Shown: piece after piece, positions 1 to 42,042 of the stretch
Layout of the letters: each line of letters opens with the position of its first letter
Position numbering within the stretch: position 1 is the first letter of the stretch
Assembly (NCBI GenBank): GCA_020852475.1
Contig: JADZAR010000078.1
Coordinates: 1 to 42,042 of the forward strand
DNA length: 42,042 bases
Origin: Nitrosomonas sp.
GTDB taxonomy: Bacteria; Pseudomonadota; Gammaproteobacteria; Burkholderiales; Nitrosomonadaceae
Direction of reading: 5' to 3'
Made by a program: the position numbers and the translations under genes
The notes under the pieces: generated by a model
Told to the model about the DNA's origin: nothing
Seen by the model: the letters and a program-made list of their open reading frames with translations, nothing else
The model's database searches: none

Positions 1-449
1 GCCAGCAGATAGAGCAGTATGATCAGTGGATAAGCATGCACATTATGCTCATAATAGATATGCTGATTGATAATTTCCACGGTTACCGGCTGACTTGTCA
101 GTTCGATAACCGTATAAACGCTCAATGAAGCCCCGGCAATGCCAATAAATCCTATTATTTTTTTTCTATACGCATCGGTTTCTGCAAAGTAAATTGCCAG
201 CGGCGCATATAGCGGCCAGATGATGCCGACAAAACTTCCATACAGATTGCCAAGCCAGAATTGCGTGAGTAGATTATTGTGTGCCAGTGAAATCCACAGC
301 AATCCTTCAGTAATTTGCTGTGCGGCAAAAACAAATGGAATCAGCGCAACGGGATAGTCTTTTCTTTCATTAACTTTTCCGATAATAGCTGTGCCGACGA
401 CCAAAAGACTGCCACCAACGATAAAACTTGCTTCTGCTGAAAAACACAT
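1..449 (-). CDS. DUF6629-like membrane protein (3' end cut off by window)
   Basis: The minus strand is open from about 509 to the left edge, so the C-terminus lies outside the window. I chose the ATG at 449 because the protein then begins MCFSAEASF, the characteristic opening of the DUF6629 family. An in-frame ATG at 509 would add 20 residues. Several hydrophobic stretches are visible, for example around VALIPFVFAAQQI and GSFVGIIWPLYAPLAIYF, so it is an integral membrane protein. No biochemical function is known to me for this family. It is divergent from dodecin. The family call rests on the N-terminal motif and the membrane pattern only. Confidence 0.6.
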   Translation of the reverse strand, partial: MCFSAEASFIVGGSLLVVGTAIIGKVNERKDYPVALIPFVFAAQQITEGLLWISLAHNNLLTQFWLGNLYGSFVGIIWPLYAPLAIYFAETDAYRKKIIGFIGIAGASLSVYTVIELTSQPVTVEIINQHIYYEHNVHAYPLIILLYLL

Positions 450-590
450 TGTTATTTTTGTCGGCAATCCTGCCGCACGCTTATCGAGGAATGAGTCAGA
501 TTCTAGCATATAACGGTTTTCCCAATTTGAATCGATTGATATCCTCAGGAATGAATTACTGGCGCAAACCGGTTTAATCGGACCGCAATT

Positions 591-611
591 TAGGTATACT
601 GTAAATACCTA
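591..611. promoter_or_regulatory. Inverted repeat upstream of dodecin (possible operator/promoter)
   Basis: TAGGTAT at 591-597 is mirrored by ATACCTA at 605-611 with a 7-nt spacer, 23 bases before the dodecin start. The left arm overlaps a possible -10 box (TATACT, 595-600); a -35 match is weak. It could be an operator or a chance palindrome. Confidence 0.25.
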
Positions 612-634
612 TTTTGACGGAAGGGAGAGAGAAG

Positions 635-844
635 ATGTCAGATCATATTTATAAAATTATGGAACTTACCGGTTCATCGACGACAGGCATACAAGGTGCA
701 ATTGAAAATGCGATAGTGCGCGCAGCAAAAACAGTTCAGGATATGCGCTGGTTCGAGGTCGTGGAAACCCGTGGGCACATTGATCAAGGGAAAATCGGGC
801 ACTGGCAGGTTACAATCAAGGTGGGCTTTACGCTGCGAGATTGA
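635..844 (+). CDS. Dodecin (flavin-binding protein)
   Basis: A 69-residue protein beginning [13 protein letters not shown]. It carries the dodecin hallmarks: the [14 protein letters not shown] helix, the segment [12 protein letters not shown] with the flavin-stacking Trp, and the end [10 protein letters not shown]. Dodecins form hollow dodecamers that bind riboflavin, FMN or FAD and are thought to buffer flavins in the cytoplasm. The start at 635 fits the family and follows a purine-rich ribosome site (AAGGGAGAGAGAAG). An in-frame start at 614 would add seven residues ahead of that site and is unlikely. The gene stands alone, 60 bases before hemJ on the same strand. Confidence 0.93.
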
Positions 845-904
845 TTAGGTCATAACGTAATTGTGTGATCAGCTGTGATAACTCATAAACATTAGAAGAC
901 AACG

Positions 905-1324
905 ATGCTCTGGATAAAAGCGTTACATATTATCTTTATGGTTACCTGGTTTGCCGGATTGTTCTATCTGCCGCGCTTGTTCGTTTATCATGCGATGTGC
1001 GAGGATACACCGGGAAAAGAGCGTTTCAAAATTATGGAACGTAAACTGTTTTATGGCATCATGACGCCGAGCGCGGTATTGACAGTTGTTTTCGGCGTAT
1101 GGCTGTGGCTAGGGTACGGCTTCTCGGGGACGTGGCTTCACGCCAAACTGGCGCTGGTCGTTATACTGATCATTTACCATTACTATTGCGGAAAATTTGT
1201 CTCCGCATTTAAACATGACGCCAATCGGCATGGCCATGTTTATTATCGCCTCTTCAATGAATTTCCGGTATTGATATTATTTGCGGTTGTAATTCTGGTA
1301 GTCGTCAAACCCGCATTGTTTTAA
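905..1324 (+). CDS. hemJ: Protoporphyrinogen IX oxidase HemJ
   Basis: A 139-residue, very hydrophobic protein with about four membrane helices, of typical HemJ length. The N-terminus (LWIKALHIIFMVTWFAGLFY) has the conserved early His in helix 1, followed by YLPRLFVYH. These are standard family features. HemJ oxidises protoporphyrinogen IX to protoporphyrin IX in the inner membrane, the penultimate step of heme synthesis, and replaces HemG/HemY-type oxidases in many proteobacteria. It is 60 bases downstream of dodecin and might be co-transcribed, though no shared regulation is visible. The hemC-hemD-hemY cluster of the same pathway lies about 6 kb away on the other strand. Confidence 0.9.
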   Translation: MLWIKALHIIFMVTWFAGLFYLPRLFVYHAMCEDTPGKERFKIMERKLFYGIMTPSAVLTVVFGVWLWLGYGFSGTWLHAKLALVVILIIYHYYCGKFVSAFKHDANRHGHVYYRLFNEFPVLILFAVVILVVVKPALF

Positions 1325-1345
1325 CAGCTTATGTGTTTGGTTCAT

Positions 1346-1359
1346 GGCGGCCGGCCGCC
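1346..1359. repeat. Perfect 14-bp GC palindrome downstream of hemJ
   Basis: GGCGGCCGGCCGCC is fully self-complementary and lies 22 bases after the hemJ stop. It is followed by two overlapping hairpins: ACCTC/GAGGT at 1398-1411, and GTCTTC/GAAGAC at 1410-1426 with a 5-nt loop. No T-run follows, so none is a clear intrinsic terminator. The rest of the 1325-1586 gap shows no gene. Confidence 0.35.
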
Positions 1360-1586
1360 GACTCAACCATCGGCCATGCAAGGTGCTTGGATTCAGAACC
1401 TCGTTTGAGGTCTTCTTCGGGAAGACGGTGCGTCACGCTAAACCAACGTTAGGTGTGTTATTGTTGCACTTCGAATTCGAGCCTGCGTATGTTTAAGCCA
1501 GGCGGGTACACAGCTTGATTTGCAGTCCCCATGCTGTAATTGAATCAAACAGCACTCTTCAAAGAGTGTCCAGTTTTGTACCAAAT

Positions 1587-1662
1587 TGGCTCCCCGACCA
1601 GGGCTCGAACCTGGGACCTGCGGATTAACAGTCCGTCGCTCTACCGACTGAGCTATCGGGGA
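1587..1662 (-). tRNA. tRNA-Asn (anticodon GTT)
   Basis: On the minus strand a complete 76-nt cloverleaf can be read. The acceptor stem is TCCCCGA paired with TCGGGGA, the D-arm contains AGCTCAGTCGGTAGAGC, the anticodon loop is CTGTTAA (anticodon at 1627-1629), and the T-arm is CCAGG-TTCGAGC-CCTGG. The discriminator is G and CCA is encoded at 1589-1587. The predicted proteins that overlap it on both strands are artefacts. Confidence 0.97.
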
Positions 1663-1879
1663 TTTGAAAAAGATGCCAATGTTAACGGTTTGAGCCATTC
1701 AGGTCAACTGCTGCATGATTTTTTGAATGAAAGTCTTACAAAAGTGAATGCTTGTTGTATACGATAAGACTACTCGAACCGCAAATTGCGGTTACAAGTG
1801 TGACATAATGGAACGCGTAAGCCGTTAATCTAGTTTATTTCTACTGAAAATGGTATTGCAGTAATCTTATTACATTTTT

Positions 1880-2371
1880 ATGAGCGTATTCAAATCTAAA
1901 ATCGACAAATGGTTGTTGTTTTGCCTGACTCTTTCAATCGTCGCGTGTCTGCTGGGTGCTTTTGTTGCGCTAAAAGTCGGTGGAAGCGTCAATTATGTTT
2001 TTGCTGTTTTCTTTTTGGTAATGGGTGCGGGATTTCCGTTGTGGATCATGATGTCCACCCGATACATTGTGAATGCGGAGAATCTTGAAATAGTAAGCGG
2101 TCCATTTACCTGGAACATTCCAATCGAATCGATTACGGCGCTACGCGATAGCCAGAGCGCATCGGCAAGTCCGGCCTTGTCGCTGGATCGGCTGGAAATC
2201 ATCTACGATGAAGACAAATCGATTCTCGTTTCACCTGAAGATAAAATGAAGTTTATAGAAAAACTGGGCATTGAGAAATACACCGGCATGCACAAAAACA
2301 GGCAGCGGACATCGAAAGACAAAACTTCGGTAAATTCGAAGAAGAAACAAAAAAACCGCAGAAGTTTGTGA
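1880..2371 (+). CDS. Small membrane protein with bacterial PH-like domain
   Basis: A 163-residue protein with two N-terminal membrane helices (about residues 10-32 and 37-57). A soluble segment follows that starts STRYIVNAENLEIVSGPFTW and contains IPIESITALRDS and LEIIYDEDKSILVSPED. This layout matches small DUF1200/bPH-type proteins that place a PH-like beta-barrel after a membrane hairpin. The last 30 residues are lysine/arginine-rich. The substrate or partner is unknown. It lies between tRNA-Asn and the convergent mtnA gene with no obvious operon partner. Confidence 0.65.
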   Translation: MSVFKSKIDKWLLFCLTLSIVACLLGAFVALKVGGSVNYVFAVFFLVMGAGFPLWIMMSTRYIVNAENLEIVSGPFTWNIPIESITALRDSQSASASPALSLDRLEIIYDEDKSILVSPEDKMKFIEKLGIEKYTGMHKNRQRTSKDKTSVNSKKKQKNRRSL

Positions 2372-2436
2372 GAACATTTGCTTGCGATGTGCCGGGCAAA
2401 ACTCGTCAGGCTAGCGCAAACCAGTTGTCGTCGTAT

Positions 2437-3498
2437 TCAAATCTGTAGCGTGCTTTGCTGCGGTATGAGTTGCCGGACTCTGTCAGCTTGAAAATCGTTT
2501 CCGGTAAAAACACCGCAATCCAGTATCCAGCGCGATACCAGTTTCGCCGGCGTAACATCGAAAGCCGGATTGTAGACCGGAGAATCCGGCGTCGCCCATT
2601 CGACCCGGCCAAACACACCTTCGACACCGGAGACTTCGCTGGCGCTGCGCTGTTCGATCGGTATCCGGTCACCATCGAAGCATGCCCAGTCCATCGTTGT
2701 ATAGGGACCTGCAACGTAAAACGGTATCCGGTGGTGGTGCGCCAGAACGGCTAAGCCATAGGTGCCGATTTTATTGGCAAAGTCACCATTGGCGGCTATC
2801 CGGTCGCAGCCGACGATAATTTTCTGTACTTTCCTCAACCGCATCAGGTGTGCGGCCATGTTGTCGGTAATTAATGTATAGGGGATACCCAGCTTTTTCA
2901 GCTCCCACGTGGTCAGCCGCGCGCCCTGAAGCAGCGGCCGCGTCTCATCGACATACACATGGATGGTTTTACCCTGCGCGCTGGCCTTTCTGATCACGCC
3001 AAGCGCGGTGCCGCTGCCTGCCGTCGCCAGTCCGCCGGTATTGCAATGCGTGAGAATATGATCCCCGTCGCTAATCAACTCCGCACCGTTTTCTGCAATC
3101 CGTGTGCAAAGCGATACATCTTCATTGAACAAGTGGACTGCAATGCCGAGCAGTTCCTCGGGGGTTTTTCCTGACGCGATTCCGGCCATCATGCGATCCA
3201 TGCACATCATCAGGTTTACTGCGGTCGGTCGCGCCGCATGCAATGCTCGTGCTTCATCAAGCAATTGCGCATAGCTCGCGCCCTTTATCGCGGATTGTCC
3301 CAGGCTTAGCGCCGCCGTAACGCCAATCAGAGGCGCGCCGCGGACCTTCAGGGCTTTGATTGCGTCAATTGCTTCGCTTACTGTGCGGAGTAGCAGCCAT
3401 TCTTCCTTCAGTGGCAACAGGGTTTGATCCAGTATCCAAAGCTCCGCATCTTTCGACATATGCACAAAACGCAGCGCCAGCGCATTCAGATTGATCAT
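2437..3498 (-). CDS. mtnA: S-methyl-5-thioribose-1-phosphate isomerase
   Basis: A 353-residue aldose-ketose isomerase of the eIF2B-like family. It converts 5-methylthioribose-1-phosphate to 5-methylthioribulose-1-phosphate, the isomerase step in salvage of the methylthioadenosine left by polyamine synthesis. Visible motifs are KVRGAP at 51-56, the catalytic Cys at 152 in HCNTGG, and the catalytic Asp at 232 in GCDRIAANGD followed by ANKIGT. Length is normal. It follows the class II aldolase gene on the same strand after about 100 bases, so the two probably act in one pathway. No mtnC, mtnD or mtnP is in the window. Confidence 0.93.
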   Translation of the reverse strand: MINLNALALRFVHMSKDAELWILDQTLLPLKEEWLLLRTVSEAIDAIKALKVRGAPLIGVTAALSLGQSAIKGASYAQLLDEARALHAARPTAVNLMMCMDRMMAGIASGKTPEELLGIAVHLFNEDVSLCTRIAENGAELISDGDHILTHCNTGGLATAGSGTALGVIRKASAQGKTIHVYVDETRPLLQGARLTTWELKKLGIPYTLITDNMAAHLMRLRKVQKIIVGCDRIAANGDFANKIGTYGLAVLAHHHRIPFYVAGPYTTMDWACFDGDRIPIEQRSASEVSGVEGVFGRVEWATPDSPVYNPAFDVTPAKLVSRWILDCGVFTGNDFQADRVRQLIPQQSTLQI

Positions 3499-3600
3499 TT
3501 CATTACTTGCCTTCCGCTCGCGTTAACACTGACAGAGCGAACAAACACTGGGCGTAATCGTTGATCATTGCGGAGATCATCTTCGTTACTTTGGGAAAGA

Positions 3601-4278
3601 TCATAACAGGCGATCCCCGATGCGTTGCCGAAGGATTCTGAGTGCCGCGATCTCGTCATCCGGAAGAAATGTCAACCCGCCGAGGGTGGCGGCTTTCCAT
3701 AGAATTTCCGCGGAATGTTCAATGCGCTCCATCCCCTTCCAGGCTTCTTCCAGGCTTTCGCCCCAGGCCAGTGCGCCATGCCGCGCCAGAATCAGTGCGC
3801 GATAACGCGGTAGAAAACTACTTAGATTTTCGCCCATAGCTTGCGAGCCGGGTCGTGCATAAGGTACAAAAGGTATGTCGCCGCAGCTCAGAATGACTTC
3901 ACTCAGTGCATGAGACGGCAGGCACGTCAGATCGGGGCGCGCAATGGACCAGGCGATCGCTGTCGGTGGATGTGCGTGAACCACCGCTTTCGCCTGATGA
4001 CATTGCCGGTAAATTTCCAGATGCATCTGCCGCTCCGAAGAAGGCTGGCCACTCAGAATACGACCATCCAGGCTAATCAGCGCCATGTCCTCCGGTTGCA
4101 TGAAAGCTTTTGAAACACCCGAGGGAGTTATCAATATTTCATTTTCATTGACGCGCCAGGAAATATTGCCATCGGCTGCCGCCAGCATGTTTTTTTGATG
4201 CAGACGCCGCGCGACGGTAATGATATCCTCACAGATATGCCGGTGTCTTGTTAGGGTCGAAGACGTGTCCGTAGTCAT
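3601..4278 (-). CDS. Class II aldolase/adducin family protein, MtnB-like or methylthioribulose-phosphate aldolase
   Basis: A 225-residue zinc-dependent class II aldolase-fold protein. Metal-binding histidines are visible at 101 and 103 (HAHPP) and 167 (ARHGALAWG). Glu82 in SERQMHLEIY sits where FucA-type aldolases have their catalytic Glu. The neighbour mtnA suggests the substrate is 5-methylthioribulose-1-phosphate. Two reactions are then possible: dehydration (MtnB, leading to methionine) or retro-aldol cleavage (the DHAP shunt). The sequence resembles the FucA/aldolase branch at least as much as MtnB, and no mtnC or mtnD is adjacent, so I leave the symbol blank. The fold and pathway link are secure; the exact reaction is not. 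Confidence 0.8.
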   Translation of the reverse strand: MTTDTSSTLTRHRHICEDIITVARRLHQKNMLAAADGNISWRVNENEILITPSGVSKAFMQPEDMALISLDGRILSGQPSSERQMHLEIYRQCHQAKAVVHAHPPTAIAWSIARPDLTCLPSHALSEVILSCGDIPFVPYARPGSQAMGENLSSFLPRYRALILARHGALAWGESLEEAWKGMERIEHSAEILWKAATLGGLTFLPDDEIAALRILRQRIGDRLL

Positions 4279-4374
4279 TATGTCCGCTGCATCACGTGCA
4301 AAAATACGTATGCTTTTTTATGTCCTGATCCGGTAAAAAATGCTGATAATATTTGTTCAACTCGATTGATCCAC

Positions 4375-4500
4375 ATGTCCGCTGATCAAAAAAACGCATT
4401 GCTTTTTTTACTCATCTTCTTCCTGATGTTTCTGAATTTTTCCGGCGATCCCTGCAACGACTGGAATTATGAAGATATCTGGGTCGTGGAATGCGAATAA
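4375..4500 (+). CDS. Possible 41-residue single-span membrane protein
   Basis: ATG at 4375 to TAA at 4500 encodes a peptide with a short charged start (MSADQKNA), one strongly hydrophobic helix (LLFLLIFFLMFLNF) and an acidic, Trp- and Cys-containing tail ending VVECE. The pattern looks like a genuine small membrane protein. However, there is no convincing ribosome site upstream, and the gene sits alone between two minus-strand genes. I do not recognise a family. It could be chance. Confidence 0.3.
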   Translation: MSADQKNALLFLLIFFLMFLNFSGDPCNDWNYEDIWVVECE

Positions 4501-4531
4501 TCTGCTGCGGTATACCGGCTATACAAGACTT

Positions 4532-4915
4532 TTATTCACCCGTCCGGAAGGCGTAATATTCCGACTCAACCGAAAAATCTTCCCAGATAAATGGCGGATG
4601 CGGCGTCGGAAAAGTCGGCAGCCAGAAAGTAGCCAGATCCAGCGCACCACTCGCTGTTCGACTTGCCGTGTGCACAAGTCCTCGCAGAACGCCTTCCGTC
4701 ACGCCCACCAGTTCGTTATCAGTCTTATGCTGCCACAAACTGATCGTTTTAGGTAATTCCATCCAGCCGGTAGCCACGTTGACAACGCCGCTGATCAGCT
4801 TCAAACCGGATCGTGCAAAATAGACTTCCGTCGCAGTCCGATCATCCGCCCTGGCTTGAAACGAAAAAAGGAGTGGCAATAACAGGAGTGCGATAAATCT
4901 TGCTTTTGATCTCAT
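4532..4915 (-). CDS. Exosortase system-associated protein, TIGR04073-like
   Basis: From the ATG at 4915 (MRSKARF) the product has 127 residues. It begins with a signal peptide (LLLLPLLFSFQARA, cleavage likely after ARA), so it is exported. An upstream in-frame start at 4987 would place 24 extra residues before the signal and is rejected. The mature part has the TIGR04073 pattern: a GLKLISGVVNVATGWMELPK helix, a conserved EGVLRGLVHTASRTASGALD segment, then TFWLPTFPTPHPPFIWED. Members often occur in genomes with exosortase and exopolysaccharide loci. Their function is unknown and no such locus is adjacent here. Confidence 0.7.
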   Translation of the reverse strand: MRSKARFIALLLLPLLFSFQARADDRTATEVYFARSGLKLISGVVNVATGWMELPKTISLWQHKTDNELVGVTEGVLRGLVHTASRTASGALDLATFWLPTFPTPHPPFIWEDFSVESEYYAFRTGE

Positions 4916-5164
4916 AGTCAGAATTCCCGTGTTCCGTATCAAAAAGATAGGCATCCTATTATAAGGGGAAATACCGTACAAACCCATTTTCTGTTTGTGT
5001 TGAAATTACACTTTTTAGGAATGCGCCAAAAGTTACGCTGAATGAGCGCAGCAAGCAACCATAAAGCTGGCCCGCGGTGCTGGGCTCGTCGGCGCTGGCA
5101 TCAACTGTAAGTGGAGAAAACATTTCCGGCGCACTGCCAGCGTAGTCACGCAGGCAGCATGAGG

Positions 5165-5252
5165 TGGTGCCCGGGGCCGGAGTCGAACCGGCACGGACGC
5201 AATGTCCGAGGGATTTTAAGTCCCTTGTGTCTACCAATTTCACCACCCGGGC
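5165..5252 (-). tRNA. tRNA-Leu (anticodon TAA)
   Basis: An 88-nt class II tRNA reads from 5252 down. The acceptor stem is GCCCGGG paired with CCCGGGC, the anticodon loop is CTTAAAA with anticodon TAA, a long variable arm (CGGACATTGCGTCCG) follows, then the T-arm GCCGG-TTCGACT-CCGGC, discriminator A and an encoded CCA. The long variable arm confirms the leucine class. Confidence 0.97.
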
Positions 5253-5427
5253 ATCTGAATCGCGACAATCATTATTGTATTTAATTTACAATTACTTATC
5301 GCGATGATGAGCGTTGTAAAGAGGTGTGATTATACCTTGAAAAGAAATGATTTAACAGGACTTGTTCATTTGCGGATTGACCATTCATGATAACCAGCAT
5401 TTTTCTGTTTTCTGACATACAGCACGC

Positions 5428-6330
5428 CTACCGGCAATTTTCTGCGATTGTAGCTTCTTTTACGCCCGCCGCAACAGTCGGATACCGCAGCGTCACGTGC
5501 AGCTCTTTTTTCATACGCCGATTGCTGATGCGTCTTGATTCATTCATAAAAGACAACATACCCGGAGAAATGCGGCCTGTCGCTTGATCGCGCGAAATGC
5601 GCGGCGGGCGTGACAAGTTGAAATGGTCGGCGACGAGATCGAAATAATCACCCATCTTCATTTGTGTATCATCTGTCGCATTGTAGACCCGACCAGATTT
5701 ACCGTGCCGGATTGCAGCACAAATGATCCGCGCAAGGTCATCAGCGTGAATATGGTTGGTATAACCATCATCCTGAGCGATAAATGCCGGGATACCCTCA
5801 CGAATTCTTTTTACTGGCAGGCGATCACTGGCATAAATACCGGGAACGCGCAATATTGAAACCGGAATACGATTACGCCTACCCCATGCACGCACCTGGT
5901 TTTCGGCACTCACCCGCCGGACAGCTCTTGCATTAAACGGACTCAAGCGCCTGGTTTCATTGATTATTTTTCCTTGACAGTCGCCATAAACGCCGCTAGT
6001 GCTGATATAGATGAGTTGTTGTGGTAGAATTTTCGATTTTCCTTTTGTCCATTCTGACAATGCAGCAAGCAAGTTGGCTGTGCGTGTGTCGCGCACTCCA
6101 TGATTCGGCGGCGGTGCCAGATGTATAATGATTTGCGCGATACCTGCAAGCTTTTTCAGACTGCTGCGTCGATCAAGATCGCCTGCGATTGCCCTGACAC
6201 CGAGCGAACAAAATGGACGCGCTTTATCCGGATGACGAAATAAGCCAAAAATTCGATATTTTTCTTGCAGAAGCGGTGCAACGCGTAAGGCGATATCGCC
6301 ACAACCAACCATGAGCACAGTTTTTTTCAT
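5428..6330 (-). CDS. NAD(P)-dependent epimerase/dehydratase-like SDR protein
   Basis: A 300-residue extended-SDR-fold protein. It has an N-terminal nucleotide-binding motif (VLMVGCGDIALR) in place of the usual GxxGxxG, a second strand with IIHLAPPP, and a YISTSGVYGDCQG segment that supplies the Ser/Tyr of the active site. A YTNHIHADDLARI motif near residue 195 and a typical YNATDD segment follow. This resembles the YeeZ-like atypical SDRs, whose substrate is unknown. The gene is divergent from the ferredoxin reductase gene with 49 bases between starts, so they share a promoter region. Substrate and pathway cannot be read from the sequence. Confidence 0.75.
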   Translation of the reverse strand: MKKTVLMVGCGDIALRVAPLLQEKYRIFGLFRHPDKARPFCSLGVRAIAGDLDRRSSLKKLAGIAQIIIHLAPPPNHGVRDTRTANLLAALSEWTKGKSKILPQQLIYISTSGVYGDCQGKIINETRRLSPFNARAVRRVSAENQVRAWGRRNRIPVSILRVPGIYASDRLPVKRIREGIPAFIAQDDGYTNHIHADDLARIICAAIRHGKSGRVYNATDDTQMKMGDYFDLVADHFNLSRPPRISRDQATGRISPGMLSFMNESRRISNRRMKKELHVTLRYPTVAAGVKEATIAENCR

Positions 6331-6379
6331 TTAAGCTTTTTATCCCTTTTCTCTAATTTTCGATTCTTTTTGCAGTTCA

Positions 6380-7414
6380 ATGACGCACAAAATCATTATA
6401 AAACCCAGCGAGCATGTTCTGAATACCACGCCCGGAGAAACCATATTACAAGCCGCCTTGCGCGAGGGCATTTCTCTGCCTTACGGTTGCCGCAACGGAT
6501 CATGTGGCGTCTGCAAAGGTAAAATCTTGCAAGGCGAAGTTGATTATGGCCGCCATGACGAAGAAACGCTGACAGGTGAAGAAAAACAAGCCGGCATGGC
6601 TTTGTTCTGCTGCGCTGAGCCATTATCAGATCTGGTGATCGAATGTCATGAGATCAGCGCCATCAAAGACATAGAGGTCAAAACACTGCCCGCTCGAGTT
6701 GCGAGCCTCGAGCGTATTGCACCGGATGTCATGCTCGTTGCCCTGAAATTACCCGCCAATCAGCGATTGCAGTTCATGGCGGGGCAGTATATCGACATCC
6801 TGCTCAAGGACGGCAAGCGCCGCAGCTTCTCTCTCGCCAATGCGCCACATGATGACGAGGTACTGCAATTACATGTGCGCAATTATCCCGGCGGGGTGTT
6901 TACCGAGCAAGTTTTTGCCACAATGAAAATCAAGGACATTCTTCGCTTTGAAGGGCCATTGGGTTCATTTTTTCTGCGCGACACGCCGCCTGATGTACCT
7001 ATAATTTTCTTAGCCAGCGGAACAGGATTCGCACCGATAAAAAGCATACTTGAACATGTTTTTTATCAGAACAAAGATGGTTCGCATGTCATGACGCTTT
7101 ACTGGGGTGTGCGTAACAGGGCGGATCTTTATCTGCTTGATCTCATCGCGAAATGGCAGCAACAGCATAAGAATTTTTCGTTTATTCCAGTGCTGTCCGA
7201 CGCCTTGCCTGAGGATGCCTGGACCGGCAGGACAGGTTTCGTTCACGAAGCCGTTTTGCAAGATTATGCGACACTGGAGAACCACAAGGTTTATGCCTGC
7301 GGCTCTCCGATCATGGTTAAAGCGGCTTATCAGGACTTTACAGCGTTGCGCAATTTACCTAAAGACAGTTTCTTCTCTGACGTTTTTACGCCTTCAAGCA
7401 ACAAAACGCTATAA
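6380..7414 (+). CDS. CDP-6-deoxy-delta-3,4-glucoseen reductase-like 2Fe-2S/FAD oxidoreductase
   Basis: A 344-residue electron-transfer protein. An N-terminal plant-type 2Fe-2S ferredoxin domain has Cys37, Cys42, Cys45 and Cys77/78 in PYGCRNGSCGVCKG and FCCAE. A ferredoxin-NADP reductase-type FAD domain (RRSFSLANAP near 147) and an NAD domain (ASGTGFAPIKS near 212, CGSPIMV near the end) follow. This is the AscD/Fre-like arrangement common in betaproteobacteria, where it is usually annotated as CDP-6-deoxy-L-threo-D-glycero-4-hexulose-3-dehydrase reductase. There is no CDP-sugar gene nearby, so the true electron acceptor is probably another protein. It converges on hemY. Confidence 0.85.
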   Translation: MTHKIIIKPSEHVLNTTPGETILQAALREGISLPYGCRNGSCGVCKGKILQGEVDYGRHDEETLTGEEKQAGMALFCCAEPLSDLVIECHEISAIKDIEVKTLPARVASLERIAPDVMLVALKLPANQRLQFMAGQYIDILLKDGKRRSFSLANAPHDDEVLQLHVRNYPGGVFTEQVFATMKIKDILRFEGPLGSFFLRDTPPDVPIIFLASGTGFAPIKSILEHVFYQNKDGSHVMTLYWGVRNRADLYLLDLIAKWQQQHKNFSFIPVLSDALPEDAWTGRTGFVHEAVLQDYATLENHKVYACGSPIMVKAAYQDFTALRNLPKDSFFSDVFTPSSNKTL

Positions 7415-7454
7415 GCACTGTTATTCTAAGTCATGCCTGTTTAAGCTTAATTGT

Positions 7455-8621
7455 TCACTTCTTTTTCAATGTGAGCTCTACTGCTTTATTGTAGTTATCC
7501 ATAGCCATCTCATGCTTGCCCAGTTTTTCATTCAATTGCGCCAGGGCGAAATAGGCTGTCGTGCTCGGTCCGACTGAAATACTCGCTTCGAGATAATTCT
7601 GCGCTTTGCCCCAAAGCTCGCAGTGTGTGCACAGCTTACCCAGTGTCAACAACAAACCCGCATTGTTCGGCTGCGCCTTGAGCCAGAGTTCCGCGCATTC
7701 GATCTGCCGGTTGACATGATAATTCAGGCATTCGCCATAAAGCGCGATCAGCTCGGCATTCCATTCGTTCTGTACATTCTGCTCGATTATTTTATGCGCC
7801 ACGGCACATTCGCCGCGCGTGATATAAGCGCGCACGGCCGCAGCCGCCAGTTGGCTGTTGCTTTGTTCATGCTCGGTCAGACCAAACCAGTATTTATTCA
7901 AAGATTCCAGATCAGAGCTTTTGCGCTTGAGGTTTTCGACATGTGCTTCATTTCTTATTTTCTCGAAATAATTCCTGTTAAGCGGGTGACGATGGATCAG
8001 AATCCCGGATATTTCCAAGACGGAGTCCCAATTTCCGACTTGTCTTTGGGCTTCCATTTCCAGTTGTAAAACCAGTGTGGGCTGCAATCCACCGGTCTCG
8101 TACAATTTCCCAAAAGTGCTCAATGCTTCTTGATAGCGGCCTTCCTTGATCAGCAGGTCAATTTTGGAGGTCAGTCGCAGTGCTTTTTCATCGGATGTAT
8201 CATCCTCGGCGCCGCGTAATACCGCTTCGCATGTGGCTTTATCACCCAGCTCATAGGCTGAGCGCGCTGCCACAACAGCATTGATGGATCGAATCAAGGA
8301 TTCATTCGCAAGCTTGAAACCTTTTTTCGCGTATTTTCTGGCCAATGCATAATCGCCCACAAAAAACGCCTGCAATCCGTCCATCATCAGCGATTCTGAT
8401 CTAATTGCACGCAGATTCAGCAATCCACCCAGCAGGCGAATCAGGAAATAGAATGCAAAAAAAACCGCCAGAACGCCTACAATCGCGTAATCCAGCGGTA
8501 TTTCCTGTTTCTCGTACGGCGGTATTTCCACCATGATCGTGCCCGTGCTATATTCATCAACAGCAAGCGTTACGGCAACAGCAGCAGCAAACAGCACTAA
8601 CACCCAAAGTATCAGTCTCAT
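7455..8621 (-). CDS. hemY: HemY-type heme biosynthesis TPR membrane protein
   Basis: A 388-residue protein of the proteobacterial HemY (HemY_N plus TPR) family. This is not the Gram-positive protoporphyrinogen oxidase of the same name. Two N-terminal membrane helices (LILWVLVLFAAAVAVTLAV and the DYAIVGVLAVFFAFYFLI region) precede a cytoplasmic or periplasmic array of TPR-like helical repeats, ending with NAGLLLTLGKLCTHCELWGKA-type units. The start at 8621 is preceded by a strong GGGGGAG ribosome site; the in-frame start at 8726 adds a non-conserved extension. It is the third gene of a hemC-hemD-hemY run, after a 265-base gap. Its precise role in late heme synthesis is unclear. Confidence 0.88.
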   Translation of the reverse strand: MRLILWVLVLFAAAVAVTLAVDEYSTGTIMVEIPPYEKQEIPLDYAIVGVLAVFFAFYFLIRLLGGLLNLRAIRSESLMMDGLQAFFVGDYALARKYAKKGFKLANESLIRSINAVVAARSAYELGDKATCEAVLRGAEDDTSDEKALRLTSKIDLLIKEGRYQEALSTFGKLYETGGLQPTLVLQLEMEAQRQVGNWDSVLEISGILIHRHPLNRNYFEKIRNEAHVENLKRKSSDLESLNKYWFGLTEHEQSNSQLAAAAVRAYITRGECAVAHKIIEQNVQNEWNAELIALYGECLNYHVNRQIECAELWLKAQPNNAGLLLTLGKLCTHCELWGKAQNYLEASISVGPSTTAYFALAQLNEKLGKHEMAMDNYNKAVELTLKKK

Positions 8622-8886
8622 ATTCTCCCCCTTTAAAATATTGGAGCCGATAATTGTTTTGCCTATTGCATTCGGATCGGTTGTCGGATCAGTTGATTCA
8701 GCCCGGCCATCCGGGAAGTGATGCAATATTAGAACATGCTAACTATAGGCCCAAAGTTTTTCGTTATTGTATTCAAATTTACCAACAACCTATTATCATA
8801 AAAAACGCAGTACTCCGATTGCATAAGTCTTAAATATAATCTCTGGCATCATAATAATAAATGCGCGATTTTTTACATCAATTCTT

Positions 8887-9711
8887 TCAATTGCCAAAAT
8901 CATTTCCGGTCACTTGAGCCGCCGAATCCTTTCGCACACTGAAATATTCCCGTAGACTCTGAATAATGCCTTCATCTGCAGCTATGGTTGTCAAAATCAC
9001 TCTTGCCAACCCAGCCTCCCTTGCAAACTCGGCAATACGCTCATGAGCGGTAAATACGGGTGTTTCCCTCAACAATTGTTGGCCAAGCCGGCCAACAATG
9101 TCAAATAAATTATGCAACCCTTCGCTGCTTGTGATAATAACAGCATTTATCCGGCCATGTGACCAGTTTGACAGCAATTTTGTCACATCTACATCAGGTT
9201 TGCCCCGACAGTAGCATTCCGCGTAATCCAGAATCGCTCCACGCTGCTTCAGCGTATCGCCCAACAGTGGCCTGCCGCCATTTCCCCGGAAAATTACAAT
9301 CCGCTTTCCGGAAACCTGTTGCAGCGCTTCGTGATCGAGTAAAGCTTCGCTGTCGTACCGGCCGGTTGGTACGATGACATCCTTAATACCGTACTCCCTG
9401 AGTGCATCGGCGCTGCCTTTGCCGACCACAGCAATTTTCATTTGTGAAGGCAGGGAACGCGTCGCCTGAATCAGATGCATCGCCTTGTGTACAGCATTTG
9501 GACTCACAAAAATACACAGATCGTATTCTTCTAACCGTTCAATGCATTTCATCACGGATGTCTTGTCCTTCACGTCGGATATAACCAGCACGGGAAAAAT
9601 AACAGGATTGCCGCCGAGATTGCGAATGCCTTCGGCCAGAATTGCACTCTGGTGTTCCGGTCTGGTTACCAGAACATTGACACCCTCAAGCGGTCTGGCT
9701 TTGCCATTCAT
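8887..9711 (-). CDS. hemD: Uroporphyrinogen-III synthase
   Basis: A product of about 274 residues from the ATG at 9711 (MNGKARPLEG). It has the two-lobed HemD pattern: VLVTRPEHQS near the start, IFVSPNAVHKAMHLI in the first lobe, KIAVVGKGSADAL, then VIITSSEGLHNLFD and a final HERIAEFAREAG. It cyclises hydroxymethylbilane with inversion of ring D to give uroporphyrinogen III. Sequence conservation is low in this family, so context helps: it directly follows hemC. An in-frame GTG at 9723 lies only 3 bases from the hemC stop; either start implies tight translational coupling. Confidence 0.93.
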   Translation of the reverse strand: MNGKARPLEGVNVLVTRPEHQSAILAEGIRNLGGNPVIFPVLVISDVKDKTSVMKCIERLEEYDLCIFVSPNAVHKAMHLIQATRSLPSQMKIAVVGKGSADALREYGIKDVIVPTGRYDSEALLDHEALQQVSGKRIVIFRGNGGRPLLGDTLKQRGAILDYAECYCRGKPDVDVTKLLSNWSHGRINAVIITSSEGLHNLFDIVGRLGQQLLRETPVFTAHERIAEFAREAGLARVILTTIAADEGIIQSLREYFSVRKDSAAQVTGNDFGN

Positions 9712-9726
9712 TCCCCCGCGCACCTT

Positions 9727-10683
9727 TTACCAGCCGCTCGCCGGAACAATATCCGCCAGAATTTTATCGGCGCCTTGTGCAATCAAATTCTGCGCCATTT
9801 CCTTACCCAGCGCTTCGCCTTTTTCGGGCGCTCCGGTTAACGTGGCATTCACTATCCGCTGACCATCCGGACTGGCGACAAATCCGCGTAGTTTCAGCGT
9901 ATCGCCCACAATTTCACCGAACGCGCCCAGTGGTATCTGGCAACTGCCGCCCAGTACACGGCTCATCGCACGCTCAGCCTTGACACAATAAGCAGTCTGC
10001 TGATGATGCAACGGCTGCAGTAACGCAACCAGATCCGGGCGGTCTTCCCGGCATTCGATGCCTAGCGCGCCTTGACCCACGGCGGGCAGGCTTTGCTCGG
10101 GACTCAATAAAGCGGTAATCCGTTCCGACAGCCCCAAGCGCTTCAATCCCGCTGCCGCCAGAATGATCGCCGCGTACTGTCCTTCATCCAACTTACGCAG
10201 GCGGGTTTGTACATTACCGCGCAGCGGTTTGACCTGTAAATGCGGAAACTGCGCGCGCAGCTGGCTTTCCCGCCGTAAACTGGATGTGCCTACTACGCTG
10301 CCCGACGGCAGCGCTTCGAGATGCTGGTAATGATTGGAAACAAATGCATCGCGCGGATCTTCACGTTCGGTAATGACCGCAAGCTCGAATCCGTCGGGTA
10401 CATTCATTGGCATGTCTTTCATCGAATGTACTGCGATATCAGCGCGATTTTCTTCCAGCGCCTGCTCCAACTCCTTGATAAAAAGCCCCTTGCCACCAAT
10501 TTTAGACAAAGACTGATCCAGGATCTGGTCTCCCTTTGTCGTCATACCGAGTATGTCAACTTCGGTTTGCGGGTATAATTGCATTAATTGCTGCCGGATA
10601 AATTTCGCCTGCCACATGGCTAGAAGACTTTCTCGTGACGCGATAACAATTCTCTGTGGAATAAAATTTTGTGAGCTGGACAT
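9727..10683 (-). CDS. hemC: Porphobilinogen deaminase (hydroxymethylbilane synthase)
   Basis: A 318-residue enzyme that polymerises four porphobilinogens into hydroxymethylbilane. Key features are [13 protein letters not shown] near the N-terminus, the HSMKDMP loop at 86-92, [13 protein letters not shown] near 132 with cofactor-binding arginines, LRGNVQTRL near 154, [12 protein letters not shown] near 201, and [10 protein letters not shown] with Cys248 as the dipyrromethane attachment site. I start at the ATG at 10683 (MSSSQNF), which fits the family; a start at 10731 would add 16 hydrophobic residues. It leads the hemC-hemD-hemY run and is divergent from ppc. Confidence 0.96.
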
Positions 10684-11018
10684 TAATAAAACAGAATAAA
10701 AATTATTACAAAAAACAACATATAGGGCCATTCTAGCATGACCGCCGCCGAGTTGGATAAACTTGAAGGCGCCTCTACAAAATCAGCGCTTTAAATAAAA
10801 AATGAGCAAGACGAAGCGAGAATAACAAATGCTGATGGGGCACATGATTGATATGTAAGGAAATGTTTCTGGCGCGCAACGATGCATTGTAATGAGACGA
10901 AGGAAGCGGGCAATCTGCAAAGCGGGTGCCCGCCAATGTGGATTTCAGAAATGCCCCTGAATCAATCTGAATTAGCTGGGTATAAACAGTACATTTACAC
11001 TAAAGGTGAAGTAGCACT
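10684..11018. other. hemC-ppc divergent intergenic region
   Basis: There is no gene in these 335 bases, which must hold promoters for both strands. GCGGGCA at 10906-10912 and TGCCCGC at 10927-10933 form a 7-bp inverted repeat with a 14-nt loop. A TATAAA at 10981-10986 is a possible ppc -10 box, 33 bases before the start, with only a weak -35 match (CTGAAT at 10957-10962, 18-nt spacing). The ppc ribosome site AAGGTGAAG is just upstream of the ATG. Confidence 0.4.
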
Positions 11019-13811
11019 ATGCATATAGTAGGTTTGGATAATCATTTCGAAAAAGAATCCCATGATGATAAGGATTGGCCGCTTCGAGAAGATATTCGTT
11101 TTTTGGGCCGCATGCTTGGAGACACGCTGCGGGAACAGGAGGGTGATAAAGCGTTTGATTTGGTGGAAGATATCCGGCAGACCGCAATCCGCTTTCACCG
11201 TGAACAGGATCCCCAGGCGCGTCAGAAGCTGGATCAGATTCTGACCGAATTGAGTAACCGGGCAACTATAGTTGTAGTCCGTGCGTTTACTTATTTTTCA
11301 CAACTTTCCAACATCGCCGAAGATGTGCATCACAACCGGCGGCGGCGCGCGCACTTGCGTGCCGGATCTCCACCACAAGCCGGCAGTGTAACGCTGGCGC
11401 TGGAACGGGTATTGAAAAATGGCATTGACAACAAGACGCTGGCGAAGTTTTTTGCCAAAGCGATTGTTTCACCGGTGCTGACAGCGCACCCGACGGAAGT
11501 GCAGCGCAAAAGCATTCTTGATTGTCAGCTGACCATCGAGCGGTTGTTGCGAGAACGTGCTTATACTGAACTTACACCGAATGAAATGCGGCAGAATGAA
11601 GAAAATCTGCGCGCCATGATACAAATTTTATGGCAAACCCGCGTATTGCGCTCAGTTCGCTTATCGGTGCACGATGAAATCGACAATGGTCTGACTTATT
11701 ACAACTACACTTTTTTATCGCAGGTGCCCTATATTTATGCCAAGATTGAGAATCTATTGGAAAGGCATATGGGAGACGACGCACCCTATGTTCATTCCTT
11801 TTTACGCATAGGCAGCTGGATAGGCGGCGACCGTGACGGCAATCCGTTTGTCACGCACCAAGTGTTGTTGTATGCCATCGAAAGTCAATCCGCTCTGGCA
11901 TTGGACTATTATATTGCCGAAGTTGACAAGATCGGCAGCACCATGAGTCTGGCCGAACGTCTGGTGGATATTACCGACGAACTCGAAGAACTTGCCGCAT
12001 CATCTCCTGATATTCCCGCTTGCCGCATTGACGAACCTTATCGGCGCGCATTCATCAGCATGGGCGCACGCCTTGCTGCGACCTGCCTGCACCTGGGGCA
12101 TACGCCAAAACAAAAGGAGCTGTTCGATTCAGCGGAACCGTATGCCGACAGCGCGGAATTCGTGCATGATCTCGATGTGATTATCACGTCGCTCAAACAG
12201 CATAAATCCAATTGGATTGCGCGCGGCGCCCTGCGTAACCTGCGGCGCGCAGCCGATGTTTTCGGATTTCATCTCGCGCCGCTGGACATGCGTCAGCACA
12301 GCAAAGTACACGAGCAGGTTGTCGCCGAACTTTATGAACTCGGCACACATCACAGCGATTATCTGGAAATGTCCGAGAGTGACCGTATTCAATGGTTGCT
12401 CACGGAAATCAGCAGCCCACGCCCATTACTTTCACCGTATCTCGAATATTCCGAATCCACGCAAAGTGAATTGCGTATTCTGCAAAAAGCAGCGGATATC
12501 CACCGACGCTTCGGGCATGCCGCAATACCCAACTACATCATTTCGATGACAACCCACATCAGCAATGTACTCGAAGTGGCGCTACTGTTGAAAGAAGTCG
12601 GATTGTTACAGGCGGGTGAAAATCCGCGTCTCGGATTAAACATCATTCCGCTTTTTGAAACCATTGCTGACCTGCGCAGTTGCGGTACGATCATGGATCA
12701 ATTGTTTTCACTGCCTTATTACAAGAAGTTGCTGGCTTCGCGGAATAACATGCAGGAAGTCATGCTCGGCTATTCCGACAGCAATAAAGATGGCGGCTTC
12801 ATAACCTCCAATTGGGAAATTTATAAAGCAGAGCTTGAATTGACCAAAGTTTTCGCCAGACACAATATCGAGTTAAGACTTTTTCACGGTCGCGGCGGTA
12901 CGGTTGGACGCGGCGGCGGCCCCAGCTATCAGGCTATTATGGCGCAGCCTCCGGGTAGTGTTAATGGACAAATCCGCGTGACCGAACAGGGCGAAGTTAT
13001 CAGCAGTAAATACGCCGAACCGGAAATCGGCAGACGGAATCTTGAAACACTGGTTGCCGCAACCATAGAATCCACGCTGCTCGGTCATGATCCGATTGGC
13101 GATGAAGCGCCGCGCTATCACCGGACCATGGAAAAACTGGCGCGACTCTCGCTCTCTGCTTATCGCAATCTGGTTTTTGAGACACCGGGATTCAAACAGT
13201 TTTTTCTTGAATCAACACCGATTCGCGAGATTGCGGGATTGCATATCGGTAGCCGCCCCGCCTCGCGCAAACCATCGGATGCAATTGAAGATCTGCGCGC
13301 TATTCCGTGGGTTTTCAGTTGGGGGCTTAATCGCACCATGATACCCGGCTGGTACGGCTTTGGTTACGCTATCGAGACTTTTGTACAGGAAGACCAGGAG
13401 GGAAGCGGACTGACGCTGCTGCAGGAGATGTACAGAACCTGGCCGTTTATGCAAACTCTGTTATCGAACATGGATATGGTATTGGCGAAAACCGACATGG
13501 GCATCGCCTCGCGGTATGCCGAGCTGGTAACGGATGAAACATTGCGCAACCAGATATTTGGCCGCATTCACGAAGAATGGAAGCGCTGCAGCAAATGGCT
13601 CTTTGCCATTACCGGCAATACGGAATTGTTGCAGGACAATCCGACGCTGGCGCGCAGCATCCGGAATCGGATGCCTTATATTGATCCGCTGAATCATCTG
13701 CAGGTTGAGCTTTTGCGACGTTATCGTTCCGGCGAAGATAGTGATGAAATAAAACGTTCAATACATCTCACTATCAACGGCATAACATCAGGATTAAGAA
13801 ATAGTGGCTGA
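11019..13811 (+). CDS. ppc: Phosphoenolpyruvate carboxylase
   Basis: A full-length 930-residue enzyme that carboxylates PEP with bicarbonate to oxaloacetate, refilling the TCA cycle. In chemolithoautotrophs it also supplies biosynthetic carbon. Catalytic signatures are intact: VLTAHPTE with His157, IGGDRDGNP, the YSDSNKDGG region, the FHGRGGTVGRGGGP glycine loop near residue 630, and the C-terminal NGITSGLRNSG, whose end contributes to the aspartate inhibitor site in family members. The ATG at 11019 has a clear ribosome site. An M16-like gene follows after 41 bases. Confidence 0.98.
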   Translation: MHIVGLDNHFEKESHDDKDWPLREDIRFLGRMLGDTLREQEGDKAFDLVEDIRQTAIRFHREQDPQARQKLDQILTELSNRATIVVVRAFTYFSQLSNIAEDVHHNRRRRAHLRAGSPPQAGSVTLALERVLKNGIDNKTLAKFFAKAIVSPVLTAHPTEVQRKSILDCQLTIERLLRERAYTELTPNEMRQNEENLRAMIQILWQTRVLRSVRLSVHDEIDNGLTYYNYTFLSQVPYIYAKIENLLERHMGDDAPYVHSFLRIGSWIGGDRDGNPFVTHQVLLYAIESQSALALDYYIAEVDKIGSTMSLAERLVDITDELEELAASSPDIPACRIDEPYRRAFISMGARLAATCLHLGHTPKQKELFDSAEPYADSAEFVHDLDVIITSLKQHKSNWIARGALRNLRRAADVFGFHLAPLDMRQHSKVHEQVVAELYELGTHHSDYLEMSESDRIQWLLTEISSPRPLLSPYLEYSESTQSELRILQKAADIHRRFGHAAIPNYIISMTTHISNVLEVALLLKEVGLLQAGENPRLGLNIIPLFETIADLRSCGTIMDQLFSLPYYKKLLASRNNMQEVMLGYSDSNKDGGFITSNWEIYKAELELTKVFARHNIELRLFHGRGGTVGRGGGPSYQAIMAQPPGSVNGQIRVTEQGEVISSKYAEPEIGRRNLETLVAATIESTLLGHDPIGDEAPRYHRTMEKLARLSLSAYRNLVFETPGFKQFFLESTPIREIAGLHIGSRPASRKPSDAIEDLRAIPWVFSWGLNRTMIPGWYGFGYAIETFVQEDQEGSGLTLLQEMYRTWPFMQTLLSNMDMVLAKTDMGIASRYAELVTDETLRNQIFGRIHEEWKRCSKWLFAITGNTELLQDNPTLARSIRNRMPYIDPLNHLQVELLRRYRSGEDSDEIKRSIHLTINGITSGLRNSG

Positions 13812-13852
13812 AGCAACTCATATTTTCCGGCAAATTCTGTGAGAACATTTTT

Positions 13853-15178
13853 ATGCGCACCAAACAATTCATATTTTTATTGTTGATCAGTATTTTTGCA
13901 CACCCGCTGTCGGCTTCGCTTTCGATTGAATTCTGGCAGACATCTTCCGGAGCACGTGTTTACTTTGTTGAAAATCATACACTGCCCATGCTGGATATCA
14001 GCATCGAATTCGCTGCCGGCAGCAGCATGGATACGAGGGAAAGATCTGGAACGGCCAGTTTGACTCAACATTTGTTGAGTCTTGGCGCCAAAGATCTATC
14101 CGAAGATGCTATCGCAAATGCACTGGCGGATGTCGGCGCACAACTGGGCGGAGATTTTGACGCCGACCGCGCTGGCCTGACGTTACGCACTTTAAGCAGC
14201 GATCGTGAACGCAAGCAGGCGCTGGAAATTTTTGCCAGCATCCTGCAACGTCCCGAGTTTCCAGATAACATTCTCTCACGGGAAAAAACCCGGATTATTG
14301 CCAGCATCCGGGAAGCCAGCACAAAACCCGGCTATATCGCTGACCGCGCACTCATGAGCATGCTTTATGGCGATCACCCATACGCGATGAATGATTCCGG
14401 AGAGATTGCGACCATTGAAACGATTCGCCGTAATGATCTGGTTTCCTTTTATCAAAAACATTATGTCGCAAAAAACGCCGTCATCGCCATCATTGGCGAC
14501 ATAGACAAGGCGGAAGCGGCCCGGATTGCCGACACGCTGACGCATAATCTTCCTCGATCTTCACCGCAGGACAAATACCCGGCAATACCCCCGGTAAAAA
14601 ACCCGGAAGGCAGTATTGAAAGGTTACCGCATCCTGCAACTCAAAGTCATATACAACTGGCGTACCCTGGCATCAGTAGAATTGACCCGGATTATTTTCC
14701 ACTCCTGGTAGGTAACTACATCCTGGGTGGCGGTGGCTTCGTGTCACGCCTGATGGAGGAAATTCGCCAGCAAAGAGGGCTGGCTTATAGTGTTCAGAGT
14801 TTTTTCGCGCCATTGAAAGAAAAAGGGCCTTTTAAGATTGGACTGCAAACACGGAAAGATCAATCTGAAGAAGCGCTTCTCTTAACACAGGGCGTGTTGC
14901 GGGATTTTATTGCCGGTGGCCCAACGGAACAGGAATTGCTGTCTGCTAAACAGAATATTATTGGCGGCTTCCCGCTTCGCCTCGACAGCAATAAAAAGAT
15001 TCTGGGATATCTTGCCATGATAGGCTTTTATCGCCTGCCATTAACTTATCTGGACGATTATTTGAAAGCAGTGGATGCGGTTACGGTCGATCAGATCAAG
15101 GATGCGTTCCAACGCCGCATAGACCCGGAGAACATGGTCGCAGTCATTGTCGGCGCATTGGAAACAGCTGGGGATTAA
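13853..15178 (+). CDS. M16 peptidase-like protein, non-catalytic subunit
   Basis: A 441-residue protein with a signal peptide (FIFLLLISIFAHPLSAS), hence periplasmic. It has two M16 (insulinase/pitrilysin) lobes. The catalytic zinc motif HxxEH is absent: the corresponding segment after GTASLTQ reads HLLSLGAKD. The C-terminal lobe keeps YILGGGGFVSRLMEEIR and QRGLAYSV, the Arg/Tyr-bearing region that typifies the partner subunit of two-gene M16B peptidases. Such subunits normally pair with an active HxxEH subunit encoded next door. Here ppc lies 41 bases upstream and rsmD downstream, so the partner must be elsewhere or missing. Confidence 0.85.
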   Translation: MRTKQFIFLLLISIFAHPLSASLSIEFWQTSSGARVYFVENHTLPMLDISIEFAAGSSMDTRERSGTASLTQHLLSLGAKDLSEDAIANALADVGAQLGGDFDADRAGLTLRTLSSDRERKQALEIFASILQRPEFPDNILSREKTRIIASIREASTKPGYIADRALMSMLYGDHPYAMNDSGEIATIETIRRNDLVSFYQKHYVAKNAVIAIIGDIDKAEAARIADTLTHNLPRSSPQDKYPAIPPVKNPEGSIERLPHPATQSHIQLAYPGISRIDPDYFPLLVGNYILGGGGFVSRLMEEIRQQRGLAYSVQSFFAPLKEKGPFKIGLQTRKDQSEEALLLTQGVLRDFIAGGPTEQELLSAKQNIIGGFPLRLDSNKKILGYLAMIGFYRLPLTYLDDYLKAVDAVTVDQIKDAFQRRIDPENMVAVIVGALETAGD

Positions 15179-15412
15179 CAGGAGTTGAAAAATTATCTGC
15201 GTTACCGCTGCGGTATTAAAAACAGGCTCAAAATGCTGGTTTATCACATATAGGCTCCGCTTCTTACTCCGCGCAAGCGCCTCCGCACGGCAGGTCAGTC
15301 TCATAATTGTTCGTTAAGCTTTGTTTGCGTCGCCCGTTTTTACCAAGCAATCGACTGCTTCGATTATGTTTTTTAGCAATCTGTTAAATCAAAATCCCGT
15401 TCTTCTTTTCAC

Positions 15413-15980
15413 ATGACTTCACATTTAGGCAGGATTCGTATTACTGGCGGTCGGTGGCGAAGCCGCATCATTACTTTTCCGGCACATGCCGATTTGCGGC
15501 CAACGCCCGACAGAGTACGCGAAACGCTTTTTAACTGGCTCGGACAGGATCTGACAGGCCTCAGTTGCCTTGATCTTTTTGCCGGCAGCGGTGCGCTTGG
15601 TTTTGAAGCTGCTTCCCGTGGTGCCACAAATGTAGTAATGATAGAATCCAGCAGCAGCGTGTATCGAGTATTATCGGAAAATAAAGTTAAGCTGAAAGCG
15701 GACTCAATCGAACTGATCAAAATGGATGCATCTGTTTTTTTGATTACCCATATACGAAAATTTGATGTCGTCTTTCTCGACCCCCCTTACCGGATGGACA
15801 TATTGCCGAAAATATTGTCCATGCTGCCGCCACTCCTGGCCGAAGACGCTCAGATTTATCTTGAGACTCAGCACTCCTTCGATCTTGAGAAAAACTTACA
15901 GCACTGGCATACCCGGCGCAAGGGAAAAGCGGGCAAGGTGAATTATTATCTTTTGGAATTGAATCGAGACCAAAACAATC

Positions 15981-15988
<8 letters not shown>
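15413..15988 (+). CDS. rsmD: 16S rRNA (guanine(966)-N2)-methyltransferase
   Basis: A 191-residue SAM-dependent methyltransferase that methylates G966 of 16S rRNA in the 30S subunit. Visible motifs are [12 protein letters not shown] and [16 protein letters not shown] near the N-terminus (both typical of RsmD), the SAM-binding motif [19 protein letters not shown] near 54, and the catalytic DPPY near 121. The ATG at 15413 has no strong ribosome site. It overlaps coaD by 8 bases; rsmD-coaD is a common pair. The 234 bases upstream hold no gene that I can support. Confidence 0.96.
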
Positions 15989-16734
<746 letters not shown>

Positions 16735-16765
16735 TCCCGGTATTTCACTCAGAATTGATAGACAC

Positions 16766-17797
16766 TTATAACGCATTCTCAGGATCTTGCGCCAGATTCC
16801 ATCGCGCCCGAACCGTAAAACCACGCGCAAACTCAACTTGATCGCCATATGCAGCTTGCAAGCGTAAAGCGCCGGCAAGGGCGATCATCGCGCCATTGTC
16901 TGTACAAAACTCCAGCTGCGGATAAAAAACAGTGGCGCCGGCAGCCTCGGTTTTTTCAGTAAGCTGGCAGCGTAGTTGTTTATTCGCGCCCACGCCACCG
17001 GCAACAACCAGCTGACTTAATCCTGATTCTGCGAGCGCGGCTAACGCCTTCCCGGTCAGCACGGTGATCACTGCATTCTGAAATGCCCATGCGATATCGG
17101 CATATGTCTGTGGATCTTCCGGTTGCTGATGAATTAAAGTCAGTACTGCAGTTTTCAGGCCGCTGAAACTGAAATTGAAATCGCCGCTATGCAGCATAGG
17201 GGAGGGCAACTTGAATCGTCCTGGGCGGCCCCGCTCAGCAAGTATAGATAGCGCCGCGCCTCCAGGATATCCTAATCCGAGTAGCTTGGCCGTTTTATCA
17301 AAAGCCTCGCCCGCGGCATCATCGACCGTTTCTCCCAGCAATTGATATTGTCCAACTCCATCCACCCGCATTAGCTGCGTATGACCACCGGATACCAGTA
17401 ACGCAATGAATGGAAACTGTGGCGCCGGTGTTGACAGCAGTGGTGACAACAGATGACCCTCCAGATGATGGATGCCGATAGCGGGAATGTTCAACGCAAA
17501 GCCCAGCGCTGCGCCAACACTGGCGCCGACCAGCAGTGCGCCAGCCAGTCCCGGACCCTGCGTATAGGCAACTGCATCAATAGCATTGAGTGTGCAATCC
17601 GCATCCGACAAAACCTGCCGTATTAAAGGCGCGATACGGCGGATATGATCTCTTGAAGCAAGCTCCGGAACAACGCCACCGTATTCCCGATGCATCTCGA
17701 TCTGGGAGTGCAGTGCGTGGCTCAACAAACCCCGTGTATTGTCGTACAAGGCAACACCGGTTTCATCGCATGAAGTTTCGATACCCAAAACAATCAT
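16766..17797 (-). CDS. tsaD: tRNA N6-adenosine threonylcarbamoyltransferase
   Basis: A 343-residue ASKHA-fold enzyme. With TsaB and TsaE it transfers threonylcarbamoyl from TC-AMP to A37 of ANN-decoding tRNAs. Hallmarks are [17 protein letters not shown] at the start, the metal-binding His111 and His115 in [36 protein letters not shown], the [10 protein letters not shown] loop and [13 protein letters not shown] near the C-terminus. Length is normal. It is divergent from rpsU, as in many proteobacteria. Confidence 0.98.
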
Positions 17798-17812
17798 CTC
17801 AAAATCATCCTA

Positions 17813-17841
17813 GTCACATAAACCTTCATACATGATATAAT
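17813..17841 (+). promoter_or_regulatory. Predicted sigma70 promoter for rpsU
   Basis: A perfect -10 box TATAAT at 17836-17841 is preceded after 17 bases by GTCACA (17813-17818), a 4/6 match to TTGACA. Transcription would begin near 17848 and produce a leader of about 90 bases before rpsU. This is read from consensus only. Confidence 0.5.
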
Positions 17842-17867
17842 TAAAAGCTTTTGTTAATACGTTGGCG

Positions 17868-17900
17868 AATCTGCCCTGATTTCCCGAGGCGGGTTTTTTT
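17868..17900 (+). terminator. Terminator-like hairpin in the rpsU leader (possible attenuator)
   Basis: AATCTGCC at 17868-17875 pairs with GGCGGGTT at 17888-17895 (8 bp with two G-U pairs), followed by a run of T to 17900 and a second T-run at 17902-17908. This has the form of an intrinsic terminator but lies between the predicted promoter and the rpsU ribosome site. It could attenuate the rpsU-yqeY-dnaG operon. A smaller CCCG-AGG-CGGG hairpin is an alternative fold. Confidence 0.5.
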
Positions 17901-17939
17901 ATTTTTTTATTTTATAATAATTGGAGATAATTTTTGTTT

Positions 17940-18152
17940 ATGACCACGATAAAAGTCAAAGAAAACGAGCCTTTTGAAGTTGCAATGCGTCGTTTTAAAC
18001 GGTCGATCGAGAAAACCGGCTTACTCACCGAATTGCGCGCGCGCGAGTTTTATGAAAAACCGACAGCTGAACGTAAGCGCAAACTGGCCGCAGCGGTTAA
18101 GCGCAACTACAAGCGCTTGCGCAGTCAATTGCTGCCGCCCAAGCTTTACTGA
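17940..18152 (+). CDS. rpsU: 30S ribosomal protein bS21
   Basis: A 70-residue basic protein beginning [21 protein letters not shown], followed by the conserved [15 protein letters not shown] and a Lys/Arg-rich tail ending LLPPKLY. bS21 binds the small subunit near the anti-Shine-Dalgarno helix and assists initiation. The ATG at 17940 matches the family. Oddly, the GGAG at 17923-17926 is 13 bases upstream of it but only 7 from an in-frame TTG at 17934, so a two-residue-longer product is possible. It opens the rpsU-yqeY-dnaG cluster. Confidence 0.96.
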
Positions 18153-18235
18153 AACAGGTTCTCCCGGTTTGATTGTGTGTTGTAAACAAAATTCAGAGAC
18201 GATGCCTGCGCATCGACCTCCAGACAAATTCCATC

Positions 18236-18682
18236 ATGAGCTTGAAACAAAAAATTACCGATGACATGAAAGCCGCCATGCGCGCCGGAGAGATTAAAAA
18301 GCGCGACACGATACGTTTGCTGCAAGCTGCTATTAAGCAGAAAGAAGTTGATGAACGGATCGAAATGGACGATACGGTAATTATTGCTATAATCGAGAAA
18401 ATGATTAAACAGCGCAAGGATTCAATTGCGCATTATGAAGCAGCAAAACGCCATGATCTGGCGACCGCTGAGCAGGAAGAAATCGATATTCTCAGCGATT
18501 ATATGCCCGCAGCGCTTGCAGACGACGAGATTGATGCGCTCGTAACCGAAGCCGTCAATGAAACAGGCGCGAAAAATATGCAGGACATGAGCAAGGTCAT
18601 GGCTGTTTTAAAACCCAGAATAGCTGGACGTACTGACATGGCCAGAGTATCCGCGCTCGTTAAAGCAAAAATTTCCGGCTGA
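18236..18682 (+). CDS. yqeY: YqeY/GatB-tail domain protein
   Basis: A 148-residue GatB/YqeY-domain protein. It starts MSLKQKITDDMKAAMRAGEI with the typical KRDTIRLLQAAIKQKEVDER next, then an Ile-rich helix and IDILSDYMPAALADDEI before the C-terminal small domain (MSKVMAVLKPRIAGRTDMARVSALVK). The family may bind tRNA through homology to the GatB tail domain; its cellular role is uncertain. I use the ATG at 18236, since an earlier in-frame start adds a non-conserved 21-residue stretch. It sits 83 bases after rpsU and 120 before dnaG, the common order in Gram-negative macromolecular-synthesis operons. Confidence 0.93.
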   Translation: MSLKQKITDDMKAAMRAGEIKKRDTIRLLQAAIKQKEVDERIEMDDTVIIAIIEKMIKQRKDSIAHYEAAKRHDLATAEQEEIDILSDYMPAALADDEIDALVTEAVNETGAKNMQDMSKVMAVLKPRIAGRTDMARVSALVKAKISG

Positions 18683-18802
18683 ATTGATATGACCATTCCA
18701 CTCGTTTAACTATCAAAAAAGGTATGGTTACTGGTTATTCCTGAAATTCCCCTTTTTCTTTTCATCTGACACAGCAGGGTATTATTTGATTGTTTTCGAA
18801 TC

Positions 18803-20584
18803 GTGACAATACCGCCGTCTTTCATTCACGATCTGCTGAATCGCGTTAATATTGTTGATGCGATTGATCGTCATGTCTCACTCAAAAAAGCAGGCGCAAA
18901 TTACGTTGCATGCTGTCCGTTCCACAACGAAAAGACGCCATCTTTTACGGTCAGCCCGACAAAACAGTTTTATCATTGTTTCGGTTGCGGCGCTCATGGC
19001 AATGCCATCAATTTCCTGATGGAATATAGTGGATACAGCTTTGTTGAGGCTGTTCAAAACTTGGCCGCATTTAGCGGCATACCCATGCCTGACAATACCC
19101 AGGCGATGCAAAAAAAAGGCGTTCATCGGACGGATGGGCCACCGGAAAAAACCGCCAGACACGCCATCCAGGATATATATGAAGTCATGCGCATTGCGAC
19201 CCGGTTCTATCGCGAACAACTCAAGCAATCGAATAGCGCCATCAGCTATCTGAAACAACGCAAACTCACGGGCGAGACCGCGGCGCGTTTCGCCATAGGG
19301 TATGCGCCGGAAGGTTGGCAGAATCTGGCTGCGATTTTCCCGGACTACAACGCAGAGAAAACCAGAAGCCTTCTGATCCGCGCAGGATTGATGATAGCCA
19401 GCGATAATGGCAAGTACTATGATCGTTTCAGGGATCGCATCATATTTCCGATCCTGAACCAGCAGGGTCAGATCGTCGCGTTCGGCGGGCGCACCGTGAA
19501 TCATGGAGAACCTAAGTATCTGAATTCACCCGAAACAGGTATATTCATCAAGGGCCATGAAATTTACAATCTATTCTCCGCGCGCAAAGCGATCCGTAAT
19601 GCAAAATGCGTCATTGTTGTCGAAGGTTATATGGACGTCGTCGCACTTTCGCAGCATGGTATAGACTATGCCGTGGCAACTCTGGGAACCGCAGTTACCG
19701 ATTTCCATATCCAGAAACTGCTGCGTCACTCCGACAGGATTATTTTTTGTTTCGACGGTGACAATGCAGGTAAAAAAGCAGCCCGACGCGCCCTGGAAAA
19801 TAGTCTGACGCAACTTTCCGACGGCAAAACCATTCAATTTCTCTTTTTACCCGAAAATGAAGATCCGGACAGCTTCATTCATCGTTACGGAAAAAATGCT
19901 TTCGAGCAATTGATCACACAATCCATCCCACTATCCGAATTTCTACTGGCAGCGTACTCGCAGGAACTGAATCTCCGCCGCGATGAAGATCGCGCAAAAT
20001 TTATTCATGACGTAAAACCGCTGTTACACAGTATTCGTGCGCCTGCACTGTCGATCATGCTGTTAAATCGCATCGCCCAGATGTGCGATATGGATATGCA
20101 GGAACTGGAGGCACTGATGGAAATCAGACGCAAAGTCCTCCGCAGTCCTCAAAAAAACATGCACCGGAAGCAGCCGATATCTCCCTACCGCTGGCTACTG
20201 CTGATCTTGCTGCATCAACCCGGATATTTCAGCCGTCTGGATCAGGAGCTGATCCTGTGCAGCACTGATAACAACGAGGAACTATCCGCCTTAAAAGTAT
20301 TAATCGAGGTTTTGAACAATAAACCCGAGATCGTGAGTAATGTTCCGACAACCTCGCTGTTGAATTATTTGCAGGAAGATTCCTTTAAAACATTACTGAA
20401 AAAAATAGAGAGCGAAACGCTTGAATGGAATGACGGTCTGAATCTCGATGCGGAATTTTCCGGTGCATTAAAAAAAATCGCCGATATACAGCGCAAAAAA
20501 CGTATGACCGAACTGCACAGCAAGCCGTTGAATTCATTGACTGCGGAAGAAAAACAAGAATTGCAACGCCTGGCCATGCATTAG
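18803..20584 (+). CDS. dnaG: DNA primase
   Basis: A 593-residue primase that lays RNA primers at the replication fork. The N-terminal zinc finger has Cys38, His41, Cys59 and Cys62 (CCPFHNEKTPSF, FYHCFGCGAHG). The Toprim core follows, with VVEGYMDVVAL (Glu274) and FCFDGDNAGKKAARR (Asp318 and Asp320) as the metal-binding acidic residues. The C-terminal third is the divergent helicase-binding domain. It starts at GTG (18803). In many proteobacteria rpoD follows dnaG; here a two-component pair does. Confidence 0.97.
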   Translation: MTIPPSFIHDLLNRVNIVDAIDRHVSLKKAGANYVACCPFHNEKTPSFTVSPTKQFYHCFGCGAHGNAINFLMEYSGYSFVEAVQNLAAFSGIPMPDNTQAMQKKGVHRTDGPPEKTARHAIQDIYEVMRIATRFYREQLKQSNSAISYLKQRKLTGETAARFAIGYAPEGWQNLAAIFPDYNAEKTRSLLIRAGLMIASDNGKYYDRFRDRIIFPILNQQGQIVAFGGRTVNHGEPKYLNSPETGIFIKGHEIYNLFSARKAIRNAKCVIVVEGYMDVVALSQHGIDYAVATLGTAVTDFHIQKLLRHSDRIIFCFDGDNAGKKAARRALENSLTQLSDGKTIQFLFLPENEDPDSFIHRYGKNAFEQLITQSIPLSEFLLAAYSQELNLRRDEDRAKFIHDVKPLLHSIRAPALSIMLLNRIAQMCDMDMQELEALMEIRRKVLRSPQKNMHRKQPISPYRWLLLILLHQPGYFSRLDQELILCSTDNNEELSALKVLIEVLNNKPEIVSNVPTTSLLNYLQEDSFKTLLKKIESETLEWNDGLNLDAEFSGALKKIADIQRKKRMTELHSKPLNSLTAEEKQELQRLAMH

Positions 20585-20760
20585 CAGACCAGTGGATGCG
20601 TTCCGTCCACTCAACGGCATCATAATGTATCAGACTAAAGTTTTTAGAAGCGTTCTTAATAAGAAATTGAGCTTGTCAGATTAAAATCACCTGTTTTTTT
20701 TATCGGACTTAATGAGATCAGGCGTTTTGCAAAGATCTCGACAACTGAGGGAAAACCTGC

Positions 20761-22215
20761 ATGGGTAGCGGAAAAATTCATATTTTGCTGATTGAAGATA
20801 ACGAATTCGATGCACTGCTTATACAACACCGCTTACTCCAGGGGCTAAAAAGTCAAATCAAAGTGACGCATACCGAGACGCTTTCCGAGGCGCTCGTTCT
20901 GATTCAACAATGCCCGTTTGATTTGATTTTATCCGATCTTCATCTAACGGATAGCGATGGTGTTGAAACGGTCGCGAAATTAAAAAAAGTCACCCATACA
21001 CCTATCGCCGTTCTGACGGTCAGCAGAAATGAGCAACTGGCGATCCAGTGCATTAAAGCTGGCGCACAGGATTATCTTGAAAAGGATATCCTGTCCGAAT
21101 GCGCCCTGACCCGGTTGGTACGCTATACCATTGAACGACAACGCACTGAGAAACGCACGCAAAGAATCAAGAGACGGTTCCAAACCATATTTGAGAAAGC
21201 GCCCCTGGGTATCGCGCATATTGATCTCAGCAATGAAACCTTCCTTGATTTAAATCCGAAGTACGCATCGATTACTGGCAGGACAATCGACGAATTGATG
21301 CAACTCAGGCAAAGCGAACTCATTCATCCGGATGACGCGGATGCCTACGCGGACGACATGCTATTTTTAAAAAAACATACACCGGATAATCAGAAAATTT
21401 GCAGAAGAATCGTCCATGCAGAAGGTTCGACGATTTGGGTGGAAATGACGTTTGCGCCGTTCGAAGTTATTCATGAAGCACAAATCCATTACGTCTGCTT
21501 GATGGAAGACGTGACTGAGCATAAACGCATGCTCGCCAATCTGCGGGATCTGACCCTGCATCTACAGAATGTTCGCGAAGATGAGAGCATCCGGATTGGA
21601 CGGGAAGTACATGATGTCATCGGCGGCAATCTGGCGGCAATAAAACTGGAACTGGACTGGTTGTCCAGAAAAATAACCGATAATACTTTAAACGAGCGAA
21701 TTCGCCTTTTGCATCAATTAACGGGCGAAGCCATTAACACTGTCCGAAGTATCGCGCAGAATCTAAGACCCAACGCACTGGATAATCTCGGGCTTATCGA
21801 TGCAGTAAAATGGCTGGCGCGTGATTTTGAAACCCGCAATGGCATCTGCTGCACCTTACGTCTCGACTATCTCGATTTTCCTGAACTGACAAAAGACAAC
21901 GAAACTTCCATATTCAGAATCATTCAGGAAGCCTTAATCAATATAGCGCAACACGCTGATGCATCATCGGTTGAAATAGGCTTAACCGAAATGAGCGATG
22001 CTTTTTGTTTTAGAATTTCGGATAATGGAAAAGGAGTCAGCACAGATCAACAAATAAGTCGGAGGTCTTTTGGCATTATGGGTATGCGCGAACGCGCCCA
22101 GCAGCTGGGAGGGAAACTGATTATCGAAGGAACACCTTCCAAAGGCACGGTTATTACGATAAAAATTCCGGCATTGACAAAACAAGGCTATACCATGAGA
22201 TTATCCGATTTATGA
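20761..22215 (+). CDS. Hybrid REC-PAS histidine kinase (HisKA_3/NarX type)
   Basis: A 484-residue cytoplasmic sensor kinase with no membrane helix. Order: an N-terminal receiver domain at 5-122 with phospho-acceptor Asp59 (LILSDLHLTDSDG), a PAS domain at about 140-258, a HisKA_3 dimerisation domain with His284 in GREVHDVIGGNLAAIKLEL, and an HATPase_c domain at about 380-476 (IIQEALINIAQHAD, DNGKGV, GIMGMRERAQQLGG). This is the NarX/DegS kinase class that signals to LuxR-type regulators. The next gene is one, and its ATG overlaps the stop by four bases. The N-terminal receiver suggests this kinase is itself a relay target. Confidence 0.93.
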   Translation: MGSGKIHILLIEDNEFDALLIQHRLLQGLKSQIKVTHTETLSEALVLIQQCPFDLILSDLHLTDSDGVETVAKLKKVTHTPIAVLTVSRNEQLAIQCIKAGAQDYLEKDILSECALTRLVRYTIERQRTEKRTQRIKRRFQTIFEKAPLGIAHIDLSNETFLDLNPKYASITGRTIDELMQLRQSELIHPDDADAYADDMLFLKKHTPDNQKICRRIVHAEGSTIWVEMTFAPFEVIHEAQIHYVCLMEDVTEHKRMLANLRDLTLHLQNVREDESIRIGREVHDVIGGNLAAIKLELDWLSRKITDNTLNERIRLLHQLTGEAINTVRSIAQNLRPNALDNLGLIDAVKWLARDFETRNGICCTLRLDYLDFPELTKDNETSIFRIIQEALINIAQHADASSVEIGLTEMSDAFCFRISDNGKGVSTDQQISRRSFGIMGMRERAQQLGGKLIIEGTPSKGTVITIKIPALTKQGYTMRLSDL

Positions 22216-22844
22216 TCAAAGTGATTGTCGCAGAAGATCATGCAATGTTTCGCGATGGCTTGAAAAGAATTCTCGGCGAAACAACCGATATTGCAATTGT
22301 TGCCGAAGCAGCAAGCGGTAAAGAAGCCTTAAAAAAAATACGCGATAGCGAATTTGATCTTATCCTGCTCGATATCAATTTTCCCGATATAAGCGGACTT
22401 ACCATTCTCAAGCGCTTGTCAATCGAAAAATTGGCGAACAAGGTACTGATGCTCAGTATGTATCCAGATGATGAATATGCCATCCGCGCCATCCGCCTGG
22501 GTGCCTCCGGATATCTTACCAAAGACAGCCCGGCGGATCAGTTGATTGCTGTCATACGACGATTGGCAGCTGGCGGAAAATATGTCAATCCTGATCTGGC
22601 GGAGAAATTTTTATTTGAACCTCAATCCACGTTACAAAAACCACTTCATACAAAACTTTCCGACCGGGAGTTAATGGTTTTCAAAGCGATTGCGGCGGGT
22701 GAATCATTAACTGCGATTGCAGGCAGATTGTCGTTGAGCGTTAAAACCGTTAGCACCTACCGGACACGGGTGCTGGAAAAAATGAACATTAAAAATAATG
22801 CGCAATTGATTCGCTATGCCATCAACAATCATTTGCTGGATTAA
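22212..22844 (+). CDS. NarL/FixJ-family response regulator
   Basis: A 210-residue transcription factor. The receiver domain covers about 2-118, with Asp54 in LILLDINFPDISG as the phosphorylation site, the acidic pocket at VAEDH and Lys in YLTKDSPADQL. The C-terminal LuxR-type helix-turn-helix spans about 148-208 (LSDRELMVFKAIAAGESLTA, SLSVKTVSTYRTRVLEKM). It overlaps the kinase gene (ATGA), so the two form a cognate pair. The regulon is unknown; the peptide-type transporter genes 286 bases downstream are possible targets, but only by proximity. Confidence 0.95.
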   Translation: MIKVIVAEDHAMFRDGLKRILGETTDIAIVAEAASGKEALKKIRDSEFDLILLDINFPDISGLTILKRLSIEKLANKVLMLSMYPDDEYAIRAIRLGASGYLTKDSPADQLIAVIRRLAAGGKYVNPDLAEKFLFEPQSTLQKPLHTKLSDRELMVFKAIAAGESLTAIAGRLSLSVKTVSTYRTRVLEKMNIKNNAQLIRYAINNHLLD

Positions 22845-23130
22845 ATCATCGAATCTATTGCCATCATTCAGCTTCATCGGCCGTCAAATGATTTCAAACT
22901 GTTCGCAGCCGGAAACATAAGCTTGCAAAAAGAGGCGCGGTTACTGCCACAGAGCTACTTCCTGCCAGATTGGATATTCACCATGAAATAATGGATTGCC
23001 TGCATGGCGAACGAAATCATCAGAAATACGGTGGAAATGCAGATGATTTCGCAAACACGCCATCACATTTATGCTATAAAAACAAACCGACCATAATCCA
23101 TCCAATAACGCTATTCACTTTATCATCAGC

Positions 23131-24630
23131 ATGCCATTTACTCCCGTTGTCCTCTGGACCGATGCGCTTGTTTTCCTGCTGGTGTTCCTGATGTCTGTTT
23201 TTATCTGGTATATGCGCGGAAACGAGCATCTGTTGGCGCCCTGGCGACGGGTGGGTCACAGCGCCAGCGGCATGTCTGCGCTGACCGTTCTGATTTTTTT
23301 TATCATCGTTGGTTTATTGGATACACTGCATTTCCGTCCGGCACTCGAACATAAGAATAGTCATGGCGAGACAATTTACAGCGTTGAAGTGTTAAGCGTT
23401 CTGGATCTGTTGCTCACGCCACTACGCACCAATGTTGAAAAAACCTATTCGGCGCCGCTCGCCACCCATTTGTATGCGAAAGAAACGTTCAACTTGCCTG
23501 ACGGTAATCAGATTCGTACATTTGCCCGACTGGAATACGGCGGTTCGCATCTGACGGATCCGGATGCAGAGCATCAGTCAGACATCAACCTGCGTATTGC
23601 CAAAGGTATCGGATTGGGATTATTGTTCTGGATCATACTCCACGCCCTGCTGTGCCTGAACATGGCGCGGCGCACACAGCAGCGTTTTACGTTATGTGTT
23701 CAGTCTGTCTGGCGGCGCACAACAGAAATTCCCTGGCATGCGATTCTCATCACGCTGGGCGTCATTCTCGTCGCAGTTGGCATACTGTCCATGCTGGCTG
23801 CGCATTATCATGTGCTCGGCACCGACAAGGTCGGACAGGATGTGCTGTATCTTTCACTGAAAAGCATCCGTGTCGCGTTGATCATCGGCACACTGACAAC
23901 ACTGATCATGCTGCCTTTCGCACTGCTGCTCGGCATTGCAGCGGGTTATTTTCGCGGCTGGATCGACGATGTCATTCAATATACCTACACGACACTGAAT
24001 TCAATTCCCAGCGTGCTGTTGATCGCAGCCACCATCCTCATGATGCAGGTTTATATTGAGACGCATGCCGAATATTTTGAGACGATCGCCGAACGCGCTG
24101 ATGTCCGTTTATTATGCCTCTGCATTATTCTTGGTATTACCAGCTGGACCGGCTTGTGCCGGTTGCTGCGCGGCGAGACACTCAAGCTGCGTGAAATGGA
24201 GTACATCCAGGCCGCGCATGCATTCGGCGTATCGCATTGGCGCATTATCAGCCGCCACATTTTGCCCAATGTCATGCATATCGTATTAATCGCTACCGTC
24301 ATGGATTTCAGCGGGCTGGTTCTGGCCGAGGCCGTGCTGTCGTATGTCGGTGTCGGTGTTGATCCCTCCATGATCAGTTTTGGCACCATGATTAACGCGG
24401 CGCGTCTTGAAATGGCGCGCGAACCGATGGTCTGGTGGACCTTGCTGTCAGCCTTTGGTTTTATGTTTATTCTGGTACTTAGCGCAAATTTATTCGCGGA
24501 CGCAGTGCAGAAAGCACTGGACCCGCGCGTTAAAACACGCACACTGAACAACGCCAGCGCACAAAAAAACAACCCGGCTCCAATACCCGCATCGGCATCA
24601 ATACCGTCTCCGGCAAACAAATCCATTTAG
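23131..24630 (+). CDS. Peptide/opine-type ABC transporter permease (DppC/YejE-like)
   Basis: A 499-residue inner-membrane permease, much longer than the usual 300. Two N-terminal helices (about 8-27 and 48-66) flank an extended loop of about 110 residues. A further helix near 165 and then the BPD_transp_1 core follow, starting at ITLGVILVAVGILSML with LGTDKVGQDVLYLSLKSIRV (the conserved LGTDxxGRD motif). The EAA loop EYIQAAHAFGVSHWRIISRH contacts the ATPase. It is followed after 5 bases by a double ATPase. No DppB-type permease or binding protein gene is in the window, so the transporter is incomplete here. Confidence 0.88.
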   Translation: MPFTPVVLWTDALVFLLVFLMSVFIWYMRGNEHLLAPWRRVGHSASGMSALTVLIFFIIVGLLDTLHFRPALEHKNSHGETIYSVEVLSVLDLLLTPLRTNVEKTYSAPLATHLYAKETFNLPDGNQIRTFARLEYGGSHLTDPDAEHQSDINLRIAKGIGLGLLFWIILHALLCLNMARRTQQRFTLCVQSVWRRTTEIPWHAILITLGVILVAVGILSMLAAHYHVLGTDKVGQDVLYLSLKSIRVALIIGTLTTLIMLPFALLLGIAAGYFRGWIDDVIQYTYTTLNSIPSVLLIAATILMMQVYIETHAEYFETIAERADVRLLCLCIILGITSWTGLCRLLRGETLKLREMEYIQAAHAFGVSHWRIISRHILPNVMHIVLIATVMDFSGLVLAEAVLSYVGVGVDPSMISFGTMINAARLEMAREPMVWWTLLSAFGFMFILVLSANLFADAVQKALDPRVKTRTLNNASAQKNNPAPIPASASIPSPANKSI

Positions 24631-24635
24631 CCGTC

Positions 24636-26714
24636 ATGAGCGTTTTACTGGAAATCGACAACTTAAGAACCATTCTGCATACCGGAAAACTTCCAGTACG
24701 CGCGGTCGACGGGCTTTCACTCAAGATCAACAGAGGTGAAACGTTCGCACTGCTTGGCGAATCCGGTTGCGGCAAATCGATGACGGCGTTGTCGATTATG
24801 CGCTTATTACCCGACGTCGGAGAAATCCTGTCAGGCAGCATAAACCTGAATAATGCGGATTTGCTTCAGCTGCCGGAATCAGCCATGCGTCAGGTTCGCG
24901 GCAAACAAATCAGCATGATTTTCCAGGAACCCATGCTCAGCCTGAATCCTGTCATGACCATTGCCGAGCAAATTGCGGAAGTTCTCACACAGCATTTCAG
25001 GCTGAACAAACCGGCGGCACAAGAAAGAATCCTTCAGCTGCTGGATCAGGTCGGCATTCCTGATGCAAAACGGCGCATGCACGAATACCCATTTCAATTT
25101 TCCGGCGGCATGAAGCAGCGCGCAATGATCGCCATGGCACTGGCTGGCGAACCGGAACTGCTCATTGCAGATGAACCCACTACCGCGCTTGATGTTACGA
25201 TACAGGCGCAGGTTCTCGATCTCATGCGTGAAATCCAGCGGCAGAATCACATGGCTATATTATTGATTACGCATGACTTGGGTGTGGTCAGTGAAATGGC
25301 GCAACATATCGCTGTCATGTATGCCGGAGAAATTGTCGAACAATCGCCACGTATGCATTTTTTTGAACGTCCCGCTCATCCGTATGCGCAACAGCTTTTT
25401 GCCTCATTACCTGACAAACAGAAGCGCAACCATGAACTGGCTGTGATCAGTGGAGCCGTGCCTTCACTGACGCAGGCATTCAGCGGCTGCCGTTTTTCCG
25501 ATCGCTGCCATTATGCAATGCCGCGATGCCATGACACCGCCCCGCAGTGGCACCACATTTCTCCTGTTCACAAGGTGCGCTGTCACCTGTATGACCTGTC
25601 ATCAACATTGATCGATATTACGCGCATACCCGAAGCAACGTCCGTTCCGGCCAGTCCCGACGCGCAGGAACAAAAACCGGAACCATTACTCCAGGTTTCC
25701 GGTCTGAAAGTGCATTTTCCAATTCACAAAGGTTTTTTTAAACGTATTGTTGGCCAGATTAAAGCGGTTGATGGCGTATCACTGCACATTGCAGCGGGAA
25801 AAACGCTCGCGCTTGTCGGTGAATCCGGTTGCGGCAAAACCACGGTGGGCAAGAGCATTCTGCAGTTAATTCAGCCGACGGCAGGCAGCGTGCGTTATCA
25901 TCAGCAGGAATTGGTAGGGATGGAAAGACAGCGATTACGTCCATTACGCTCACAGCTGCAATTTGTTTTTCAAGACCCGTATTCTTCTTTGAATCCGAGA
26001 ATGCGCATCATTGAGATCCTTCAGGAAGGTATGGACGCACTCAATGCCGCACCGGAATTCACTGTCGGAACATTGGCGCAACCATCCGCGGCACCGATTT
26101 TTCCACATGAAACAGCCGTCGATACGCTGTTGCAGTATGTCGGCTTGCCGAAAGAGGCCAAGTGGCGTTACCCACACGAATTTTCAGGTGGTCAGCGTCA
26201 GCGAATTGCCATTGCACGCGCGCTGGCGGTCAATCCGAAACTGTTGATCTGCGACGAGCCCACCAGCGCGCTTGACGTATCCGTCCAGGCGCAGATCCTG
26301 AATTTGCTGAAGTCTCTGCAAAACAATCTGGGGCTTGCCTATTTGTTTATTACCCATAATATCTCGGTTGTAGAGTATCTCGCCGATGAAATTGCAGTCA
26401 TGTATTTAGGCCGGATTGTGGAGCAGGGTCTTACGGATGAAGTGATCAGCAAACCCGGGCACCCTTATACGCAGGCGCTGCTGTCCGCGGTACCGCAAAT
26501 CGGCAAGACATCCGCGACGGATATGATCAGGCTCAAGGGCGATATACCCTCACCGGCCTCACCGCCGACGGGTTGTCACTTTCATCCACGCTGTCCGATG
26601 GCCATGCCGGTATGCCGCCAAACCTATCCTGAAGCCAGCACACTCAGCGCTACCCATATTACCCATTGTCATCTTTATTCACAGGAGCACCGTTCGAATC
26701 ACCATGAGCATTAA
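24636..26714 (+). CDS. Double ATP-binding ABC transporter protein (YejF/DppDF-fused type)
   Basis: A 692-residue protein made of two complete ABC ATPase halves. Half 1 has Walker [11 protein letters not shown], signature FSGGMKQR and Walker [13 protein letters not shown]. Half 2 has Walker [14 protein letters not shown], signature FSGGQRQR and Walker [13 protein letters not shown]. Each half ends with the Cys-containing oligopeptide/dipeptide C-terminal region ([14 protein letters not shown] and [14 protein letters not shown]), which binds a 4Fe-4S cluster in some relatives. It energises the upstream permease. Its last 11 bases overlap the start of prfC. Confidence 0.93.
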
Positions 26715-28305
26715 ACATGAAGTAGTGCGCCGCCGTACTTTTGCCATTATTTCCCATCCGGATGCGGGCAAAACGACTTTAACCGAGAAATTGTTATTGT
26801 ATGCCGGCGCTATCCACATCGCGGGCAGCGTCAAGGCACGCAAAGCCAGCCGGCACGCCACTTCCGACTGGATGGAAATCGAAAAGCAACGCGGTATTTC
26901 CGTCGCGAGTTCGGTTATGCAAATGGAATACCGCGACTGCGTCATCAATCTGCTGGATACACCCGGTCACCAGGATTTCTCTGAAGACACTTATCGCGTG
27001 CTGACCGCGGTCGATGCCGCGCTGATGGTTATCGACGCCGCCAATGGCGTTGAAGCGCAGACATTACGCCTGCTGGAGGTTTGCCGCGCCCGCAACACGC
27101 CTATTCTGACTTTTGTTAATAAAATGGACCGGGAAGTACAGCCGCCGCTCAACCTCATTGACGAAATTGAGCGTACGTTGGGTATGGACGCAATTCCATT
27201 CACCTGGCCTATCGGTATGGGCCGCCATTTTCACGGGGTTTTTGATCTGCGCGGTAAAGGTATGCGCGTATTTAAACCGGGTGCCGATCGTGCCGATGCA
27301 GACGAAGAATTTATCACCCAGCTTGACGACCCAGCGACACAAGCACGTTTTGCTCCCAGTCTGAGTGAAGCGCAGCAGGAAATTGAGCTCATCGCCGGCG
27401 CCACACCGGAATTTGTTCAGAAAGCATTTCTCGCCGGACGCCAGACACCGGTTTTTTTCGGTTCTGCGATTAATAATTTCGGCGTTCGCGAAATCCTGGA
27501 CGCTCTCGTCGATCTCGCACCCTCACCGGAATCACGCCATGCCATGCAACGTGAAGTGTTACCGGATGAGAAAAACTTCTCCGGCGTGGTATTTAAAATA
27601 CAGGCCAACATGAATCCCGCGCACCGTGATCGCATTGCCTTTCTGCGCATTTGCTCCGGCCAGTTTAAACGCGGCATGAATTTAAAAGTCGTGCGCAACG
27701 GCAAGGATGTCCGCACCAATTCAGTCGTCTCATTCCTGTCGCAGCGTCGCGACATTCTCGAAGAAGCCTATCCGGGCGATATTATCGGCATTCCCAACCA
27801 CGGCACATTACAGCTTGGCGACACGCTGACCGAAGGCGAATCGTTACAGTTTACCGGCCTGCCTTTTTTTGCCCCCGAAATCTTCCGCACGGTCGAAATC
27901 GCCGATCCGCTGCGTAGCAAACAACTCAAGCTGGGACTCACCCAGCTCGGCGAGGAGGGCGCCATCCAGGTGTTCAGGCCGCACCTCGGCAGCACGCTGC
28001 TGCTCGGCGCAGTCGGTGTGCTTCAATTCGAAGTGGTCACTCACCGGCTCAAACATGAATATGCTGTTGACGCGCGCATAGCGCCGGCAAAATATCAGCT
28101 TGCGCGCTGGGTAACCGCAAAAGACCCGCGGGAACTTCAGCGTTTCATCGAAGCCAACGCGCATCGCATCGCGTATGACGCAGTTGATGCACCGACCTTC
28201 CTGGCTTCATACGGCGCGGAGATCAGCGTGGCTGAAGAAAACTGGCCGTCGATCCAGTTTCATAAAATGCGCGAACACGCCGGACTGGTTTTCCAGACGC
28301 AATAA
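26704..28305 (+). CDS. prfC: Peptide chain release factor 3
   Basis: A 533-residue translational GTPase that recycles RF1/RF2 after termination. The G-motifs are intact: SHPDAGKTTLTEK (G1), GISVASSVMQ (G2), DTPGHQDFSEDT (G3), NKMDRE (G4), and SA-type G5. The domain II/III sequence ADPLRSKQLKLGLTQLGEEG and GVLQFEVVTHRLKHEY is typical of RF3 rather than EF-G. The ATG at 26704 lies inside the end of the ABC ATPase gene, suggesting coupled translation. Confidence 0.97.
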   Translation: MSIKHEVVRRRTFAIISHPDAGKTTLTEKLLLYAGAIHIAGSVKARKASRHATSDWMEIEKQRGISVASSVMQMEYRDCVINLLDTPGHQDFSEDTYRVLTAVDAALMVIDAANGVEAQTLRLLEVCRARNTPILTFVNKMDREVQPPLNLIDEIERTLGMDAIPFTWPIGMGRHFHGVFDLRGKGMRVFKPGADRADADEEFITQLDDPATQARFAPSLSEAQQEIELIAGATPEFVQKAFLAGRQTPVFFGSAINNFGVREILDALVDLAPSPESRHAMQREVLPDEKNFSGVVFKIQANMNPAHRDRIAFLRICSGQFKRGMNLKVVRNGKDVRTNSVVSFLSQRRDILEEAYPGDIIGIPNHGTLQLGDTLTEGESLQFTGLPFFAPEIFRTVEIADPLRSKQLKLGLTQLGEEGAIQVFRPHLGSTLLLGAVGVLQFEVVTHRLKHEYAVDARIAPAKYQLARWVTAKDPRELQRFIEANAHRIAYDAVDAPTFLASYGAEISVAEENWPSIQFHKMREHAGLVFQTQ

Positions 28306-28358
28306 AGATTTCCTCGATACTTTATTTTTTATCATTACGCACAGGAACGATTCACTCC

Positions 28359-29225
28359 ATGATCAGCAGCATGACCGGTTATGCCACACACACACTGGCG
28401 ACGCCTTATGGCACGCTGAATCTGGAATTGCGCGCCGTCAACAATCGCTACCTTGATATACAGTTACGTTTGCCGGATGATTTCCGCTCCCTGGAACCCA
28501 ATATGCGGGAAACCATTGCCAAAAAACTCAATCGCGGGAAAGTAGAATGCCGGCTAAACTTCATACCGTTGGACAGCTTTGACGAATCCTTGCAGTTAAA
28601 TCAGGCCTTGCTGCATAAACTGCTGGAACTTGACCGCACTGTCCGCGCTTCGCTTCCCGAAGCGCAAAGCCTATCTGTCGCCAGCATACTTAACTGGCCG
28701 GGCATTATCGGCAGCAATACACTGCCGGCGGATGCGCTGCGTGAATGCGCCATGACGTTATTGCTGACGACACTGGAAACCTTTCAGGCGACCCGCAATC
28801 GCGAAGGTGAAAAATTAAAAAGCGTACTGTTGGAACGCCTCAATCAGATACGTCAGCAGCTTGAGCTGGCGGCGCCCCGTATTCCGGCGCTCATTACCGC
28901 TTTCGAAGAAAAACTGAAAACACGCATACAGGAAGCCATTGACAACCTTGATGAAGACCGCATTCGTCAGGAAATTATTTTTTTCGCTTCTAAAATCGAT
29001 ATTGATGAAGAATTATCCCGCCTGAAAACCCACCTGGATGAAGTGGAACATATTCTCAATCAAGGCGGCGCAGTCGGCAAACGGCTTGATTTTCTGATGC
29101 AGGAACTCAACCGCGAAGCCAACACCATCGGCTCCAAATCAGTCGACATCGAAATCTCCAGAACTTCGATGACACTGAAAGTGTTGATCGAACAAATGCG
29201 AGAGCAGGTGCAGAATATAGAGTAA
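28359..29225 (+). CDS. yicC: YicC-family endoribonuclease
   Basis: A 288-residue protein. The start MISSMTGYA and the motif LELRAVNNRYLDIQLRLPD are diagnostic for the YicC/YloC family, as is the C-terminal segment FLMQELNREANTIGSKS. Members have been described as endoribonucleases. The gene often precedes gmk in other genomes; here a REP-like palindrome and the convergent accessory island follow, so the native neighbour has been displaced or was never adjacent. Confidence 0.95.
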   Translation: MISSMTGYATHTLATPYGTLNLELRAVNNRYLDIQLRLPDDFRSLEPNMRETIAKKLNRGKVECRLNFIPLDSFDESLQLNQALLHKLLELDRTVRASLPEAQSLSVASILNWPGIIGSNTLPADALRECAMTLLLTTLETFQATRNREGEKLKSVLLERLNQIRQQLELAAPRIPALITAFEEKLKTRIQEAIDNLDEDRIRQEIIFFASKIDIDEELSRLKTHLDEVEHILNQGGAVGKRLDFLMQELNREANTIGSKSVDIEISRTSMTLKVLIEQMREQVQNIE

Positions 29226-29242
29226 TAACGCCGCCGCAAGAT

Positions 29243-29322
29243 GTAGGGTGCCAATAAGCGAAGCGCATTGCACCATAAAAACACACCCATTGGTGCAATG
29301 CCCGTTGGTTATTGCACCCTAC
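29243..29322. repeat. REP-like palindromic element, copy R1
   Basis: An 80-bp imperfect palindrome. The left arm starts GTAGGGTGCCAATAAGCG and runs through CATTGCACCA. The right arm runs TGGTGCAATG through TTATTGCACCCTAC, with about a 15-nt loop. It lies between convergent yicC and FGE gene A, with its right arm 3 bases from the A stop codon, so it could also act as a bidirectional hairpin. Confidence 0.9.
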
Positions 29323-29325
29323 ACC

Positions 29326-30120
29326 TCAGTGACCTCGGGCAAGACGAAAGCCAATATAGCCGCCGCGAAAGGACGGATCGTCGTGAAAGCGGGCAGCAGA
29401 ACGGCAGTACCTGCCGAGGCCGATCCACGAGCCGCCGCGCAGCACGCGCCTGCCTCCATTATCCGGGCCTTGTGGATCAGTTACTGGCCCTGACGGATAA
29501 TCCAGACACCATTCCCACACATTACCGTGCATCTGATACAGCCCCCAGTCATTACAGGGCAATGCCTTCACGTCGACCGTTTGTTTCCGGTATTCACTTT
29601 GACGGCCATTGTTGTAAGGATAATTGCCATCAAAATTGACCAATGACGAATCAATTTGTTCACCCCAGCTAAATGGCGTTGTCGTCCCGGCACGACAGGC
29701 ATATTCCCACTGCGCTTCCGTCGGCAGACACAACTTCAATTCCGCATTCAACACGTTCATTTTGGCAATAAACGCTTGTGCACCCTCCCAACTAACAGTT
29801 TCAACCGGCCGCTCATCACCTTCAAATTCACTTGGATTTTCGTCCATGATCAGCTGCCACAGCCCCTGCGTTACCGACGTATCGGCAATCCAGAAACCTT
29901 TACTCAACGTGACTTCATGCTGCAATTCATCCTCGGAACGTTGCGGTTCATCCTGCGGCGAGCCCATCAAAAACGTCCCCGGTTCGCACCAGCGGAATGC
30001 CTGCCGTACGCCTTTGTAGGTAAACGCCATCCACAGCCCGAATTCGTCCTCGCCCCAGTCAGATGCCCAGGCTTCGGGAAATTCTTCGGGAAATACGGCA
30101 TGTTTGCGAATGTTAATCAT
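29326..30120 (-). CDS. FGE-fold (SUMF1/C-type-lectin-like) protein A
   Basis: A 264-residue protein with one FGE-sulfatase domain over nearly its whole length. Landmarks are the GTFLMGSPQDE motif, ELQHEVTLSKGFWIADTSVT, LKLCLPTEAQWEYACRAGTT, WGLYQMHGNVWEWC, RVLRGGSW and GFRLARGH. The family includes true formylglycine-generating enzymes and many non-catalytic C-type-lectin-fold binders. The first catalytic Cys of real FGEs (GGS-x-x-C) falls at a variable Gly here, so enzyme activity is doubtful. Compared with paralogue C it lacks about four residues in the WCQDWYGDYPSG loop. Its C-terminal 24 codons form a variable region. It has no signal peptide. Confidence 0.9.
   Translation of the reverse strand: MINIRKHAVFPEEFPEAWASDWGEDEFGLWMAFTYKGVRQAFRWCEPGTFLMGSPQDEPQRSEDELQHEVTLSKGFWIADTSVTQGLWQLIMDENPSEFEGDERPVETVSWEGAQAFIAKMNVLNAELKLCLPTEAQWEYACRAGTTTPFSWGEQIDSSLVNFDGNYPYNNGRQSEYRKQTVDVKALPCNDWGLYQMHGNVWEWCLDYPSGPVTDPQGPDNGGRRVLRGGSWIGLGRYCRSAARFHDDPSFRGGYIGFRLARGH
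29353..29424 (-). other. Hypervariable C-terminal segment (DGR-like variable region) of gene A
   Basis: Twenty-four codons between TGG and the GGC-TTT-CGT block. Eleven framework codons are nucleotide-identical to those in genes B and C. Thirteen codons differ, all ending in C or T. Residues read I-G-L at the first three variable positions and end with Y-I. This interpretation comes from comparing the three copies by eye. Confidence 0.6.
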
Positions 30121-30135
30121 GGCTCATTATAAGAT

Positions 30136-30176
30136 CGATAAGTCAAACGCATTGCACCATACAATCACCTGTTGGA
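30136..30176. repeat. Degenerate REP fragment
   Basis: The stretch from GATAAGTCAAACGCATTGC to about GTTGGAGCAAT resembles the inner left arm and loop of the 80-bp REP-like elements (AATAAGCGCAGCGCATTGC in the good copies) but lacks the outer GTAGGGTG and CACCCTAC ends. It lies upstream of gene A. Confidence 0.5.
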
Positions 30177-30225
30177 GCAATACATTCAACCTTTTTCTCA
30201 AAACTGCGACGAATCCACACAACTG

Positions 30226-30300
30226 GTAGGGTGTCAATAAGCGCAGCGCATTGCACCATAAAACCACACCCATTGACGCAATGCCGTTAAAAATATTGCG
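30226..30300. repeat. REP-like palindromic element, copy R2 (decayed right arm)
   Basis: The left arm is well preserved (GTAGGGTGTCAATAAGCGC through CATTGCACCAT). The right arm is degraded after GCAATGCCGTT and lacks the closing CACCCTAC. It lies 8 bases beyond the stop of the RAYT gene. Confidence 0.8.
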
Positions 30301-30308
30301 TTTAATTT

Positions 30309-30839
30309 TCATTCTTTGTAATCCACCGCATCCTCATCACCCCCCGCCCAATCCGAGGGATACATGCCTTCCGCCACCCGTTTGTGAAATGTTGAATGCG
30401 GCCAGTCGGCGACACGCTTGACCAGACTATGTTTCACCGGATTGATATGCACATAATCCATATGCGCATTAAAATCGCGTTCATCGCGGATTAGATGTTC
30501 CCAAAATCGCCGTTGCCAGATACCCCGTTCACCACGGCGAGTGCGGGAAGGTCTGCGCGCCTCATTTTGCGGTAGCCCTTTGGAGAATCCGATTTTAATC
30601 AGTCGCCAGCGTGTTGCAAAATCCGCATCCTGCTGCGGCAGTTCAATCACGCAATGCAGATGATCCGGCAACACCACCCAGCCGTGAATGACAAACGGAT
30701 GCGCTTTCCGTACCACCGAAACCGATTTCCTCAACAGATCGATATGCCGCGTGAGCAAATCATTGCCGTTCCGTTGCAGCAGATTCACCGTAAAGAAATA
30801 TGTCCCGCCCGGATGCCACAGGCGGCGGTAATTCGGCAT
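30309..30839 (-). CDS. REP-associated tyrosine transposase (RAYT, Y1 family)
   Basis: A 176-residue single-strand transposase of the TnpA_REP group. It has the HxH metal motif (LPDHLHC, His60 and His62), the RFWEHLIRDERDFNAHMDY segment with the likely catalytic Tyr129, and the usual VHINPVKHSLV after it. The full-length domain looks intact. RAYTs are associated with excision and spread of REP palindromes, and two of these (R2 and R3) flank the gene in the same orientation. It sits between the 982-aa gene B and FGE gene A, interrupting the run. Activity cannot be judged from sequence. Confidence 0.92.
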   Translation of the reverse strand: MPNYRRLWHPGGTYFFTVNLLQRNGNDLLTRHIDLLRKSVSVVRKAHPFVIHGWVVLPDHLHCVIELPQQDADFATRWRLIKIGFSKGLPQNEARRPSRTRRGERGIWQRRFWEHLIRDERDFNAHMDYVHINPVKHSLVKRVADWPHSTFHKRVAEGMYPSDWAGGDEDAVDYKE

Positions 30840-30873
30840 AAAATCATGCTCCCGAATGGATTAATGTTGGCCT

Positions 30874-30973
30874 GTAGGGTGCCAATAAGCGCAGCGCATT
30901 GCACCGTGCACCATGTACCATGCACCATGTACCAACGTTAACGGTGCAATGCCCGTTGGTTATTGCACCCTAC
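30874..30973. repeat. REP-like palindromic element, copy R3 (expanded loop)
   Basis: A full REP-like palindrome of 100 bp. The outer arms GTAGGGTGCCAATAAGCGC and GGTTATTGCACCCTAC are intact. The loop is longer than in R1 and R4 because of a tandem duplication. Its right arm supplies the stop codon of gene B. Confidence 0.9.
30907..30934. repeat. Perfect 14-bp tandem duplication inside R3
   Basis: TGCACCATGTACCA occurs twice head to tail (30907-30920 and 30921-30934). It accounts for the longer loop of this copy and is absent from R1, R2 and R4. Confidence 0.9.
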
Positions 30974-33908
30974 CCAAAACCCTGAACGGATTGAGCTCAT
31001 GACCTCGGGCAAGACGAAAGCCGTGGCGGCCGCCGCGGCCGGACGGATCATTGCGGTGGCGAAAAGCAGAACGGCAGTACCTGCCGCTGATGCGCCACGA
31101 GCCGCCGCGCAACACGCGCCCGCCACCGGTATCCGGGCCTTGCGGATCAGTCACTGGCTCTGATGGATACTCGCCATACCAGTCCTGACACCATTCCCAT
31201 ACATTGCCATGCATTTCATATAACCCCCAGGCATTCGGCGGATAGCTTTTGACCGCTGCGATTTGTTGCAAGGCGCCTTTGCCCCAGCTACCGTAATCAT
31301 CCCAAGTGCCGAGATAATTGACCTGATCAAGCGCAATGTCAGAGCCAAAATGAAACGCCGTTTCGGTTCCTGCACGGCAAGCATTTTCCCATTCGGCTTC
31401 GGTGGGCAAGCGTAATTTTAATTCAGGATGTTTTTCTTCAATTTGATCGAAAAAATGTTTAATCTCATTCCAACTGATATTTTTAATAGGCTGTTTTTTT
31501 TCTTCAAAGAAAATATTTGGATTCAGATGCTTCACTGCTTCCCATAATTCCTTGGTACAAGCGGTATCCGCTAGCCAGTAGCCTTGCGTCAAATTAACCT
31601 GATGCTGTGTTTCATTGTTAAAACGCCCGACTTCATCTTCCGGCGACCCCATCATGAAACTGTTGGGTTCAATCCAACGGAAGCGCTGGATAACCCCGAC
31701 AATTTCAGCGTCAGCGTAAAGACCGTAATGGTCACGGCCGGCATCAGTTGCCCAATCTGGTTTCAATGTATCCGCTGAAACAGGCAGATAAAACCAGAAA
31801 CCGGGCAGCATCCCTTGTAAAACATCCCACTCGGGTGGATGCCAGTACCAGCGGTAAACTTCGTTCTGTTGATTCAACGATTCAGCGTACAGCCCTTCGC
31901 TACCGCTGCCGATAAATTGCATCCAATCCTGCTTCTGCTGTTGCACTGCCATGACGTCAATGGTGAACCGTTCACGACCGATTTGGAAGGAATGTTGCCC
32001 ACCCGCTGAAAACCGAAATGTCTTTCTTTCAGCTTGCTCTAAATCGAGACTGACAATGCGCTGATGTCCCTGACCATCATCATGAATATGAAAAATCCGT
32101 GTATCTTCCAGCCATAATTTCAGCACCAGTGCACCGGATTGTGAGTGGCTTTCCCAATCATCCGGTGTTGTCAGCGAGACGGTATGCCCTGAAGTCATTA
32201 CCAATTTTTCACCTTTCTGCTGCAACACGTAGGGTTGTCGAATCTGAGTCTGATTGATATACCGTAACACCGTTTCAATCTCGGATTGCGTCATATTCTC
32301 AGGCCATTCCGTTTCGGCCTCGCCTTTCAGCCGGGCATCCCGCATTTTGGCAAACGCCAGAAATGGCAGCCAATAGTCGTGTCTGTGCCGCCAGGTCGGT
32401 GCTTCATGCCGCGCCAGATGGCGCTTTACCCAGCCGTGCAGCAGACTGTTATCTGGATTGTCACGGTAAGTGGCGACCATCTCCTGCATGAATGTTTCCG
32501 TTGCGGCATCCACGTCATCCACGTCATCCGGCAACGTTAATCCAAGCAGCTTCAGGTTGTACATCGCTTCAAAATACAGCTCGTCAGGATATTGCGCGTG
32601 ATAGCGGCCAACCAGTTCTACCAGTTTTTGTTTTTGTTCAAACGACAAATCTGCAATCAGGCATTGTGCATCTGTCAGATAACCTGATTTGCTGTCAGCC
32701 AGCCAACCCCATTCGTCTCCTTCATGAACCACAACCTGATGCCGCCAGATTTCAGTTTCATGCCCGATATCATAACCGTCCGGCACCAAATAACGGATCG
32801 CACGCAGCAAACCACTATCAACACGAACACCGGCAAAACAGTATGACAGCAGTTGATCGATACTCTCTGCATGATTGCGTCTGTCTTTTTCAGGCCGGTA
32901 GTCGCCTTTAACCAGCTTGAAGCGGCTAGCCCGGTCCCACACCACACAATCAAAATATCTCAGCAGGCGGTAGTCAATATTCCGCTCGGCAACCGGCATC
33001 AACACGGTTGCTCGCCAGCCCTGCGCCTTGAGCATTTGTCCAAACGCCAGCCAGGCATACAGTGATTGGCGCGATTGCGATTGCATGGCCAGATCGCTGA
33101 GGATAAGAATCGGCGTACCCGGTTCGGGTAATCGCCACGGCTCGATGATTTCTCGTTGCTGATCATACCGCGCGATAGCACCACCCGGTTCGTCGTAGAT
33201 ATACTGCACATCCAGCCCCTCATTGCCGCGCAGTTGCAGCAGCCGGTCGCGCAGATGCATAAAATCGCGCCGGTACGGAAAATTATCGTCATTGATGTCG
33301 ATCAGTATCCGCGCTTTGGGCGACCAGCCATGCCGTTGCTTGCGCGGAATACGGCGGATCATTTCCCCCTTGGCGACTTGTTTAACCAGCCGCGCCGTAT
33401 CCGGCCCGCGCCCATCGACATGATCCCCCAGCACTTTCTGCAGAAAAGGCAGTACGCGCGGCCAGTCAGCGAGTTCGGTATACAAAGGTTTGACTTGATG
33501 GCATAGCGGTATGCGTGTCGCCGTTTCGGTCAATAGCGTGGGTGATGCCTGGGTAAGCCAGTCCGGAAGACTCAGTTCATCGGTTCCAGTATGGTTTTGC
33601 GTTTGATCGATCGCACGGGATGTAATGCGGTAATAGGAAGAGGAGGTTGCAGTAACGGGTGGCGGATCAATGATAAGATCGCTGGCATTATCTTCGTCTG
33701 TTTTACCTGGATCTGGTTGTATACCAGTATTAGGTTGATCATTATTCCGGCTGGGTTCCGGGTATCTTTCAAACCCGAGTATGTCCGCGATCTGTTCATG
33801 CTGACCGGAATCGAGTGCTGAGAATCCCCATAACAATTCTGCGCGGCTTATGCTGCTTTTTCCGCATACAAACGACTGGTCGATTGGGTCGGTTATTTCA
33901 CTTGTCAT
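30960..33908 (-). CDS. Large vWA-like plus FGE-fold protein B of the conflict-type operon
   Basis: A 982-residue multidomain protein. Residues 1-190 are mixed and contain a low-complexity linker (about 50-95). Residues about 198-325 look like a degenerate von Willebrand A domain: ARILIDINDDNF at the first strand, where a MIDAS DxSxS would be, and TPILILSDLA later, where the MIDAS Asp is expected. Residues about 330-720 are not recognised. Residues about 725-970 are an FGE-fold domain (SFMMGSPEDE, LRLPTEAEWENACRAG, GLYEMHGNVWEWCQDWYG, GFRLARGH) whose end is a variable region. The final 12 residues read into the REP element R3. It overlaps the MoxR gene by 11 bases. The vWA call is tentative. 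Confidence 0.8.
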   Translation of the reverse strand: MTSEITDPIDQSFVCGKSSISRAELLWGFSALDSGQHEQIADILGFERYPEPSRNNDQPNTGIQPDPGKTDEDNASDLIIDPPPVTATSSSYYRITSRAIDQTQNHTGTDELSLPDWLTQASPTLLTETATRIPLCHQVKPLYTELADWPRVLPFLQKVLGDHVDGRGPDTARLVKQVAKGEMIRRIPRKQRHGWSPKARILIDINDDNFPYRRDFMHLRDRLLQLRGNEGLDVQYIYDEPGGAIARYDQQREIIEPWRLPEPGTPILILSDLAMQSQSRQSLYAWLAFGQMLKAQGWRATVLMPVAERNIDYRLLRYFDCVVWDRASRFKLVKGDYRPEKDRRNHAESIDQLLSYCFAGVRVDSGLLRAIRYLVPDGYDIGHETEIWRHQVVVHEGDEWGWLADSKSGYLTDAQCLIADLSFEQKQKLVELVGRYHAQYPDELYFEAMYNLKLLGLTLPDDVDDVDAATETFMQEMVATYRDNPDNSLLHGWVKRHLARHEAPTWRHRHDYWLPFLAFAKMRDARLKGEAETEWPENMTQSEIETVLRYINQTQIRQPYVLQQKGEKLVMTSGHTVSLTTPDDWESHSQSGALVLKLWLEDTRIFHIHDDGQGHQRIVSLDLEQAERKTFRFSAGGQHSFQIGRERFTIDVMAVQQQKQDWMQFIGSGSEGLYAESLNQQNEVYRWYWHPPEWDVLQGMLPGFWFYLPVSADTLKPDWATDAGRDHYGLYADAEIVGVIQRFRWIEPNSFMMGSPEDEVGRFNNETQHQVNLTQGYWLADTACTKELWEAVKHLNPNIFFEEKKQPIKNISWNEIKHFFDQIEEKHPELKLRLPTEAEWENACRAGTETAFHFGSDIALDQVNYLGTWDDYGSWGKGALQQIAAVKSYPPNAWGLYEMHGNVWEWCQDWYGEYPSEPVTDPQGPDTGGGRVLRGGSWRISGRYCRSAFRHRNDPSGRGGRHGFRLARGHELNPFRVLGRVQ
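31023..31094 (-). other. Hypervariable C-terminal segment (DGR-like variable region) of gene B
   Basis: Twenty-four codons aligned without gaps to those of A and C. All 33 bases of the framework codons are identical to both, while the 13 variable codons are mostly different (R-I-S at the start, R-H at the end). The rest of the B domain is much more diverged from A and C, which makes this identity stand out. Confidence 0.6.
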
Positions 33909-34902
33909 GCATCACCGGATATTTGCGCAAAGCAAATTCGCTGATCTGTTCCAGCATGTCCGATTGTTCTTTTTCTGTTTTCGCCAATACCGACAAGGCA
34001 CGCAACATATCAAGATATTCCGCCTGACCCGGTGGCGTCACACCTTTTTCTTTGGCAATTTTGCGGTCTTTGATCAATTGTTCGGCCGCCTTCTTGCGTA
34101 CTTCAGGGAAACATTGATCGCCAAAATGCAGTTGCCCGCGCTCGATCAACAATTTCACCAAATCTGACTCATCTTTGGGCAGATCCAGATTCAACACCAG
34201 GCAACGGCGCACGAATGCGGCAGGCAGTTCGCGTTCCTCGTTGGTTGTGATGATCACCAGCGGCGGGATGTTGGCTTTGCCGCCAATTGTTGTTTTCAGC
34301 CACGGAATTTCAATGGCATTATTGCCGAGAATTTCGAGCAGACTATTAGGCAGCTCGGCATTGGCCTTGTCAATTTCGTCGATCAGGATCACGCTACCAT
34401 CGGCTTGCTGCCAATCGGCTGGCTTCTCCGGCAACGACAATTGATATTGACTGTCTCGATACACATCATAAGCAGTGTTCCAATCCAGCGCCCACCAAAG
34501 CACGCCGGGCGAGATAAAGCGCTTGGTATCGAGCAATGTTTTTTTATCATCGCCATCCTTAATTGTTTGCGCTTCCGCCAGACGGCCGACCGCATCGAAC
34601 TTCCACAACAAATCCTGCCCTTCGGTATGCGCATTGACCACTTCATAAACAAATAAACGCCTCAAAGCCACCGCCGCCGCATGCGCCAACTGGCTTTTGC
34701 CAGTACCCGGTTCTCCGCGCAGCAATGCGGGTCTACGCGCCGCCAAGGCTGTTTTCAGCACATTGATGCTTTTTTCGTCAAACTGGTGCACCGTGGACGG
34801 CCATGAACCATACTTCGGAAGCTTCAGTTCCGTTACCGCGCCAAGTTTGGCGATGTCTGTTTGCAGTCTATCCATCTGATTGCCTGTCACTTCTATTGTC
34901 AT
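33898..34902 (-). CDS. MoxR-type AAA+ ATPase
   Basis: A 334-residue AAA+ ATPase. Walker A is GEPGTGKS at 63-70, Walker B VILIDEIDKAN from 171, sensor 1 is at Asn221 in ITTNEERELPAAFVRRC, and a C-terminal lid region follows. The MoxR-like pattern fits its position between a trypsin-like gene and a vWA-like protein: MoxR ATPases typically remodel partners through vWA proteins. The start is uncertain: GTG 34911, ATG 34902 and ATG 34875 are in frame, and the last gives the smallest overlap with the protease gene. It overlaps gene B by 11 bases. Confidence 0.9.
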   Translation of the reverse strand: MTIEVTGNQMDRLQTDIAKLGAVTELKLPKYGSWPSTVHQFDEKSINVLKTALAARRPALLRGEPGTGKSQLAHAAAVALRRLFVYEVVNAHTEGQDLLWKFDAVGRLAEAQTIKDGDDKKTLLDTKRFISPGVLWWALDWNTAYDVYRDSQYQLSLPEKPADWQQADGSVILIDEIDKANAELPNSLLEILGNNAIEIPWLKTTIGGKANIPPLVIITTNEERELPAAFVRRCLVLNLDLPKDESDLVKLLIERGQLHFGDQCFPEVRKKAAEQLIKDRKIAKEKGVTPPGQAEYLDMLRALSVLAKTEKEQSDMLEQISEFALRKYPVMHDK

Positions 34903-36505
34903 ATCTTTCACACATGTCTAAAAATTTATAAAGCTCAACCATCAAATCCCGGTCAGAAACCATATACGCGGCTTCAACATTGGTGTTATCGAGAATAATA
35001 ATAGGCAACTCAGGAAATGCCCCCTTGAATTTCTGCCGGTTGCTCTTATCCAGCAGAGGCGACTCATTTTTATCCTGCGGGCTGATCGACACAACAAGAT
35101 AACAATTGATCTTTTCCGGGTCATCTGCACAAAGTTCTCTTCGGACATGATCACGTAAATCCCGTCTTGAATAGGATGATTCGTCATATTTTTTGTCAAA
35201 AAAGACACGCCAGATTTTTTTTCCTATTTCATCGATCCAGCTATCATTCTTGCCAATTCCAATCTCCAAATCAAAATGAGAAATAGCATATTGGCCCTGT
35301 ACAGTTGGTCTCTTTTCATGTTTACGAAAACGTGGTGTTGCTTGCATTCTTGCTGCGGACACTAACTCTGCGCTTCCCAAAGTTTCATGTGCAATAGACA
35401 GATTGATTGGTGCAGAGGAATATACAATGTCTCGCCGTAATTGAGTTACATTTTCTTTCTTTAGAACATACAAAGATAAAAGCGAAACTATTTTCTTCAT
35501 ATCCTTAATCAGATATTTCGCTTTTTTAAAATCTTCTTCTCGCTCGAGTTTTTCAAGAGATTTTCGTGTGCAAACTGTGAGGTTTCTAATCATCTTTGCC
35601 GCATTTCCGGGGCATTCGTTAAGCATTCGCTCACACAATGCAACTGAATCCGATAGTAAATCCATATTCCACTGCTGTTTTGTCAGGAAGAGATTAAGTG
35701 TATATTTGATTTGATCTGGTCCTAAACAAGAAATTATCTCGTCTTGGGCACTCACCAGAAATATCTCGGCATCATTGCCTATTTCAAAATCTAATTTTAC
35801 TTCCTTATATGCAAGCAACACTGCTTTGTGCTCTGGGCATGCATCCAGAATTTTATGCATCGGTATCATGTACACTTTCTTATATTTGAAATTTGGCGCA
35901 TTTTCTCCACGCTGACTTGCGAGCATGCCAATAATCGAATAATCATCTTTACTCCATACCGGAGAGCCACTTGCACCCCCAATCGATTCATCGATATTTA
36001 AATCCAATTCAATCAAACCATCCGAGCAACTCGTTATGCTGCTACCTTCTAATAAACTGCCTTTTTCAATAAAAAACCCTTTTGCTGATACTGCTTGATT
36101 AACATAGTTTCCAGATTGATCATATTTCCATTCTGATGCCCACTCATCATCTTCAACAACGCCACCACCATCAGTCAGCATCAGCTTTAGAATTGAAATA
36201 TCGTGAATGTCACCCCAATCAGGTGACGTCAGCTTTGGTTTACTGGCCACCATTTCGGCTTGAAACAAGGCATTTACTTTTTCTGGATAAAAGGGAAAAT
36301 CGATCACTATTCCTGAAATCTCGCCAGTTTCCAGCGTATCAGTTGATTTTCTACCGATACAGTCAGCGACCACATGGTTACAGGTGATCAACCAGGGGTA
36401 AACAGAAATAAAACCAGTGCCAACGGTCTTTCCACGCTGTAATTTGCCGCTAGTAACAGTAGCCTTACTGATTCTTGCAACCCATTTATTCAGCAACTCA
36501 CTCAT
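34868..36505 (-). CDS. Trypsin-like serine protease with C-terminal extension
   Basis: A 545-residue protein. The N-terminal about 225 residues form a chymotrypsin-fold protease with a complete triad: His44 in TCNHVVAD, Asp102 in GDIHDISILKL, and Ser179 in GGASGSPVW. There is no signal peptide, so it acts in the cytoplasm. The rest (about 230-545) has a helical middle with charged residues (LEKLEREEDFKKAKYL) and an alpha/beta-looking end (CYLVVSISPQ, LPIIILDNTN) that I cannot assign. The upstream Trypco1 gene ends two bases before its ATG. Codon use is visibly more A/T-rich than in flanking housekeeping genes, consistent with transfer. Confidence 0.88.
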   Translation of the reverse strand: MSELLNKWVARISKATVTSGKLQRGKTVGTGFISVYPWLITCNHVVADCIGRKSTDTLETGEISGIVIDFPFYPEKVNALFQAEMVASKPKLTSPDWGDIHDISILKLMLTDGGGVVEDDEWASEWKYDQSGNYVNQAVSAKGFFIEKGSLLEGSSITSCSDGLIELDLNIDESIGGASGSPVWSKDDYSIIGMLASQRGENAPNFKYKKVYMIPMHKILDACPEHKAVLLAYKEVKLDFEIGNDAEIFLVSAQDEIISCLGPDQIKYTLNLFLTKQQWNMDLLSDSVALCERMLNECPGNAAKMIRNLTVCTRKSLEKLEREEDFKKAKYLIKDMKKIVSLLSLYVLKKENVTQLRRDIVYSSAPINLSIAHETLGSAELVSAARMQATPRFRKHEKRPTVQGQYAISHFDLEIGIGKNDSWIDEIGKKIWRVFFDKKYDESSYSRRDLRDHVRRELCADDPEKINCYLVVSISPQDKNESPLLDKSNRQKFKGAFPELPIIILDNTNVEAAYMVSDRDLMVELYKFLDMCERYDNRSDRQSDG

Positions 36506-36507
36506 GG

Positions 36508-36825
36508 TCAGGATTTTTTATGCCATTTGAGTGTTACTTTCATGGTCGCTTCGGTATCTGCCGATGCTAAAATCACCCCGGTTCTTGCGCCAAACTTGAT
36601 ACCCATTTCAAGCGAAATTTCCGAGGGATTGTTTAAATCATTCAAGGTTTCCATCACCGCATTCGCAATTGGTTTTAACCCTTTTAAAGCTGTTTCAAAT
36701 TTACCGCCTTCTATTAAACCATCGTCGTCATGACTTATCTCGTCATCAATTTCAGATGAAATAGTTTCTGCTTCCACATAAACTGATTCACCATTTATTT
36801 CATATTTTATGTATTGTTTACCCAC
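36508..36825 (-). CDS. Trypsin-co-occurring domain 1 (Trypco1) protein
   Basis: A 105-residue small protein matching the Trypco1 family pattern: an N-terminal strand MGKQYIKYEINGESVYVEAE, an acidic linker, a helix ETALKGLKPIANAVMETLND, then SEISLEMGIKFGARTGVILA and a final strand TMKVTLKWHK. The family is defined by sitting next to trypsin-like proteases in predicted biological-conflict operons, exactly the situation here. It starts at GTG with AGGGA as ribosome site and is followed two bases later by the protease gene. It is probably a partner or regulator of the protease; function is inferred from context. Confidence 0.85.
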   Translation of the reverse strand: MGKQYIKYEINGESVYVEAETISSEIDDEISHDDDGLIEGGKFETALKGLKPIANAVMETLNDLNNPSEISLEMGIKFGARTGVILASADTEATMKVTLKWHKKS

Positions 36826-36950
36826 GATGTAATCCCTAAACCAAATGAATATTCATCAGATTACTCCAAATAATAACTGAATGTATCTTATGCACAATAA
36901 TTGTTAACCAGCACTCCGCTGCCACCTCCCTGCGCTCCGCCGCGCGACAG

Positions 36951-37030
36951 GTAGGGTGCGAATAAGCGCAGCGCATTGCACCATGGAGTCACGTGCAATG
37001 GTGTAATGCCCGTTGGTTATTGCACCCTAC
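36951..37030. repeat. REP-like palindromic element, copy R4
   Basis: An 80-bp copy with both outer arms (GTAGGGTGCGAATAAGCGC and GGTTATTGCACCCTAC) and a loop different from R1. Its right arm is 3 bases from the stop of FGE gene C, and the sequence across this junction (ACCTCAGTGACCTCGGGC) is identical to that at gene A and R1. Confidence 0.9.
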
Positions 37031-37033
37031 ACC

Positions 37034-37849
37034 TCAGTGACCTCGGGCAAGACGGAAACCGAGGAAGTCGAGGCGGCGGGACGGATCGTTGAAGTAGCGA
37101 TTAGCAGAACGGCAATGCCTGCCGCCGTGGAGCCACGAGCCGCCACGCAACACGCGGTTGCCTCCTACGTTATCCGGGCCTTGTGGATCAGTCACTGGCC
37201 CTGACGGGTAATCGCCATACCGATCCCGACTCCATTCCAACACATTGCCATGCATCTGGTACAATCCCCAGTCATTGCACGGCAAAGCTTTTACATCAAC
37301 GGTTTGTTGTCGATTTTCGCTTTTGCTGCCATTATTGTAGGGATAATCACCATTAAAATTAACCAACGACGAATCGATCTGACCACCCCAGCTAAAAGGT
37401 GTTGTGGTTCCTGCCCGACAGGCGTATTCCCACTGTGCTTCGGTCGGCAGGCAAAGCTTTAATTCCGCCTTCAGCCCGTTCATTTTATCGATAAACGCTT
37501 GCGCGTCATCCCAGCTGACATTTTCAACCGGCCGCTCTTCATCCTGAAAATGACTTGGATTTTTATAATCATCGCTTATTACAACCGTCCACAAAGCCTG
37601 TGTCACCGGTGTATCCGCAATCCAGAACCCCTTGGTTAAGGTCACTTCATGCTGCAATTCATCACCATAACGCTCCGACTCATTCTCCGGCGAACCCATC
37701 AAAAACGTCCCCGGTTCGCACCAGCGGAATGCCTGTCGCACGCCTTTGTAGGTAAACGCCATCCATAGCCCGTATTCATCCTTGCCCCAGCCGGACGCCC
37801 AGGCTTCTGGAAATTCTTCAGGTAATACAGTGTGTTTTCGGATATGCAC
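37034..37849 (-). CDS. FGE-fold (SUMF1/C-type-lectin-like) protein C
   Basis: A 271-residue paralogue of protein A, starting at GTG. It shares the whole domain with A: the EEFPEAWASGWG opening, FRWCEPGTFLMGSPENE, LKLCLPTEAQWEYACRAGTT, WGLYQMHGNVLEWSRDRYGD and GFRLARGH. Compared with family norms, the WEWCQDW motif has become LEWSRDR. The first catalytic Cys of genuine FGEs is replaced by a variable position, so a binding role is more likely than formylglycine formation. It is upstream of the Trypco1 gene, 208 bases away with R4 between, and may be the first gene of the island. Confidence 0.9.
   Translation of the reverse strand: MHIRKHTVLPEEFPEAWASGWGKDEYGLWMAFTYKGVRQAFRWCEPGTFLMGSPENESERYGDELQHEVTLTKGFWIADTPVTQALWTVVISDDYKNPSHFQDEERPVENVSWDDAQAFIDKMNGLKAELKLCLPTEAQWEYACRAGTTTPFSWGGQIDSSLVNFNGDYPYNNGSKSENRQQTVDVKALPCNDWGLYQMHGNVLEWSRDRYGDYPSGPVTDPQGPDNVGGNRVLRGGSWLHGGRHCRSANRYFNDPSRRLDFLGFRLARGH
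37061..37132 (-). other. Hypervariable C-terminal segment (DGR-like variable region) of gene C
   Basis: Twenty-four codons in register with A and B. Framework codons are identical at all 33 bases. Variable codons include AAT and AAC, the forms an unmutated A-rich template would give, and begin L-H-G and end F-L. Downstream, GGT-TTC differs silently from GGC-TTT in A and B. Confidence 0.6.
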
Positions 37850-38270
37850 GATTGGTGAAATTCACAGGAGATGTTTGGACATACACAGGTTATTGGATTT
37901 TCTCATGCTGAACAACATTACTTAATTCCCGCATGCGGCTTCAAAGTATTATAACCATAGAAATCTGCCAAACCTAAGTACAGCAGTTTTTTCAATTCAA
38001 GTATTCCTACCGGTTTAGAACGCATAATAATTTATTTAACAAAACTCAGTTATGCTATAATCGCCGCGCTGCATTATTTATTCGTTCGCGCACTCGCCGT
38101 TCCTCTTCTTGTATCAGCTTTCGGCTATCTTTCTTAAACACTGCGCACGTTTATCCATCTGCGTATGGTTAAAAAAAACGATGAGCGTCAGCATTTCATT
38201 TCTGTATCACTTTTATTCATTATATTGTTGCTGAACAATTCAGCTTCTTTAAATTCATTTAGGAAACACC
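37850..38270. promoter_or_regulatory. Gene-free stretch with probable rhlE promoter and long leader
   Basis: There is no convincing gene in these 421 bases. A TATAAT at 38056-38061 is a good -10 box on the plus strand with a weak -35 (T-rich, near 38033). It implies a leader of about 200 bases before the rhlE GTG. The ribosome site AGGA is at 38261-38264. Long leaders are common for cold-inducible RNA helicases, but I see no defined riboswitch here. Confidence 0.4.
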
Positions 38271-39572
38271 GTGTCATTTGAAAATCTCAATTTGCATCCT
38301 TTAATTCTGAAAGCCGTTCACGAAGCCGGTTACAGCACGCCGACACCGATACAAGAACAGGCTATACCGGAGCTTATTTCCGGCACCGACATCATTGCCT
38401 CAGCACAAACCGGCACCGGTAAAACGGCAGCTTTCATGCTCCCTGCACTACATCATTTAACAGCGCCCAGCAAAACAAACGGACGCGGGCCGCGCATTCT
38501 GGTCTTGACGCCAACGCGTGAACTGGCCGACCAGGTATCAGATGCCGCCAAAAAATATGGCAAATATACGCCTCGCACGAAGGTTATCAGCATTCTCGGC
38601 GGCATGCCTTATCCGCTGCAGAACAAGTTGTTATCACAACCTGTCGATATTCTGGTCGCTACGCCAGGACGACTGATCGATCATATCCAGCGCGGGCGTG
38701 TTGATTTCTCCCGCTTGCAGACACTTATCCTGGACGAGGCCGACAGGATGCTTGACATGGGATTCCTGCCGGATATCAAACAGATTGCTTCGTGCCTGCC
38801 ACAAGGCAGGCAGACCGTTTTGTTCTCTGCAACGCTGGATCCGGCTATCGAGAAAGTTGCCGCGCAATTGCTCAACACCCCTAAACGGATACAAATAGCA
38901 GACCGTCAGACAAAACTTGATCATATCGAACAGCGCCTGCATTATGTGGACGATCTCACGCACAAAAACAAACTTCTGAATCATGTCTTGCGTGACGCCG
39001 GTTTAAAGCAGGCGATTGTATTCACTGCCACAAAACGTAACGCCGACCTCATCGCGGACAATTTATATGCGGACGGACACACCGCTGCAGCATTACATGG
39101 CGATATGAATCAGCGTGAACGCAATCGAACGTTAACAAAGCTCAGAAAAGGCGATTTGCGCATATTGGTGGCTACCGATGTCGCTGCAAGAGGTATTGAT
39201 ATTTCCGACATTACACATGTCATCAATTTTGATTTGCCTAAATTCGCGGAAGATTACGTGCACCGCATCGGCCGGACAGGACGCGCTGGCGCGACCGGCA
39301 TCGCTGTTTCTTTTGCTTCCAGCAAAGACAGTATCCATTTAAAGCGCATCGAACGCTACACGGGACATTCTATTGCTTCGCATATCATTCCCGGTCTGGA
39401 GCCGCGCAGTAAAGTCAGCCGGCATAATGACGGCAACAAGAAAAATAGTGCACCAGGACACCGTAAAGGCAAGCAATTGTTCAACGCTCCGGATAAGCGG
39501 CGAAATATTAATCCGCATTTCGCACGACGTCCCAGCAAGACAGCACGATCAGCAGCCACAGGGACAATCTGA
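38271..39572 (+). CDS. rhlE: DEAD-box ATP-dependent RNA helicase RhlE
   Basis: A 433-residue RNA helicase with the full motif set: Q motif GYSTPTPIQEQAIP, motif I AQTGTGKT, Ia PTRELADQ, DEAD in ILDEADRMLDMGF, SAT in LFSATLDP, motif IV IVFTATKRNADL, motif V ATDVAARGIDI and motif VI HRIGRTGRAG. A basic C-terminal tail rich in Lys, Arg and Asn follows. It helps ribosome assembly and RNA turnover, especially in the cold. It starts at GTG (38271) after AGGAAACACC. It marks the right border of the accessory island. Confidence 0.93.
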   Translation: MSFENLNLHPLILKAVHEAGYSTPTPIQEQAIPELISGTDIIASAQTGTGKTAAFMLPALHHLTAPSKTNGRGPRILVLTPTRELADQVSDAAKKYGKYTPRTKVISILGGMPYPLQNKLLSQPVDILVATPGRLIDHIQRGRVDFSRLQTLILDEADRMLDMGFLPDIKQIASCLPQGRQTVLFSATLDPAIEKVAAQLLNTPKRIQIADRQTKLDHIEQRLHYVDDLTHKNKLLNHVLRDAGLKQAIVFTATKRNADLIADNLYADGHTAAALHGDMNQRERNRTLTKLRKGDLRILVATDVAARGIDISDITHVINFDLPKFAEDYVHRIGRTGRAGATGIAVSFASSKDSIHLKRIERYTGHSIASHIIPGLEPRSKVSRHNDGNKKNSAPGHRKGKQLFNAPDKRRNINPHFARRPSKTARSAATGTI

Positions 39573-39687
39573 AGGAATTGCGCTTTTGGCGTGAGCTGGA
39601 AAGCAGCCTTAATACCGCAATAGCCAAACAGGCGCACGGAGAGCGGAATCTGGATTTAAGCGGTTGTGAGGTATGCTTTACAGGGTG

Positions 39688-40638
39688 TTAAAAATCCACG
39701 TGTGCAATGCCCTCATCGTAAATCACGCCGCGGAACATGCCGCGCGTGTTGAAGCGCATGGCGTATTCGCCTTGCTCGTTCAGCGCGATAAGGCCGCCTT
39801 CGCCACCGATGGCGGCAATTTCCGCTAGAACGATATCCGCCGCATCGGCGACCGGCTTGCCGAGCAAACGCACCTGTGATGCCGTATTGAATGCCGCCGC
39901 CGTGCGGATGAACATTTCGCCGGTTCCGGTTGCAGATACCGCAACCGAGCGGTTATCGGCATAGGTTCCTGCGCCGATAACCGGCGTGTCGCCGACCCGG
40001 CCATAACGTTTGTTGGTCAGTCCACCCGTCGAGGTGCCGGCAGCCAGATTCCCCTGACGATCGAGCGCCACGGCGCCAACGGTACCGTGTTTCTCATCGT
40101 TCGCAGGCTGTGCCTCGTCATCCATATCGTGATCCAGCGCGATCTGTTCCCGGGTGATGGCTTTCTGTAACTGATTCCAGCGATGCTGATCGAAAAAATA
40201 CACCGGATCGACGATTTCCAATCCTTGCTCGCCCGCGAAGGCTTCCGCACCTTGACCAATGAGCATGACATGCCGGCTTTGGGTCATGACGGCATGCGCG
40301 GCGCGGATGGGGTTGCGCAGGGTCGTGACGCCGGCGACCGCTCCCGCGCGCAGTGAAGCGCCGTCCATGATTGCCGCATCCAGCTCGTTACGCCCTTCAT
40401 GGCTGAAAACCGCGCCTTTGCCCGCGTTGAATAAGGGCGAGTCTTCCATCACTACGATCGCTGCAATTACGGCGTCAATACTGCTGCCGCCCGCGACAAG
40501 CACGGCATAGCCTGCCTGCAGCGATTGTTTCATCACTTCGGTAAACGCGTGTTCGCGCTCCGTTTTCAGCCGCTCGCGCCGGATATCGCCTGCGCCGCCG
40601 TGAATGATCAGCCGGATGGGGTGGGTGTTGTCTGCCAT
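39688..40638 (-). CDS. Isoaspartyl peptidase / L-asparaginase (Ntn hydrolase)
   Basis: A 316-residue plant-type asparaginase-like threonine hydrolase. It begins MADNTHPIRLIIHGGAGDI. The catalytic nucleophile is Thr186 in KHGTVGAVALD, exposed when the precursor cleaves itself between Gly185 and Thr186. The glycine-rich TSTGGLTNKRYGRVGDTPVIGAG and SATGTGEMFIR segments form the substrate pocket. It removes isoaspartyl residues from peptides or hydrolyses asparagine. The start at 40638 suits the family better than one at 40752, which would read through the end of the upstream gene. It follows the FGGY kinase gene by 19 bases. Confidence 0.93.
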   Translation of the reverse strand: MADNTHPIRLIIHGGAGDIRRERLKTEREHAFTEVMKQSLQAGYAVLVAGGSSIDAVIAAIVVMEDSPLFNAGKGAVFSHEGRNELDAAIMDGASLRAGAVAGVTTLRNPIRAAHAVMTQSRHVMLIGQGAEAFAGEQGLEIVDPVYFFDQHRWNQLQKAITREQIALDHDMDDEAQPANDEKHGTVGAVALDRQGNLAAGTSTGGLTNKRYGRVGDTPVIGAGTYADNRSVAVSATGTGEMFIRTAAAFNTASQVRLLGKPVADAADIVLAEIAAIGGEGGLIALNEQGEYAMRFNTRGMFRGVIYDEGIAHVDF

Positions 40639-40657
40639 GTCATTGTATTCCAATAAT

Positions 40658-42042
40658 TCAGTCAGGATTATTCCGCGTTCCGGCCAATCCGCCCAGCCAG
40701 GTTTTCCAGTGCCGGTATTTCTGTTGCAACGTGCGATTGGGCGGGCCGGCATCTATTTTTACCGCATAGGAAAGTTGCCGGGTTCTGAGGTTTGCGGCGA
40801 GCATGGCCGCGCCAAGCAGGCTGGTTTCTTTTTGTTGCAGATGATGAACCGGAAGCGGAACGCATTGGGCGATGCCGTATTGCAGACAACGTAATTCAGA
40901 AAGTCCGCCCGAAAGATAAATCCGGGTAAGCGGCGCCTGCCGGTGGAATGACTCGAGAATCTCCGCTACTCTGAAAACAATGGCTTCGAGCAATAAAGCG
41001 GCGATTTGCCGGGGCGACAGATGCGCCACCGGTTCCGAGAAATAAAGCCCGAGATGATTGGAGAAATACGGTGCGCCCAGGCCGCTGGGTTCCGCAAGGC
41101 AGAAAATCCCGCTACCGGCCAGATCTTCGATAATGCATTCACGAAACGGATAAGGCGACAAGGCCGCAGAAATCGAATTCAACGTGCCTTCGCTGGCCAT
41201 ACTGGCCGGTTTGCCACGATCCTGATAAACCAGTGTGTGCAGATAGCCTTCCGGGGGATGGACAGTTGCATCCAGAAAACGAATGACAAATCCGCCGGTG
41301 CCGAGATTGACCAGCGCGGTGGTTTTATCGTCAGGCACACCGGCCAGCAGCGCGGCGGATTGATCGCCAACGCTGGCTTGCAACGTCAGGCCGTTGCGTA
41401 AGGGCAGATTCAGTCCGGCCGAGGGAGTGATCCGCGGCAGAATATGCAACGGAATGCCGAACAGATCGCACAGCGCCTGCGACCAGCGCAGTTGGTGCAC
41501 ATCCATCAGCAATGTGCGCGCGGCCATCGAAGCGTCAGTGCAGAAAGCGCGTCCATCCGTCCAGCGCCAGATCAAAAAAGTGTCCAGTGTGCCGGCGAGC
41601 CATTCCTGTTGTTCCAATTTCTCGCGCCATGCGGGATTCTCGCGCAGCAAAACGCTCAGCTTGGGAGCGAAATAATAGGGTGTTAGGCGCAGTCCGGTTA
41701 ACGCCGGGATCGTTGTTCCGGCGTTCCCGGGGGCGTCGTGGAAGCGCTTTCCACGCCCGTCCTGCCAGGATATCAGCGAGGTGACCGGTTGTCCGCTGCG
41801 TTTGTCCCAGATCAGGAATGATGAGCGCTGGCTGCATAATCCCAGCGGCGGGCGCTCGTTTGTATAAGCCAGACACCGCGCCAGTACCTGTTCGGCGGTT
41901 TCAGCGTAACGCAACGCGTCACTTTCGTAGCAGTCCTGTGCGTGATTGATCGCCGGTGCGGAAAAACGGGTGATATGGCAAAGCGTGCCGTTGCGATCGA
42001 GTAGCGCCGCCTTGACCGATGTGGTGCCCAGATCAAGGGCAA
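40658..42042 (-). CDS. FGGY-family carbohydrate kinase (5' end cut off by window)
   Basis: The frame is open to the right edge, giving at least 461 residues. The first visible residues, ALDLGTTSVKAALLD, are the phosphate-1 motif of FGGY sugar kinases, so only a few residues are missing. Further landmarks are LISWQDGRGKRF, GDQSAALLAGVP, LVNLGTGGFVIRF (phosphate 2) and LSGGLSELRCLQYGIA. Such kinases phosphorylate xylulose, glycerol, ribulose or related polyols; the substrate cannot be told here. It is transcribed together with the asparaginase-like gene. There is no sugar transporter in the window. Confidence 0.85.
   Translation of the reverse strand, partial: ALDLGTTSVKAALLDRNGTLCHITRFSAPAINHAQDCYESDALRYAETAEQVLARCLAYTNERPPLGLCSQRSSFLIWDKRSGQPVTSLISWQDGRGKRFHDAPGNAGTTIPALTGLRLTPYYFAPKLSVLLRENPAWREKLEQQEWLAGTLDTFLIWRWTDGRAFCTDASMAARTLLMDVHQLRWSQALCDLFGIPLHILPRITPSAGLNLPLRNGLTLQASVGDQSAALLAGVPDDKTTALVNLGTGGFVIRFLDATVHPPEGYLHTLVYQDRGKPASMASEGTLNSISAALSPYPFRECIIEDLAGSGIFCLAEPSGLGAPYFSNHLGLYFSEPVAHLSPRQIAALLLEAIVFRVAEILESFHRQAPLTRIYLSGGLSELRCLQYGIAQCVPLPVHHLQQKETSLLGAAMLAANLRTRQLSYAVKIDAGPPNRTLQQKYRHWKTWLGGLAGTRNNPD

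Follow-up and report, generated by a model that had tools for sequence, protein, structure and literature searches.

Dore et al. (2024, PMC10907252) described DGR-diversified MoxR ternary conflict loci in multicellular bacteria, among them DGR 8 (clade 5A) of Thiohalocapsa PB-PSB1. According to the sections of that study used here, Nitrosomonas species are listed among the organisms with multiple related diversity-generating retroelements (DGRs), the reverse transcriptase (RT) at DGR 4 and 5 is replaced by MITE-like arrays, and clade 5A targets carry N-terminal extensions without predicted domains instead of vWA. In cyanobacteria, the remote or orphan variable protein all3226 is a paralogue without a nearby RT, and transposases of the IS200/IS605 type, which work through a single-stranded intermediate, lie near nine variable proteins; the authors suggested that the machinery is removed after selection of a good variant (Vallota-Eastman et al. 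2020, PMC7517822). Orphaning of DGRs through mobile elements already has published precedent. The DGR of Bordetella phage BPP-1, finally, needs a hairpin or cruciform downstream of the variable region (VR) for efficient homing (Guo et al. 2011, PMC3240598).

Here, we analysed a 42,042-nt stretch (the window) from Nitrosomonas sp. (GCA_020852475.1, contig JADZAR010000078.1; assembly G000 below). We consider it probable (roughly 0.75) that it holds sensors written by a DGR and frozen once REP/RAYT elements had replaced their writer.

Gene content of the locus

All features described below lie on the minus strand. The cluster comprises one long and two short targets together with MoxR, trypsin-like peptidase and Trypco1 genes. 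Target A (29326..30120) is a short FGE/C-type-lectin-fold protein of 264 aa, and target C (37034..37849) a short FGE-fold protein of 271 aa (PF03781, E=1.5e-46) whose protein cluster, P0024, has seven members. Target B (30960..33908, 982 aa) consists of an N-terminal extension of ~740 aa, in which no Pfam family scored above cut-off, and a C-terminal FGE domain (PF03781, residues 746-968 in the Pfam scan).

Between B and C lie the MoxR-like AAA ATPase (33898..34911; AAA_5, E=7.8e-14), the trypsin-like peptidase with a C-terminal extension (34868..36505; Trypsin_2, E=0.0017, below the family cut-off) and the adapter with Trypsin-co-occurring domain 1 (Trypco1; 36508..36825; PF19493, E=6e-21). 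The combination of MoxR ATPase, peptidase and Trypco adapter expected of a MoxR ternary system is present, with the peptidase under the Pfam cut-off. Compared with bpMoxR of MoxR-vWA ternary systems, the ATPase scored E=1.3e-5, under the cut-off of that family; no vWA or VMAP family appeared in Pfam scans of the seven cluster proteins, with B and the peptidase scanned twice, and PADLOC and PHROGs returned no system name for the window proteins submitted. In gene content the cluster matches the DGR conflict-system loci as described in the sections of Dore et al. (2024) used here.

Variable regions and their templates

The three targets end in VRs A (29353..29424), B (31023..31094) and C (37061..37132). 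The sequence-only reading had claimed 11 framework codons identical in all three, with differences confined to 13 codons of the form NNC or NNT; on re-reading the blocks, we counted 33 of 33 identical framework bases, and among the 39 variable codons the third base is C in 31 and T in 8. Outside the VR, B shares only ~50% identity with A and C, in agreement with the strong divergence stated before. Where two proteins have the same amino acid, A and B use an identical codon in 27/29 cases within the VR core (RVLRGGSW..LARGH) and in 49/90 outside it (Fisher p=1e-4); the corresponding fractions are 22/26 and 100/165 for A-C (p=0.026), and 22/27 and 52/97 for B-C (p=0.014). Codon identity in the VR core exceeds chance.

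The same assembly holds a fourth VR of this class, VR D, on a separate contig (C61:21576-21620); a fifth VR, on contig C125, belongs to a second class. Across 116 homologues, mean entropy is 3.17 bits in the 13 variable columns, compared with 0.90 for the 11 framework columns and 0.84 for the 232 residues that precede the VR. The framework, described earlier as frozen, is so across A, B and C but not in the family, where both of its A-holding codons vary. Among 31 VRs of exactly 33 residues, the set used for codon and third-base tallies, the AGG codon reads AGG in 20, GGG in 5 and GGA in 2, with four single others; GAT is kept in 18 and replaced by GTT (5), GGT (3), GCT (1) and four single others. 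This variation falls mostly at A, as expected of a mutable template A, but change at a template A does not account for the GGA, AAG, GAG and AAT variants, and framework positions lacking A vary as well (S250, 2.14 bits; R252, 1.01 bits; 116 homologues).

A template matching the window's VRs was found in a congener, Nitrosomonas sp. D5_Bin_16 (G021), where the predicted repeat adjoins a DGR-like RT and shares 32 of 33 framework bases with the window. Relative to it, VRs A and B each changed at 18 of 26 adenines and at 7 and 8, respectively, of 73 other bases, and VR C at 16 of 26 and 7 of 73 (p=1e-8, 4e-8 and 5e-7). The bias recurs in nine template/VR sets of the genus: 226 of 412 template adenines changed, compared with 9 of 1,073 other bases (15 VRs, 9 templates; a tenth template, belonging to the second DGR of G021, was omitted because the list contained no VR of the same length). 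GxxxSQ is a mark of DGR RTs, and entry 8ub7, titled only Reverse transcriptase, we take to be the BPP-1 DGR RT.

In the targets, the VR sits at the C-terminal end of the C-type-lectin/FGE fold. The best match of target A in both sequence and structure is TvpA, Treponema denticola variable protein 1 (PDB 2y3c), with which it has this fold in common. Taken together, the congener's template beside an RT, the changes at its adenines and the fold of DGR variable proteins support a DGR origin of the three blocks, which appear to have been written adenine-specifically, as the sequence-only reading had proposed. Adenine mutagenesis is also the mode of the BPP-1 DGR, whose target, unlike those of the window, serves phage receptor binding (PMC3240598).

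Ordinary paralogues under diversifying selection, with a framework kept identical by gene conversion, might produce similar blocks: FGE domains belong to a large family of paralogues, and the framework is conserved in its protein sequence. Such a history is hardly credible, as it predicts neither change at template adenines nor the A-rich template that a congener has next to an RT.

The earlier caveat that several templates or later drift would be needed proved justified, since A differs from both B and C at 6 of 13 third bases. A single template for all three without later silent change was rejected on these bases. Between A and B, the 6 of 13 differing third bases stand against 0 of 11 silent changes in the framework (p=0.016), a contrast that fits neither a single template nor plain drift. 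DGR copying was rejected as the cause of the C/T mix: C>T occurred at only 2 of 433 template C, both at one shared GCG/GTG site in G068. In five other genomes, there are groups of two to four VRs without a single difference among the 13 third bases. The groups were selected by this very agreement, and the remaining VRs of G005, G073 and G075 show 3-7 differences in 13. G053 (three VRs, 3-5 of 13 differing) and G080 (one pair, 3 of 13) have no agreeing group, and there the framework differs too. Codon 1 of the G073 template is ATC; this agrees with A, but B (CGC) and D (TAC) require AAC there. This is a hint of a second template, not proof, as the ATC of A can also be derived from AAC.

Search for the reverse transcriptase and template

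The sequence-only reading had called for a DGR RT and a template repeat in the genome and named their absence as grounds for refutation. Neither was found in the draft assembly G000 (223 contigs, 99.5% complete). There was no RVT_1 match at E 0.001, one preliminary RT candidate was scored and failed, and the G021 RT as query gave no match; framework patterns with up to 3 mismatches recovered only the four VRs and no A-rich template, and HRDC-RT-TR core DNA was not detected. The part of the DGR reading that stands is thus adenine-specific writing, with a template in a congener and the appropriate fold; the part that does not is a DGR in the window's own assembly. This absence is best read as loss of the machine, rather than as absence of a DGR origin. 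Neither RT nor template was found anywhere in the assembly, which sets it apart from the Dore loci (in the sections used); as for the cyanobacterial orphan all3226 (PMC7517822), VR-bearing paralogues stand without a nearby RT.

In an assembly of 223 contigs, an RT or template could be unassembled. A DGR still active in trans, encoded on an unassembled or unbinned piece and treating A, B, C and D as remote targets, would explain the same pattern. Assemblies break at repeats such as templates and VRs, the RT contig of G073 ends within an apparent template, the nine member sequences in the cluster of protein A (P0001) could be VR variants, and VR D on C61 retains the conserved 3' element described below. 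We nevertheless regard this as unlikely: the assembly lacks both an RVT_1 match and core DNA despite its completeness, the syntenic place of the core is contiguous in the window and occupied by a RAYT, and the 3' element is mostly or wholly gone at three of the four VRs. Moreover, the one-contig genome G005 yielded no RT, template or core DNA for the window's VR class and still carries four VRs of that class, which indicates that orphaning does occur in the genus.

RAYT and REP elements

The interval between B and A contains a REP-associated tyrosine transposase (RAYT; 30309..30839; NF047646, 200.6 bits, cut-off 80) and REP palindromes, where DGR-bearing kin have HRDC-RT-TR. The order long target - RAYT - short target parallels that of the kin, in which HRDC-RT-TR stands between the long and the short target. 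REPs carry a GTAG tag, and the window's GTAG-tagged palindromes form GTAGGGTGC...GCACCCTAC pairs. A REP half lies between the RAYT gene and target A (30226..30256), and REP pairs immediately follow all three VRs: behind A a REPIN-like pair (29243..29322) that folds at z=−6.0, behind B a pair overlapping the stop codon (30874..30973) and behind C a third (36951..37030). The Dore loci, in the sections used here, differ in the replacing element, which in the window is a RAYT with tagged REP pairs that also occupy VR 3' ends.

Junctions in kin point in the same direction. A truncated HRDC frame is followed by REP and RAYT in G075, by a degenerate REP pair in G053 and by a RAYT on contig C48 of G018; these loci look like scars. 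The parts of the cyanobacterial study drawn on here (PMC7517822) describe no such truncated core-gene junction. In 16 genomes, 8 of 23 RAYT matches of at least 170 bits lie within 2 kb of a VR (weaker matches were not used, and some VR positions were taken by hand from tables); the copies in the window, G090, G050 and G075 may share descent and are then not independent. REP enrichment near VRs is biased upwards, because the search patterns were derived from VR-adjacent REPs.

Other loci vary. In G021, none of six matches of one REP-pattern search lie on the contig of its same-class VRs, and within its own DGR locus one VR is followed by a REP; the HRDC frame there is interrupted by a stop codon, so this locus may not be fully working. 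In G080 the core was lost and no REP lies at the breakpoint; the G064 locus, with its two VRs, lacks core and RAYT alike.

The targets might also have been diversified elsewhere and acquired by transfer, so that the window's lineage never held a writer. VR-bearing genes are indeed patchy (16 of 85 genomes), and the combination of a RAYT and an A-type gene is seen again, as one unit, in G090 and G050. However, the RAYT occupies the same between-targets place as HRDC-RT-TR, where G075 retains its truncated HRDC frame, and some VRs of one genome (three in G005, four in G073, three in G075) form groups with the same framework and third bases, which points to writing in place. We therefore hold transfer to be quite improbable and favour loss of a resident writer.

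The element behind the variable regions

A survey of flanks covered 34 VRs; it excluded the G021 template and loci L102, L103, L112, L118 and L124, which have other VR types, and the VR-locus survey missed G084 and G076, whose target frames are broken. An element with both halves was found at 21 of the 34 VRs and not behind the G021 TR. It was not detected behind A, where the REP pair lies, nor behind B; after the REP pair of C, a 14-nt remnant (36932..36945) matches the G015 copy exactly (GCGCGGCGGAGCGC), and 0 of 300 shuffles were equally good.

Whether judged by covariation or folding, a defined structure is only suggested. Covariation is weak, with compensatory change in 3 of 16 pairs and a term of −0.41 (19 of 21 copies aligned). 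Shuffles matched the folding of the exact G021 copy in 6 of 200 cases (z −2.6), that of the G064 copy in none (z −3.5) and that of the D copy in 31 (z −1.1). Compared with the BPP-1 hairpin, described with an 8-bp stem and a 4-nt loop (PMC3240598), the Nitrosomonas structure is longer and less certain. The palindrome behind the VRs was also considered as a dedicated DGR hairpin and rejected, as it is of REP type and occurs at RAYTs too.

Discussion

We infer the following order of events. An error-prone RT would have copied an A-rich template repeat, and the cDNA, taking the place of the 3' end in each FGE-fold gene, would have randomised the codons that read AAY in the template. In function, the targets are probably the sensors that bind ligands for a conflict system of MoxR, trypsin-like peptidase and Trypco1. 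Later, the window's lineage would have lost the writer: HRDC-RT-TR in the B-A interval may have been replaced by the RAYT and its REP palindromes, and behind A, B and C the conserved element may have given way, wholly or for the most part, to REP pairs. As the target genes stay open, the cell would now hold a fixed sensor set, randomly written in the past. The timing could be less simple, as A and C have a common left REP junction and different VRs: writing may have outlasted the arrival of the REP, or the REP may have hit a hot spot twice.

A more tentative idea, possible though doubtful, is that 3' ends of DGR targets are preferred landing sites for REP/RAYT elements. If so, mobile hairpins could switch off hypermutation, replacing both the writer and the element 3' of the VR; they could even serve as substitute hairpins and so decide which genes are writable by a DGR. 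Genomes would then cycle through writing, freezing and rewriting of an immune-like sensor set.

If the preferred reading of frozen sensors is true, a sensor set diversified by a DGR can persist after its writer is gone, and a specific mobile agent is named, with junctions that can be checked. It would make testable the idea, taken from the part of Vallota-Eastman et al. (2020, PMC7517822) used here, that random repertoires are selected and then locked, as well as the possibility that hairpin-seeking transposons exploit DNA opened in DGR homing. With DGR-bearing and orphaned loci within one genus, Nitrosomonas offers a convenient comparative set.

Variable regions and their template

The sequence-only reading described the 3' ends of the three minus-strand FGE-fold target genes of the window, A, B and C, as 24-codon variable regions (VRs; 29353-29424, 31023-31094 and 37061-37132) with a frozen framework. 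We recovered the same picture: all 33/33 framework bases are identical, and the 39 variable codons end in C (31) or T (8). It had also argued that shared ancestry alone would not keep silent sites identical. Where two genes encode the same amino acid, identical codons make up 27/29 in the VR core vs 49/90 outside for A-B, 22/26 vs 100/165 for A-C and 22/27 vs 52/97 for B-C. Silent identity is thus higher in the core in every pair, and this argument holds. Among 116 homologues of A, mean column entropy is 3.17 bits in the 13 variable columns, 0.90 in the framework and 0.84 in the 232 residues preceding the VR. AGG and GAT, the two framework codons with an A, are also variable across the class, mostly at that base, and framework positions 250 and 252, which lack A in the window, vary somewhat too.

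A framework-pattern search of the window's assembly (G000) and 40 relatives returned four sites in G000 and further sites in three congeners. The predicted A-rich template next to a reverse transcriptase (RT) is present in one congener, Nitrosomonas sp. D5_Bin_16 (G021; NZ_JAKFWH010000060.1). This template (AAC AAC AAC GGC AGG AAC TGC CGT TCT GCT AAC CGC AAT CAC AAC GAT CCG TCG AAC CGC AAC AAC AAC ATC) is placed between two target genes, beside an HRDC frame and a 341-aa RT that by sequence is closest in the PDB to 8ub7 (E=4.6e-43). Against it, the changes in the window VRs map to template adenines, as had been proposed: 18/26 A and 7/73 other bases are changed in A, 18/26 and 8/73 in B, 16/26 and 7/73 in C, and 12/26 and 7/73 in D, a fourth VR of this class on contig C61 of G000. 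When the seven templates of other classes are used instead, 18-32 non-A mismatches remain. Genus-wide, 226/412 template A differ from the VR vs 9/1,073 other bases (15 VRs on 9 templates; p about 1e-137).

Third bases call for an additional explanation. Five other genomes contain groups of VRs whose 13 third bases are all alike, with at most one framework difference (G005, three VRs; G073, four; G075, three; G064 and G021, two each). Window A differs from both B and C at 6/13 third bases, and B from C at 2/13, with no framework differences. The earlier caveat therefore stands: the pattern requires at least two templates or subsequent silent change. In G073 the template, truncated at a contig end, starts ATC AAC AAC GGC AGG AAC TGC, which shows that the genus does not share a single template. 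Third-base change in A exceeds framework change (p=0.016), an excess only partly explained.

Several further DGR classes with RT and template occur in the genus. One, with template NNNPQNLRSANRNRNNTD, was seen at loci in G005 (L040), G021 (L110), G008 (L111) and G083 (L108); G021 thus carries two DGR classes. G000 itself has a fifth orphan VR, of the PDNVRAS type (C125:1501-2079, locus L009), which differs from three congener templates at 11-16 of 25-30 template A and 8-9 of 69-74 other bases; a REP half with two mismatches lies about 235 bp past its domain match.

Absence of the writer

The sequence-only reading had proposed looking for a DGR RT and a template repeat in the full genome; neither was found in the G000 draft. 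No RVT_1 match was found there (one candidate was scored and failed), nor any match to the G021 RT, nor a template by framework pattern; a 1,761-base query from the G021 locus matched only VRs and the 3' element described below, and no core (HRDC, RT and template).

The single 3,737,323-base contig of G005 carries four VRs of the window class and neither a template of that class nor core DNA, so the missing writer is not only a draft problem. The sole RT of G005 matches the G021 RT at no more than 35% and adjoins its own template of another class. The framework pattern occurs in 16/85 genomes of the genus. Targets of the window's (CRSA) class were counted in 14 genomes, 12 by VR type plus G076 and G084, both with broken frames. 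An RT at least 75% identical to that of G021 was found in 2/14 of them (G021 and G073); the RT of G090 reaches 61% and is accompanied by a different type of template. The window-class VRs in G076 (L127) and G084 (L129) are frameshifted or stopped and seem to be orphan targets in decay.

RAYT and REP elements in the DGR interval

In DGR-bearing loci (G021, G090 C82, G100 and, up to its contig end, G073) the gene order is target, HRDC, RT, template, target. Between B and A, the window has a RAYT with a REP on either side. G073 has an open HRDC frame (165 aa, domain at residues 79-143). In G021 (L035), where RT and template look intact, an in-frame stop after 35 codons splits the HRDC frame, which points to possible impairment or misassembly at that place. 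In G075 the frame ends after 72 codons, ahead of the place of the G073 domain, with a GTAG-tagged REP and a RAYT directly after. In G053 the cut falls about 28 codons in, at a degenerate REP pair, and in G080 about 9 codons in, with no REP; in G018 (C48) a 42-codon remnant lies ahead of a RAYT, and other REP-like palindromes separate the two. These differing cut points suggest repeated loss of the core in kin.

Of 23 RAYT matches of at least 170 bits in 16 genomes, 8 are no further than 2 kb from a VR (p about 2e-12 in a binomial test against the most generous background), although some copies may share descent. At G090:C58 (L114, 5370-5430) an FGE gene end has lost its entire VR, fusing RVLRGG to FRLARGH; a REP half and a RAYT follow shortly after.

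The 3' ends of the VRs

Behind 21/34 VRs of the window class, both halves of a GC-rich conserved element (about 73 nt) are present; the G021 template has no such element behind it. Across 85 genomes the left half was matched 23 times, and 22 of these matches fall in VR-bearing genomes; the remaining one, with one mismatch, is G022:C157:5981-6003, in a genome without the pattern. The G064 copy folds better than 200/200 shuffles (z -3.5), 6/200 shuffles equal the exact G021 copy (z -2.6), and the D copy is unremarkable (31/200, z -1.1); covariation is weak. Since the BPP-1 DGR requires a hairpin downstream of its VR (Guo et al. 2011, PMC3240598), the element is a candidate for a similar role, no more.

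The element was not found behind A and B, and behind C a 14-nt exact piece is left after the REP pair. REP pairs start 18 nt (A), 37 nt (B) and 18 nt (C) after GFRL. REP-like palindromes start within 40 nt at 17/34 VRs. Within 80 nt behind a VR lie 19/57 REP-like matches (23 loci, 348 kb), a count biased by patterns chosen from REPs behind VRs. A REP also stands behind one VR of the DGR locus in G021; the presence of a REP is thus compatible with a DGR. The spacer of the pair behind B contains a short tandem repeat (30903-30934; 14-bp unit, 2.3 copies), and a gene convergent with A (28359-29225), which we take to be yicC-like, ends within 20 bp of the pair behind A.

Relation to published systems and proposed course

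Published work already describes DGR sensors in MoxR systems and MITE-like arrays in place of RT or template (PMC10907252), as well as IS200/IS605 elements near variable proteins and a VR paralogue without RT (PMC7517822). Among the matches listed in a literature search, titles and abstract openings did not link DGRs with RAYT/REPIN. Terms for both stand in PMC8008677 and PMC8934634, RAYT once in each, and a term search of the main text of Roux et al. 2021 (PMC8144416) gave 0 for RAYT and 0 for Nitrosomonas.

We propose that a DGR wrote random sensor variants, of which selection could then retain a useful set. REP/RAYT elements are related to IS200/IS605 elements, which act on single-stranded DNA and hairpins. 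Such elements may have landed in the DGR interval and at VR ends, and the writer would have been lost, whether by selection or neutrally.
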